Both the position numbers and the translations under genes were made by a program. This document shows positions 1 to 59,548 of a stretch of 59,548 bases of DNA, piece after piece. Source of the stretch: Nitrospirota bacterium (GTDB lineage Bacteria; Nitrospirota; Thermodesulfovibrionia; Thermodesulfovibrionales; SM23-35); NCBI GenBank assembly GCA_013388435.1, contig JACAFE010000053.1:1-59548 (forward strand), read 5' to 3'. Position 1 is the first letter of the stretch; each line of letters starts with the position of its first letter. The notes beneath the pieces were generated by a model. It did no database searches. It was not told the origin of the DNA and saw nothing but the letters and a program-made list of their open reading frames with translations.

Positions 1-64
1 TCTCTCACATTAAACTGACCAAAAAACTCAAATTAAATTGACCAATATAAAATAAAGAAAAGGC

Positions 65-101
65 AAGGAGGAAGGGGCAATTAATAGACCGATTCCTCCT
101 T
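65..101 (-). terminator. putative intrinsic terminator downstream of the SNF2-like helicase
   Basis: Perfect 9-bp inverted repeat AAGGAGGAA/TTCCTCCTT just past the stop of the minus-strand ORF, followed on the minus strand by a T-rich run. Confidence 0.5.
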
Positions 102-139
102 TATGCAAAAGAGCACTGCCTTAAAATCAAACTGTTTAT

Positions 140-3100
140 TTACCCTTTTGATAGACTGAATATTTCTTTTAAATCCTTGTCAGAGAGCTCTGTAATCCAT
201 TTCTCACCTGTAGCAACAGTTAAATCAGCAAGCTCCTTTTTAGCCTTGATCATCTCGTCAATCTTTTCCTCAAATGTCCCTATGGTGATGAGACGGTGGA
301 CAGTTACATTTTTCTCCTGCCCTATTCTGTATGTCCTGTCCGTTGCCTGCGCCTCTACAGCGGGGTTCCACCAGAGGTCATAGTGTATTACACTTGTTGC
401 CCTGGTAAGGTTCAGCCCTGTACCTCCAGCCTTCAGGGAGATTACCATCAATTTATGCAAATCCCTTTCCTGAAAGTCCTCAACCATACTGTCTCTTTTA
501 GCCCTCGGTATGCCTCCATGTAAGAAGAGAGGCTCCTCTTTAAGTTCACTTCTAATCATATCAGTAAGCAGCTCTCCCATTTCTTTATACTGGGTGAAGA
601 GCAATGCCTTTTCTTTCATGGATATTATCTTCCGTATTAACTCTATGGTCTTCTCTGATTTGCCTGAAAGCTCCTTAAGTGGTTTCCCCTTTTTTGAATA
701 GTGAACAGGGTGATTACATATCTGTTTGAGTGAGGTGATAAGCTTAAATATCAGCCCCCGCCTTTCAATCCCTTCTCTCATTTGAATCTCTTTCATTATG
801 CCGTCTACCACCTGTTTATAAAGGGCAGCCTGTTCCTTTGTAAGATAGCAGTATTCATCAAAGATCATCTTATCAGGTAGGTCGCTTATGATAGACCTGT
901 CTGTCTTGAGCCTCCTCAGTATAAACGGCTCTGTTGCACGCCTGAGCTGCTCGATCCTTTCTTTATCTCTATACTTCTCTATTGGGATGGCATACCTCCT
1001 CTGGAAGCTTCGGAGTTGCCCCATGTACCCCCTGTTTATGAAGTCGAAGATGCTCCAGAGTTCGGTGAGCCTGTTTTCAACAGGTGTTCCACTCATTGCA
1101 ATAAAGGATTCAGCCTTAAGGGATTTTACTGCCTTCGTCTGATCCGTATCAGGATTCTTTATATTTTGTGCCTCGTCAATAACTACCACTGCCCATTCCC
1201 TTTCACTGAATTTCTCATTATCCCGTCTTAAGATGCCGTAACTAGTAATGACCACATCTTTATTTTTTATGGATAGATTCCTTTCATTACCGTGATACAC
1301 CAGAACAGATAGGGATGGCGCAAACCTCTGACATTCCTTATGCCAATTCCCAATGAGAGTCGTCGGACAGATTACAAGCACGGGATTCCTCAGTTTCCTA
1401 TCTTCCTTAAGTTTTAATATGAGGGTGATTACCTGGATAGTCTTTCCAAGCCCCATGTCATCAGCAATACAGGAGCCAAGACCTTTTATTGTATTTGAAT
1501 AGAGCCACTTAACACCTCTGTCCTGATAGTGCCTCAGACGTCCATTGAGTGTAGAAGGGATCTCGATATCCTCCAGTCTCCTAAGATCGTCTGCAATCCT
1601 CTTCAGTACGGCATCTGGTTTAAAGGGTATACCATCTATCTCTCCTGTGAGTGTTGACCTCAGAAGCTCCATGGAAGATAAACGGGGCAGTGGCTTTTTG
1701 AGTCTCTCAAGAAGACCCCTTACCTCTTCAGAGTTAAGCAGGACATATTGATCCTTGAATCTCACAAGCCCTCTTGCTGACTCTACAAGCTTGATGAATT
1801 CGTCTTTTGAAATGGCTCTATCTCCGATTGCAATCTCCCATGAAAATTGGAGGAGCTCCTCAAGTGAAAGGTAAGAGACGGCTTTCTCATCCTTAGTTTT
1901 AGCCTTGATGTTAATACGTGGGGTAGCAAGATTTCTCAATTCCTTTGGAATAATAAGCCTGATACCCAGCAGTGTCAGTACGTTTGAAACATCAGTCATA
2001 AAGCGTGCCATATCCTCAAGGTCAATAAGTGCACCGCTTTCCCCTTTTCTGTTTAATATCTTCTTCAGCTCTGGCATGTACTCAGATGCAATTGCAATCT
2101 GTCTCGATACATCTGTCCTGACTATATCTGCAGGGCAGGAAAATATGGTCTCTTTAGCATCAAAGACCTCTGAGAGGGACAATACAGGCGAAATCGGATC
2201 CCTTTTGTTTTCTACATCTATATAGACGCTAAACCGGTCATCTGGTGATGTCTCAATCCTGATCACAGGTGAGATGTCCTTCTTTCTTACAGAGAGCCTT
2301 TCAAGCCAGTCAGCAACAGCCTTTCCCGTATGTCTTTCCTCAAATCTCCTTGCCTTGTATATATCACCTAAAAAAAAGGCCCTGCAAAGCTTATCTCTCC
2401 CAGCTCTCCCATTACCGTAGCGATGAACAATATGGGTAAGGATCATTGATAGGACATCATACACACCTTCATCGCTCAGTATGCTCTCATCTGCATCTCT
2501 GATGCCTAAAGTGGGAGGCTTTATAGCTATAAGATAATCAAGTGCCTGCTGAATCTTTTCATCATGTATGAGTGGTATATATCGAATCGAAAAATCATGC
2601 CCGCCCTTCATGACTACTTCAGGGACAAAAGATGCTGAACGTATGAGAGCAAGGGCAACAGATGTTAAGATGTTAAAGAATCGTGATGAAAGGGAATTAT
2701 TACCCAGGGTAGTGTCAAAAGGCAGGCTCAGAAAAAGATCGAAAACAGAACCTGGGGGGACTACGATACCCTGCTTCTCTATAAGCCTGATGCGATTTTC
2801 GATTATTTCTGGAATCCTTACTGAGAGTCTTTTGTTAACAGTTCTACGGCCATCGGATACGATATGATGTAACAGTGAATTGAGGTCATCTGAATTAACT
2901 CCATGTGTTGTTATAAAAACCTTCATACCTTCAGAAGTATATAGTAGATGAAAGTCTATGGCTCTCAATGACGGGCTCTCATCTACAATGGTAAGTGATT
3001 CTATTTCCTTAGCAACATCTTTATATGCCTGAAGCAAAATCTTTTTGAAATCGCTATCAGGATAAAAAAGCGGGTTATCAGTGAGAAGAGTGAAAAGGGA

Positions 3101-3760
3101 AGTAATGTCAAGGGCAGGGAAGGACAGGACGGGGTCTTCCAGATCAGAAGGTATCTCTTTGTTGACCAGCTGGTAGAGGGGGATAAAGGTATCATTGCCC
3201 TGTACCTTCTGTTCCATCTGAAAGGTCGATGTAAGCCCCGCTGCTTGGATAAGGGTCTCTGTTGAAATCCCACGTAAATTGAACAGGAGAAAAGGATTTT
3301 TATCAATTTCATTGGCTATGATGTAATATACCGCTGCTAAGTGTTTGCAAGGATTTGCCCAGTCAGGACAGGAACAGTTTGCTTCCAGGTCTTTCCAATT
3401 TTCTGGTAAGAGACAAATACCCTGTTTATCAAGAATCTCGAGGATGGACTCCGGGAGCTTTCCCAGAGTTAATTCAGAGGCAATAGAAAGGTTGGATGAA
3501 ACAATAGACTTTATCTTTTCTATTTGTTTGCTGCTGAATTGCCTAAGCTTTATTTTTATATTGTATGGTCTGGGCATTGAACCCTGAACCTTTGCAATAA
3601 CCCTTACATCTTCGAGTTTGATCTCTCTGACGCTACCATTATTAGCATATCTTCTTCCCCTGGGGAGGCGATTGGTGTTATAGTCGATCTTCTCCATAGC
3701 TTCAACCCAGGCATTTCCCCACCATGTTTTTCCAAAAAATTTTCTTGAACTCATAGCCAA
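140..3760 (-). CDS. SNF2/RapA-type DEAD/DEAH helicase with N-terminal SWIM zinc finger
   Basis: ADDMGLGKTIQ (Walker A/motif I), VVIDEAQNIKN, SGTPVENRLTELWS, C-terminal helicase motif DRTYRIGQ; N-terminal CSCPDWANPCKHLAAVYY SWIM motif. Confidence 0.93.
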   Translation of the reverse strand: MAMSSRKFFGKTWWGNAWVEAMEKIDYNTNRLPRGRRYANNGSVREIKLEDVRVIAKVQGSMPRPYNIKIKLRQFSSKQIEKIKSIVSSNLSIASELTLGKLPESILEILDKQGICLLPENWKDLEANCSCPDWANPCKHLAAVYYIIANEIDKNPFLLFNLRGISTETLIQAAGLTSTFQMEQKVQGNDTFIPLYQLVNKEIPSDLEDPVLSFPALDITSLFTLLTDNPLFYPDSDFKKILLQAYKDVAKEIESLTIVDESPSLRAIDFHLLYTSEGMKVFITTHGVNSDDLNSLLHHIVSDGRRTVNKRLSVRIPEIIENRIRLIEKQGIVVPPGSVFDLFLSLPFDTTLGNNSLSSRFFNILTSVALALIRSASFVPEVVMKGGHDFSIRYIPLIHDEKIQQALDYLIAIKPPTLGIRDADESILSDEGVYDVLSMILTHIVHRYGNGRAGRDKLCRAFFLGDIYKARRFEERHTGKAVADWLERLSVRKKDISPVIRIETSPDDRFSVYIDVENKRDPISPVLSLSEVFDAKETIFSCPADIVRTDVSRQIAIASEYMPELKKILNRKGESGALIDLEDMARFMTDVSNVLTLLGIRLIIPKELRNLATPRINIKAKTKDEKAVSYLSLEELLQFSWEIAIGDRAISKDEFIKLVESARGLVRFKDQYVLLNSEEVRGLLERLKKPLPRLSSMELLRSTLTGEIDGIPFKPDAVLKRIADDLRRLEDIEIPSTLNGRLRHYQDRGVKWLYSNTIKGLGSCIADDMGLGKTIQVITLILKLKEDRKLRNPVLVICPTTLIGNWHKECQRFAPSLSVLVYHGNERNLSIKNKDVVITSYGILRRDNEKFSEREWAVVVIDEAQNIKNPDTDQTKAVKSLKAESFIAMSGTPVENRLTELWSIFDFINRGYMGQLRSFQRRYAIPIEKYRDKERIEQLRRATEPFILRRLKTDRSIISDLPDKMIFDEYCYLTKEQAALYKQVVDGIMKEIQMREGIERRGLIFKLITSLKQICNHPVHYSKKGKPLKELSGKSEKTIELIRKIISMKEKALLFTQYKEMGELLTDMIRSELKEEPLFLHGGIPRAKRDSMVEDFQERDLHKLMVISLKAGGTGLNLTRATSVIHYDLWWNPAVEAQATDRTYRIGQEKNVTVHRLITIGTFEEKIDEMIKAKKELADLTVATGEKWITELSDKDLKEIFSLSKG

Positions 3761-3815
3761 TAATGATTATTCGATTCAAATAATTGTATCATGACAATCT
3801 TATGTATCAGTTCAG

Positions 3816-3973
3816 TAGTGTCCTGTAAAAATTTATAAAAGCATGGCCTATTCTTTACCTGCCAGTTGCATAAAAATCGTAGAAAAACAGTAATTAAATC
3901 ATCGTAGAATAACCTACTTATTGGATAAAATAGGGCTCATCATAACAAAAATATCCAAAACAGGAGGACACTA
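3816..3973. repeat. possible small element with imperfect terminal inverted repeats
   Basis: TAGTGTCCTGT at 3816-3826 and ACAGGAGGACACTA at 3960-3973 (reverse complement TAGTGTCCTCCTGT). Confidence 0.35.
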
Positions 3974-4259
3974 TAAGTGAAGTATAGCAAAAGAGAATTT
4001 TTAAGTCGAGCATACAAAATTCCAGTGATGTTACTATTTTAAAATGTCACACTTTGGTTATTCTTTTTTCCTTAAGAGATAAGTGATTAACCCGAAAAAT
4101 GCAGACATTTTTCACAGGTCATAGATCATAAAAGGCTGAAGGCAAATAGCAAAAAAAGGCTGAAGGCTTTAGGCTGAAGGCTGAAGTATAAAGCAAAAAC
4201 AATAACGTACAGCTCAAATCGTAAGGAGCAAAGCTCAAAAAGAAGGTTGAAGGCAAATA

Positions 4260-4371
4260 GCGTTTATAGCGTTATAGCGTTTATTGCGTTCATTGCGTTA
4301 TAGCGTTTATAGCGTTCATTGCGTTTATTGCGTTATTGCGTTATTGCGTTCATTGCGTTTATTGCGTTTAT
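4260..4371. repeat. tandem array of 13 variant 8/9-bp units, consensus GCGTT(T/C/-)AT(T/A)
   Basis: Read directly: GCGTTTATA GCGTTATA GCGTTTATT GCGTTCATT GCGTTATA GCGTTTATA GCGTTCATT GCGTTTATT GCGTTATT GCGTTATT GCGTTCATT GCGTTTATT GCGTTTATC. Confidence 0.95.
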
Positions 4372-4431
4372 CAAATAACATAAAGCGAATAGCTTATAGT
4401 TCGTGGCAAACAACTATTAACATAATGAAAT

Positions 4432-4596
4432 GGCAATAATTCAATTTATGAAACAAAATCACGGGTCTCTTTTTACTGAGGCTGAAGTCGAAGCGTAAGC
4501 CTCAGAGATAAAATAGGTAACTACATCAAAATATAAAATAGAGCTATGTTCTTATATTAAGGTAGTTTATTTTGGTTCATAAATTGAATTATTGCC
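4432..4596. mobile_element. MITE-like element copy A with 28-bp terminal inverted repeats
   Basis: GGCAATAATTCAATTTATGAAACAAAAT (4432-4459) versus ATTTTGGTTCATAAATTGAATTATTGCC (4569-4596), one mismatch; same termini as the copy at 21485-21596. Confidence 0.7.
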
Positions 4597-4845
4597 AATA
4601 AACAACCTTATAACTAAATTGACAAAGGGGGAACATAGCAAAGAGCAACGAGCGTAGAGCAAATAAAAAAGCCTAACGCCTTGAGCCTATTTTCAATTTC
4701 GCAATTTCTGTATTATTTCAATTGCATTTTTAGGGTCAACGAAATCATCATTCTTCGAAGGCGGAAATATTATGACTTCAATATAGCTCACTTCAAATAT
4801 AAATTAGAAGAAAATCATCGTATCCATCCGAATTAGGAAGATGGG

Positions 4846-5301
4846 TTAGAGCTTCTTGATTTTCTCTATTATGGCTGTGGTTGAGATGCCTTCTAAATAA
4901 GGTAGGCTATGGGTTTCTCTGGCGATGTCAGAGCCTATGATGTCTTTTTTTTCCCAGTCTCCACCTTTTACGAGCACATCTGGTTTTATTGTTTTAATAA
5001 GTTCATATGGTGTGTCCTCATCAAAAACTACCACATAATCTACCATTTCAAGAGAGGAAAGCACCTCTGCTCTATGTTGTTCAAAATTAACAGGCCTTCC
5101 TGGTTTTATTCTTGAGACAGACACATCTGAATTCATACCAATTATCAGAACATCTCCAAGTTTCTTTGCTTCTTTTAAATAGCGTATATGCCCGACATGG
5201 ATTATATCAAAGCAGCCATTCGTAAAAACAATTCTTTTGTTTTTGGCTTTCAGTCTTTTTATTTCTTCTAATAAACCTTTTTTGTCAAGTATTATGCCCA
5301 T
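4846..5301 (-). CDS. rfaE2: D-glycero-beta-D-manno-heptose 1-phosphate adenylyltransferase-like nucleotidyltransferase
   Basis: FTNGCFDIIHVGHIRYLKEAKKLGD nucleotidyltransferase motif and KPDVLVKGGDW. Confidence 0.9.
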   Translation of the reverse strand: MGIILDKKGLLEEIKRLKAKNKRIVFTNGCFDIIHVGHIRYLKEAKKLGDVLIIGMNSDVSVSRIKPGRPVNFEQHRAEVLSSLEMVDYVVVFDEDTPYELIKTIKPDVLVKGGDWEKKDIIGSDIARETHSLPYLEGISTTAIIEKIKKL

Positions 5302-5422
5302 AAAGTATTTCTCTGTTATAAAACTGATAATTCAGTTAGACCGCAAAAATGCCTTTAACCAAAATATACTTAAATATTAAATCGGGCAAAAATTAAAATT
5401 TGTCAACGGGCTTAACATAATA

Positions 5423-5854
5423 TTAAAATATTTTTATTATTTTTAATCCGAGAAAAGCCTGGAGCAGATAGAAAACCAAAATCAAAATACCAGCAACAAA
5501 GTGAATGGTTCTCCATTTTAGATCATATGCTCTTATTTGCTTTGAAACGTAAAAAGTTAATATCAGCAAAATCATTATAATTACCCCATTCAAAAAATGA
5601 ATGGTATATTTAAATATATATCCATTATTAAAATACGCTGTTCCAAGTCCGCCTGAAAATCCTAATATCCCGAATAAAATAAAAAAAGGACCAAATTTTC
5701 TATGTTTTTTTATTATGTGTGTTAGAATTTGATTTTTCCTGACCCGCATATTACGTATTTTATATCCGAGCGCAGCCTGATAGAAAAACAGCAGGATGAT
5801 TATAAAATTGTATAATCCATGTGTATATTTCAGATATTCGTTAATATTTTTCAT
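5423..5854 (-). CDS. small multi-helix membrane protein (DUF4079/cytochrome b561-like)
   Basis: Four hydrophobic helices with conserved-looking His residues (KYTHGL, KKHRKFG, IHFLNG, IHFVAG). Confidence 0.55.
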   Translation of the reverse strand: MKNINEYLKYTHGLYNFIIILLFFYQAALGYKIRNMRVRKNQILTHIIKKHRKFGPFFILFGILGFSGGLGTAYFNNGYIFKYTIHFLNGVIIMILLILTFYVSKQIRAYDLKWRTIHFVAGILILVFYLLQAFLGLKIIKIF

Positions 5855-5880
5855 TCTAAAAAATTAAAATCTTCATTTAT

Positions 5881-6951
5881 TTACGGAAGTTGTTTTCCTG
5901 TTATAAGTCTCAAAATATCATAATAAAAAACTATTACCATAAGGGTAAGCAATATAGCAAGTCCTACTTTCTGGCTGTTTGCTATGAATTTTTCGCTAAG
6001 AGGTTTTTTTCTTATTGCCTCTATTCCGAAAAACAGTATGTGGCCTCCATCAAGTATTGGAATCGGGAATAAATTTATTACACCTAAATTTATGTTAATA
6101 ATCGCCATGAAAATAAAGAAATTCAGAAATCCTTTCGATGCCTGTTCTCCTGCCATCTGGACTATCATAATAGGCCCGCCTATTGTATTCATTGGCAATA
6201 CCCTTTGTATAAGTTTAACAACAGACACAACGGTTAGTTCTGCAATTTCATAAGTTCTGACGATACTGTCTTTCAAAGCCTCGCCAACTGATTCCTTTTT
6301 TATCATGGTACTGCCAGAAGGTTGTATCCCAATAAGTCCTATTTCCTTTTCTTCACCAAAAATATTTTGCGTCTTTTTCTTTTCAGGGATTATATTAATC
6401 TCTAAATTTTCATTTGCTCTCGATATTTTCAATGTAAGAGATTTGCCAGGACTATTATGAATTACTTCTGTCATTTCATCCCATTGAGAGATTGATTTCC
6501 CATTGATTTCTATAATCCTGTCTCCTTTTGTAATTCCTGCTTTTTGAGCAGGGGTATCAGGCATTACATTTCCAATCTCGGGCAAAAGCACAGGCAATCC
6601 GTTTACAAAGCTGAAGAAAAAGATAAGGGCTGCAAATGCAATGTTGAAAAAAGGGCCTGCAAAAACAATTATAAATCTTTTCCAGACAGGCTGATAGTTG
6701 AATGAAAACGGTTTTTCTTCTTCTGTAAGTTCTGTCTCGGTGTTTTCACCGAGCATCTTGACATATCCGCCAAAAGGAACTGCTGATAGAAGATATTCTG
6801 TATCTCCATATTTTTTGCCTATGATTTTAGGCCCAAAGCCAAGAGAAAACTTTAAAACTTTTACTTTAAGTAATTTTGCAAAGAGAAAATGACCAAGCTC
6901 GTGAACAAAAATTATAATCCCGAGCAACAATATAGCTGATAAAATTGACAT
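5881..6951 (-). CDS. rseP: RIP metalloprotease RseP (site-2 protease)
   Basis: HELGHFLFAK zinc site, PDZ domain, NLFPIPILDGGH motif. Confidence 0.95.
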   Translation of the reverse strand: MSILSAILLLGIIIFVHELGHFLFAKLLKVKVLKFSLGFGPKIIGKKYGDTEYLLSAVPFGGYVKMLGENTETELTEEEKPFSFNYQPVWKRFIIVFAGPFFNIAFAALIFFFSFVNGLPVLLPEIGNVMPDTPAQKAGITKGDRIIEINGKSISQWDEMTEVIHNSPGKSLTLKISRANENLEINIIPEKKKTQNIFGEEKEIGLIGIQPSGSTMIKKESVGEALKDSIVRTYEIAELTVVSVVKLIQRVLPMNTIGGPIMIVQMAGEQASKGFLNFFIFMAIININLGVINLFPIPILDGGHILFFGIEAIRKKPLSEKFIANSQKVGLAILLTLMVIVFYYDILRLITGKQLP

Positions 6952-6955
6952 CTAC

Positions 6956-8122
6956 TTAACCTCTTTTTTTAAGTATTATTTCAGACGCTGTCTTTCTCGC
7001 CCATCTGTCGGATTCAAGAATATGCTCGATATTTTGATCTGACAGGGTAGTGTGGAGTTCCATTGTCTTTTTTATTATAACTGGAATGTCGCAGAATCCG
7101 ATAGCTCTATTTAGAAAAGCATTAACAGCTACTTCGTTTGCGGCATTAAGAACCGATGGCATTGTGCCGCCTTCTTTGAGAGCTTCATAAGCGTAAGATA
7201 GACATGGAAATTTCTTATTATCGGGTTCCATAAATGTTAAGGTGCCGATTTTCTGTAATGGAAGATTTTTTATTACATTATCAAGTCGCTGGGGATAATT
7301 CATTGCATATGCAATAGGACCTTTCATATCAGGAACAGAAAGTTGTGCCAAAATGCTGCTGTCATTAAATTCCACCATCGAATGAATTATACTTTGGGGA
7401 TGGATAAGAACTTCTATTCTTTCCGGTGAAAGATTGAAGAGATGATATGCTTCTATAACTTCGAGCCCCTTATTCATCAATGTTGCTGAATCAATAGTTA
7501 TTTTTTTGCCCATCTGCCAGTTTGGATGTTCAAGAGCTTCTTCGGGCTTTATTTTTTTTAAATCTTTCTCCGGATAACATGAAAACGGTCCACCTGATGC
7601 TGTGAGAATAATTTTTCTTAAACATTTCCTCTTCTGTCCCTGAAGACATTGGAATACAGCACTGTGTTCGCTATCAACAGGCAATATTTTTGTTTTATAT
7701 TTTCTTGCTTCCTTAAAAACAATGCTCCCTGCCATAACCAGTGATTCTTTGTTCGCAAGACCGATTATTCTGCTCCTACGAACTGCTGAGAGTGTTGGCA
7801 TTAGCCCTGCTGCACCAACAATAGCAGACAGAACAAAATCAACATTCTCGAGAGAAGCAACATCTGATATGCCTTTCTGGCCATAAAGAATCTCTAAATG
7901 TCTGAATTTCTTTCCAAGTCTTCTCCTTAGTTCGGTAGCACCTTCAGCATCCGCAACAGCAACTACTTCAGGGTTAAAAGTCTTGATTTGTTTTTCAAGG
8001 AGTGATATATTTTTCCCGGCTGTAAGCGCTATTACATTAAATTTATCCCTGTGTGCAAGGACAATATCAAGAGCGCTCTTTCCAATAGAGCCAGTTGAGC
8101 CAAGAATTGATATGCGTTTCAA
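6956..8122 (-). CDS. dxr: 1-deoxy-D-xylulose-5-phosphate reductoisomerase
   Basis: ILGSTGSIGKSALDIV N-terminus, LPVDSEHSA, GKKITIDSATLMNKGLEVIEA. Confidence 0.97.
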   Translation of the reverse strand: MKRISILGSTGSIGKSALDIVLAHRDKFNVIALTAGKNISLLEKQIKTFNPEVVAVADAEGATELRRRLGKKFRHLEILYGQKGISDVASLENVDFVLSAIVGAAGLMPTLSAVRRSRIIGLANKESLVMAGSIVFKEARKYKTKILPVDSEHSAVFQCLQGQKRKCLRKIILTASGGPFSCYPEKDLKKIKPEEALEHPNWQMGKKITIDSATLMNKGLEVIEAYHLFNLSPERIEVLIHPQSIIHSMVEFNDSSILAQLSVPDMKGPIAYAMNYPQRLDNVIKNLPLQKIGTLTFMEPDNKKFPCLSYAYEALKEGGTMPSVLNAANEVAVNAFLNRAIGFCDIPVIIKKTMELHTTLSDQNIEHILESDRWARKTASEIILKKRG

Positions 8123-8901
8123 CTTATTTGTCTTACAATCCAGTAAAGTACCGGGCCTGCAAATAATGCACCATCGAGTTTATCAAGAATACCGCCGTGT
8201 CCCGGTATCAGGATACCGGAGTCTTTAACTCCTGCATCGCGTTTAAACATTGATTCCACAAGATCACCAATAATTGTTATGGTACCTATTATTATACCAG
8301 CAACAATAGCATTATAAATACTTATTGATGCAAGTAAGGTGTATTTTATTAATAATGAGCCAAGAATTCCGCCTGAAACCGAACCCCATGCACCTGCAAC
8401 AGTTTTATTTGGACTCATTTCTCTGTATAGTTTTGTTTTACCAAAAGACTTGCCAATATAATATGCGAGCGAATCAGCAGACCAGACAGTTGCATATAAG
8501 AAAATAATCCAAACAGGGCTTATTTCTCTCAATTGTACTTGAAAAGAAATAAAGCATGGTATGTAAATAATTCCCATTACAGGCGCTGAAATATCCTGCA
8601 AAGAGTAAAGAGGCGTTTTTTTAAACAATAGTCTGATTATCATTATAGCCATGACCGAAATTACAATCGCTGAAATAATTTCTTTAGGATAAAATGTTGC
8701 GGCAAGTGTTATAAAAATACATGAAACAATTCCTGTATATTTGATAAGCCCGTAAACTTTATACATAGAATAAAATTCAAGAATGGCGATAACAGAAATA
8801 ATAGCAATCAAGAAAAAGAACCAGTTTCTGTCAAGAAACATTATATATAAATAAAGCAGGGGTAAAACAATAGCTGCAACAGCAATTCTTTTAAAATGCA
8901 T
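8119..8901 (-). CDS. cdsA: phosphatidate cytidylyltransferase
   Basis: Polytopic; SPNKTVAGAWGSVSGG and GDLVESMFKRDAGVKDSGILIPGHGGILDKLDG signature. Confidence 0.95.
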   Translation of the reverse strand: MHFKRIAVAAIVLPLLYLYIMFLDRNWFFFLIAIISVIAILEFYSMYKVYGLIKYTGIVSCIFITLAATFYPKEIISAIVISVMAIMIIRLLFKKTPLYSLQDISAPVMGIIYIPCFISFQVQLREISPVWIIFLYATVWSADSLAYYIGKSFGKTKLYREMSPNKTVAGAWGSVSGGILGSLLIKYTLLASISIYNAIVAGIIIGTITIIGDLVESMFKRDAGVKDSGILIPGHGGILDKLDGALFAGPVLYWIVRQIS

Positions 8902-9610
8902 TAGCCCTCACATTGACAGCTCCAAATCTTCTGTCCCTGCGTTGATAATCCTGTATCGCAAGAAGCAATTCTTCTTTCCCAAAATCAGGCCATAAAGTAT
9001 CCGTAAAATAAAATTCTGAATATGCTGACTGCCATAACAAGAAATTGCTTATACGCATTTCACCGCTTGTCCTGATAATAAGGTCAGGAGGGGGAATTCC
9101 TGCTGTATCAAGATATGATTCAAAAATCTCTTCTGTTAATTCTTCTGCCTTTCTGCCAGAGAGTATTACCTTCTTTACTGCCCTGAGAATCTCATTTCTG
9201 CCACTATAACTTAAAGCAGTGGTAAGTATCATTCCTTTATTTTGAGATGTTCTGATTTCTGCATCCTTAAGAATTGACTGTATATTTTCAGGAAGTCTTT
9301 CTATTTCACCAATGGGTTTAAATATCACATCATTTTTTATCAGTTTTTCAAGTTCCTTTTTCAAATATATTTCAAGCAGCTTCATCAGGGTTGATACCTC
9401 TAAAGTGGGTCTCCGCCAGTTTTCTGTAGAAAATGTATAAAGAGTTAAAGCTTTAAGTCCGAGCTCAATGGAGAATTCAATAATCTCTTTTGAACGCTCC
9501 ACCCCTCTTCTGTGTCCTTCATTTCTCGGCAGACCCCTTTGTTCCGCCCATCTCCCGTTTCCATCCATGATAATACCTATATGTTTAGGAACTCTTCCTG
9601 ACCTTAACAT
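8891..9610 (-). CDS. uppS: isoprenyl transferase (undecaprenyl diphosphate synthase)
   Basis: HIGIIMDGNGRWAEQRGLPRNEGHRRG; DLIIRTSGEMRISNFLLWQSAYSEFYF. Confidence 0.97.
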   Translation of the reverse strand: MLRSGRVPKHIGIIMDGNGRWAEQRGLPRNEGHRRGVERSKEIIEFSIELGLKALTLYTFSTENWRRPTLEVSTLMKLLEIYLKKELEKLIKNDVIFKPIGEIERLPENIQSILKDAEIRTSQNKGMILTTALSYSGRNEILRAVKKVILSGRKAEELTEEIFESYLDTAGIPPPDLIIRTSGEMRISNFLLWQSAYSEFYFTDTLWPDFGKEELLLAIQDYQRRDRRFGAVNVRANAF

Positions 9611-9618
9611 TTACTTTA

Positions 9619-11319
9619 TTAAATCCTTTTAAGAGAATAAACGAATAACTCTGTTTTAAGTGGGTTTTCACCTTTCAGAATATTCCCTGGTTTTACCCCG
9701 AACATAGGACTTGCTATTACAAGCAAAGTATCTCCAGAAATCGTGTAATCAAAAATTGTGCCTTTAATATTATCCACCATTATTCTTTCTTCCATTGACA
9801 TCCCATTCCAGAGATAGCTTTTAATTATAGATTTTCTAAACCCGAGTCCTTTGATCATATTTAAAAAAGGCTGTCTCTCAACAGAAATAATATTCGCATT
9901 CCGTATAAAAATCCTGTCTTTTACAGACCATTCACCTTTATCAACCATAATTGACGGAGAAGACTTCTTAAATGTTGTCAAAAAACCTCCGTTAGAACTA
10001 TTACTCTTCCAGAGTTTCATTGCTTTATTATCATAAACATTTAAGTGACCTTTTTCATCATATGCAATTGTCAATTTGCCGAGTCGAGGATCATCAATAA
10101 AAACAAAGTCATAAATATTAACATCCCGCGGCAGTGACAGATCTCCGGATTTTTTAAAACCATTATCCCAGACAATCTTAAAAACAGGACCTTCAAAGCC
10201 TTCGGTTTTAGAGAATGCCTGACCTACAAGGAAATTTTGTATCTTCTTGATAAAAATATTATCTTTATATAAGAGTTTGAATTCTGAACCATTGAATTCA
10301 TAAATATAAGAGACAACTTCATCCGAAGCCATTGAAGTGACTATTATTTCTGATTTACCATTATTGTTAATGTCAATTGTATCAACCCAGATAAAATCAT
10401 CGGTTTTTGCTACCTCAATTTTCAAGTCTCCGTGAACAGGATTTAAATCTATATTAAGGTTGTAAAATCTTACATCCTTATCTGTCACTAAAACAATTTC
10501 TTCTTTACCATCCCCATCAATATCACCTGTTGTAACTAATTTTGCATTAAATGGCAGTTCAATGCGTAATGTTTCTTCTTTTTTGCTAAAACTAAAATAA
10601 TCTTCTCCAATTTTAAGTTCTTTCGCAAAAGAAGGTGGAATCACTATTTCTTTTTCTGAAAACAAAATCCCATCAGGAACATAGAATAATCTTTGAATTA
10701 TTGTGCCCCCTGTATCTCCGGGTTTTTTTGTAAGTAACAACGCAACATCCGCATTCTGCTTTCTACTTTCTTCAAGTATTTTTGAAGACTCGTCTGTTTC
10801 AAGATCAGTATCAATCATATTAAATCTTCCCGTATCTCTAAGTTTTTTATAATATGAATCAGAGAGTCCCCAGTCTATACCCTTTGACTGACAGAATAAA
10901 AGATTAATTTTTATTTCCGAGATTCTTACTTTATCACCTTCGCTCGCAGACCCCTGTATAAGAATAGCTGTTGATGTATCATTACTGACTTCTTTTATTT
11001 CTATCTTTCCTACAAGGGATTCGAGTCTTCCGAGAAGTTGCTTGGTAACAGGATGTCTAAATGGAGCTTCTTCTCTCAGGACATTTAAACGCATTCCCGG
11101 CTGCATTGAATCCCTGGCACCAATATTTATAATAACCCTGCTGTCCTGAACATTAACAATTTTTCCGCTTACAGGCATAAACATTCTCACTGTAAAATCT
11201 CTTAATGTATCGAGCGGATTTTTTTCTTCTGCAGATGCAGAACATGGAATTTTAACAATTAAAATTAATATAAAAAATATAAGACATAATAAATTAACAA
11301 CTTTCTTATTCTTTTTCAT
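9619..11319 (-). CDS. secreted FG-GAP/VCBS repeat-containing protein
   Basis: Signal peptide; GDIDGDGKEEIVLVTD and DINNNGKSEIIVTS repeats; N-terminal FlgT-like beta region. Confidence 0.65.
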   Translation of the reverse strand: MKKNKKVVNLLCLIFFILILIVKIPCSASAEEKNPLDTLRDFTVRMFMPVSGKIVNVQDSRVIINIGARDSMQPGMRLNVLREEAPFRHPVTKQLLGRLESLVGKIEIKEVSNDTSTAILIQGSASEGDKVRISEIKINLLFCQSKGIDWGLSDSYYKKLRDTGRFNMIDTDLETDESSKILEESRKQNADVALLLTKKPGDTGGTIIQRLFYVPDGILFSEKEIVIPPSFAKELKIGEDYFSFSKKEETLRIELPFNAKLVTTGDIDGDGKEEIVLVTDKDVRFYNLNIDLNPVHGDLKIEVAKTDDFIWVDTIDINNNGKSEIIVTSMASDEVVSYIYEFNGSEFKLLYKDNIFIKKIQNFLVGQAFSKTEGFEGPVFKIVWDNGFKKSGDLSLPRDVNIYDFVFIDDPRLGKLTIAYDEKGHLNVYDNKAMKLWKSNSSNGGFLTTFKKSSPSIMVDKGEWSVKDRIFIRNANIISVERQPFLNMIKGLGFRKSIIKSYLWNGMSMEERIMVDNIKGTIFDYTISGDTLLVIASPMFGVKPGNILKGENPLKTELFVYSLKRI

Positions 11320-11330
11320 TTCCTCACCAT

Positions 11331-12056
11331 CTATCTCCCTGCTGCAAGCCTTTCAATAAGATGTATTGATAAATTATTCATTCGCATTTTTTCCTGAACC
11401 CTTTCTATATCATAAGGAATTCTAACAATATCTATTCTATCATCTTCAACAAAAATACAACATGCTTCTGGATTTCCGTCTCTGGGCTGGCCAACACTTC
11501 CAGCATTAATTATATATCTACTTGCTTTTTTAATAACAGTACTATTTTTGTAAGTTAAAAGTTCTCCTGACGGAGTTTTTTCTATGATAAAAGGTTGATG
11601 TGAATGTCCCAGAAAGCAAATTTTATTGTCAATAGAATAAAACGCAATTTCTGCATCCCTGAGGGTTAGTAAATAATTCCATTCCTGTGGTCTCAGGGGA
11701 GTTGAGTGAACAAAAAAGCTGTCTTTTTCAGTATCTTCGTGGACAAGCGGTAATTGCCTCAGAATATCTTTATTATTTTCAGTCAAAATATCTTCAGTCC
11801 ATTCAATCGCAAGTCGTGCATAGTCATTAAAATATGAAACATCAGTCAACCCTAAAACCGCCCAATCATGATTGCCTGCAAGTAGAACTTTACATTCATT
11901 TTTTAATATCTCAACGCATTCATTCGGGTCAGGACCATAACCAACAGCATCGCCGATAAAATAAACCTCATTAAAACCCCTTCGTTCTATTTCGGAAAGA
12001 ACAGATTTTAGGGCTTCAAGATTTGCATGCACATCTGATATTACAGCAAAGCGCAT
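11331..12056 (-). CDS. metallophosphoesterase (YfcE/calcineurin-like)
   Basis: ISDVHANLEAL, GDAVGYGPDPNECVE, AGNHDWAVLG, FLGHSHQP, NAGSVGQPRDGNP. Confidence 0.93.
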   Translation of the reverse strand: MRFAVISDVHANLEALKSVLSEIERRGFNEVYFIGDAVGYGPDPNECVEILKNECKVLLAGNHDWAVLGLTDVSYFNDYARLAIEWTEDILTENNKDILRQLPLVHEDTEKDSFFVHSTPLRPQEWNYLLTLRDAEIAFYSIDNKICFLGHSHQPFIIEKTPSGELLTYKNSTVIKKASRYIINAGSVGQPRDGNPEACCIFVEDDRIDIVRIPYDIERVQEKMRMNNLSIHLIERLAAGR

Positions 12057-12466
12057 TAAGCTTTACCAGCCTCTTTTGCGAGTTTGTCAAGAATACCGTT
12101 AAGGAAAGATACTGATTCAGAAGAGGAATATTTTTTTGCTATTTCAAGGGCTTCATTTATTGTAACAGCAGAAGGTATATCCCTCCGAAAAAACAACTCA
12201 TAAGCTGCGAATCTTAGAATATTCCTATCAACAGCAGCCATTCGTTCAATAAACCAATTCTCAGAAACCTTTTCTATCATATTATCAATTTCTTTTAGTT
12301 TATCTATCGTACCTTTAACAAGTTTTTCTGTAAAAACCTGCACATCGGTCGTCTCATCTTTGTCAGACCAGAATTCTTCAAAATCTTTTTTCTTGAGCGC
12401 TCTGTTAATAAACTCTGCTTGAAAAAGCAACTGGAGTGCATACTCACGAGCTTTCCTGCGTTTCAT
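12056..12466 (-). CDS. nusB: transcription antitermination factor NusB
   Basis: KRRKAREYALQLLFQ N-terminus; DIPSAVTINEALEIAKKYSSSESVSFLNGILDKL. Confidence 0.96.
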   Translation of the reverse strand: MKRRKAREYALQLLFQAEFINRALKKKDFEEFWSDKDETTDVQVFTEKLVKGTIDKLKEIDNMIEKVSENWFIERMAAVDRNILRFAAYELFFRRDIPSAVTINEALEIAKKYSSSESVSFLNGILDKLAKEAGKA

Positions 12467-12489
12467 GATTAATATATAATATAATTTAA

Positions 12490-12972
12490 TTAAAGCTTCT
12501 TTAAAAGCTGTGCCATTTCAATGGCTGTCATTGCGGCATCCCATCCTTTATTTCCGCTTTTTGTTCCTGCTCTCTCTACAGCCTGCTCAATTGTATCGCA
12601 TGTCAAAACTCCAAAGACAACCGGAACTCCTGTTTCCATTGATGCCATTGCAATTCCCTTTGACACTTCTGCCGCAATATATTCAAAATGGGGCGTAGCA
12701 CCTCTGATTACAGTTCCGAGACAGATCACAGCATTGAATGTTCCCTTTAAAGCCATTTTTTTTGCGATCATTGGAATCTCAAAAGAGCCCGGAACTTTTA
12801 CAACTTCAATATCTTCTTCTTTTGCACCATGTCTCAATAGAGCATCCTTTGCTCCTTCAAGAAGCTTACCAGTTATAAATTCGTTAAATCTACTGATAAC
12901 TATCGCAAACTTTAAACTTTTTGCCTGAAGTTCGCCTTCAATTATTTTCATAATATTCCTCCTGCTATACAT
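12490..12972 (-). CDS. ribH: 6,7-dimethyl-8-ribityllumazine synthase (likely start at MKIIEGELQ)
   Basis: [58 protein letters not shown]. Confidence 0.97.
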
Positions 12973-14179
12973 TTTCGAGCATATGTCCCATTTTTTTCTT
13001 TTTTGTTTTTAAGTATGAGATGTTTTTCTCATTTGGATTTATTTCTATCGGCACTCTCTCGACTACTTTAAGACCATAGCCCTCGAGTCCTATAATTTTT
13101 TTTGGATTGTTTGTCATCAGTCTCATTTTTCTTACACCGAGATCAACAAGCATCTGAGCACCTATGCCATAATCTCGCAAATCAGGTTTGAACCCGAGTT
13201 TTAAATTTGCCTCGACTGTATCAAGACCTTTATCCTGAAGCTCATAAGCTTTTAGTTTATTTAAAAGTCCGATTCCCCTTCCTTCCTGCTTCATATAAAG
13301 AATTACACCTTTGCCTTCTTTTTTAATCATTTCCATTGCTTTTTGCAGCTGGTCTCCGCAATCACATCTTTTAGAGCCAAACACATCTCCTGTGAAACAC
13401 TGGGAATGAACTCTCACAAGCACTTCATCTCCTGGTTTTATGTCTCCTTTGACTAAAGCTATATGGACATTGTCATCAAGTATATTGCCATAGGCTATAG
13501 CTGTAAATTCGCCTCCATATTTTGTGGGCATCTTTACTTCAGCAAGTCTTCTCACAAATAATTCCGTACGCATCCTGTATTTGATTAAATCCTTTATTGT
13601 CACTATCTTAAGATTATGTTTTTTAGCGAATTCCATAAGTTCAGGCACTCTTGCCATTGTTCCATCATCACTCATTATTTCACATATAACTCCTGAAGGA
13701 TTAAGCCTTGCAAGCCGTGCTAAATCCACAGAACCTTCTGTCTGTCCCGCTCTCTGCAATACACCTCCGGGCTTTGCTCTAAGCGGGAAAACATGGCCGG
13801 GACGTGCAAGGTCTTCGGGTTTTGTTTTTGGGTCAATTGCTGTTAAAATAGTTCTTGCCCTGTCAGCTGCCGATATTCCTGTTGTAACACCTTTTTTTGC
13901 TTCAATTGAAATGGTAAAAGCTGTGCCAAAAGCAGAAGTATTATCTTCTGTCATCATAGGAAGCTTTAATTCTTCGACTCTTTCAGGTGTCAGGGAAAGA
14001 CATATAAGACCCCTGCCATACTTTGCCATAAAATTTATTGCTTCAGGCGTAACTTTTTCTGCAGCCATGCATAAATCACCTTCGTTTTCCCTGTCTTCAT
14101 CATCAACAAGAATAATCATCTTGCCTTTTTCTATATCTTCTATTGCTTCATCAATAGTATTGAATTTATATTTTTCCAT
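12965..14179 (-). CDS. ribBA: bifunctional 3,4-dihydroxy-2-butanone-4-phosphate synthase/GTP cyclohydrolase II
   Basis: [21 protein letters not shown] (RibB); [21 protein letters not shown] and [13 protein letters not shown] (RibA). Confidence 0.97.
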
Positions 14180-14209
14180 AATACCAACTCCCTTTTGTGT
14201 TTCAATTAA

Positions 14210-14860
14210 TTATATATAGCCTTCTTTTAATAAAGTTTTCATTAAGCCTGCATCCTTTTTATTATCAGCGGTTTCTCTATTTAAAAATTTTGCAACATAT
14301 TTTCCGAGTATATCTGTTTCTATATTAACTGAATCCCCGGGGACTTTAAACCCGAGTGTAGTAACTTTAGCTGTATGAGGTATTATAATCAATGTGAAAC
14401 TTTCTTTTAATATATCAACAACCGTAAGGCTTATTCCATCTACAGCGATAGAACCTTTTCTTACGAGATACTTCAGGACATCGGGCGCTGCCTGAATTTC
14501 AAATTTAATCATGTCACCAAGATTTTCCTTTGTTTTTATTTTTCCGGTTGAATCTACATGGCCTGTGACAAAATGCCCGCCTATTCTACTGTCTGGAGTT
14601 AATGAAGGTTCAAGATTTACCCTATCACCTGTTTTAAGACTACCAAGATTAGTAGCACTGAGAGTCTCATCAGACAGGTCAAATGAGAGTTCATTATTAT
14701 TGATTGAAATTACAGTTAAACAAACTCCATTAACAGAAATGCTGTCTCCTATTCTGGCTGTATCTGCAATAGTGGGTGTCTTGAGTGAAAGAACCGCTCC
14801 ACCTCTTCTTTTCTTTAAAGAAGTTATCTGACCCATCTCTAATATAATACCCGTGAACAT
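14210..14860 (-). CDS. ribE: riboflavin synthase alpha subunit
   Basis: MFTGIILEMGQI; duplicated lumazine-binding fold; ISVNGVCLTV and IAVDGISLTV. Confidence 0.96.
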   Translation of the reverse strand: MFTGIILEMGQITSLKKRRGGAVLSLKTPTIADTARIGDSISVNGVCLTVISINNNELSFDLSDETLSATNLGSLKTGDRVNLEPSLTPDSRIGGHFVTGHVDSTGKIKTKENLGDMIKFEIQAAPDVLKYLVRKGSIAVDGISLTVVDILKESFTLIIIPHTAKVTTLGFKVPGDSVNIETDILGKYVAKFLNRETADNKKDAGLMKTLLKEGYI

Positions 14861-15208
14861 TTATTCTTCTATATCAATATTAAAAACAAATTCCTTTTGA
14901 TATAAACCCATAAAATCTACTGTTTCTTTCCATGAGGTATTTACCTGAACGGTTTTTTCTTTTCTTATGACCGAGATTGCATCCTCTTCAATCGGAATCT
15001 TAAGTTCATGAGCTCTTTCAAGTAACATATTTTTTGTTCTTTCAACCTCTCCAAGACCTATTCTTGTTATTTCTTTTGCATCAGCTTTAAAAGCAGAATA
15101 CTTGTAATATGGCATGCCAACTTTATAACCAACATAAGCACAGATAACCAGTATTATAAGAACTAATGCAACTTTTACAAAACCTTTTTCATTTGCTTTC
15201 TTGTTCAT
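14861..15208 (-). CDS. DUF4845-like single-pass membrane protein
   Basis: N-terminal TM helix and alpha/beta extracytoplasmic region; immediately 3' of lepB. Confidence 0.5.
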   Translation of the reverse strand: MNKKANEKGFVKVALVLIILVICAYVGYKVGMPYYKYSAFKADAKEITRIGLGEVERTKNMLLERAHELKIPIEEDAISVIRKEKTVQVNTSWKETVDFMGLYQKEFVFNIDIEE

Positions 15209-15837
15209 TGGATTAACCTCCCTATTCTCTCAAATCTGACTTTATCAAGTCTGAAAAGTGAATAAGAAATATCCCTTGAAAAATATATAATCAAGGCTTT
15301 TCCTTTTATATCCTTCATATCAACAAAGCCCCATTCCCTGCTATCTCTGCTATTATCACGATTATCTCCCATAACAAAAAATTTATTTGGCGGAACAGTT
15401 ATTGGACCAAAATTATCCCTGTTCGGAAAGACAAAATTATCAAAATGCCTTATATAAGGTTCATTCAAAGGTTGACCATTAACATATATAATTTTATCCC
15501 TACCTTCAATGGTATCTCCTTCAACAGCAATAACCCTTTTTATAAAGTCTTTTGAGGGATCAACAGGAAATTTAAATACAATTATTTCACCCCTATGAGG
15601 TTTTCTTAAGCCCGGCATCCTGAAAAGATTTATATTTGTAAAAGGCACATCTATAGGAGAACCGAGCAAAAATTTATTTACAAGTATATAATCTCCAACA
15701 AGTAGAGTTGGGATCATTGAACCTGAAGGAATTGTAAAAGCCTGCACAACGAATGCTCTGATAATTAAAGCAAGAATTAAAGCAGTAAATATAGCTTTTA
15801 TATATTCCCATAAAATATTTTTTTTATTTTCCACCAA
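15205..15837 (-). CDS. lepB: signal peptidase I
   Basis: TIPSGSMIPTLLVGDYILVNK; FIKRVIAVEGDTIE; VMGDNRDNSRDSREWGFV. Confidence 0.97.
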   Translation of the reverse strand: MVENKKNILWEYIKAIFTALILALIIRAFVVQAFTIPSGSMIPTLLVGDYILVNKFLLGSPIDVPFTNINLFRMPGLRKPHRGEIIVFKFPVDPSKDFIKRVIAVEGDTIEGRDKIIYVNGQPLNEPYIRHFDNFVFPNRDNFGPITVPPNKFFVMGDNRDNSRDSREWGFVDMKDIKGKALIIYFSRDISYSLFRLDKVRFERIGRLIQ

Positions 15838-15857
15838 AGATCCTCCTGAAAAAGATT

Positions 15858-16775
15858 TCAGACCTGTCTATTAAATACAAGCCCTGCAGCACCTATTATT
15901 CCTGCATCATCAGTAAGTTCTGATTTTATAATTTTTGTTCTTTTAAATAAATACGTTAAAGCTCTCTCTGAAGCTATAGTTATCGCCTCCTTTACATATA
16001 TATCCCATGCTCCTGTTAAACCGCCTGTTAAAATAACAGCTTCAGGACTCAGAATATTTATTATATTCGAAATGCCAATCCCGAGAAATTTTCCAGCATT
16101 TTTAAATACCTCAATTGAGAGTAAATCACCATCTTTTGCTGCTCTGAATATTTCTTCAGCAGTAATTTTCTTATAATTATTATTCCAATCTCTTAAAATG
16201 CTTTTCCTGCCATTTTCAAGAAAAGCAATTGCTGATGAAATAATAGCTCTCGCTGACGCGTAGGACTCAAGGCAGCCATAATTTCCACACAAGCATTTCT
16301 TACCTTCAGAATTTATACTCATATGTCCGATTTCTGCTGATACATTCATAAGTTTTTTATTATATATAATGCCTCCGCCAATCCCTGTGCCGAGAGTTAA
16401 AAGCACAAAATCAGAATAATTTCTACCAGCTCCAGCACAGAGTTCTCCATACGCTGCAGCATTTGCGTCATTTTCTATGATAACAGGTAAATTAAATCTT
16501 GCGCTCAATTTATTTACGAAATCTTCACCCTCTATTGAAGGCAAATTCGGGGAAATGAGAACAGAACCTTTTTGATAGTCAATCAATCCTGCTACCGCAA
16601 AACCTATACCTGCTATGTTTTCATTAAAGAGATTCTCAACGGATTTATGAATTGCATGAATAATATCTCCGGATGATTTTTCTTTTATTTTCTTTATTAT
16701 TTCACCTTTATCAGAAACTATTGCTGCCCTAATATTCGTGCCACCGATGTCTATCCCGATAGCGTATTTATTCTC
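15858..16775 (-). CDS. ROK family sugar kinase (glucokinase-like); start chosen at MENKYAIGIDIGG
   Basis: GIDIGGTNIRAAIV; TLGTGIGGGIIY; CLCGNYGCLESYAS zinc motif. Confidence 0.92.
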   Translation of the reverse strand, partial: ENKYAIGIDIGGTNIRAAIVSDKGEIIKKIKEKSSGDIIHAIHKSVENLFNENIAGIGFAVAGLIDYQKGSVLISPNLPSIEGEDFVNKLSARFNLPVIIENDANAAAYGELCAGAGRNYSDFVLLTLGTGIGGGIIYNKKLMNVSAEIGHMSINSEGKKCLCGNYGCLESYASARAIISSAIAFLENGRKSILRDWNNNYKKITAEEIFRAAKDGDLLSIEVFKNAGKFLGIGISNIINILSPEAVILTGGLTGAWDIYVKEAITIASERALTYLFKRTKIIKSELTDDAGIIGAAGLVFNRQV

Positions 16776-16989
16776 CATTATCTTCTCTGTAAACCTCAAT
16801 TGCAATTTCAGGACACATTCTCGCACACATAGAGCATCCTGTACACTTTCCAGGGTCAATACAGGTTGCAGGCATAAATCCCTTTTTGTTGAAATTTTCT
16901 TCCATTGCGATAATTTTGAGAGGACATGAAATCATACAATATTTGCAACCTTTGCACAATTCTCTATCAATAACTATTTTGCCCTTCAT
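16768..16989 (-). CDS. 2x[4Fe-4S] ferredoxin (2-oxoacid oxidoreductase delta-like)
   Basis: CKGCKYCMISCP and CTGCSMCARMCP. Confidence 0.88.
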   Translation of the reverse strand: MKGKIVIDRELCKGCKYCMISCPLKIIAMEENFNKKGFMPATCIDPGKCTGCSMCARMCPEIAIEVYREDNGE

Positions 16990-16990
16990 T

Positions 16991-18676
16991 TTATCCGAAT
17001 AATTTTGTGTTGTTCATACCTGTAACAAACTTTTTCCCTTTGTCTCCAATAATTTCCCTTGCATGCTTTAAAGATGTTTCGGTTATCTTTCCACTCAGCA
17101 TTCTTGCTATTTCACGAAGTCTTTCATTATCATCAAGTGTTTTTGTTTCAACAAATATCCTGTTATTCTTTTCTTTTTTTTCTACTTTAATATGCAGGTC
17201 GCCTTTTGCAGCTATCTGTGCAAGATGGGTTGCGCAAAGAACCTGATGTTTCTGAGACAATCTTTTCAGTTTCCTGCCCACCATTTCAGCAGTCTTGCCA
17301 CCAATGCCTGCATCAACTTCATCAAAAATCAGAACAGGTATGCTGTCAAAATCAGCAAGCATTGCTTTAAGAGCAAGCATAACCCTTGAAAGTTCACCAC
17401 CTGAAGCTATTTTTGTCAAAGGCTTTGGAAGTTCTCCTAAATTTGCTGAAAACAAGAATTCAACTCTATCAGTCCCGTAAGAAGAAATGCTGTCTTTCTT
17501 AATATCAATTTTAAAAACCGCGTTATTAAAAGCAAGTTCTCTCATTTCCTCCATAATCAATCGGGACATTTCATCTGCAAACTTTCTTCTTTTTTCAGAA
17601 AGAATTCTTGCTTTTTCCAAAAGTATTTCTTCTTTTTTTGAAACTTCTTCCTCATAAAAATCCATCTGTTCGCTTATTGATTCAAGTTCCCGAAGTTCTC
17701 TAATTGCATTATCTTTGAAACTAATTACAGCATCTATTCCTTCACCATACTTTTTTTCAAGCTTTTTAATTGTTTCGAGTCTTTCTTCTACTTCATTAAG
17801 ACGTTCAGGATTAATATCATATTTTTCCTTGAAACTTCTCAATGAAATTACAGCATCATCGATTAAAGGAATCGCTGATTCGAGCAAACTTAAAATATCT
17901 ATTGCTTCATTATCTATTGAACTCACCTCTTTTATCTTATTCAATACAGATGAAAGTCTTTCAGCACATGAACCTTCAGAACCATAAAGTTCATAATAAG
18001 CTGTTTCTGATAGTTCTTTTAGTTTGCCAATATTTGATAATATTTGTTTTTCATTTAAGAGAGCTTCCTTTTCTCCAGACAATAACTTTGCAGATTCGAT
18101 TTCCTGTATTTGATATTTCAGAAAATCTATCCTCTGTGCTCTGTCCATTGCTCTTTCTTTTATATTATTAAGCTTTTCTTTTAAATCTTTAACCTCATAA
18201 TATAGTCTTTCAACTTCTCCAACATCTTCGGTCAGTCTTCCAAAGGAATCGAGAAAAAAACAGTGTTTTTCAATATTCATAAGACTCTGATGTTCATGCT
18301 GTCCGTGAATATCAACAAGCATCTTACCAATTTCAGAAAGAGTCTGCAGGCTTACATTAGAATCATTTATATAAGCTCTGTTTTTCCCGGAAGACGATAT
18401 ATTCCTTCTGATTATTATGCCTTCTGAAAAATCTATTCCTATATCAGGAAGATTTTTCATGTCAGGATAATCAAAGCAAGCTTCAACAAACGCTTCTTTT
18501 TCGCCTGACCTGATTAAGTCAGGTTGCGCCCTGCTTCCAAGAATAAGGTTTAAGGAATCAATTAATATTGATTTCCCTGCGCCTGTTTCACCTGTCAGGA
18601 CATTAAGTCCATGCTCAAAACTGACTTTGATATCATCAATTATGGCGAGATTTTTTATACGGAGTTCCTTCAGCAT
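16991..18676 (-). CDS. recN: DNA repair protein RecN
   Basis: MLKELRIKNLAIIDDIKVSFEHGLNVLTGETGAGKSILIDSLNLILG; LIFDEVDAGIGGKTAEMVG. Confidence 0.97.
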   Translation of the reverse strand: MLKELRIKNLAIIDDIKVSFEHGLNVLTGETGAGKSILIDSLNLILGSRAQPDLIRSGEKEAFVEACFDYPDMKNLPDIGIDFSEGIIIRRNISSSGKNRAYINDSNVSLQTLSEIGKMLVDIHGQHEHQSLMNIEKHCFFLDSFGRLTEDVGEVERLYYEVKDLKEKLNNIKERAMDRAQRIDFLKYQIQEIESAKLLSGEKEALLNEKQILSNIGKLKELSETAYYELYGSEGSCAERLSSVLNKIKEVSSIDNEAIDILSLLESAIPLIDDAVISLRSFKEKYDINPERLNEVEERLETIKKLEKKYGEGIDAVISFKDNAIRELRELESISEQMDFYEEEVSKKEEILLEKARILSEKRRKFADEMSRLIMEEMRELAFNNAVFKIDIKKDSISSYGTDRVEFLFSANLGELPKPLTKIASGGELSRVMLALKAMLADFDSIPVLIFDEVDAGIGGKTAEMVGRKLKRLSQKHQVLCATHLAQIAAKGDLHIKVEKKEKNNRIFVETKTLDDNERLREIARMLSGKITETSLKHAREIIGDKGKKFVTGMNNTKLFG

Positions 18677-18961
18677 TCATATTGTATGTTTTACAGTAAA
18701 ATCCTTTTCTTCACCTGTATACTGTTGCCAGTTAACTTCAACATTAGTCACCCTTGATGCTGGCGGGCCAATGTAGCATTGTTTTATAGCTCTTTCTATA
18801 ACTTTTCTGTCACCTTCAAAAACTGCTTCAACTCTACCATCTCTGAGATTTCTAACCCAGCCCTTTAATCCAAGAGATTCTGCAAGGTCCTGCGTAAACC
18901 CACGAAAAAAAACTCCCTGCACTCTTCCATCAATATATAAATGTGCTCTCGCTTTCTCCAT
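18677..18961 (-). CDS. acyP: acylphosphatase
   Basis: IDGRVQGVFFRGFTQDLAESLGLKGWVRNLRDGRVEAVFEG. Confidence 0.95.
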   Translation of the reverse strand: MEKARAHLYIDGRVQGVFFRGFTQDLAESLGLKGWVRNLRDGRVEAVFEGDRKVIERAIKQCYIGPPASRVTNVEVNWQQYTGEEKDFTVKHTI

Positions 18962-19113
18962 AATTTAAAATTATACCATATTACTAATTTATCTAAAATA
19001 CTTTTAACCTATAAAATACAATTTAAATAATGCAAATGTTTCGAAATTGAAAAAAGGTTGAAGGCTAAAGTATTTTAGAGGCGTTCAGCCGAACTCTCTT
19101 ACTACTTTCATCT

Positions 19114-19286
19114 ATTCGCTATTTGCTTTCAGCACAAAGCCTTTTTATTTGTTCTTCGCTCTTTGCTATTTGCCAGGTTCCACCTTTGTTAAGGGGGTCA
19201 GGGGGTTGTATATTCCTTTGTCAAGTTAGTTATAAGGTTGTTTACTGGCAATAAATAAATATTTAAGCAATTTCTGCATTATTTGA
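19114..19286 (-). repeat. long inverted-repeat copy L, reverse complement of the repeat at about 21434-21725 but lacking the 112-bp TIR element
   Basis: The reverse complement contains AAATAATGCAGAAATTGCT...TTTATTTATTGCCAGTAAACAACCTTATAACTAACTTGACAAAGGAATATACAACCCCCTGACCCCCTTAACAAAGG...CAAATAGCAAAGAGCGAAGAACAAATAAAAAGGCTTT. Confidence 0.93.
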
Positions 19287-19287
19287 G

Positions 19288-20580
19288 TTAATGTTTGAAT
19301 GCACGTTGTCCTGTGAAAACCATGGTCACTTTTGGATTTGCTTCATTGCATGCAATTATTGACTCAAAATCTCTTTCGGAACCGCCCGGGTTTACAATGC
19401 CTGTAATTCCTTCTTTTATGCCAACATCAACACCGTCTCTGAAAGGGAAGAAAGCGTCTGAAACCATAATCGAGCCAATAAGCCCGCCTTTATTTTTTCT
19501 TGTCTCCTCATCTATTTCAAGTAAATCTTCTTTTTTCCTTTTGCCGTTTTTTATATCAAGTTCAAAAGTTTTGTAAGGCACGCCATATTTCTTAAAACAA
19601 AGCGCATCAGCATATTTTGTGTATGCCTTGAAAATCGCAATCTCTGCTACTCCAACTCTATCCTGTTCGCCAGTTCCGATACCAACTGTAACTCCGTCTT
19701 TAACATAAATAACAGAATTAGAAGTAATACCCTGTTCAACATTCCATCCAAAAAGCATATCTTCATATTCTTTCTCGGTTGGCTGTCTTTCTATTGCATA
19801 TTCCTGTCCCTTATAAATCGTCTTTGCGGGGAGGAAATCTTCTTTTCTCCTTATTCTGTTTATCGGAGATTGCTGGACAATTATTCCTCCATCTATTAAT
19901 GATTTGAAATCAACGAACCTGAAGTCTTTGTATTTTTCAAGTTCAGTAATTCTGTTTACCCTTATTATCCTTAAATTTTTTCTTTTAGCAAGAATAGGGA
20001 TTACTCCTTCTTCAAAATCAGGTGCAGCAACAACCTCAAGATAATTGTTACTTACCATTTCTGCGGTTTCTTTGTCCATTGTACGATTAACCACGAGACA
20101 ACCACCAAATGCTGCTATGCGGTCAGCCATATTTGCTTTATAATATGCATCAGCAATGTTTTTCCCATATGCTGCGCCGCATGGATTATTATGTTTTAAG
20201 ATTACAGCAGCAGGTTTATCCATTAAGAATTTAATTATATTAAGTCCGTTATCAAGGTCTGTAAGATTAGTCTTTCCCGGATGTTTACCAGCCTGAATCA
20301 TGTCTTCTTCAGTAATACTGCTTACAAGACCATTTTCAGGTAAAATGAATTGACAATTTCCGAGGAGGAGATTTCCATTAATTAGTTCATATAGGGCTGC
20401 TTCCTGTTCAGGATTTTCTCCATATCTTAGACCTTTTTCAATAAGTTCGCCTGTTTTCTCATCAGGTATTTTCCAGGTTCTTTTTTTATAAATAAGTGTT
20501 TGATTCCCGAAACTGATTTTCATCTCATCAGGGAAATGGTCAGCCATTATCGTACGATACATTTTTTTAATATCTGACAT
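19288..20580 (-). CDS. AICAR formyltransferase-type PurH-like protein without an apparent N-terminal MGS/IMP cyclohydrolase domain
   Basis: LRYGENPEQEAALY; VILKHNNPCGAA; GGCLVVNRTMDKETAEM; SDAFFPFRDGVDVG; about 430 aa. Confidence 0.82.
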   Translation of the reverse strand: MSDIKKMYRTIMADHFPDEMKISFGNQTLIYKKRTWKIPDEKTGELIEKGLRYGENPEQEAALYELINGNLLLGNCQFILPENGLVSSITEEDMIQAGKHPGKTNLTDLDNGLNIIKFLMDKPAAVILKHNNPCGAAYGKNIADAYYKANMADRIAAFGGCLVVNRTMDKETAEMVSNNYLEVVAAPDFEEGVIPILAKRKNLRIIRVNRITELEKYKDFRFVDFKSLIDGGIIVQQSPINRIRRKEDFLPAKTIYKGQEYAIERQPTEKEYEDMLFGWNVEQGITSNSVIYVKDGVTVGIGTGEQDRVGVAEIAIFKAYTKYADALCFKKYGVPYKTFELDIKNGKRKKEDLLEIDEETRKNKGGLIGSIMVSDAFFPFRDGVDVGIKEGITGIVNPGGSERDFESIIACNEANPKVTMVFTGQRAFKH

Positions 20581-20618
20581 AAACCCCTCCTAATATAAGA
20601 ATTCATTAGACTACAGAA

Positions 20619-21389
20619 CTATTTCTTTTTTAATTTAAAAGTTTCCTCAATTAGCAAGATATATTTTATATACTTGAAGCCGAATTTCATCAAAGCAATT
20701 TCGTCTTTCTGGATTTTTTCGAGTTCATCATCAGGCACATCAAAGACATCAAGAAATTTACTTTCAAAAATAAATTTTTTGAAAGTATCAAGGTCATAGC
20801 TTGCCAGATAAATTTGGGATTGTTGCCCTGGGTCTAAAGGTTTGCCTGTAGGGTCTTTTCTAAGCTGTATTTCTTTCCATTCCCTATTCATTTCATCACA
20901 AATATCAACTCCCTGATCCTTTCTCCATGATTCAACTGTCCATTCTGTATCTTCCTGATAACCGAGACAATATGATTCTTTTATAAAGAAATAGAATTCC
21001 TCGTTTACTATCCCATTTTCTGTTGATTTCCGCCATGTGCCCTGTCCTATAGGATAATAACGGCAATTTGCGGGTCTGTCCGAATAAATCGTACAGCCTT
21101 CAGGTGTAACAAAAGGACAGCTTTTCTTTTCATCTTTAAGCATTTTAATTAATGCTATAGGATGGGATGTTCTCGGATCAATGTCCATATGTGTATATTT
21201 GTCAAGAAATTCGGATGAAGTCATTCCGAGTCTGTTTTTCATTCTGATAATATCGTAAGGTGTGAGCATTATGTTTATATTGCTGCAACATTTTGTAAAA
21301 CATTTAACCCCTGGATGACACCTGAATTTAAATCTTGACTTTAAAGTCAATTGAGCTGGCTCAACATCTTTCATACTTGGCAAAGGCAT
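20619..21389 (-). CDS. YkgJ-family cysteine cluster protein
   Basis: FKCHPGVKCFTKCCSNINIMLTPYDIIRMKNRLG (FRCHPG in the translation); CPFVTPEGCTIYSDRPANCRYYPIG. Confidence 0.85.
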   Translation of the reverse strand: MPLPSMKDVEPAQLTLKSRFKFRCHPGVKCFTKCCSNINIMLTPYDIIRMKNRLGMTSSEFLDKYTHMDIDPRTSHPIALIKMLKDEKKSCPFVTPEGCTIYSDRPANCRYYPIGQGTWRKSTENGIVNEEFYFFIKESYCLGYQEDTEWTVESWRKDQGVDICDEMNREWKEIQLRKDPTGKPLDPGQQSQIYLASYDLDTFKKFIFESKFLDVFDVPDDELEKIQKDEIALMKFGFKYIKYILLIEETFKLKKK

Positions 21390-21433
21390 TTTTTAATCCT
21401 CTCTTTTCATTTAATTTATTCTAAAAAAATTAT

Positions 21434-21725
21434 TTTAACCCAAATAATGCAGAAATTGCTCAAAAATTTATTTATAGCAATTCTGGCAATAACTCAATTT
21501 ATAAGACAAAATAAACTATCATAGGCTGAAGGCTTCAGGCTGAAGGCTGAAGTATAATAAGACCCGTGATTTTGTTTCATAAATTGAATTATTGCCTGTA
21601 AACAACCTTATAACTAACTTGACAAAGGAATATACAACCCCCGACCCCCTTAACAAAGGGGGACCTGGCAAATAGCAAAGAGCGAAGAACAAATAAAAAG
21701 GCTTTATACTGAGCAAATAGCGAAT
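21434..21725 (+). repeat. long inverted-repeat copy R carrying the embedded TIR element
   Basis: High-identity counterpart of 19114-19286 in opposite orientation. Confidence 0.93.
21485..21596. mobile_element. MITE-like element copy B, 112 bp, with 28-bp terminal inverted repeats
   Basis: GGCAATAACTCAATTTATAAGACAAAAT (21485-21512) versus ATTTTGTTTCATAAATTGAATTATTGCC (21569-21596); absent from the otherwise homologous L repeat. Confidence 0.75.
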
Positions 21726-21912
21726 TAACTCATGAAATTATTTAATAACAAAACCATCGGCTAAATGGTTACGGTACGATGCCATTTTCGTTCAGTGGCT
21801 ACATTGTTCGGCTATATCACTTTACCGTTTGACTTTACCGAAACGGGCTTCGTTGCCGCTTGACGCTTTTCATTTGATGGTCAATTATAAATTCAGGTTA
21901 ATCTTTTGAACA

Positions 21913-21946
21913 AAAAAGGCCGACAGTTTAAAACCGCCGGCCTTTT
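21913..21946 (-). terminator. intrinsic terminator of hppA
   Basis: Stem AAAAGGCCG...CGGCCTTTT directly downstream of the hppA stop. Confidence 0.8.
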
Positions 21947-21960
21947 CATTTTTCTAATTA

Positions 21961-24033
21961 TTACAGTAATGGTACAATCAGAAGTGCGACTATGTTGATA
22001 ACCTTAATCATCGGGTTAATCGCTGGACCTGCTGTATCTTTATAAGGGTCTCCGACTGTATCACCTGTAACAGATGCTTTATGACCGTCACTGCCTTTTT
22101 TGTGCATTACGCCTTTATCGTCAACAACACCGTCTTCAAATGATTTCTTTGCATTATCCCATGCGCCACCACCGCTTGTCATTGCAATTGCCTGGAAAAG
22201 ACCGGTGACAATACTTCCTATAAGAACACCACCAAGCGCAACTGGTCCGAGTAAGAATCCGACAAGAATAGGTGCAACAACAGGAAGCAATGCAGGAACC
22301 ATCATCTCTTTAATTGCTGATTTTGTAACTATGTCAACACATTTTCCGTACTCCGGCTTTCCTGTACCTTCCATAATACCCTTAATTTCACGGAACTGTC
22401 TGCGGACTTCAACAACAACACCTCCTGCGGCTTTACCAACTGCAAGCATAAGTCTTGCGCCGAAGTAATAAGGAATCAAACCGCCAATGAACAGACCTGC
22501 TATAACATATGGGTCCGAAAGATCAAATTTCACTCCGCCCATTTTAGCAATTAATTCTCTTGAGTACTCAGCGAACAGAACAAGTGCAGCAAGACCTGCC
22601 GAACCAATTGCATAACCTTTTGTAACAGCTTTAGTAGTATTTCCAACAGCATCAAGCGGGTCAGTAACACCGCGAACATTTTCTGGAAGTTCAGCCATTT
22701 CAGCTATACCACCAGCATTGTCTGTAATTGGACCATAGGAGTCAATCGCAACAACAATACCAGTCATTGAAAGCATTGAAACAGCAGCCAGTGCTATTGT
22801 GAATAAGCCGCCGCCCACATTGCCTGAAAAGCCGCCGCCAAGCGCGTATGAGAACATGATTGCTGCAACAATAACAATTGCCGGCAATGCTGTGGCTTCC
22901 ATACTAACAGCAAGACCTGCGATAACATTTGTACCATGACCTGTGAGACTTGCTCTTGCTATCGTCTTAACAGGCCTGAAATCTTTTGAGGTATAGTATT
23001 CAGTTATCCAGACTATCAATCCTGTAAGAACAAGTCCGATTACTGCTGTAAGGAATATGCTCATTGCACTAAAGCCACCTGTGTTTTCCCCAAGCTGTCC
23101 CATAAACCAAGTGGTAACTCCGTAAAATGCAATAGCAGCAAGAATACCTGATACCGCTAACGCTTTATAAAGCGCTCCCATTATATACTGGCTTGCGCCA
23201 AGTCTTACAAAAAAAGTACCAATTACCGAAGCAATGATTGAAACTCCACCGAGAAGAATCGGGAATTCAACCCATGGACTTTCAGGACCGAAAACTGATT
23301 TTGCAAGCAGCATTGCTGCAACAACTGTAACTGTATATGTTTCATAAAGGTCAGCAGCCATACCAGCGCAGTCACCAACATTATCACCAACATTGTCAGC
23401 TATAACTGCAGGGTTTCTTGGATCGTCTTCAGGAATTCCTGCTTCAACTTTTCCAACAAGGTCTGCTCCAACGTCTGCTGCTTTTGTGTAAATACCACCA
23501 GCAATACGTGCAAAAACACTCATTAATGAACAACCAAATCCTAATCCAACGAGAGCGTGGAATGCGCCTTCACCAACTATTGATCTTGTAATTGCAAAAT
23601 ATCCTGCAATTCCGATAATTCCCAATCCAACGACCATAAGTCCGGTAACAGAACCACCTTTAAATGAAAGTGTAAGAGCCTGCTGTAAGCCCTTTGACGC
23701 CGCCTGAGTAGTTCTTACATTTGCACGGACAGTAACAAACATTCCAACAAAACCTGCAAATGCTGAACCACAAGTTCCGATAAGGAATCCGATTGCAGTC
23801 CATATACCAAGACTTGGTATTGCAGCAATCACTATAAACAATACTACTGCAACCATCGCTACTGTTTTATACTCACGAGCAAGAAATGCATAGGCACCTT
23901 CTTTAACAGCATTAGATATTTGCTGCATTCTTTCAGAGCCGGCATCCTGCTTTGTAACCCATGATGCGGTTATAAGGGCATACAGGACACCCACAATACC
24001 GCATGCTAAGCCAAACAAAATAATAGTACTCAT
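21961..24033 (-). CDS. hppA: membrane-bound proton-translocating pyrophosphatase, probably K+-independent
   Basis: [52 protein letters not shown] (Lys/Thr K+-independent signature); [21 protein letters not shown]. Confidence 0.97.
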
Positions 24034-24136
24034 CCGATCCCTCCTTATTAAACTTTTTTAGTTAAGTGAAAAGTGAATATAAATAATTTTTTACCTTTCA
24101 CCTCCCTCCTTTTATTGATTATCTTTATCAAATCCA

Positions 24137-25390
24137 CTAGTATTTTACCCCGGCATCTCTCGCTGTAGCCTTTGCAAATACCATTGCAGTTGCCCTGTAA
24201 AGCATATGAGCCATTTTTGAGAAAGGCGCATAAGCAAACAGGAAAAAGACCACCATAAGATGGGCAAAATATACAAGATATGAAAGAATAGCGATATTGG
24301 CAAGTCTGAATAATTCAGAAAGAATTCCTGTAGCCATTACTGCAAAAACTATATATATGAAAAGCCAGTCGTAATATCCGCCCTTGCCGGCTTTTGCTTC
24401 GTTCTTTTTTCTGTTGTTTATAACCATAACTATACCAATTAACAGAGCAAGCGCGCTAATATTCGCAAGCCATTTAAGAGGGTCAGTTAAAGGATATGGA
24501 GATGGTCCAAGCAAAAAAGATGGAGGTGTTTTGCCCATTGCATGCAATATCTCATAACCATACAGATAAAAAACCGCCCATGCTGTTGTGATAGCGAGTC
24601 CTATAAAGCTGAAGAAAACAAGCATATGAGCGAGTTTTCTGTCAATTGTTACATTGCACTTTTCAAATCTTTTATGAGTTAGTATTTCACCTATGGTTTC
24701 ACTTATTGCAGGCCAGATACTGCCTTGCGGCTTTAAGCCTGTATATTGAACCATTGCTTTCCAATATCTTGTTATCCCTACAAACAATGAAACTACGGCA
24801 AATAAAAAGATAGGCACAAATACACCATCTATAAAATAAGATGGCAATAAAGCTGAATAAGCAATCTTCCCTGCTTCATTGTAAATGGATTCAATGTTTA
24901 AATGACCAAGCGCAGCAAGGATAATAAGGAAAATTACAGCAGGTACTGCAAGCAAAGGTATAAGTCCTCCGGGGCTTCCAACAAGCTTGCCCAATGCTTT
25001 AGGAACTGAGTAATTTTCAATTGACATTTTTCTTACCACATTGAGAACTTCTCCTGGCTTTGCACCTCTTGGGCAATAGGCTGTGCAGTCGCTGCATTGA
25101 TGACAAAGCCAGATATCAGGATTTGCTATCAGTTTGTCTTTAAGACCCCATTGAGCATTGATCATTTCTTTTCTTGGGAATGGCTTATCCGCTGGTGTGA
25201 GATTACAAACCACCGAGCATGTCGCACATTGATAGCATTTTTTTAGAGACTCTCCTCCGCCTTGTATAATAGCATTAACAAACTCCAAGTCCGGAGAAAC
25301 AATTACTGAGTCATCCTTTGCAGGAGCCGGAGTCTCAGCAACAGCTTCCTCGACTTTTACTTCAGATACCTGAGTTTTTTCTTGTTCCAT
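24137..25390 (-). CDS. qmoC: quinone-interacting membrane-bound oxidoreductase subunit C (HdrC/HdrE-like fusion)
   Basis: CYQCATCSVVCNLTP, CHQCSDCTAYCPRGAKPGEV, C-terminal cytochrome b-like membrane domain; downstream of qmoB. Confidence 0.93.
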   Translation of the reverse strand: MEQEKTQVSEVKVEEAVAETPAPAKDDSVIVSPDLEFVNAIIQGGGESLKKCYQCATCSVVCNLTPADKPFPRKEMINAQWGLKDKLIANPDIWLCHQCSDCTAYCPRGAKPGEVLNVVRKMSIENYSVPKALGKLVGSPGGLIPLLAVPAVIFLIILAALGHLNIESIYNEAGKIAYSALLPSYFIDGVFVPIFLFAVVSLFVGITRYWKAMVQYTGLKPQGSIWPAISETIGEILTHKRFEKCNVTIDRKLAHMLVFFSFIGLAITTAWAVFYLYGYEILHAMGKTPPSFLLGPSPYPLTDPLKWLANISALALLIGIVMVINNRKKNEAKAGKGGYYDWLFIYIVFAVMATGILSELFRLANIAILSYLVYFAHLMVVFFLFAYAPFSKMAHMLYRATAMVFAKATARDAGVKY

Positions 25391-25429
25391 ATATATCCTC
25401 CCTACGTTTATATAGGTCCCTTTATTTTA

Positions 25430-27655
25430 TTAAAATTCCTTAAATGGATTGTGTCCTATTTCCTTAACCTTTTCAGCAAATTCATTTATCATATCAGGGA
25501 GCTTATGATATTCATCTATCGCAACCTGTATCATCTTAACACGGTCAGCCTCGAGTTGCAACTTATTCAAAGTTTCACCAACTTTGCTGAAACGTGTATT
25601 TGCAAGTTCACTTCCTTTAACAAAATGGCACTGGTAGTTTTCGCCAAATTTGCAACCTAAAAGCAGGAATCCATCTATGCCTTTTGAAAAAGCATCTGCT
25701 ATCCAGACAAGATGCATGCCTCCAAGACATCTTAATGGTATAAAACGAACGCTCGGATCAATCTGCTTTCTCTGTATTGCAAGCGTGTCAAGTGCAGGAT
25801 ACGCGTCATTTTCGCAGACAAGACATACTATTCTGAATTCTTCTTCTTCAACTTCAATTGATTTTATTGCCGAGCCGATTATATCTATGCTGTAATCCTT
25901 AAAGGATACTATTCTTTCAGGACATGCACCCATGCATGTTCCACAACGTCTGCATCTATTGACTTTATAAAATGGAATTCCTTTTGCATCTTCATCAATT
26001 GCACCAAATGGACATTCTTCAGTACATCTCTTACAAGCAGTACATCTGATTAATTGAGGATCCGGGAAAGTTAAATCCCATGCTCTTGGATGTACTGCCA
26101 CGCCTTTTGAAACATGGTCAATACATTGTATTGCTTTAAAAGCAGCTCCTGCTGCGTCTTCCTGTGCATCAGTCATATTCATTGGCTGTCTTACAGGACC
26201 TGCTGCATAAATTCCTGTTCTTCTTGTTTCATACTGGAAGCATATAAAATTAGAATCAGCAAAACCATAAGCTCCAGGTAGTGAAGGTATTTCAGGTCCC
26301 TGTCTATATGTCAGATTAAGAATAAATTCAGGTTTTGGAGTTGAATCAAGATATGCTTTCTTTGCTTCATCGCCTTTTGTTCCTGCTTCTGTAAGTCCAT
26401 CTAAATATTCCTGAGGAGCTCTTGTAGTTGGCACCATTCCTGTTGCAAGAACAACAAGGTCAGCTTCAACTTTAACTTTCTCGCCAAGCAAAGAATTTTC
26501 CATCATTACATATAGATTTCCATTGCCTGCATCTGTTACACCTGTAACTTCGCCTTTTGTCAGCATAACTCCCGGGTCGTTCTGAGCTTCTTTATAAAAT
26601 GCTTCCAACCTGCCGGGGGTTCTCATATCTTTGTATAGAATCATTGCTATTGCATCTGATTTTTGTCTTACATATCTTGCTTGTTTCAAAGATGTTGCGC
26701 AACACATTGATGAACAATACGGAAGATGGTTGGGATCTCTACTGCCTGCGCATTGAATAAAAGCAACCTTTTTTGCTTCTTTACCATCAGAGGGTCTTGT
26801 AATAGCCCCTGATTTTGCAATCTGTTCGAATTCAATATTAGTTACAACATCTTTATATTTGCCATAGCCAAGATGGCCTAATTTTGTTGCGTCATAAGGT
26901 ATCCAGCCTGTAGCTAAAACAATCGCTCCTATTTTTTCCGTGACAACTCCATCAGATGATGCTATGGTTACATCAAATAATCCAGGCTGTCCCTCTGTTT
27001 TTTCAACTTTTGCTGATTTATAAACTTTTATATTTGGATGGCTTTCGACTTCTTTTATAACTTTATCTATTTCGGTATCAACAATAACAGGCTCTTTGTA
27101 ATCTCTGGTTGGAATCTTTTTATAAAGTTTATTAGCAAACCCTCCGAGCTGTGCTTCTTTCTCAACTAATACAACTTTATATCCAGCTTTAGCTGATTCA
27201 AGAGCTGCAGTCATTCCTGAAATTCCACCACCTATTACAAGTATGTTATTGCTAAGATTTTCAAGAATATTGGGAGCAGGCAAATCAGATTTCTGCGCTT
27301 TGACAGCTCCTATTGTTAAATAATCTTCTGCCAGAGCCTGAGTATCATCTGTTTTTGGAGGCTGGGTCCACGCAACAAATTCGCGTATATTGACTCTTTC
27401 AACAATACATCCTGGAAAATCAAATTCATCATATTTTACACGAGGAGAACATGCTGCAATTATTAATGTATTGACTCCCTTTTTAATATCTCCCTTAATC
27501 ATCTGCAATCCTTCAGGACTGCAAAGAATATCATGGGTTTTTATGTCTTCTTCCTTGATTGTTCCTGATTTGGCTGATTTTGCAAGTTTTTCTATATCAA
27601 TGGAATCACCGATTCCACAACCTTTACATATATATACGCCGTATTTTTTTTCCAT
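25430..27655 (-). CDS. qmoB: QmoB (HdrA/MvhD-like flavoprotein with ferredoxin domains)
   Basis: NILVIGGGISGMTAALE; CTACKRCTEECPFGAI; CRRCGTCMGACPERI; MvhD-like C-terminus. Confidence 0.94.
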   Translation of the reverse strand: MEKKYGVYICKGCGIGDSIDIEKLAKSAKSGTIKEEDIKTHDILCSPEGLQMIKGDIKKGVNTLIIAACSPRVKYDEFDFPGCIVERVNIREFVAWTQPPKTDDTQALAEDYLTIGAVKAQKSDLPAPNILENLSNNILVIGGGISGMTAALESAKAGYKVVLVEKEAQLGGFANKLYKKIPTRDYKEPVIVDTEIDKVIKEVESHPNIKVYKSAKVEKTEGQPGLFDVTIASSDGVVTEKIGAIVLATGWIPYDATKLGHLGYGKYKDVVTNIEFEQIAKSGAITRPSDGKEAKKVAFIQCAGSRDPNHLPYCSSMCCATSLKQARYVRQKSDAIAMILYKDMRTPGRLEAFYKEAQNDPGVMLTKGEVTGVTDAGNGNLYVMMENSLLGEKVKVEADLVVLATGMVPTTRAPQEYLDGLTEAGTKGDEAKKAYLDSTPKPEFILNLTYRQGPEIPSLPGAYGFADSNFICFQYETRRTGIYAAGPVRQPMNMTDAQEDAAGAAFKAIQCIDHVSKGVAVHPRAWDLTFPDPQLIRCTACKRCTEECPFGAIDEDAKGIPFYKVNRCRRCGTCMGACPERIVSFKDYSIDIIGSAIKSIEVEEEEFRIVCLVCENDAYPALDTLAIQRKQIDPSVRFIPLRCLGGMHLVWIADAFSKGIDGFLLLGCKFGENYQCHFVKGSELANTRFSKVGETLNKLQLEADRVKMIQVAIDEYHKLPDMINEFAEKVKEIGHNPFKEF

Positions 27656-27659
27656 AACC

Positions 27660-28919
27660 CTACCTCCTATTCACGCTCTGGATGCATTTTAATACAACAC
27701 CTGTTGCATCCTGTACTGATCTTGCAACATCAGCAGGGCTTCTCAATGTCCCCACTGCGTATATTCCTTTCTTAAGAGCAGCATCATCAACAAGTCCATC
27801 AGGTGTATATGAAAGGCTGGTGCCAACATTTGAACTTTTTGTTGCCAAATCCATTCCAGTTGCAAGCACAACCATATCAAATTTTGCTTTTATTTTTCCA
27901 CCACCAAGAGTGTCTTCAACATCAACAATTACATCATTGGTACCGGCCTCTTCAGTTATACCAGCGACTTTACCTTTAGTAAAAATTACTTTCGGATCAT
28001 CCTTAATTTTCCAGTAAAATCTATTTTCGTATAATCCGGGAGTCCTTATATCAATATAGAATATTTGTATCGTTGCATCAGGATATTGCTCTCTAATATA
28101 CATTGCATGTTTTAAAGTTGCAAGGCAGCAAATGTAAGAACAGTATGGGAGGTGGTTTTCATCTCTTGAACCAGCGCATTGAACAAAAGCAATATTTTTA
28201 ATCTCTTTACCATCAGATGGTCTTATTATTTTACCACCTGTAGGACCATCTTCTGAAGCCAGTCTTTCCATCATCATATTTGTTATTACATTCTTAAATT
28301 TGCCTTCTCCAAGAATATCCAGCTTGCTTGTATCATATGGATTCCAGCCTGTAGCAAGTACAACAGCGCCAACTTTAAGAGTAACTGTTTCTGGTTTCAT
28401 GTCAAGATTTATCGCATTATATTTGCAGGCTTCAAGACATGGTTTTGCGCAATCTTTTGGACAGGCGGTTGCGTCAATAACATATTGGAATGGGAATGCC
28501 TGTGCGTGGGGTAGATATGCGGCTTTTGTCTTATCCATTCCGAAGTTAAAATCATTACTGCGATAAGACGGACAAGCTTGTGCGCAAGCATCACAACCTA
28601 CACATCTGTCATTGACATATCTCGGATTGAGTTTTACAGTTACATCGAAATTTCCTTCTTCACCCTTAATTTCTGCTACTTCTGCAAGAGTATAAATTGT
28701 TACCCGCGGATTATTTTTTATTCTTTTGAATTGAATTTCGAGTCCGCAGTTAGGTGGGCAAAGCTTCCAGAAATATTTGTTTATCTGGGCTACCCTGCCA
28801 CCAAGATAGGGGTTTTTCTCCACGATATAAGCGTCAAGCCCTGCTTCTGCTGCTTCTATAGCAGCAGTAAGTCCGCTCATACCGCCTCCAACTACAAGAA
28901 CTTTTTTATTTTCCGCCAT
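27660..28919 (-). CDS. qmoA: QmoA (HdrA-like flavoprotein)
   Basis: VLVVGGGMSGLTAAIEAAEAG; CVGCDACAQACP; HdrA-like CAGSRDENHLPYCSYICC. Confidence 0.94.
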   Translation of the reverse strand: MAENKKVLVVGGGMSGLTAAIEAAEAGLDAYIVEKNPYLGGRVAQINKYFWKLCPPNCGLEIQFKRIKNNPRVTIYTLAEVAEIKGEEGNFDVTVKLNPRYVNDRCVGCDACAQACPSYRSNDFNFGMDKTKAAYLPHAQAFPFQYVIDATACPKDCAKPCLEACKYNAINLDMKPETVTLKVGAVVLATGWNPYDTSKLDILGEGKFKNVITNMMMERLASEDGPTGGKIIRPSDGKEIKNIAFVQCAGSRDENHLPYCSYICCLATLKHAMYIREQYPDATIQIFYIDIRTPGLYENRFYWKIKDDPKVIFTKGKVAGITEEAGTNDVIVDVEDTLGGGKIKAKFDMVVLATGMDLATKSSNVGTSLSYTPDGLVDDAALKKGIYAVGTLRSPADVARSVQDATGVVLKCIQSVNRR

Positions 28920-28957
28920 AATAACCCTCCTTCATAGGCAGTAAGTCATAAAGAGCG

Positions 28958-28981
28958 GGTTATACATTAATTAATATAACC
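28958..28981. promoter_or_regulatory. operator-like inverted repeat upstream of qmoA
   Basis: GGTTATA-N10-TATAACC about 39 bp upstream of the qmoA start. Confidence 0.35.
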
Positions 28982-29159
28982 ATCTCTTTTTAACTTACTT
29001 TCAGTAAACGGCTGCTATTATAGCATAAATAAAAATAAAAAATAAAAGTATCCTTTAAAAAAGTAACGAAGCCAGTGTGAAACAATCTTTTAACAGGCAT
29101 TTTATACACAGGCAATATTTATATTTATTTGAAGCTTTAATATTATATAGAGTAAAAAT

Positions 29160-29187
29160 GAAAGGGAGGGCTTTTGCCCTCCCTTTC
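29160..29187 (-). terminator. intrinsic terminator of aprBA
   Basis: Perfect 12-bp stem GAAAGGGAGGGC/GCCCTCCCTTTC with 4-nt loop, followed on the minus strand by ATTTTTA. Confidence 0.85.
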
Positions 29188-29196
29188 TAATTCTAA

Positions 29197-31200
29197 TTAT
29201 GGAAACATCTGAACATATGGTACTTTCTTAAATTCCCATGTATTTGTTTCAGGATTGTACTTGGAATTTGTAAAGCATTTCCAGTTAGCATCATCAATCT
29301 TATTGAAGTCGCCTCTGTAATAGTAGCCAGGATACCTTGACTCTTCTCTAAAGAGAATATGTCTTGCATGTGCTTCAACAGAGAGAATTCTATGATAATT
29401 TTCAAAGCATCTTAAAAGCTCATGAAGGTCTTTTGCTGCCATACGATTAGCATCTTCTTTTAGAAGTTCCAGTTTCTTTAAGCCTTCTTCAAGCATTGTT
29501 TTTGAAGTCATATACCATGTTGATACTCCACCAAAGTATTCATCGGAGATTTTCATTAGTCTTGCTTGAAGTGCTTTGGGTCTTATGTAATGCGGATTAA
29601 TTTCAGGAGCAGTTGTGTATGTTTTGTATTTTTCATAAATTTCAAATGGCAGATAGAGTTCTGCTGCGATTTCATCAAGAGTCATTTTTGGATCTGGTTT
29701 GTAGTCAGGATGGTCAAGGATATAAGCAATTGCGGCTTTTGCAGCTAATCTACCTTCTGCGTGTGAACCAGAAGAGAATTTATGTCCTGATGCGCCAACA
29801 ACGTCACCAGCCATAAAGAGACCAGGGACTGTTGACATTCTGTTGTATCCCCATGAATAATGTTCAGGTGTGCCGGGAATATCGCCAGGTCCGCTTACCC
29901 AGAATCCTGCACAGCCAGCATGTGAACCAAGAAGATAAGGCTCTGTAGGCATAATTTCTGATGGAACCTTTTCAGGTTCAACATTCTGTGCTGCCCAGAG
30001 TGATGCCTGTCCAATAGCCATATCAAGGAAGTCTTCCCATGCTTCTGCTTCAAGGTGTTTCAGCTTCTTTGCGCCTGCTTTTTCACCAAGCTGTTCTGTT
30101 ATTCTCTTTGAAAACTCAGCTAATGCTGTGTGAGTATTCATAATAATAGGGCCTTTACCATCTTTCATAGCCCTCATCATAAGGTGATTTCTTATAGCTG
30201 TACCAAGACCTTTTGCATAATCGCCATATCTTGCTACTGCATCATCAAAATATTCCTTGTTTGCGCAATAATCTTCTCCGTAGCTATCTGTTGCTTTTGC
30301 TTTAAAGAAAAGGAACCATGCGCCAACAGGACCATAACCATCTTTAAATCTTGCTGGTACGAATCTGTTTTCCATAAGGGTCATTTCAGCGCCAGCCTGC
30401 ATTCCAAAAGCATATCCTGAACCACAACTAAATACTGGATACCAGGTTCTGCCCATACCTTCACCAACTGATCTCGGTCTGAAGCAGTTAACAGCACCAG
30501 CAGTTGCGCAAATCATTGCTTTTGCTTTAAAGGAATAAATTTTATTTTCTCTTGTGCTGAATCCAATAGCTGCTGCAACATTCTTTCCGTTTTTATCCAT
30601 AACAGCCTTAACAATAAATACTCTCTCAAAATGGTTCTGAGCCATTCCAGTTGCAGCTCTGTTAGATTCGAGAGCTTTCTTTGCAGCTTCTGCAACTACG
30701 ACTTTATATGATTCACCATTAATCATTATCTGCCATTTACCGGAACGGCATGGTACACCGCCGTCTTTGAGCATTGGCTTGCCTTTTTCTTTTGCTTCAG
30801 CACCATCAATTGAGAATCCATCATCGCCTTTCTTCCAGATCGGGAGACCCCATTCTTCAAAACGATGGACTGAATCATCAACGTGTCTGCCAAGGTCATA
30901 AACAAGGTCTTCTCTGATTATGCCCATAAGGTCATTTCTTACATATTTAACATAATCAGCAACCTTATTTTCACCAATATATGTATTAATAGCAGAAAGT
31001 CCCATTGCAACCGCGCCGCTTCTATCTGTTGCTGCTTTATCAACTAATACAACTTTCATACCTTTTGCATTTGCCCAGCGGCATGCCTCAAATGCTGCGC
31101 CGCAGCCTGCCATACCACCGCCCATTATCAAAAGATCGCACTCAACTTCAGTAACTTCCGGTTTTTTACAATATGAAAACGTGCAAGTTTCTTTTTCCAT
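29197..31200 (-). CDS. aprA: adenylylsulfate reductase alpha subunit
   Basis: CDLLIMGGGMAGCGAAFEACRWA; DKAATDRSGAVAMGLSAINTY; GSGYAFGMQAGAEMTLMENRFVPARFKDGYGPVGAWFLFFKAKA. Confidence 0.97.
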   Translation of the reverse strand: MEKETCTFSYCKKPEVTEVECDLLIMGGGMAGCGAAFEACRWANAKGMKVVLVDKAATDRSGAVAMGLSAINTYIGENKVADYVKYVRNDLMGIIREDLVYDLGRHVDDSVHRFEEWGLPIWKKGDDGFSIDGAEAKEKGKPMLKDGGVPCRSGKWQIMINGESYKVVVAEAAKKALESNRAATGMAQNHFERVFIVKAVMDKNGKNVAAAIGFSTRENKIYSFKAKAMICATAGAVNCFRPRSVGEGMGRTWYPVFSCGSGYAFGMQAGAEMTLMENRFVPARFKDGYGPVGAWFLFFKAKATDSYGEDYCANKEYFDDAVARYGDYAKGLGTAIRNHLMMRAMKDGKGPIIMNTHTALAEFSKRITEQLGEKAGAKKLKHLEAEAWEDFLDMAIGQASLWAAQNVEPEKVPSEIMPTEPYLLGSHAGCAGFWVSGPGDIPGTPEHYSWGYNRMSTVPGLFMAGDVVGASGHKFSSGSHAEGRLAAKAAIAYILDHPDYKPDPKMTLDEIAAELYLPFEIYEKYKTYTTAPEINPHYIRPKALQARLMKISDEYFGGVSTWYMTSKTMLEEGLKKLELLKEDANRMAAKDLHELLRCFENYHRILSVEAHARHILFREESRYPGYYYRGDFNKIDDANWKCFTNSKYNPETNTWEFKKVPYVQMFP

Positions 31201-31218
31201 TTATATTCACCTCCTTAA

Positions 31219-31638
31219 TTATTCATTTCTTGCCGGACCAGTGAAAAAGCCCGGAGATTTTAAAGTTGAAAAATCAGGCTCGGGTGTTCCAGCATACGGA
31301 TCAACTGAACCTTCAACAGTAGTTCTTATCGGGAATTTAAATCTCTTTGTAAGTCCGTTTCTGAACTTAATTGTCCACATAATTGAATCAGAGCTTCTCA
31401 TAGGAATTGTCTGGGATCCGAGTGGAACAAAGTCTGAATAACCTCTTACTTCGATAGCCTGCTGTGGGCAGATTTTTACACAGTTAAAACATTCCCAGCA
31501 CTGCTCAGGCTCCTGATTGTAAGCCTTCATTTTTTCTCTGTCAAGAATCATTAAGTCATGAGGACAGATATACTGACATGCAGTTTTGTCCCCGGCTTTG
31601 CAGCCGTCACATTTTTCAGTAATTACAAAACTTGGCAT
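31219..31638 (-). CDS. aprB: adenylylsulfate reductase beta subunit
   Basis: MPSFVITEKCDGCKAGDKTACQYICPHDLMILD; CWECFNCVKICPQQAIEVRGYSDFVPLG. Confidence 0.97.
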   Translation of the reverse strand: MPSFVITEKCDGCKAGDKTACQYICPHDLMILDREKMKAYNQEPEQCWECFNCVKICPQQAIEVRGYSDFVPLGSQTIPMRSSDSIMWTIKFRNGLTKRFKFPIRTTVEGSVDPYAGTPEPDFSTLKSPGFFTGPARNE

Positions 31639-31745
31639 TTAACTACACCTCCTTTTAGAGTTTAATTTGAAAGTGAAAATAAAGCGACAACTTCTCAGAC
31701 TAACCGAGTCTCTTCTTCCACCTCCTTTCCTTTTTAACTTGATGC

Positions 31746-31777
31746 GCGGGAAGCAATATGCTTTGTTTGCTTCCCGC
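31746..31777 (-). other. intercistronic hairpin between sat and aprB
   Basis: Perfect 11-bp stem GCGGGAAGCAA (31746-31756)/TTGCTTCCCGC (31767-31777) without a U-tract. Confidence 0.6.
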
Positions 31778-31834
31778 CATACCTTATGTGCTCAGACTTT
31801 ATAACTTAAACAAAATTTTATAAGGTGAAAATTA

Positions 31835-33052
31835 TTATTTTTCACCTTCGGCGTATTTATGCAATTTAATTTCAACTTTTTCAGTAAGTCCCTGATAGTA
31901 TTCCTTAAGAATCGCAGCTACTTCTGGACGGCTGAATTTTGATGATACTTCCTGACCTTCGGAAAGCATCTTTCTTAATTTTGTTCCGCTTAGAAGAACT
32001 CTATCATCTTTGCCGTGCGGGCATGTTCTCATTGATGCCATACCATCACATTTATTGCAATAGAATGTCCAGTCAATCTTTAATGGCTTTGTTTCAAGGG
32101 AGCCTTCAGGAATTTCATCAAATATTTTTTGTGCGTCAAATGGACCATAATATTCGCCTACACCTGCATGGTCACGTCCGATAATCATGTAATAGCAACC
32201 ATAATTCTGTCTGAATGTTGCGTGAAGAAGAGCTTCTCTTGGGCCTGCATATCTCATGTCAAGAGGATAGCCAGCCTGAATGCATGTATTTTTAACAAAA
32301 TATAATTCAACAAGCTTGTCAATTGCTTTAACTCTGACTTCTGCTGGGATATCGCCAGGTTTTAATTTTCCAAGCAATTGATGAATAAGAACACCATCAC
32401 AAATTTCAATGGCTATTTTTGCGAGGAACTCATGTGAACGATGCATTGGGTTTCTTAACTGCAGCGCAGCAACTGTATTCCAGCCTTTTTCTTCAAACAT
32501 TTTTCTTGTCTCAGCAGGTGTGAGAAATAATCCCGGATACTGTGTTGGGAATCCACCCTGACTTAAAACTTTAACAGGACCAGCAAGATTTACTTCTGCC
32601 TGTTCTTTAACCATCTTAACACCAGGATGTTCAATATCAGTAGTTCTATAAATATGTTTGCACTCAAAATCTTTGTCTATCGTGTACTTTTCGGTTACTT
32701 TCATAGTAGCCATGAATTTTCCATATTCATCAGACCATAGTGCAATCTCATCACCGATTTTAATTCCATCAGCATCTGCTTTTGATGCAGATAATGTTAT
32801 AGGAATTGGCCAGAATGTTCCGTCTGCCATTTTAAAATCAGCGCAAACGCCTTTCCAGTCAGCCTGTGTCATAAAGCCTGTAAGTGGTGTAAATCCGCCG
32901 ATACCCATCATTATAAGGTCGCCAGCTTCACGAGAAGTAATGCTGATTTTTTTCAGTTTCTCAGCTTTTTTCTTCTCCTCTTCCAATTCTGCCCCTGTTA
33001 GAAGAAGGGGTTTGAGTTTTTTCTCTTTTCCATGTGGATTTGGTAATGCCAT
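31835..33052 (-). CDS. sat: sulfate adenylyltransferase (dissimilatory type)
   Basis: [77 protein letters not shown]. Confidence 0.97.
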
Positions 33053-33105
33053 AATGCTTCCTCCTTAAAAATATATTTTCAAGACCAAGCTTGAATTCAT
33101 TAAAA

Positions 33106-33753
33106 TTAATTAAGACCTAAAAGTTCACAAACTTTCTTGAATATATCATCAATATTTCCTGTTCCCTGAACAGTCTTGAGAATACCTTTTTTGCCATAGT
33201 AATCAATCAAGGGAGCTGTTTGTGCGTTATATACATCCAGCCTCTTTTTAATTGTTTCTTCTTTGTCATCATCTCTCTGGAATAGTTCTCCATTGCATTT
33301 ATCACAAACACCCTCTTTTGCAGGTGGTTTGAAATAAATATTGTACATTTGTCCGCATGATTTGCATGTTCTTCTTCCAGTAAGTCTTTTCATAAGGTCT
33401 TCAAATGGGACATCCACGCTGAGGGCTGCTGTAAGTGACATATTTAGAGATGCGAGCATTTTGTCGAGAGCTTCTGCCTGAGCAGTATTTCTCGGGAATC
33501 CATCTAAAATATATCCTTTTTTACAGTCATCCTGTTTCAGTCTTTCTTCAACCATTCCGAGAACAACACTGTCAGGAACAAGTTCGCCTTTGTCCATATA
33601 GGATTTTGCTTCTTTTCCTAAGGCTGTCCCTGCTGCAACCGCTGCTCTGAGCAGGTCGCCTGTTGATATTTGAGGGATGCCATACTTCTCAATAAGTTTC
33701 TTCGCCTGCGTCCCTTTTCCAGCTCCTGGTGCACCAAGCAATACTAATCTCAT
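33106..33753 (-). CDS. adk: adenylate kinase with four-Cys zinc lid
   Basis: MRLVLLGAPGAGKGTQAKKL; ILDGFPRNTAQAEAL; CKSCGQMYNIYFKPPAKEGVCDKCNGEL. Confidence 0.97.
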   Translation of the reverse strand: MRLVLLGAPGAGKGTQAKKLIEKYGIPQISTGDLLRAAVAAGTALGKEAKSYMDKGELVPDSVVLGMVEERLKQDDCKKGYILDGFPRNTAQAEALDKMLASLNMSLTAALSVDVPFEDLMKRLTGRRTCKSCGQMYNIYFKPPAKEGVCDKCNGELFQRDDDKEETIKKRLDVYNAQTAPLIDYYGKKGILKTVQGTGNIDDIFKKVCELLGLN

Positions 33754-34001
33754 GTTAATACCCCCGTATTAATTTATTCAGAAATTTACAAACAAACAGC
33801 TTCTATCTTAAAGTAGTCAAAAAATATAACCTGCTAAAAAACAAAACAAATTTGCTTAGTACTAAAATAAATTACGAGGCAGAAATAAAAAATTAAATAA
33901 AAATGAGACATATAACTATATTATTAGCAGTCTTTTAAGTCAAATTCATATTTTTGATAAATCAATAAAAATTACTTATCATTCAATTTTTAATGTTTAA
34001 A

Positions 34002-34628
34002 TTAAATTATATTTCTAAGTTTAAGGAACTCTCTTAACTTAAAAAGAGCCCTCCCCCTATGGCTTAAGGCATCTTTTTCCTGATCAGACATCTCAGCAAA
34101 AGTTTTGTATTCTCCCTCGGGAATAAAAACATGGTCGTAGCCAAAGCCATTTACTCCTCTTGGTTCTCTGATAATACTTCCTTCAACTGTTCCTTCAAAA
34201 AAATATGTTTTAAAATCACAGGTTGTCAGAGCAATACAGCATACAAAACGCGCTTTCCTGTCCCCATTATCAATATCTTTCATCATCTCGAGAAGCTTTT
34301 TAACATTTTCAGCATCACCTGCACCTTCCCCTGCAAATCTTGCAGAGAAAACCCCGGGAGCGCCTCCCAATGCATAAACCTCAAGCCCTGAATCATCAGA
34401 TAGAGAAGGTTTATTAGTAAATTTAGCTACAGCTAATGATTTCTTGGCTGCATTTTCTTTAAAAGTCCGCCCATCCTCTATAACTTCCGGGAAATTCTTG
34501 AAATCTTCTGGAGTCAATATTTTTATATCCAGATCAGATGTTATCCTTTTTATTTCCTCAATTTTTTTTCTGTTTTTGGTTGCAAGTACAAGTTCCATTT
34601 TATTAACCCGAATCAATGTTATAAACAA
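34002..34628 (-). CDS. rdgB: XTP/dITP diphosphatase (Ham1 family)
   Basis: LVLATKNRKKIEEIK; KPSLSDDSGLEVYALGGAPGVFSARFAGE; GFGYDHVFIPEG; HRGRAL. Confidence 0.95.
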   Translation of the reverse strand: MFITLIRVNKMELVLATKNRKKIEEIKRITSDLDIKILTPEDFKNFPEVIEDGRTFKENAAKKSLAVAKFTNKPSLSDDSGLEVYALGGAPGVFSARFAGEGAGDAENVKKLLEMMKDIDNGDRKARFVCCIALTTCDFKTYFFEGTVEGSIIREPRGVNGFGYDHVFIPEGEYKTFAEMSDQEKDALSHRGRALFKLREFLKLRNII

Positions 34629-34716
34629 TATTCTGTTGTAAAGTTGATTTTATAACATAAATTTTTCGGTAAACTCAATATATTCCAATTATTATTCTTG
34701 CCAGAAAAACAAAAAT

Positions 34717-35718
34717 GTGTTAAAAAAGCATATGAAAGAATCATTCGATGGTTATACCATAAGTGAATTAAAAGATTTGATTTCCGAATATATCGGAGCA
34801 GATCATGTTCCAAAAAACCTAAATGTTTATACTGATACATCGGATTTTTACAGGGTTGATTACGATGATATTGTTATACTCGGTGGAAAGCCCTATTTAA
34901 TCAGAAATAATGAAAGAGAGGGACGCTTTGGTATCGATGAGCAGCAGAAGTTCTGGGTAAAACGCGCAAGAGACCTTACAGATGGAAGTGTAAAAATAAT
35001 CAAGTTTGTTTTTCACGAAAGATTTGAGGCTAAAGTTGGAGGAATAGTTTTCGAGTGTTTCAGGAGTCCCAGAAAAGAAGCAAGAATACTCGATCTTACA
35101 AAAGATCATCCGAGATTCATGCACGGGTTTTCAGTAACCGATGCATCTAACAACATTATCAGGATAATAGATTTTATAAAAGGAAAAAATTTTGCAGATT
35201 TTGTGCTTACTCTCGGTACAGACCATGAAGATTATTATTACAATTATTTGCCTTTGATACTTGATGAATTCATTGAACTGACAATGGCAATAAATTTCCT
35301 TCATAAACATGGAGAAAAACACGGTGACATAAGGCGCGACCATATAATAAAAGATTCCGATACAAAAATTAGCCGCTGGATTGATTTTGATTTTAATTAT
35401 CTTCATAAAGAGAATTTCCATGGTTATGATCTTTTTGGACTTGGTAACATTCTGGTATATCTCGCGGGCAGAGGTGATGTTACGTTACAATCGCTGAGAC
35501 AAAACAATTCTCCTGTTGTTTCAAGTTTAGTTGCCGATGATATGAATATAATATTCAATAACAGAGTGGCAAATTTAAAAAAAATTTATCCATATATAGA
35601 CGAGAGTCTCAACTATATCATGAAACACTTTTCTCTCGGAGCTGAAATTTTTTATGACGATACTGAACAATTTTTACGTGATTTGCTTGAAGCAAGAACT
35701 AATATAAATAAAACCTAA
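34717..35718 (+). CDS. divergent protein-kinase-like protein
   Basis: HGEKHGDIRRDHII (catalytic-loop-like) and SRWIDFDFNY (DFG-like) spaced as in protein kinases. Confidence 0.6.
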   Translation: MLKKHMKESFDGYTISELKDLISEYIGADHVPKNLNVYTDTSDFYRVDYDDIVILGGKPYLIRNNEREGRFGIDEQQKFWVKRARDLTDGSVKIIKFVFHERFEAKVGGIVFECFRSPRKEARILDLTKDHPRFMHGFSVTDASNNIIRIIDFIKGKNFADFVLTLGTDHEDYYYNYLPLILDEFIELTMAINFLHKHGEKHGDIRRDHIIKDSDTKISRWIDFDFNYLHKENFHGYDLFGLGNILVYLAGRGDVTLQSLRQNNSPVVSSLVADDMNIIFNNRVANLKKIYPYIDESLNYIMKHFSLGAEIFYDDTEQFLRDLLEARTNINKT

Positions 35719-35733
35719 CTTTAATAATAGAAG

Positions 35734-36210
35734 GTGAAAGTCATGGATAAAAATTTAAACAAAAACAGAAATATTCTGATAGCTGTTGATGGTTCTGAAA
35801 ATTCAAAAAGGGCTGTTCTTTATGTAGGTGACATTATCAACAGTACAAAAGGATTTCACGTAACCATTGTAAATATTATTTCTATACCTCCAGATGATTA
35901 CTTTGTTTCAGAGGATGAGAAAGCTTCATGGATTGGGAATAAATCATTTGAAAGCAATAAAATTCTACAGGAACATCTTTCTTTATTACTAAGATCAGGA
36001 ATCAATAAAGATGACGTTGACATAAAACTTGTAGTTAAAGAATGTATTTCTGTTGCAGAGTGCATTCTTGAAACACAGAAAAAACTTAATTGCGGAACTA
36101 TCGTAATTGGTCGGCGTGGAATTTCAAAAAAAGAAGAATTCATCTATGGTAGCACTTCCAATAAACTTCTGCATTCTGCAAAAGACTGCTCGGTCTGGAT
36201 AATTGAGTAA
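35734..36210 (+). CDS. UspA-family universal stress protein
   Basis: NILIAVDGSENSKRAV; IVIGRRGISKKEEFIYGSTSNKLLHSAKDCSVWII. Confidence 0.9.
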   Translation: MKVMDKNLNKNRNILIAVDGSENSKRAVLYVGDIINSTKGFHVTIVNIISIPPDDYFVSEDEKASWIGNKSFESNKILQEHLSLLLRSGINKDDVDIKLVVKECISVAECILETQKKLNCGTIVIGRRGISKKEEFIYGSTSNKLLHSAKDCSVWIIE

Positions 36211-36265
36211 CTTGCAAAGCGCTTGTCTCTTGAAAAAATAGAGGAATGTCTGCTAAGATTTTGAA

Positions 36266-37724
<1,459 letters not shown>

Positions 37725-37725
<1 letters not shown>

Positions 37726-38507
37726 TGTCTAAAAAGCACATCCTGGTTTTAGTCTTTATAATAATTACTCTGGGTTTGATGACCTATCAGAGCAATAGAC
37801 AACGAATTCTTCTCTTTTCTTTTTTAAACTCTCCTTTAAATAGTATTCATTATGCCCTAACTTCAGTAACTGATTATATTTCTGCTCCTGTTAAACGAAT
37901 AATGATAAGAGAAGAAGAGAACTTAAGATTGAAAGCCGAACGTGATAATCTTTTAAAAGAATTGCAGTCCTGCAAGGAGATTTTTATAGAGAATAAAAAG
38001 CTTAAAGAAATCCTTGCTATTAAAGAACATGGATACAAATATATTGCTACAGCGAGAATTATTGGAAGAAGCACTGATCAGTGGTCAAATATATTAATTC
38101 TTGATAAGGGCAAAAATAATGGCATTTCTAAAGATATGGTAGCAGTCACAGAGAAAGGTCTAACCGGAAAAATCACAGGAGTTTCTGATTCATATTCATA
38201 TATGCTTTTGATAGGGGATATGAATTTTTCTGTTGCTGCGCGTCTTCAGGAATCAAGAACAGAAGGAATTATTTCAGGCACTGGCTTTAAAAAATGCCAG
38301 TTAAAATATATCCCTTATGAAGAAGAAGTTAAAAAAGATGATATTGTTATAACATCAGGACTTGACATGCTTTTCCCGAAAGGAATACCGATAGGTTATG
38401 TATCAAAAATCAATAAAAAAGATATAGGATTTTTCCAGGATATTGAAGTTATTCCTTTTGTTGACACTTCAAAAATTGAATTTGTTGCAATAATTAAGGG
38501 AGAATGA
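37725..38507 (+). CDS. mreC: rod shape-determining protein MreC
   Basis: Single TM, coiled coil, LDKGKNNGISKDMVAVTEKGLTGKI; downstream of mreB. Confidence 0.95.
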
Positions 38508-38959
38508 AATATTTTTTATGGGCAACAGCCCTTTTTTTAACACTTATATTTCAGGGTTATTTTTCATTCTTTAATATAATACCTGACCTGACTATCGTCT
38601 TTGCTTTCTATGCAGGGTTAAGACAAGGCGATGTAAAAGGTCTGGCAATCGGTGCATTTATAGGAGCGATAGAGGATAGTATTTCGAGCATGTTTCTGGG
38701 GCCAAATATGCTCAGTAAAGGCATTACTGGATTTATTGCTTCACATCTCTACACAAAATTTTTTATCTGGACACCATTAATCGGCATGGTCAGCATTGTT
38801 ATATTTACTTTCACAGATAGTCTTATGGTTTTTATGATGAAAAGCATTTTTGACAGGATGCCAACAGATGCAATAACAGGATTGTCCGTTATATTAATTC
38901 GTTCTTTGATTAACGCACCTTTTGGTTATTTCTTAAAACCGAGGGAACCTCATTCATGA
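38504..38959 (+). CDS. mreD: rod shape-determining protein MreD
   Basis: Polytopic; PDLTIVFAFYAGLRQGDVKGLAIGAFIGAIED; downstream of mreC. Confidence 0.9.
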   Translation: MKYFLWATALFLTLIFQGYFSFFNIIPDLTIVFAFYAGLRQGDVKGLAIGAFIGAIEDSISSMFLGPNMLSKGITGFIASHLYTKFFIWTPLIGMVSIVIFTFTDSLMVFMMKSIFDRMPTDAITGLSVILIRSLINAPFGYFLKPREPHS

Positions 38960-40770
38960 CATTTTCGCAGAAAAACAATTCTGAAAAATTTGGCTTTATC
39001 GGTTACTTAATCATTGCAATATTCATTCTTCTTGCACTAAGATTATGGCAATTGCAGATACTACAGGGGAAAGAATATAGAAGACTTTCCGAAGCAAATC
39101 GTTTGAGAATAGTAAACACCCCTGCGCCGAGAGGCATTATCTTTGACAGAAATGGAATTCCATTGGTCGAAAATTCACCCTATTTTTTTGCCTCGGTAAT
39201 TCCGGATGAGTTTGATGAAACAAAAATACATCTATTTTCAAAAGTACTTAATATCCCGGAAGAAGAAATAATCGAAAAAGTAAAAAAATCGAGCAACAGC
39301 CCGTTTATTCCTGTTAAATTAAAAGCAGGAATAAATTTCAATGAAATAGCATTTCTTGAAGCAAGAAAATCAGACCTTCCAGGACTTATTATTGAAGTTG
39401 AGATAAGCAGAAATTACCTTTATAAAGATTCAGTCTCACATATTATAGGTTATCTCGGCAGACTTACCCCCACGCAAATAAAAGATCCTGCATATAAAGA
39501 TATTCCGGCTGATATATTCATAGGTCAGTGGGGAGTTGAAAAATTGTTTGATAAAAAATTAAGGGGGAGTCCTGGTAAAAGAATAATTGAAGTAAATGCA
39601 CTCGGGAAAGAAATAAGATTGCTTCAGGAAATATCACCTGTCAAAGGTGAAGACATTACTTTGAGCATCGATATAAATTTCCAGAAAGCCTCTGAAAAAG
39701 CCTTTGGAGAAAAAGTCGGAGCATTGGTTGCTTTAAAGCCGGACACAGGGGAGATTCTCAGTCTTGTTAGCAATCCCCGCTTTGATCCGAATCTTTTTAC
39801 GAAAGGAATGACTTCAGAGCAATGGTTAGCTATTTCAAATGATAAAAGAAACCCACTATTAAACAGGACAATTCAAAGTCAATATCCGCCTGGTTCGATA
39901 TTTAAAATAGTAACTGCCGTAGCAGGTCTTCAGGAAAGATTAATATCACCAGATTTAAAAATAGATTGCAGAGGCGAAATCAAATATGGTTCTCAAAAAT
40001 TTGGTTGCTGGAAAAGCGGAGGCCATGGAATTGTAAGCCTTCATAGAGCTATCGTGGAATCATGCGATATTTATTTTTACGAAGTTGGCAGGCGTCTCGG
40101 CATAGATAGACTCGCAAATTATGCAAGAAGTTTTGGTCTGGGTGAAAAAACAGGGGTTGCAATCGCCAGAGAAAAATCCGGTGTTATACCTGATACTCAA
40201 TGGAAAATTAATAATAAAAAACAACAATGGTATCTTGGTGACACTTTTAATGCTGCTATAGGCCAGGGTTATGTTGCTTTAACTCCTTTGCAGGCAGCAA
40301 TGATGATCAGCACTTTTGCAAACGGAGGCACTTTATATAAACCAACTCTGATAAGAGATGATCAACCTGTTGCATCTGGAAAAGTTAATATGGATAAAGA
40401 GACTTTTAATATTGTGAAAAACGGCCTTGTTGGTGTTGTGAATGAGCCTGGGGGAACAGGAATAAGCGCAAGGTCTTACTATAAAATTGCCGGGAAAACA
40501 GGCACGGCTCAGGTTATTGCAAATAGAAGCAGACTTAAATATTTGCCGGAAAAATATCAGGACCACGCATGGTTTGTTGCTTTTGCGCCAGCTGAAAAAC
40601 CTGAGATTGCATTGTCTGTAATTGTAGAACATGGGGGTCATGGCGGAGGGACTGCAGCGCCAATTGCCAGAACTGCAATAGAAGAATATATGAAAATAAT
40701 CCACCCGCCAGCAGTTATTCAGCATAATGAGGACAAAGAAAATAATGAAGATATTCAAACAACACCTTAA
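38956..40770 (+). CDS. mrdA: penicillin-binding protein 2
   Basis: APRGIIFDRNGIPLVEN; YPPGSIFKIVTAVAGL; KTGTAQV; EHGGHGGGTAAPIAR. Confidence 0.97.
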   Translation: MTFSQKNNSEKFGFIGYLIIAIFILLALRLWQLQILQGKEYRRLSEANRLRIVNTPAPRGIIFDRNGIPLVENSPYFFASVIPDEFDETKIHLFSKVLNIPEEEIIEKVKKSSNSPFIPVKLKAGINFNEIAFLEARKSDLPGLIIEVEISRNYLYKDSVSHIIGYLGRLTPTQIKDPAYKDIPADIFIGQWGVEKLFDKKLRGSPGKRIIEVNALGKEIRLLQEISPVKGEDITLSIDINFQKASEKAFGEKVGALVALKPDTGEILSLVSNPRFDPNLFTKGMTSEQWLAISNDKRNPLLNRTIQSQYPPGSIFKIVTAVAGLQERLISPDLKIDCRGEIKYGSQKFGCWKSGGHGIVSLHRAIVESCDIYFYEVGRRLGIDRLANYARSFGLGEKTGVAIAREKSGVIPDTQWKINNKKQQWYLGDTFNAAIGQGYVALTPLQAAMMISTFANGGTLYKPTLIRDDQPVASGKVNMDKETFNIVKNGLVGVVNEPGGTGISARSYYKIAGKTGTAQVIANRSRLKYLPEKYQDHAWFVAFAPAEKPEIALSVIVEHGGHGGGTAAPIARTAIEEYMKIIHPPAVIQHNEDKENNEDIQTTP

Positions 40771-40834
40771 CTCATTCGGATTAACTAAAAATATAAACCT
40801 TGTTTTGTAAGATTAAGGTAAATTATAATTAAAA

Positions 40835-41740
40835 ATGGGCATTTTAAAGTGTATTGGTAATACACCATTAGCAGAAATCGATTTGAATCCAAATCCAAAT
40901 GTCAAACTTTTTGCTAAGCTCGAGGGGAATAATCCCGGAGGCTCGGTAAAAGATAGAATTGCCCTTTACATGATTGAATCTGCAGAAAAACAGGGCATCC
41001 TGACAAAAGATAAAATTATTCTTGAAGCCACTTCAGGTAACACAGGGATTGGACTCGCTATGGTTGCCTCGGCAAAGAAATACAGAGTTAAATTGACAAT
41101 GCCTGCCTGTGTTAGTGTTGAAAGAAGAAGAATACTCGAGGCATTTGGAGCAGAGCTTATTCTTACACCATCGAGTGAAGGGACAGATGGGGCAATCAGG
41201 CTTGCGCATAAAATACTCGAAGAAGAACCAGAAAGATACTTTATGCCAAATCAATTTGATAATAAGGCAAATTTTATTGCCCATTATGAGACTACAGGAA
41301 AAGAAATAATTGAACAAACTAATGGCAAAGTAACACATTTTGTTGCTGGCATGGGTACTACAGGCACTTTAATGGGCGTCAGCATGAGATTGAAAGAATT
41401 TAATAATGACATCAAAATCATAGGAGTTGAGCCTGTAAAAAACCACAGAATACAGGGACTTAAAAATATGACTGAGTCTATCAGGCCGAAGATTTTCGAC
41501 CCATCCAGACTTGATGAACATTATTTTGTAAATGATGACGAAGCATTTGACACAACAAGAATGCTGGCAATAAAAGAAGGGTTATTCGTTGGCATGTCAA
41601 GTGGAGCAGCTATGCATATAGCTTTGAGAATATCCAGTGAATTAAAAAACGGAGTAATAGTTGTACTTCTTCCTGACAGAGGAGACCGTTATCTTTCCAC
41701 ATCGCTTTTTACCTCTGTTTGTGCAAAATGTCCGCCATAA
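40835..41740 (+). CDS. cysM: PLP-dependent cysteine synthase (CysM/CysK family)
   Basis: IGNTPLAEID; EGNNPGGSVKDRIALYMI; EATSGNTGIGLAM; GMGTTGTLMG; GMSSGAAM. Confidence 0.92.
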   Translation: MGILKCIGNTPLAEIDLNPNPNVKLFAKLEGNNPGGSVKDRIALYMIESAEKQGILTKDKIILEATSGNTGIGLAMVASAKKYRVKLTMPACVSVERRRILEAFGAELILTPSSEGTDGAIRLAHKILEEEPERYFMPNQFDNKANFIAHYETTGKEIIEQTNGKVTHFVAGMGTTGTLMGVSMRLKEFNNDIKIIGVEPVKNHRIQGLKNMTESIRPKIFDPSRLDEHYFVNDDEAFDTTRMLAIKEGLFVGMSSGAAMHIALRISSELKNGVIVVLLPDRGDRYLSTSLFTSVCAKCPP

Positions 41741-41743
41741 ATA

Positions 41744-42865
41744 ATGTTTAATATTGACCGGCGCCTTTTAAAAAATTTTGACATCATTATATTTGCGACT
41801 GTATTAATCATCTCCCTAATCGGAGTAATGACAATTTACAGCGCTACAAGGCCAATAGGAGATGAAGCTCACTCGGTTTTTTATATCAAGCAGGCGACAT
41901 GGCTTGCACTCGGAATCTTTGTAATGTTGTTGTCTGTAACCTTCGATTATATATGGCTCGGCAGATTATCTTCCATATTGTATATTTTTGGTGTCATTCT
42001 CCTTGTAATTGTTTTCATTGCTGGCAGAATCGGATTAGGTGCCCAGCGATGGCTCAGTATAGGACCTCTATCTTTTCAACCATCAGAATTCTTCAAGCTT
42101 TTCTACATAATATTTTTAACTTTTAAATTCAGTGAAATAAGGGGACAATTAAATGCGGTATTGCTTTTAAAACTATTTTTCACCACTACTTTTTTCCCTT
42201 TTATTCTCTTAATCGAACAACCTGATCTTGGGACAGCACTCATAATAATAGCTTTATTTTTATTAATTGCCATAGCAAAAGGGATTCAACGAAAGATAGC
42301 AATTTTATTAATAATTATAAGTCTTATCTCAATGCCGTTTCTTGGAAATATCTTCTGGGGAGGACTAAAAGAGTACCAAAAAAGCAGGTTGATTGCATTT
42401 CTGTATCCTGAGTCAACACATTCAACAATCGGTTATCAAATCAATCAATCAAAAATTACAGTTGGTTCCGGAGAATCTTTTGGAAAAGGTTATATTCATG
42501 GAACACAGGGACCTTTTAGATTTTTGCCTGAAAAACATACAGATTTTATCTTCGCAATTTTTGCTGAAGAATGGGGTTTTGCGGGATCCTTTCTTCTTCT
42601 TTTTCTATATTTTGTCTTTTTGATGCGTGGAATGGAAACAGCTCTTAAAGCAAGGGAGGATTTTGGGAAACTTCTCGCTCTCGGAATTACATTAATGTTT
42701 CTAATTTACTTCACCATAAACGTTGGTATGACGCTCGGGCTGATGCCTGTTGTTGGCATTCCGCTTCCATTTATGAGTTACGGTGGCACTGCACTTCTTT
42801 CTAATCTTATCGCAGTGGGGATATTAATAAACATCAAAAGCCGGAGATTTGAACTCTTCCATTAA
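41744..42865 (+). CDS. rodA: rod shape-determining SEDS protein RodA
   Basis: FQPSEFFKLFYI; IEQPDLGTALII; PEKHTDFIFAIFAEEWGFAGS; GIPLPFMSYGGTALLSNL. Confidence 0.97.
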   Translation: MFNIDRRLLKNFDIIIFATVLIISLIGVMTIYSATRPIGDEAHSVFYIKQATWLALGIFVMLLSVTFDYIWLGRLSSILYIFGVILLVIVFIAGRIGLGAQRWLSIGPLSFQPSEFFKLFYIIFLTFKFSEIRGQLNAVLLLKLFFTTTFFPFILLIEQPDLGTALIIIALFLLIAIAKGIQRKIAILLIIISLISMPFLGNIFWGGLKEYQKSRLIAFLYPESTHSTIGYQINQSKITVGSGESFGKGYIHGTQGPFRFLPEKHTDFIFAIFAEEWGFAGSFLLLFLYFVFLMRGMETALKAREDFGKLLALGITLMFLIYFTINVGMTLGLMPVVGIPLPFMSYGGTALLSNLIAVGILINIKSRRFELFH

Positions 42866-42961
42866 AATTCTATTTTTTGTTATAATTTAACTTCAATCTT
42901 ATTTTACGGTTCATTAATCTGCTTTTTTATAGAATTTAATTTATAAGATACCTAATTTGAC

Positions 42962-43038
42962 GGCGGCGTAGCTCAGTCGGTTAGAGCATGCGGCTCATAT
43001 CCGCAGTGTCCGGGGTTCAAATCCCTGCGCCGCCACCA
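42962..43038 (+). tRNA. tRNA-Met (CAU), CCA encoded
   Basis: 77-nt cloverleaf: acceptor GGCGGCG/CGCCGCC, D stem GCTC/GAGC, anticodon stem TGCGG/CCGCA with loop CTCATAT, T stem CGGGG/CCCTG; elongator-like. Confidence 0.95.
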
Positions 43039-43083
43039 TAGCCACGGACTGAACTTGACTCGGTATTGATTCATAACCTCCAC

Positions 43084-44214
43084 TTACTCAAAAATCACAT
43101 ATTTTTTTGCCTTTTCGAGTCTTTTACCTTTTAACCCTATATCTTCAAGTCTTCTGATCCTCTTTTCTTTTCTTGTTTTTAATATTAATGAAGCTGTTTC
43201 CGGTCCGATTCCAGGAACCCTGAGCAATGCATTCCTGTCATCTGAATTTATTTTTACAGGAAAGAATTCCGGATGGGTTTCGCACCATAATTCTTTTGGG
43301 TCTTTGTCAAGTCTTAAATTACCAAATTCATCAAATAGAATATCTTTTCTATTAAAGTTATACTTTCTCAGCAGAAAATCTACTTGATATAGTCGGTGTT
43401 CGCGTAGAAATGGCTCTATGCTGTTTCTGAAAACTATTCTTTCACCGGGAATATCAGAATTTCCAAGGCCTTTTTGATAGGCTGAAAAATAAACCCTTTT
43501 AAAATTTAAATTATTGTAAAGCTCAAACATTGAGTTAACAATTTCAGAATCAGTCTCTGAAGATGCTCCAACTATGAATTGTGTTGTGCATTTAACCCCT
43601 GAATATTTCATTCCTTTACCTGTAAGACTGCCCAGTAATTTTAATGGCCTGATGATGTCTTTTGCATAATCTTTTTTTTGAGAGAGTAAACTATAATGTT
43701 TTTCATCAGGTGTCTCGATATTTAAAGAAACAGCGGTCGCAAGAGATAAAGAGTCTTCAATAGCTGCATTCGATGAACCAGGAATGATTTTCAGATGAAT
43801 ATAACCCTTGAAATTATATTTATACCTGAGGATTCGCGCTGCAGCATTTAATTTATCCATTGTATAATCTGCATCTTTTATTACAGCAGAACTAAGAAAT
43901 AGACCAAAGACTTTGCCTTTTCTTTTATATTCCATAAAAATTCGCGCAACTTCCTCGGGCTGTATTGTGCAACGCCTGATATCCGTTTCTGCTCTTAATG
44001 GACAATATTTACAGTCATTTACACAGGCATTTGAAAGAAGGGTTTTAAGAAGTACAGTATAACCACCCTGTTGCAGAGGCACAGGGTATAGCCATCTGCC
44101 GTTATTTCCTCTCCTACGGTGCTCATTCTTTAATGTCCCGCAAGCACACGCAAGATCATAACGTGAATCCTCTGAAAGAATTTTAAGCTTATCAGATAGC
44201 TCCATGATAATCAT
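43084..44214 (-). CDS. radical SAM protein with C-terminal helix-hairpin-helix (putative DNA modification/repair rSAM family)
   Basis: CVNDCKYCPLRAE radical SAM motif; C-terminal LLRVPGIGPETASLILKTRKEKRIRRLEDI HhH. Confidence 0.85.
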   Translation of the reverse strand: MIIMELSDKLKILSEDSRYDLACACGTLKNEHRRRGNNGRWLYPVPLQQGGYTVLLKTLLSNACVNDCKYCPLRAETDIRRCTIQPEEVARIFMEYKRKGKVFGLFLSSAVIKDADYTMDKLNAAARILRYKYNFKGYIHLKIIPGSSNAAIEDSLSLATAVSLNIETPDEKHYSLLSQKKDYAKDIIRPLKLLGSLTGKGMKYSGVKCTTQFIVGASSETDSEIVNSMFELYNNLNFKRVYFSAYQKGLGNSDIPGERIVFRNSIEPFLREHRLYQVDFLLRKYNFNRKDILFDEFGNLRLDKDPKELWCETHPEFFPVKINSDDRNALLRVPGIGPETASLILKTRKEKRIRRLEDIGLKGKRLEKAKKYVIFE

Positions 44215-44338
44215 ATTTTAACTCAAAATTAAAAAGCTCATAATAAGATTTTCAACATCTGTTGAATTGTTCAGATTTCTAAAAAAAGAACATGCCCTCT
44301 TTACTGAAACAGCTTCATCGCTATATTATTAAAGCATA

Positions 44339-45643
44339 ATGTATAACATGATAAGTTTTTTCGGAATATTCGTCTTAATGCTGATAGCATGGATATTTTC
44401 AGCAAACAGAAAACTCATAAACTGGCGTGTAATTATCTTAGGAACTTTGCTTCAGTTCTTTTTTGCCATGTTCATATTCGTTTTTCCAATTGGTTCGCAA
44501 ATATTCCTCTATATAAATGATATTGTTGTTGAAATTCTTGGCAGCGCTTCATCAGGAACAAGGTTTCTATTTGGAAGGCTTGCTCTTCCTCCGGGAACTG
44601 TGAGTGAAACAGGGGAAGAATCATTGGGATTCTTCCTCGCTTTTCAGGCATTGCCCGCCATCATATTTTTTGCGAGCCTTATGGCAATATTTTACTATAT
44701 TGGAATAATGCCTAAAGTCATAAAATTTTTTTCGAACATATTCACAAAGCTAATGAAAATAAGTGGCGCTGAATCACTTAGTGTATCAAGCAACATTTTT
44801 GTTGGAGTCGAAGCTAATATAACGGTTCTTCCATATCTTTCCACGATGACCCGTTCTGAGTTTTGCACCATAATGGCTGCGGGAATGTCAACTACAGCAT
44901 CAAATGTTCTGGCTTTATATGTTTTCTTACTTCATGAAAAGTTCCCTACAATTGCAGGACATCTTGTCTCTGCATCTTTTCTTTCAGCAGTTGCAGCAAT
45001 TGTCATGTCCAAGATAATCATGCCTGAAAGTGAAAAACCTGACACAATGGGCATTAACATAAAACCACATTATGAAAAAGAAGCTTCATTAATGGAAGCT
45101 ATTATTAATGGAGCCAATGAAGGAGTAAAAATGGTTATTGGCATAATGGCGCTTCTTCTTGCATTTCTCGGACTTTTTGCCTTGCTTGATTTGATTCTTA
45201 CAGGCATTGGGTTGAAATTAAATAATATTATCGGTTTGAACATAGACTGGTCCTTGAAAAATTTACTTGGTTATTTATTTTATCCACTCACACTGATTAT
45301 AGGAGTCCCTGTATCAGATGCTTTTGAAATATCAAAATTGATAGGTGAAAGAGCTGTTCTTACTGAAGTGAAAGCATATCAGGATCTTTCTATATTGTTA
45401 TCTTCAGAAACTCTTAAAAATCCACGGTCGGCAATTATTGCAGCATACGCACTTTGCGGTTTTGCACATATCGCCTCACTCGCAATTTTTGTGGGTGGTA
45501 CCGCAGCTCTTGTTCCAAATAGGACAAAGGATATTTCAGCAGTTGGCATTAGAGCGCTGGTTGCAGCAACGTTAGCCTGCTTGATGACAGCTTCAATAGC
45601 AGGAACTTTCTTTAGTGAAACATCAATACTTTTTAGTAAGTAA
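44339..45643 (+). CDS. nupC: concentrative nucleoside transporter (NupC family)
   Basis: SSNIFVGVEANITVLPYLSTMTRSEFCTIMAAGMSTTASNVLALY; CGFAHIASLAIFVGG. Confidence 0.9.
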   Translation: MYNMISFFGIFVLMLIAWIFSANRKLINWRVIILGTLLQFFFAMFIFVFPIGSQIFLYINDIVVEILGSASSGTRFLFGRLALPPGTVSETGEESLGFFLAFQALPAIIFFASLMAIFYYIGIMPKVIKFFSNIFTKLMKISGAESLSVSSNIFVGVEANITVLPYLSTMTRSEFCTIMAAGMSTTASNVLALYVFLLHEKFPTIAGHLVSASFLSAVAAIVMSKIIMPESEKPDTMGINIKPHYEKEASLMEAIINGANEGVKMVIGIMALLLAFLGLFALLDLILTGIGLKLNNIIGLNIDWSLKNLLGYLFYPLTLIIGVPVSDAFEISKLIGERAVLTEVKAYQDLSILLSSETLKNPRSAIIAAYALCGFAHIASLAIFVGGTAALVPNRTKDISAVGIRALVAATLACLMTASIAGTFFSETSILFSK

Positions 45644-45683
45644 TAAACAAATGCATTGCATAAACCAATAAGCGGGAAATCCT

Positions 45684-47429
45684 TTAATGATTTCTACTTT
45701 TTCTCAACGCCTTCAGACGCAATTGTAAAAATTGCTTCCCTTCCCATTCATTAATTAATGGCCTATAAGCTGCATCTATTTTAGGAAAATCGAGTAATTG
45801 CCCGTAATCCAGAGCCATATCAAATCCCACGGCATCAATAGACTGGCCATTCTGCCTCAGTTTCATTTTAATATGTGAATCCTTAATAATTCTCGGGTAG
45901 AGCACATCAAGATTACGGGAGCCGATAACAGGTTCAGGATTTCCACATCCAAAAGGCTCGAGCAATTCAATATCTCTTATAATATTAAAACCGAGATCAG
46001 AAAGTTTTGCTTCAGCGTCTATTTGAAGTACAGGAGAAAAATCGTTTTCATTTAATTTTTCAAACGCTATCCTGTTTATTATTTCCTCAAAATCATTTAT
46101 TTTATCTGTCTCAATTTCAATTCCTGCAGCGGATTTATGTCCCCCGAATCCCCTGAGTATATGAGCACAAAGTGTTAGAGATTCGCATAAATCAAATGAA
46201 GGGATACTCCTTCCAGAACCTCTGGATACCCTATCATCTTTTGAGATAATAAAAGCGGGCCTGTTATAAATTTCAGCTATTCTTGAAGCTACAATCCCGA
46301 TGACACCTTTATGCCAGCCTTCTGAAGATAAGACAATAACTGATCTCAGATCCTTTTTCTTTAATTGATTCAAAGCATCATGAAAAACATCTTCTTCTAT
46401 TTGCTGCCTTTTTGCGTTGAGTAAATTCAATTCCTTAGCCAGATTAAAAGCTTCATCTTCAGACTCTGTAAGAAACAGTTTTATGACTTGATCAGCGTTT
46501 GAAATCCTTCCAGCAGAATTTATTCTTGGTATCAGCGAGAAAATCACAGTACCTGTTTTTAATGCTCTGTTACTAACACCAGAAATTTCAATAAGAGCCT
46601 TTAACCCGGGTCTTATGGATTTCTGTAACTTTTTAAGCCCTTCTTTTACAATAACTCTGTTCTCATACGTAAGTGGTACTATATCAGCCAGAGTACCCAT
46701 GGAAGCAATATCGAAATAATAATCATATGGGATTCCAAGCTCTTTTTGAGCATCAAGTGCCTGAAGAAGTTTGAGAGCAACACCTGCTCCAGAAAGATTG
46801 TTCAGAGGTGAATTGCTGTCCATTATTTTTGGATTCACAACAGAAAGAGCATCTGGCAACAGGAATTTAGATGTTGTATCGTTCTGATAAACAGAAGATA
46901 AGTTTTCTACATCTTTCAAAAAAGGTTCATGATGGTCGGTTATTATTACATCTATACCATTTTTTTTACATAAAGAAACCGCCTCGAAAGATGTTATTCC
47001 ACAATCAACTGTAACTATTAAAGAAGCGCCTATTTCCTTTGCTCTCTCAACTCCGCAAATGCCAAAACCATAGCCATGTAGCATTCTATCAGGAATAAAA
47101 TAGTATGATTCAATGCCCATATCATGAAACGCGGATAATAAAAGCACTGTTGAAGTAATTCCATCTGCATCATAATCGCCGTGAATCATCACTCTTTCAC
47201 GGTTTTTTTTAGCCTGCAAAATACGGTCAACAGCAGATTTCATACCCCGAAGTTCAAATGGATCTGAAAGCCGATTAATATCTGGGTTTAAAAAGCTATA
47301 AATATCAGAAGGAGTTTTGATGCCTCTGTTTATTAAAATTTGTGTAATTAATGGTGATATTGAGCATGTTCTTGAAAGATAATCAACAAATTCTGTATTT
47401 GTTCTATTGACAAACCATTGCCGGTTCAT
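45684..47429 (-). CDS. recJ: single-stranded-DNA-specific exonuclease RecJ
   Basis: MIHGDYDADGITSTVLL; VDCGITSFEA; ITDHHEP; GWHKGVIGIVASRI; FGGHKSAAG. Confidence 0.97.
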   Translation of the reverse strand: MNRQWFVNRTNTEFVDYLSRTCSISPLITQILINRGIKTPSDIYSFLNPDINRLSDPFELRGMKSAVDRILQAKKNRERVMIHGDYDADGITSTVLLLSAFHDMGIESYYFIPDRMLHGYGFGICGVERAKEIGASLIVTVDCGITSFEAVSLCKKNGIDVIITDHHEPFLKDVENLSSVYQNDTTSKFLLPDALSVVNPKIMDSNSPLNNLSGAGVALKLLQALDAQKELGIPYDYYFDIASMGTLADIVPLTYENRVIVKEGLKKLQKSIRPGLKALIEISGVSNRALKTGTVIFSLIPRINSAGRISNADQVIKLFLTESEDEAFNLAKELNLLNAKRQQIEEDVFHDALNQLKKKDLRSVIVLSSEGWHKGVIGIVASRIAEIYNRPAFIISKDDRVSRGSGRSIPSFDLCESLTLCAHILRGFGGHKSAAGIEIETDKINDFEEIINRIAFEKLNENDFSPVLQIDAEAKLSDLGFNIIRDIELLEPFGCGNPEPVIGSRNLDVLYPRIIKDSHIKMKLRQNGQSIDAVGFDMALDYGQLLDFPKIDAAYRPLINEWEGKQFLQLRLKALRKSRNH

Positions 47430-47445
47430 ATTTTATTAAAATTCA

Positions 47446-48360
47446 TTATTTCTTTTTGGCAAAAGGTCTTTTACCGCCCCAGAGAAGTACAATCGGGCTT
47501 GCTACAAATACAGAAGAATATGTGCCAACGCATACTCCTAAAATCATAGCAAGAGAGAAATCGTGAAGCACCTCACCTCCGAAAAAGAAAAGCGCAAAAG
47601 AAGTAAATAATACTGTTAACGATGTCACAATTGTTCTTGAAAGCACTTCATTAATGCTTATGTTCATAATTGCTTCTACTGTTTCTTTTTGTCTCATTTT
47701 TAGATTTTCTCTGATACGGTCAAAAACAACTACAGTATCTGTTAAAGAATAACCAGCTATTGTGAGCAAAGCTGTAATTAGTATTAGATTTATTTCCTTG
47801 CCGAGGATAAAGAAAATACCAAGCACAGCAAGAACATCATGAAATGTAGCAATAGTTGCGCCAACGCCGAATTTAAACTGGAATCTAAATGCAACATATA
47901 TAAGAATCCCGATAATTGCAACTGCAACTGCCTGAGCCGCATCTGCTCTCAACCTTCCTCCAACTTTTGGGCCTATTTCAGTGGTTGAGTCTATTACATA
48001 TTTGTTATCAGGAAAATTTTGATTAAGTGTATTTGTTATTAACTCTGACACCTGACCGAGAGTTATTTCAGTTTTCTTAACTCTTATTAATATCTTGTTC
48101 TCGGTTGGAAGATCCTGAAGATCAAAATCTTTCAGGCCAGCGCCTTCAAGAGCCATTCTTATTGCATGTAGCTGAATAGGTTTCTCAAATTTAAATTGAA
48201 TTGCTGTACCACCTGCAAAGTCTATTCCGAGATTAGCCTTTCCTGTTGCTATTTGAATTATTGCTATTATTCCGATTATTGAAAGAATTCCCGATAAAAT
48301 AAAAGCTATTTTCCTCTTTCCGAGAAAATCTATCTTTGTGTTCTTGATTATTTCAATCAT
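47446..48360 (-). CDS. secF: protein translocase subunit SecF
   Basis: GIDFAGGTAIQFKF; AGYSLTDTVVVFDRIREN. Confidence 0.96.
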   Translation of the reverse strand: MIEIIKNTKIDFLGKRKIAFILSGILSIIGIIAIIQIATGKANLGIDFAGGTAIQFKFEKPIQLHAIRMALEGAGLKDFDLQDLPTENKILIRVKKTEITLGQVSELITNTLNQNFPDNKYVIDSTTEIGPKVGGRLRADAAQAVAVAIIGILIYVAFRFQFKFGVGATIATFHDVLAVLGIFFILGKEINLILITALLTIAGYSLTDTVVVFDRIRENLKMRQKETVEAIMNISINEVLSRTIVTSLTVLFTSFALFFFGGEVLHDFSLAMILGVCVGTYSSVFVASPIVLLWGGKRPFAKKK

Positions 48361-48368
48361 TTGCTCTC

Positions 48369-49991
48369 CTATATGCTTAAGTGCTTTAATTCGCGTTTTG
48401 TATTGATAATATCAAAAATCGACTTTGTTCCAATAAGCGCTGTAAAAAGATTTATTGATACTCCGAGACTGAGGGTTACTGCAAAACCTTTAATGGGCCC
48501 TGTCCCGAATTGAAATAGCACGGCAGCAGTTATTAATGTTGTAACATGCGAGTCAAATATTGTCCAGAAAGCTTTTTTATAACCTGAATCAACAGCAGCT
48601 CTCGGTGTTTTTCCAGCCCTTAGTTCATCCCGCATTCTCTCGAACATTAGAACATTTGAATCAACTGCCATACCAATTGCGAGGATTATTCCCGCAATAC
48701 CAGGAAGAGTTAAAGTAGCATTTAATGAAGCCATTGCTCCAAGCAATAGGATAATATTTAAAAGCAGGGCAAAATCAGCGATGAGTCCTGAAAGTTTGTA
48801 GTAAAAAATCATGAATAAAGCAACAGCAATTGTTCCTATTATACCTGCAAGCTTTCCAGCCTCTATTGAATCCCTTCCAAGTGAGGGACCAACTGTTACA
48901 TTCTGCAGCATCTTTAAAGGAGCTGGTAGAGCACCTGCTCTTAAAACAATACTAAGGTCTTTTGCTTCCTCCATTGTGAATCTTCCTTCTATCATTGCAT
49001 TGCCGCCAGCAATTCTGTCTTTTATAACAGGAGCAGAATAGACCGTGTTATCCAGAACAATTGCGAGTCTCTTTCCAACATTTGCACCTGTTAATTCTTC
49101 GAAAACTTTTGCTCCGAAAGAGTTGAATGAAATTGAAACATAAGGTTCACTGTATTTTGAATCAAGATTTACTTTTGCATCGCTTAGAAGATCTCCCGTG
49201 AGACTTGCCTGCTTTTTCAATAATATAGGTATTTTTCTTATCACTCCTGTTTCTTTGTTAACCTTTTTCTCAAACAATATTTCGGTATCTTCAGGTATTC
49301 TGCCCGCAAACTCCTGTATTACTTTTTCTTCTTCACCCGGAGCTACAGACTGGGGAAGTTCAGCAGCAATCTTTGCTTCATCGTCAACAAGTTTAAATTC
49401 AAGTTGTGCTGTTTTCCCGATAAGTTCTATCGCCCTTTTGGGGTCTTTTACACCAGGCAATTGTACTACTATCTCATTTGCTCCCTGACGATGTATTGTG
49501 GGTTCAGAAACACCAAATTGATCAATTCTGTTTCTTATTGTCTCAAGAGCTTGATCTGCCGCTGTATCTTTAATTCTCTGTACTTCTTTATCTGATAATT
49601 TATAAACAAGCGCACTGCCTGACTCAACAGGTGCAAGATTGGGGAAGTTATCCTCAATCTCCTTTTTTATTTGAGAATTTGCTGGAGTTATAGTAATTTG
49701 TACCCCACTCGAAACTGCTTCAACATTAAGTTTTTTCCTGGACAGCATTTCCTTAATCTTTGCTGCATATCTTGCAGCGGTTATTTCAGCAGCTTTATCT
49801 CCTTCTACTTCAAAAACAAGGTGTAAACCTCCCTGAAGATCAAGCCCAAAAATAATGCCCTTATCAGGCATGTTCTGCCTCCACCATTCAGGCATATATT
49901 TAAAAATAGGTGTATTGGGCAAAAAGAATATAACAGCAATAATGACGGTAACAGCTATCAAAATAAGTCTGAAAAGAATGTTTTTCCTCAT
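48369..49991 (-). CDS. secD: protein translocase subunit SecD
   Basis: [67 protein letters not shown]. Confidence 0.97.
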
Positions 49992-50032
49992 TCAACCTCC
50001 AACAAGAATCGAATCATGATATAGAATTTATT

Positions 50033-50380
50033 TTATTCCTCATCAGAAGAAGATCTTAAAGCGCCAACATATGCTTTGCCTATTTTAATTTTTGTATTTT
50101 CTCCAACCTTCAAAGTTATAGTGTTGGTGCCAACATTTTCTATTACACCATAAATCCCGCCCGAAGTAATAATTTTATCACCCTTTTTAAGATTATCAAT
50201 CATATTTTTGTGTTCCTTTGCTTTTTTCTGCTGGGGCCTTATTAACAGGAAATAGAAAATAACAAATATCAATATAAGCGGTATTAAACTGCTAAATAGC
50301 GCTGCCGGGCCACCCTGACCAGCACCTGATTGCGGAGCAGGCCCCATTGCGTTTGCTATCTCTATAAAATTTAAGAACAT
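50033..50380 (-). CDS. yajC: preprotein translocase subunit YajC
   Basis: FYFLLIRPQQKKAKEHKNMIDNLKKGDKIITSGGIYG. Confidence 0.96.
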   Translation of the reverse strand: MFLNFIEIANAMGPAPQSGAGQGGPAALFSSLIPLILIFVIFYFLLIRPQQKKAKEHKNMIDNLKKGDKIITSGGIYGVIENVGTNTITLKVGENTKIKIGKAYVGALRSSSDEE

Positions 50381-50542
50381 AAAACACCTCCTGAAAAGTT
50401 TAAATGATAATATACCTTCTTTGAAGATTATTTATCAACCTCAAAAGTATAATTCAATACTTACAGAAATTGATTTTCTCACATTCTGTATTATCCATAA
50501 CTGCAAATTTTGAGTATAATACTAAAATAGACGGAGGGGAAA

Positions 50543-51595
50543 TTGACAATACGTGAACAGACTGAAGATATAGAACGCAAAATCCTTCATCAGCGCGCCT
50601 GCCTTAGTTGCAATACACACGGAAGATTAAAACCTGAAAAAGAAGGGGAAATACGTACATGTTTTCAGAGAGATAGAGATAGAATTATCCATTCTAAATC
50701 ATTTCGCAGGTTGAAACATAAAACACAGGTCTTTCTTGCGCCAAAAGGGGATCATTATCGAACTAGGCTTACCCATGTTCTTGAGGTTTCGCAAATTGCA
50801 AGAACAATTTCGAGAGCATTACGTTTGAACGAAGACCTTACAGAAGCAATAGCTCTTGGTCATGACCTTGGGCATACTCCATTCGGACACGCAGGTGAAG
50901 AGATTCTTAGAGAAATTCATCCGGGAGGATTTGAACATTACATTCAAAGTTTAAGGGTTGTTGATTATCTTGAAAAGAATGGCAAAGGTTTAAATCTTAC
51001 TTATGAAGTCAGAAACGGAATCGTTAAACACTCAAAAGGAAAGAGGCAAATAATCCCTGAATCCCAAGATGAGCGAGCCGAGACAATCGAAGGACAGGTA
51101 GTCAGGATTTCAGATATAATTGCTTATGTAAATCATGACCTTGATGATGCTATGAGAGCAGGTGTGATAAAGAAATCTGATATTCCTTTTGAGATAATCA
51201 AAGTTCTCGGCGATACCCATGCAAAAAGAATAGATACCATGGTCAAAGACACGATTTATAACACTCTTAAGAATGATATCGAGTATATATGCATAGGCGA
51301 TGATGTTTCATCATCAATTTATATGTTGAGGGATTTTCTTTATGATAGGGTTTATGAAAGTGAAAAAATAAGAAAAGAATTCAGAAAAGCAAAAAGAATT
51401 CTAAAAGACTTATATGAATATTACCTCGAGAATATTGACCAGATTGATTTGCCCGAAAAAGAAAGTATTAAAGAATCTTCAGACGAAAAAAGAAAGCACC
51501 GCCTCGTATGTGACTTCATTGCTGGAATGACTGACAGATTTGCTCTAATGACATATGAAAAGCTTTTTTTACCTCAGCAATGGACAGTTATATAA
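50543..51595 (+). CDS. dgt: deoxyguanosinetriphosphate triphosphohydrolase-like protein
   Basis: [50 protein letters not shown] (HD domain). Confidence 0.93.
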
Positions 51596-51708
51596 AATTT
51601 TTCATAATCTTGATTATCTAAAAATTAATTCAAATGCTTAAATAAAAAATTTCATCCGATTAGCAAAAGTTATTTAAAATTCTATATTAAATATATTATA
51701 ATTATTAA

Positions 51709-52323
51709 ATGCAAATGACATTTGGCGATAAATTAAGGAAATTGATGAAGTCAAGAGGAATTAAAGCAATTACTCTTGCTCAAAGAATGGGTGTTAGCTG
51801 CGCATATGTAAGCCAGCTTATAACAGGTATCAGGAAGCCCGGACGTGAAACTCTGCTTAAACTTTCAAAATCACTTGAAGTGCCACTTGATACTTTACTT
51901 GCTCTGGAATCCGATGTATCCGAAAAAATGTTTATATCCCGAAAAGTCCCTGTTCTCGATGAATCACAGATTGAAGCATGGGGAGACTGCATTGACCTTG
52001 ATTATCCTTCTTTAGTGGCAAAAAGCTTTGAATATGCTACAACAGATGACCCTGGAGCTTTTTATATAACGACCAGTGGAATAAACTCATGTGGAGGACT
52101 CGAGAGTTGTGATTTACTATTGGTAGAACCTAATAAGCCTGTAAACAGCGGGGATACAGTTTTTGTATGGTCATCTAAAACACTATCTATAAGAAAAATG
52201 ATTATAAAAGAAAATATAATTATACTTATGGATGAAAAACAGGAACCCATTGTTTTTACCCCTGATAATCCTAAAGAAGATCTAAGATATTATAGAGTTA
52301 GTCTCTGTCTGAAAAAACTTTAA
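51709..52323 (+). CDS. XRE-type HTH regulator with degenerate S24/LexA-like C-terminal domain
   Basis: ITLAQRMGVSCAYVSQLITGIRKPGRETLLKLSKSLEV HTH; CDLLLVEPNKPVNSGDTVFV S24-like fold. Confidence 0.8.
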   Translation: MQMTFGDKLRKLMKSRGIKAITLAQRMGVSCAYVSQLITGIRKPGRETLLKLSKSLEVPLDTLLALESDVSEKMFISRKVPVLDESQIEAWGDCIDLDYPSLVAKSFEYATTDDPGAFYITTSGINSCGGLESCDLLLVEPNKPVNSGDTVFVWSSKTLSIRKMIIKENIIILMDEKQEPIVFTPDNPKEDLRYYRVSLCLKKL

Positions 52324-52370
52324 GAACACCCAGATCTATTCATATATACTTTTCTTATAATCAAATTTAA

Positions 52371-52399
52371 AAAAAAAATTAGAAACAATCCTAATTTTT
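52371..52399. terminator. weak AT-rich hairpin, possible terminator of the HTH gene
   Basis: AAAAATTAG...CTAATTTTT stem about 50-75 bp after the stop. Confidence 0.4.
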
Positions 52400-52400
52400 A

Positions 52401-52428
52401 TTGTATCTTTTTAAGCATCTGCTAATAT
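52401..52428 (+). promoter_or_regulatory. sigma70-like promoter candidate for a small RNA
   Basis: TTGTAT (52401-52406), 16-nt spacer, TAATAT (52423-52428). Confidence 0.4.
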
Positions 52429-52434
52429 TAGTAG

Positions 52435-52504
52435 ATTATGAGGCGCAAACCTCTAAACTCCCCCCTTTAGTGGCGGAAGTTTCCCCCTTCTGCCACTTTT
52501 TTTT
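52435..52504 (+). ncRNA. candidate C-rich small RNA, about 70 nt
   Basis: Promoter-like element upstream, small hairpin GAGGCGCAAACCTC, unpaired CTCCCCCC, then strong terminator with C-rich loop; no ORF. Confidence 0.45.
52469..52504 (+). terminator. strong intrinsic terminator
   Basis: 11-bp stem AGTGGCGGAAG/CTTCTGCCACT (one G-U), loop TTTCCCC, followed by T8. Confidence 0.85.
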
Positions 52505-52611
52505 ATTCATAATTCTAAAAATTAGAACAGTTGTTTATATATTTAAACCAAAAAATTTAATTGAAATAATGCAGATATTACTAATTTTTCTATTTTTCAA
52601 CAACCTGAGGA

Positions 52612-53640
52612 TTATCTTTTGAAAAATTTAAATAGTTCTTTGCGGGCATGTTCAACATTGCCTAACTTCTTCTTTAAAGTTAATTTTATATTAAGCACTG
52701 AAGAAAATGGCTCTAAGAATTTTTTCACTTCTTCTTTTCTTACAAGAATTTCAAGAGGTATAATGCCTTTTGTTGCTAAAAATTCAATAAATTTATCCAC
52801 GAATTCCTTTTGGTACTTGAACGGTTCAGCAATGTGTATAAAATTTATCAGTCCGGAATCATGGTCAATGACAATTAATGAATAAGGGAAAAAAGGTCGT
52901 TCACCCTGATTTATAGGAACCGGAGAATAAAAGAAATCTATTTCCCATATATTAGTAGAAAATGAAAGTTTATTTTTTATTTCTTCTATTTTGCTTTTAT
53001 CTATATTAAATACGGGTTTTTCCTGTCTTACCTCAATTGGCTCAGGAAGCATCCAGCTATCTTTCCATGCTATCAGATCATTTTTTATTTCAGGTTGTCT
53101 TACTAAATAGAAACCCTTCTTTGGCGCAAGCAATATTCTCCAGTTATCTTTTGCCCTAAGGCAAACATTTATTGCCTGTTCTATAGCAAATGTCATATAA
53201 ATAACTTCATCTCTATTTAAAAACCAAGGGAAATATCCAGGCCTGTAACTTCTAAATACAGGCCATGCGTTTTTACCCTTGAATTTAAGTCCTAACTCAT
53301 TAATAACTTCTCTGTCATCTTCATGCACATATCTTTTATTTTCAAAAGAAAGCATCAGACAATCCTGTACAAATAGTGAATCAGGGTCTTTGATATCAAT
53401 ACTTCCATTTTGTATATTTTTGTATCCCTGTAATCCTTCTGTCCCTCTATAAACTGCCATTGCAAGCATTTCTCCGAGTTCACCCATAATGCAGCAATAT
53501 CCTATTTCGCCTGTTTTGGGATTCTGAATACCGAATATATCTGTTTCATGCATCCATTTCCACGGCTCAAGCTTTCGGAATTCAATCGCTGCTTCATAGA
53601 GCTTCTGCCATTCTTTTAAAGTTGTATGTGTTTCTTCCAT
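52612..53640 (-). CDS. uncharacterised protein (possibly DUF7309/DUF6930-like)
   Basis: Long ORF with the gyrA start 10 bp upstream on the same strand; family assignment from memory only. Confidence 0.5.
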   Translation of the reverse strand: MEETHTTLKEWQKLYEAAIEFRKLEPWKWMHETDIFGIQNPKTGEIGYCCIMGELGEMLAMAVYRGTEGLQGYKNIQNGSIDIKDPDSLFVQDCLMLSFENKRYVHEDDREVINELGLKFKGKNAWPVFRSYRPGYFPWFLNRDEVIYMTFAIEQAINVCLRAKDNWRILLAPKKGFYLVRQPEIKNDLIAWKDSWMLPEPIEVRQEKPVFNIDKSKIEEIKNKLSFSTNIWEIDFFYSPVPINQGERPFFPYSLIVIDHDSGLINFIHIAEPFKYQKEFVDKFIEFLATKGIIPLEILVRKEEVKKFLEPFSSVLNIKLTLKKKLGNVEHARKELFKFFKR

Positions 53641-53649
53641 AAAAACCTC

Positions 53650-56058
53650 TTAATCTTTTTCGGCAACTCTGCCGATGCTCACAATTTTATCGTCAACATC
53701 AACATCCATAAGTTTTACACCCTGAGTGTTTCTGCCCAACAAAGATATGCTTCCTGCAACTGTACGTATAAGTTTACCCGAACTTGTTATCATAACAAGC
53801 TCATCCTCATCTCTTACGTTCATGAGCCCGACTGCTTTGCCGCCTTTTTCGGTTAACTTAATTGAAATAACTCCCTTGCCGCCTCTGCCCTGCAGAGGAT
53901 ATTCCTCAACCATTGTTCTTTTGCCAAATCCTTTTTCCGTTACTGTAAGTATAGCAATTTTATCCGAAGCTACTTCTGCTGAAACAACTTCATCTCCCTT
54001 AGTCAATCTAATACCTATAACACCTTTGGAAGTGCGGCCTGTATCCCGAACATCTTCCTCATTGAACCTTATAGCCAAACCATTATGTGTGCCAATAATT
54101 AAATCGCTTTTCCCGTCAGTTTTTTTAACAGAAATTAACTCATCGCCTTCTTCAAGAGTTATTGCGATTATGCCCTTACCGCGTGGGTTGCTGTATTCAC
54201 TGAGAGCTGTCTTTTTGACAATGCCATTTTTCGTGAACATGACAAGAAAACCCTGACTGAAGTCCCTGACTGGAAGGGCAGTTGTTATCCTCTCTCCTTC
54301 TGAAAGAGCAAGAAGATTTACAAGTGCTTTACCTTTTGCAGCCCTGCCTGCTTCAGGAAGCTGGTATATCTTAAGCCAGTATAATCTGCCAAAATTTGAG
54401 AAGAAAAGCATATAATCATGGGTCGCTCCAATAAACAATTCTCTTACAAAATCTTCTTCTTTGGTCTCCATTCCTATCAAACCTTTACCACCTCGTCTCT
54501 GACTTCTGTAAGCGCTTAATGGATTCCTTTTGATATAGCCTTGATGGGAAAGAGTGATAACCATTTCTTCATCAGTTATAAGATCTTCCAGAGTTATTTC
54601 TTTTGTCTCTGAAGAAATTTCTGTCCTTCTTTCATCCGCATACTTATTTTTAATTTCGAGTAATTCTTCTTTTATGATCTGCACAACAAGAGCATCATTT
54701 TCAAGAATTGATTTAAGACGTGCTATCTCTTTTAAAGTCTCTTGATATTCTCTTACTATTTTTTCTCGCTCAAGTCCTGTCAGCCTCTGCAATTTCATAT
54801 CCAGAATTGCCTGTGCCTGAATCTCTGTTAAAGGAAAATTTGTCATCAAGCCAATTCTGGCTTCTTCAGGGTTCTTTGACTTTCTGATTAAAGTTATTAT
54901 TTCATCAAGATGATCAAGAGCAATTTTGAGGCCTTCTAATATGTGGGCTCTTTCTTCAGCTTTTTTAAGTTCAAAACGTGTTCTTCTGAGAACAATATCG
55001 CGTCTATGCTGTAGAAAATGGCCAAGTATTTTTTTCAGGGATAAAATTTTTGGTTGTCCGTTTACGAGAGCGAGAAGAATAATTCCGAAAGTTGTTTCCA
55101 TTTGAGTATGCTTGTAAAGGTTATTGAGAATAACCTCTGCAATTTCCCCTCTTTTTAATTCAATAACAACTCTGATTCCGTCTCTATCTGATTCATCCCT
55201 GATTTCTGATATTCCTTCTATGGATTTCTCTCTTACAAGTTCAGCTATTTTTTCAATCAGTTTTGCTTTATTAACCTGGTAAGGAAGCTCAGTAATTATT
55301 ATGTTTTCACCGCCCCTGTACTCACGTTCCACACGAGCTTTAGCCCTGATTTTTACGAGTCCTTTGCCTTCATTATATGCTTGCATGATTCCTTCTGTTC
55401 CATGAATAATGCCGCCGGTAGGAAAATCAGGGCCTTTGATGTGTATCATAAGTTCTTTTAACCCTGCGTCAGGGTTATCAAGCATTGTAATTAATCCATC
55501 AATAACTTCGCCAAGATTATGAGGCGGAATATTAGTTGCCATGCCAACGGCTATTCCGGATGAACCATTTATTATAAGGTTGGGTATTCTTGAGGGTAAA
55601 ACAACAGGTTCCTCTGTAGTCTCATCAAAGTTTGGCACAAAATCAACTGTATTTTTATCTATATCAGCAAGAAGTTCTTCTGCCAGAGCAGCAAGACGGG
55701 CTTCTGTATAACGATAGGCCGCAGCAGGGTCTCCGTCAATTGAACCAAAATTTCCCTGACCATCAACCAGAGGATACCTCATATTGAAATCCTGTGCGAG
55801 TCTCACCAGAGCATCGTAAACAGCGCTGTCGCCATGAGGATGATATTTCTTAAGAACCTCGCCTACAACACCAGCTGATTTTGAATATTTCTTACCAGCA
55901 AGAAGCCCTTCCCTGAACATCGCATACAGGATTCTTCTTTGTACAGGTTTCAGACCATCTCTAACTTCAGGTAATGCTCTGCCTATGATTACACTCATTG
56001 CATAATCAAGATAAGAGCCTTTCATTTCTTCTTCAATACTGATAGGAACCTTTGCCAT
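53650..56058 (-). CDS. gyrA: DNA gyrase subunit A
   Basis: [56 protein letters not shown] GyrA-box-like motif. Confidence 0.97.
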
Positions 56059-56208
56059 CTATTCTCCTTAAAAAATAAAATCTCGATTGTCTATATAATT
56101 CAAAAGGAAATTTTATTGTTTGTAATTAATTAGTTAAATCAGATTAAAACTATGACTGATATTTTAACATATTGCTTTTCTAAAGGGTTTAAAAATATAA
56201 TTAAGCAA

Positions 56209-57741
56209 ATGCTTGCAAGAATCTTAAGCGCGTGTATTATAGGGATTGATGCAAATCCTGTCGAGGTGGAAGTTGATATAACTGCCAGAGGGCTACCGCA
56301 TTTTTCGATGGTTGGACTGCCAGATACAGCGGTGAAGGAATCAAGAGATAGAGTAAGAGCAGCCCTTAAAAATATTGGATTTCAATTTCCGCTTAAACAG
56401 GTTACTGTTAATCTTGCGCCTGCTGACCTTAAAAAAGAAGGCTCATGTTTTGATCTTCCCATCGCAATCGGGATAATAGTTGCAGAAGAAATACTTCCTC
56501 CTGAAAAAATTGAAGGCTATGTTTTTGCAGGTGAACTTTCTCTTGACGGAAGACTCAATCCAATCCGAGGAGCATTGTCGATGGCGATTATGACACGCCA
56601 GTATGGCTTAAAAGGAATAATTCTTCCTGAAAACAATGCTCCTGAAGCAGCAGTAGTTCACGGTGTAAAAGTATATGGATTCTCAAGTCTGCCTGAAGTA
56701 ATAGATTGTTTAATAAATAATTCAAAAACTCCATATCATATAGATATTCAAAAAGCAATGGAAGAAAATTCAATCTATGAAGAAGATTTTATTGAGGTAA
56801 AAGGACAGGAACACGCGAAAAGAGCTTTTGAAGTATCTGCTGCAGGCGGACACAATGTCCTTATGATTGGTCCGCCTGGTTCAGGGAAAACTATGCTTGC
56901 AAGACGCCTTGCAACAATCCTTCCTGGCATGACATTTGAAGAAGCGTTAGAGACAACAAAAATTCATAGTGTCGCGGGAATGCTTAAAAACAGTCAATCT
57001 TTACTTGCAGTTAGACCTTTTAGAGCTCCGCATCATACTATCTCAGATGTTGCTTTAATTGGAGGTGGCCAGACACCAAAACCCGGGGAAGTAAGTATCG
57101 CACACAATGGAGTTCTTTTTCTTGACGAACTGCCTGAATTTAAAAGAAATGTTCTTGAAGTATTAAGGCAACCTCTTGAAAATGGAGAGGTAACAGTCTC
57201 AAGAGCTGTAGCCTCAATTACATATCCAGCCTCTTTTATGCTTATTGCTGCAATGAACCCCTGTCCATGCGGTTTTTGGGGGGATCCGAAGCATCAATGC
57301 ACATGCACTCCCGGACAAATACATCGTTACAGACACAGGGTCTCCGGTCCTTTGCTTGACAGAATAGATATTCATATAGAAGTTCCTGCTGTTCCATATA
57401 AAGACCTGTCTAATGAAAATTCAGGAGAAAGATCAGAAGATATCAGAAAGCGTGTTATAGCTGCAAGAAATATTCAGCTTGAGAGATTTAAAAACGACAG
57501 AAAAATCTATTCAAACGGACAGATGAAGACAAGGCATATAAAGAAATATTGCAAACTAAATCATGATGCTCAGGCAATCCTTGATTCTGCAATGCAAAAG
57601 CTCTGTCTTTCTGCAAGAGCATATACGAGAATATTGAAACTATCCCGCACTATTGCAGACCTTGAAGAATCAGAAGATATTCAAGCCCACCATATCTCAG
57701 AGGCAATTCAATACAGAACTCTTGATAGAGGAGTGTTCTGA
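56209..57741 (+). CDS. comM: YifB/ComM family Mg chelatase-like AAA ATPase (ORF track begins at 56152)
   Basis: MLARILSACIIGIDANPVEVEVDITARGLPHFSMVGLPD start; GPPGSGKTMLARRL; RAPHHTISDVALIGGG; MNPCPCGFWGD. Confidence 0.95.
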   Translation: MLARILSACIIGIDANPVEVEVDITARGLPHFSMVGLPDTAVKESRDRVRAALKNIGFQFPLKQVTVNLAPADLKKEGSCFDLPIAIGIIVAEEILPPEKIEGYVFAGELSLDGRLNPIRGALSMAIMTRQYGLKGIILPENNAPEAAVVHGVKVYGFSSLPEVIDCLINNSKTPYHIDIQKAMEENSIYEEDFIEVKGQEHAKRAFEVSAAGGHNVLMIGPPGSGKTMLARRLATILPGMTFEEALETTKIHSVAGMLKNSQSLLAVRPFRAPHHTISDVALIGGGQTPKPGEVSIAHNGVLFLDELPEFKRNVLEVLRQPLENGEVTVSRAVASITYPASFMLIAAMNPCPCGFWGDPKHQCTCTPGQIHRYRHRVSGPLLDRIDIHIEVPAVPYKDLSNENSGERSEDIRKRVIAARNIQLERFKNDRKIYSNGQMKTRHIKKYCKLNHDAQAILDSAMQKLCLSARAYTRILKLSRTIADLEESEDIQAHHISEAIQYRTLDRGVF

Positions 57742-57769
57742 TAATTATTTGTACTCTATAGGAGGAGAC

Positions 57770-57943
57770 ATGGAGATTTATGACCTGCTTTGGAAAAGGC
57801 CTGACAGTGAAAAATCAGGCAAGGTTTTTTGGGAAAAAGTCGGAATATTGGTAAATAAAGATGGTAAAATGTCAGTGAAAATAGACATGATACCAGCCAG
57901 AGATTGGGACGGATGGTTGGAAGTTATGAAGAAAAAGGGATAA
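57770..57943 (+). CDS. 57-aa hypothetical protein
   Basis: GGAGG Shine-Dalgarno at 57761-57765 and ATG at 57770; MEIYDLLWKRPDSEKSGKVFWEKVGILVNKDGKMSVKIDMIPARDWDGWLEVMKKKG. Confidence 0.65.
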   Translation: MEIYDLLWKRPDSEKSGKVFWEKVGILVNKDGKMSVKIDMIPARDWDGWLEVMKKKG

Positions 57944-57990
57944 TAAATATCAATTATTCCTGCTTCATTTACATACTGGAAGCCAATATT

Positions 57991-59277
57991 TTATTCCCAT
58001 AACCACCACCATGGAAGTGCAAGCACTTTTGAATGCAGCCATTTTATAGAGTTCCCGGAATGCAGGAGTAAACCACGAACTGCCTGTGGATATGCTTCGA
58101 TAAAAGTCAGGAGATTTTTTGCATCATTGAATGAAGGATTCTGTGTCAGTTTTGTTTCTATGGCAACTAATTTTTTCCCGTGTTCCACCACAAAATCAAC
58201 CTCTTTCCCGTTTGTTGTTCTCCAGTAAAACACTTCTGCCTTAGGCACCAAAAGTTCAGAAGCAATTTTTATATGCATATGGACCATAGTCTCAAAGAAA
58301 CTGCCCAGTTCTCGTGCGTTTTTCAAAGATTCCTCGTCATAGTAGCCTGAAAGGTAAATACTCAATCCAGGGTCGATGAAAAATAATTTCGGAGCTTTTG
58401 TAATCCTCTTTGTTCTGCTGGGATAATACGCAGGCGTCCTGCTGATAATATTTGATACTTCAAGAAGTTTCAGATACCTGTGGACAGTCGGCTGGCTTAC
58501 GCCTGTATCCCTTGAAACATCAGTCTGGTTAAGGACATTTCCTGTCCTTATTGCAATCGAGTCAAGAACCCGCTTAAAATCTATGAGCGATTCAATCTGA
58601 GTCAGTTCCCTAACATCCCGTTCAAGATATGTTTTGATGTACCCTTCCCACCAGAGAAGAACATCACGCCTTTCAGTCAGTGTAAGAAGCGATGGCATAA
58701 ATCCCCTTAACATGATAGGCAGGGGGTCAAGAAGAGGCAATCTTGATTCTTCAATCTTAAAAGAAGGGGCCCAGAGATGAAAGAATCGTTTCGGCGATTC
58801 GGTCTTGTGTTCCATTTCACTGTAAGTCATGGGATACATTTCAAAATAGACCGCCCTTCCAGCAAAAGTTTCGCTAATCTGTTTCATGAGAAGTATATTC
58901 GAGGACCCGGACAGGATAAAGCGTTTTTTCCCTTTTGCAGCGTCAACGGTCATTTTAATTGCAGCAAAAAGTTCAGGCGCTTTCTGTGCTTCATCGATGA
59001 TCAAACGGTCAGTATCGATCCATAGAGAAACTGGATCAGTCTTTGCCTGTTGTAACATTGAAAAATTATCGAGGCTGATATATTTGAAGTCTTTGAATTC
59101 ATTCTGTAAAAGGGTGCTCTTTCCAACCTGTCTGGCTCCTGTAATCACAACAACCGGAAAACTCCTGATTGCAGACTTTATCTGCGGGGTTATCCAACGC
59201 TTTTTATAAGATAATTCTCTGCTTAAATGATAATCATTCACAATATGAATAATATTACAAAGAAAGCATTTTGTCAA
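57991..59277 (-). CDS. AAA ATPase with DUF4143-type C-terminal region (start may be downstream)
   Basis: VVITGARQVGKSTLLQ; DRLIIDEAQKAPEL; FILSGSSNILL; EVFYWRTTNGKEVDFVVEHGKKLVAIETKLT. Confidence 0.9.
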   Translation of the reverse strand: MTKCFLCNIIHIVNDYHLSRELSYKKRWITPQIKSAIRSFPVVVITGARQVGKSTLLQNEFKDFKYISLDNFSMLQQAKTDPVSLWIDTDRLIIDEAQKAPELFAAIKMTVDAAKGKKRFILSGSSNILLMKQISETFAGRAVYFEMYPMTYSEMEHKTESPKRFFHLWAPSFKIEESRLPLLDPLPIMLRGFMPSLLTLTERRDVLLWWEGYIKTYLERDVRELTQIESLIDFKRVLDSIAIRTGNVLNQTDVSRDTGVSQPTVHRYLKLLEVSNIISRTPAYYPSRTKRITKAPKLFFIDPGLSIYLSGYYDEESLKNARELGSFFETMVHMHIKIASELLVPKAEVFYWRTTNGKEVDFVVEHGKKLVAIETKLTQNPSFNDAKNLLTFIEAYPQAVRGLLLHSGNSIKWLHSKVLALPWWWLWE

Positions 59278-59353
59278 ATTCGTATAAAAGGCATGATTTA
59301 AGAAAGCCGTAGAAAGATGAAACTTTACGATTTATTATGTTAAAAAAGCCTGA

Positions 59354-59421
59354 ACGTTATAGCGTTCATTGCGTTCATTGCGTTATAGCGTTTATTGCGT
59401 TTATTGCGTTATTGCGTTTAT
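59354..59421. repeat. second tandem array of GCGTT(T/C/-)AT(T/A) 8/9-bp units
   Basis: (A)CGTTATA GCGTTCATT GCGTTCATT GCGTTATA GCGTTTATT GCGTTTATT GCGTTATT GCGTTTATC; followed by CAAATA as in the first array. Confidence 0.95.
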
Positions 59422-59467
59422 CAAATAGGTTTATTTGGGGTCAGGTCTTGAAATATTATTTATGGAG

Positions 59468-59548
59468 TTATTTTTTGTATGTTATTTCCTTAATCACTTT
59501 ACTGACTGTAGTATAGTGAATGCCGAGGTAATCTGCAATCTCTTTCAA
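59468..59548 (-). CDS. C-terminus of a probable REP-associated (Y1/IS200-like) transposase, truncated by the window edge
   Basis: Minus strand reads LKEIADYLGIHYTTVSKVIKEITYKK*, a DnaA-C/HTH-like tail; not in the supplied ORF track. Confidence 0.6.
   Translation of the reverse strand: MKEIADYLGIHYTTVSKVIKEITYKK

Follow-up and report, generated by a model that had tools for sequence, protein, structure and literature searches.

The 112-bp block at positions 21485-21596 of the window (the whole 59,548-nt stretch analysed, contig JACAFE010000053.1 of GCA_013388435.1, from a Nitrospirota bacterium) is, in the reading that we consider probable, part of a nested MITE arrangement that holds an ancient hairpin module, one folded strand of which is under selection, probably as RNA. 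The block would be a degenerate copy of this module. The CACGGGT strand is predicted to fold into a stem of roughly 29 bp that encloses an inner hairpin together with two conserved boxes. The module's carrier in the host genus would be a MITE with TTAA as its insertion target, probably mobilised in trans by a DDE transposase that did not turn up in the genomes searched. The folded single strand appears to be under selection, most likely as transcribed RNA, because changes in one arm were matched in the other and copies remained conserved while the intergenic flanks decayed. The arms themselves may permit inversion and deletion, by which one of two MITE copies in the window, R, would have lost part of the module's interior and the other, L, nearly all of the module.

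The features of the block were as follows.
21485-21596, minus strand: hairpin module in a shortened, 112-bp form, with CACGGGT on the minus strand
21485-21512, plus strand: left arm, GGCAATAACTCAATTTATAAGACAAAAT
21569-21596, plus strand: right arm, ATTTTGTTTCATAAATTGAATTATTGCC

The 28-bp imperfect inverted repeats reported in the initial annotation were real: the two arms agreed at 25 of 28 positions once one of them was reverse-complemented (89% complementary), and the RNA fold of the block, far above chance, had a z of -7.0, a value matched by 0 of 200 shuffles. Covariance model R1 scored the block at 71.4 bits (E 1.7e-14) in a search of the window. To our knowledge, its termini match no named IS. 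The 112-bp form retained both arms together with CACGGGT and TAGTTTA, and the inner hairpin was replaced by a GGCTGAAGGCTTCAGGCTGAAGG / GGCTGAAGGCTTCAGG stretch; it was therefore read as a shortened variant. Searched against its own genome, as had been proposed, the block yielded one further 112-bp copy (C46:187-298, 97%) and dozens of matches, full or partial, to a 165-bp form whose ends are those of the block. The description of a repetitive, non-autonomous, MITE-associated sequence was thus borne out, and 112 bp was rejected as the repeat unit, 165 bp being the common form.

The window also holds a full-length module.
4432-4596, plus strand: full-length 165-bp hairpin module (model match 146.4 bits, E 1.7e-31)
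4460-4466, plus strand: conserved unpaired box CACGGGT
4478-4503, plus strand: inner hairpin, GAGGCTGAAGTCGAAGCGTAAGCCTC, with a stem that covaries between species
4559-4569, plus strand: second conserved box, AAGGTAGTTTA, next to the 3' arm

The arms of this copy were identical at 27 of 28 positions and its fold had a z of -7.4. Both sides had changed in four of the six pairs of the inner hairpin (helix 2). The module consists of one long stem over an asymmetric interior rather than of two short inverted REP palindromes, and both boxes, CACGGGT and AAGGTAGTTTA, are conserved across families.

The relationship of the block to its surroundings was read from L and R, which are inverted homologous repeats.
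19004-19291, minus strand: outer MITE L, 288 bp long and bounded by TTAA (19004-19007 and 19288-19291); the site is empty in G001
19247-19254, plus strand: module remnant in L, GGCAATAA, corresponding to the module's last 8 bases, TTATTGCC
21435 to about 21901, plus strand: outer MITE R, carrying the 112-bp module; its left end, TTAACCCAAATAATGCAG, is clear

The homology of L (given as 19114-19286) with R, on which the initial annotation had relied, was seen on alignment. From it, the annotation had read the block as a MITE-like element inserted into R and L as the apparent pre-insertion site, a view for which the sharp 28-bp inverted ends and the near-identical second 112-bp copy speak, but which we consider very improbable. 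The sequence of L at the junction was TTTATTTATTGCCAGTAAACAACC, that is, TTATTGCC followed by AGTAAACAACC, and AGTAAACAACC is the flank found 3' of the module in many other copies; a clean pre-insertion L would read TTTATTTATAGCAATTCTTGTAAACAACC. L thus keeps the end of the module and the post-module flank, and it was rejected as a site that had never held the block. No target duplication was present at GGCAATAA/TTATTGCC, and the ends of the block showed neither a target duplication nor an exact module-only empty site. Module copies also have common flanks, and their usual full-length form is 165 bp; the 112-bp block is not the transposing unit, and the insertion signature belongs to the larger TTAA-flanked MITE. 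Since the 3' end of the module survives in L, the evidence favours a deletion in L, the alternative that the annotation had itself named, over an insertion in R. Nearly the whole module would have been lost from L, a conclusion based on the remnant and not on an intermediate form.

The true empty site of L was found in the sister genome G001, where the locus reads CCAAAAACAGGTTTAATGTTTGAATG, with one TTAA, as opposed to CTTTTAACC...GAGTTAATGTTTGAATG, with two, in the block's own genome; L is thus a 288-bp insertion spanning 19004-19291. The alignment of loci with and without an element accordingly yielded an empty site for the outer MITE (L, in G001) and none for the 112-bp block. The right-hand TTAA of L (19288-19291) overlaps the predicted stop codon of a minus-strand ORF, 19288-20580, which looks like purH. 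A second repeat module (AGTAAACAACCTTATAACTAACTTGACAAAGG...CCCCCTTAACAAAGGGGGA...AAATAGC) lies at 19138-19254 and 21589-21703; many copies have it next to the hairpin module, and the genome gave 46 matches to it, full or partial.

The common flanks of the module copies indicated that the repeat unit is larger than the module. In the host genus, this outer MITE has TTAA ends and the terminal inverted repeat (TIR) TTAACCCRAAWAATGCA, and measures 181-184 bp where it lacks the module, as in copies from G001 and G006; TTAACCCRAAWAATGCA-like repeats bounded both these copies and those of the block's own genome. The ends of L match this family, whose TIR pattern had 210 matches (70 in G000, 56 in G001 and 84 in G006), while a reversed control pattern had one in the three genomes together. 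The right end of R is tentatively placed at the TTAA at 21898-21901. A further element of this family encloses the full-length module.
4087-4739, plus strand: outer MITE with the full-length module; left end TTAACCCGAAAAATGCAGAC, right end TTTTTAGGGTCAA degenerate, with a 9-bp minisatellite inside

A target duplication together with an empty site was fully seen for the outer MITE at one locus only, L; at three further loci (L018, L023 and L227), homology to G001 starts or stops at TTAA. The MITE arms of the block's own genome hold the module in both orientations.

Several other observations concern the same family. Minisatellites of 9-bp units (GCGTTTATT / AACGCAATA) occur at 4260-4371, inside the MITE at 4087-4739, and at 59355-59421, and GCGTT arrays similar to that of the window lie inside other MITEs of the same genome (L018, L027 and L014). 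TIR pairs fused head to head or tail to tail were seen at G001:C13:41226-41255 (L231) and G001:C33:22263-22292 (L232), possibly representing minimal or tandem elements. At 52543-52583 of the window, a stretch that weakly matches the terminal repeat of the MITE is perhaps a degraded copy. Copies in genus g8 (the flanks of L137-L168) often have outer inverted arms, TCATNNCTGTCCAAAATA / TATTTTGGACAGCAATGA, which by eye resemble TTAACCCAAATAATGCAGACAT ends.

The module extends well beyond the host genus. Homologues found by BLAST in the family and order differ in arm sequence and keep the pairing, as in the arms of G007, GATGCTGCGTCTGG...CAGATGCAGCATC. Within the order Thermodesulfovibrionales, 34 of the 177 genomes searched with the covariance model contained the module. 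A sample of 296 genomes from the phylum gave 22 with matches, every one of them a member of this order; many of the genomes with the module hold at least 16 copies. No Rfam 15 family matched the window copies or related copies above the gathering threshold, the core pattern and the palindromic TIR had no match in viral contigs, and phages and plasmids gave no match to the module. Orientation relative to neighbouring genes was mixed, with no single preferred direction, and genomes with few copies had no shared neighbour gene except in orthologous pairs of closely related genomes. The open-access literature, to which the search was confined, subscription journals being outside its scope, held no description of the module or the element.

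The stem covaried between copies. In a 15-sequence alignment that was not fitted to the model, both sides had changed in 24 of 36 pairs, as opposed to 0 of 500 shuffles, and 89% of cells were paired compared with 31-47% in slid controls. In 80 aligned matches, the corresponding figure was 31 of 36 pairs (again 0 of 500 shuffles). The 15-sequence result is the safer one, as the alignment of 80 matches was fitted to the covariance model and includes eight reverse-strand matches. Mismatches within stems were counted in alignments of one arm with the other, made for every copy independently of the model. Transitions from Watson-Crick pairs are expected to give G.T and A.C equally; G.T mismatches nevertheless numbered 65 and A.C mismatches 19 over all copies, and 54 and 18 (p = 2.6e-5) when each genome, position and type was counted once. 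The fold of one strand, the CACGGGT strand, therefore seems to matter, and the bias points to selection acting on that folded strand. A single DNA strand would also be expected to tolerate G.T better than A.C, so the bias bears on one folded strand and not on RNA as such. RNA is the simplest reading of the selected molecule, and we infer transcription of the module and a function as RNA from these sequence patterns.

Imperfect inverted repeats are known to mutate by template switching, and repair of imperfect palindromes by this route could bring back arm pairing in the absence of selection. The arms might then be complementary only through correction of quasi-palindromes in replication, the module being inert MITE sequence. 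The deletion in L would fit such hairpin-driven rearrangement, as would the inversion between L147 and L167 described below. Template switching nonetheless leaves unexplained why the boxes CACGGGT and AAGGTAGTTTA are conserved across families, why orthologous copies are conserved above their flanks and why G.T mismatches exceed A.C, and we regard it as quite unlikely to be the whole account.

The conservation of orthologous copies was seen in two sister species, G008 and G018, in which module copies occupy the same loci. In four orthologous pairs, the module was 86-94% identical, whereas, of the eight 50-bp flanks, seven were 56-77% identical and one was 98% identical; by this comparison, orthologous modules are better conserved than their flanks in seven of eight instances. 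Double compensations were readable at L140/L154 (GGCGAAATTT/AAATTTCGCC as opposed to GGCTCAATTT/AAATTGAGCC) and at L137/L153. At one locus shared by two sister species (L147, 1143-1311; L167, 3083-3251), the module was inverted relative to the conserved right flank. This inversion, together with the presence of the module in both directions between the outer arms in the host genus, would fit a switch that a recombinase inverts by acting on the inverted arms. The arm sequences, however, vary freely between species and the gene context is inconsistent, and it is hardly probable that the module is such a switch.

Profile searches with PF01609, PF01797 and PF13701 found no transposase with ends matching the MITE, so the look for an autonomous element with the same termini, also proposed in the initial annotation, found none among these profiles; a search with PF13843 was silent in all genomes, its controls included. 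IS1380 (PF13701) had no match in the block's own genome, G001, G006, G008, G018 or G004, and among 15 genomes it matched in G005 and G147 only. Several candidate partners were rejected: the IS1380 loci of G005 that were inspected are without TTAACCC ends; spans of 1-1.6 kb between TIR-like ends (G001 C45, G000 C32/C34) contain ordinary genes; the PF01609 transposase of G000 at C82 has unrelated ends, AGAAATTCC; and the Y1_Tnp loci have no paired TIRs, only scattered weak matches.

The Y1 family bears on a further explanation, in which the module is a REPIN-like transposition substrate that folds as single-stranded DNA and is moved by a Y1 (RAYT) transposase, recognition of the hairpin driving the covariation. 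REPINs are dispersed, intergenic, non-autonomous long hairpins with compensatory changes in their arms (PMC3116915), the conserved GGTAGTTTA box of the module contains GTAG, and Y1 genes are present in G000, G008 and G018. Against this, Y1_Tnp had no match in G004, G075 or G043, multi-contig assemblies that are 95-100% complete and each hold at least 16 module copies. The insertion signature in the host genus, TTAA with long TIRs, is not REP-like, and the asymmetric interior with conserved boxes differs from a REP doublet. We judge this explanation unlikely, and favour the nested MITE with a module selected as a folded strand.

One aspect of the findings is ordinary: the genome holds a family of TTAA MITEs and yielded few transposases. 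Less ordinary is a hairpin module common to several families of one order, with evidence that one folded strand is selected. It is possible, and we suggest it tentatively, that the family comprises mobile structured RNAs of a single bacterial order: small RNAs that contain conserved boxes, spread as cargo of TTAA MITEs and stay functional where they land; as a joint part of this tentative proposal, their spread in other genera would be with other repeats. In bacteria, palindromic repeats are mostly regarded as inert or as transposase substrates. The module, present dozens of times in one genome, unmatched in Rfam and with several layers of evidence for selection on one folded strand at fixed sites, provides a concrete case for asking whether a mobile repeat can be maintained as a working RNA, and what mobilises TTAACCC-ended MITEs where few transposases are found.

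Among known systems, REPINs and BIMEs with RAYT (Y1) transposases resemble the module as dispersed, intergenic, non-autonomous long hairpins with compensatory arm changes. The module differs in that three copy-rich genomes have no Y1 transposase match, and in being longer, having conserved interior boxes and being nested within TTAA MITEs in the host genus. Like the structured RNAs of Rfam, the module has a covarying stem, conserved unpaired boxes and an order-wide spread, although its copies match no Rfam 15 family. A TTAA target with TTAACCC ends presumably marks MITEs of the piggyBac/IS1380 type, which L resembles in having TTAA at both ends, an empty site with a single TTAA, a TTAACCC start, a small size and no ORF; in the block's own genome and in G001, G006, G008, G018 and G004, the corresponding profile, PF13701, was unmatched. 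ERIC, Correia (NEMIS) and RUP-type repeats are dispersed intergenic sequences of about 100-170 bp that can fold at the RNA level and are held at fixed sites in sister species. The module appears to be like them in size, dispersal, folding and fixed sites, and we know of no sequence relation between them; it differs in that its covariation spans several families of the order and in its distinct conserved core.
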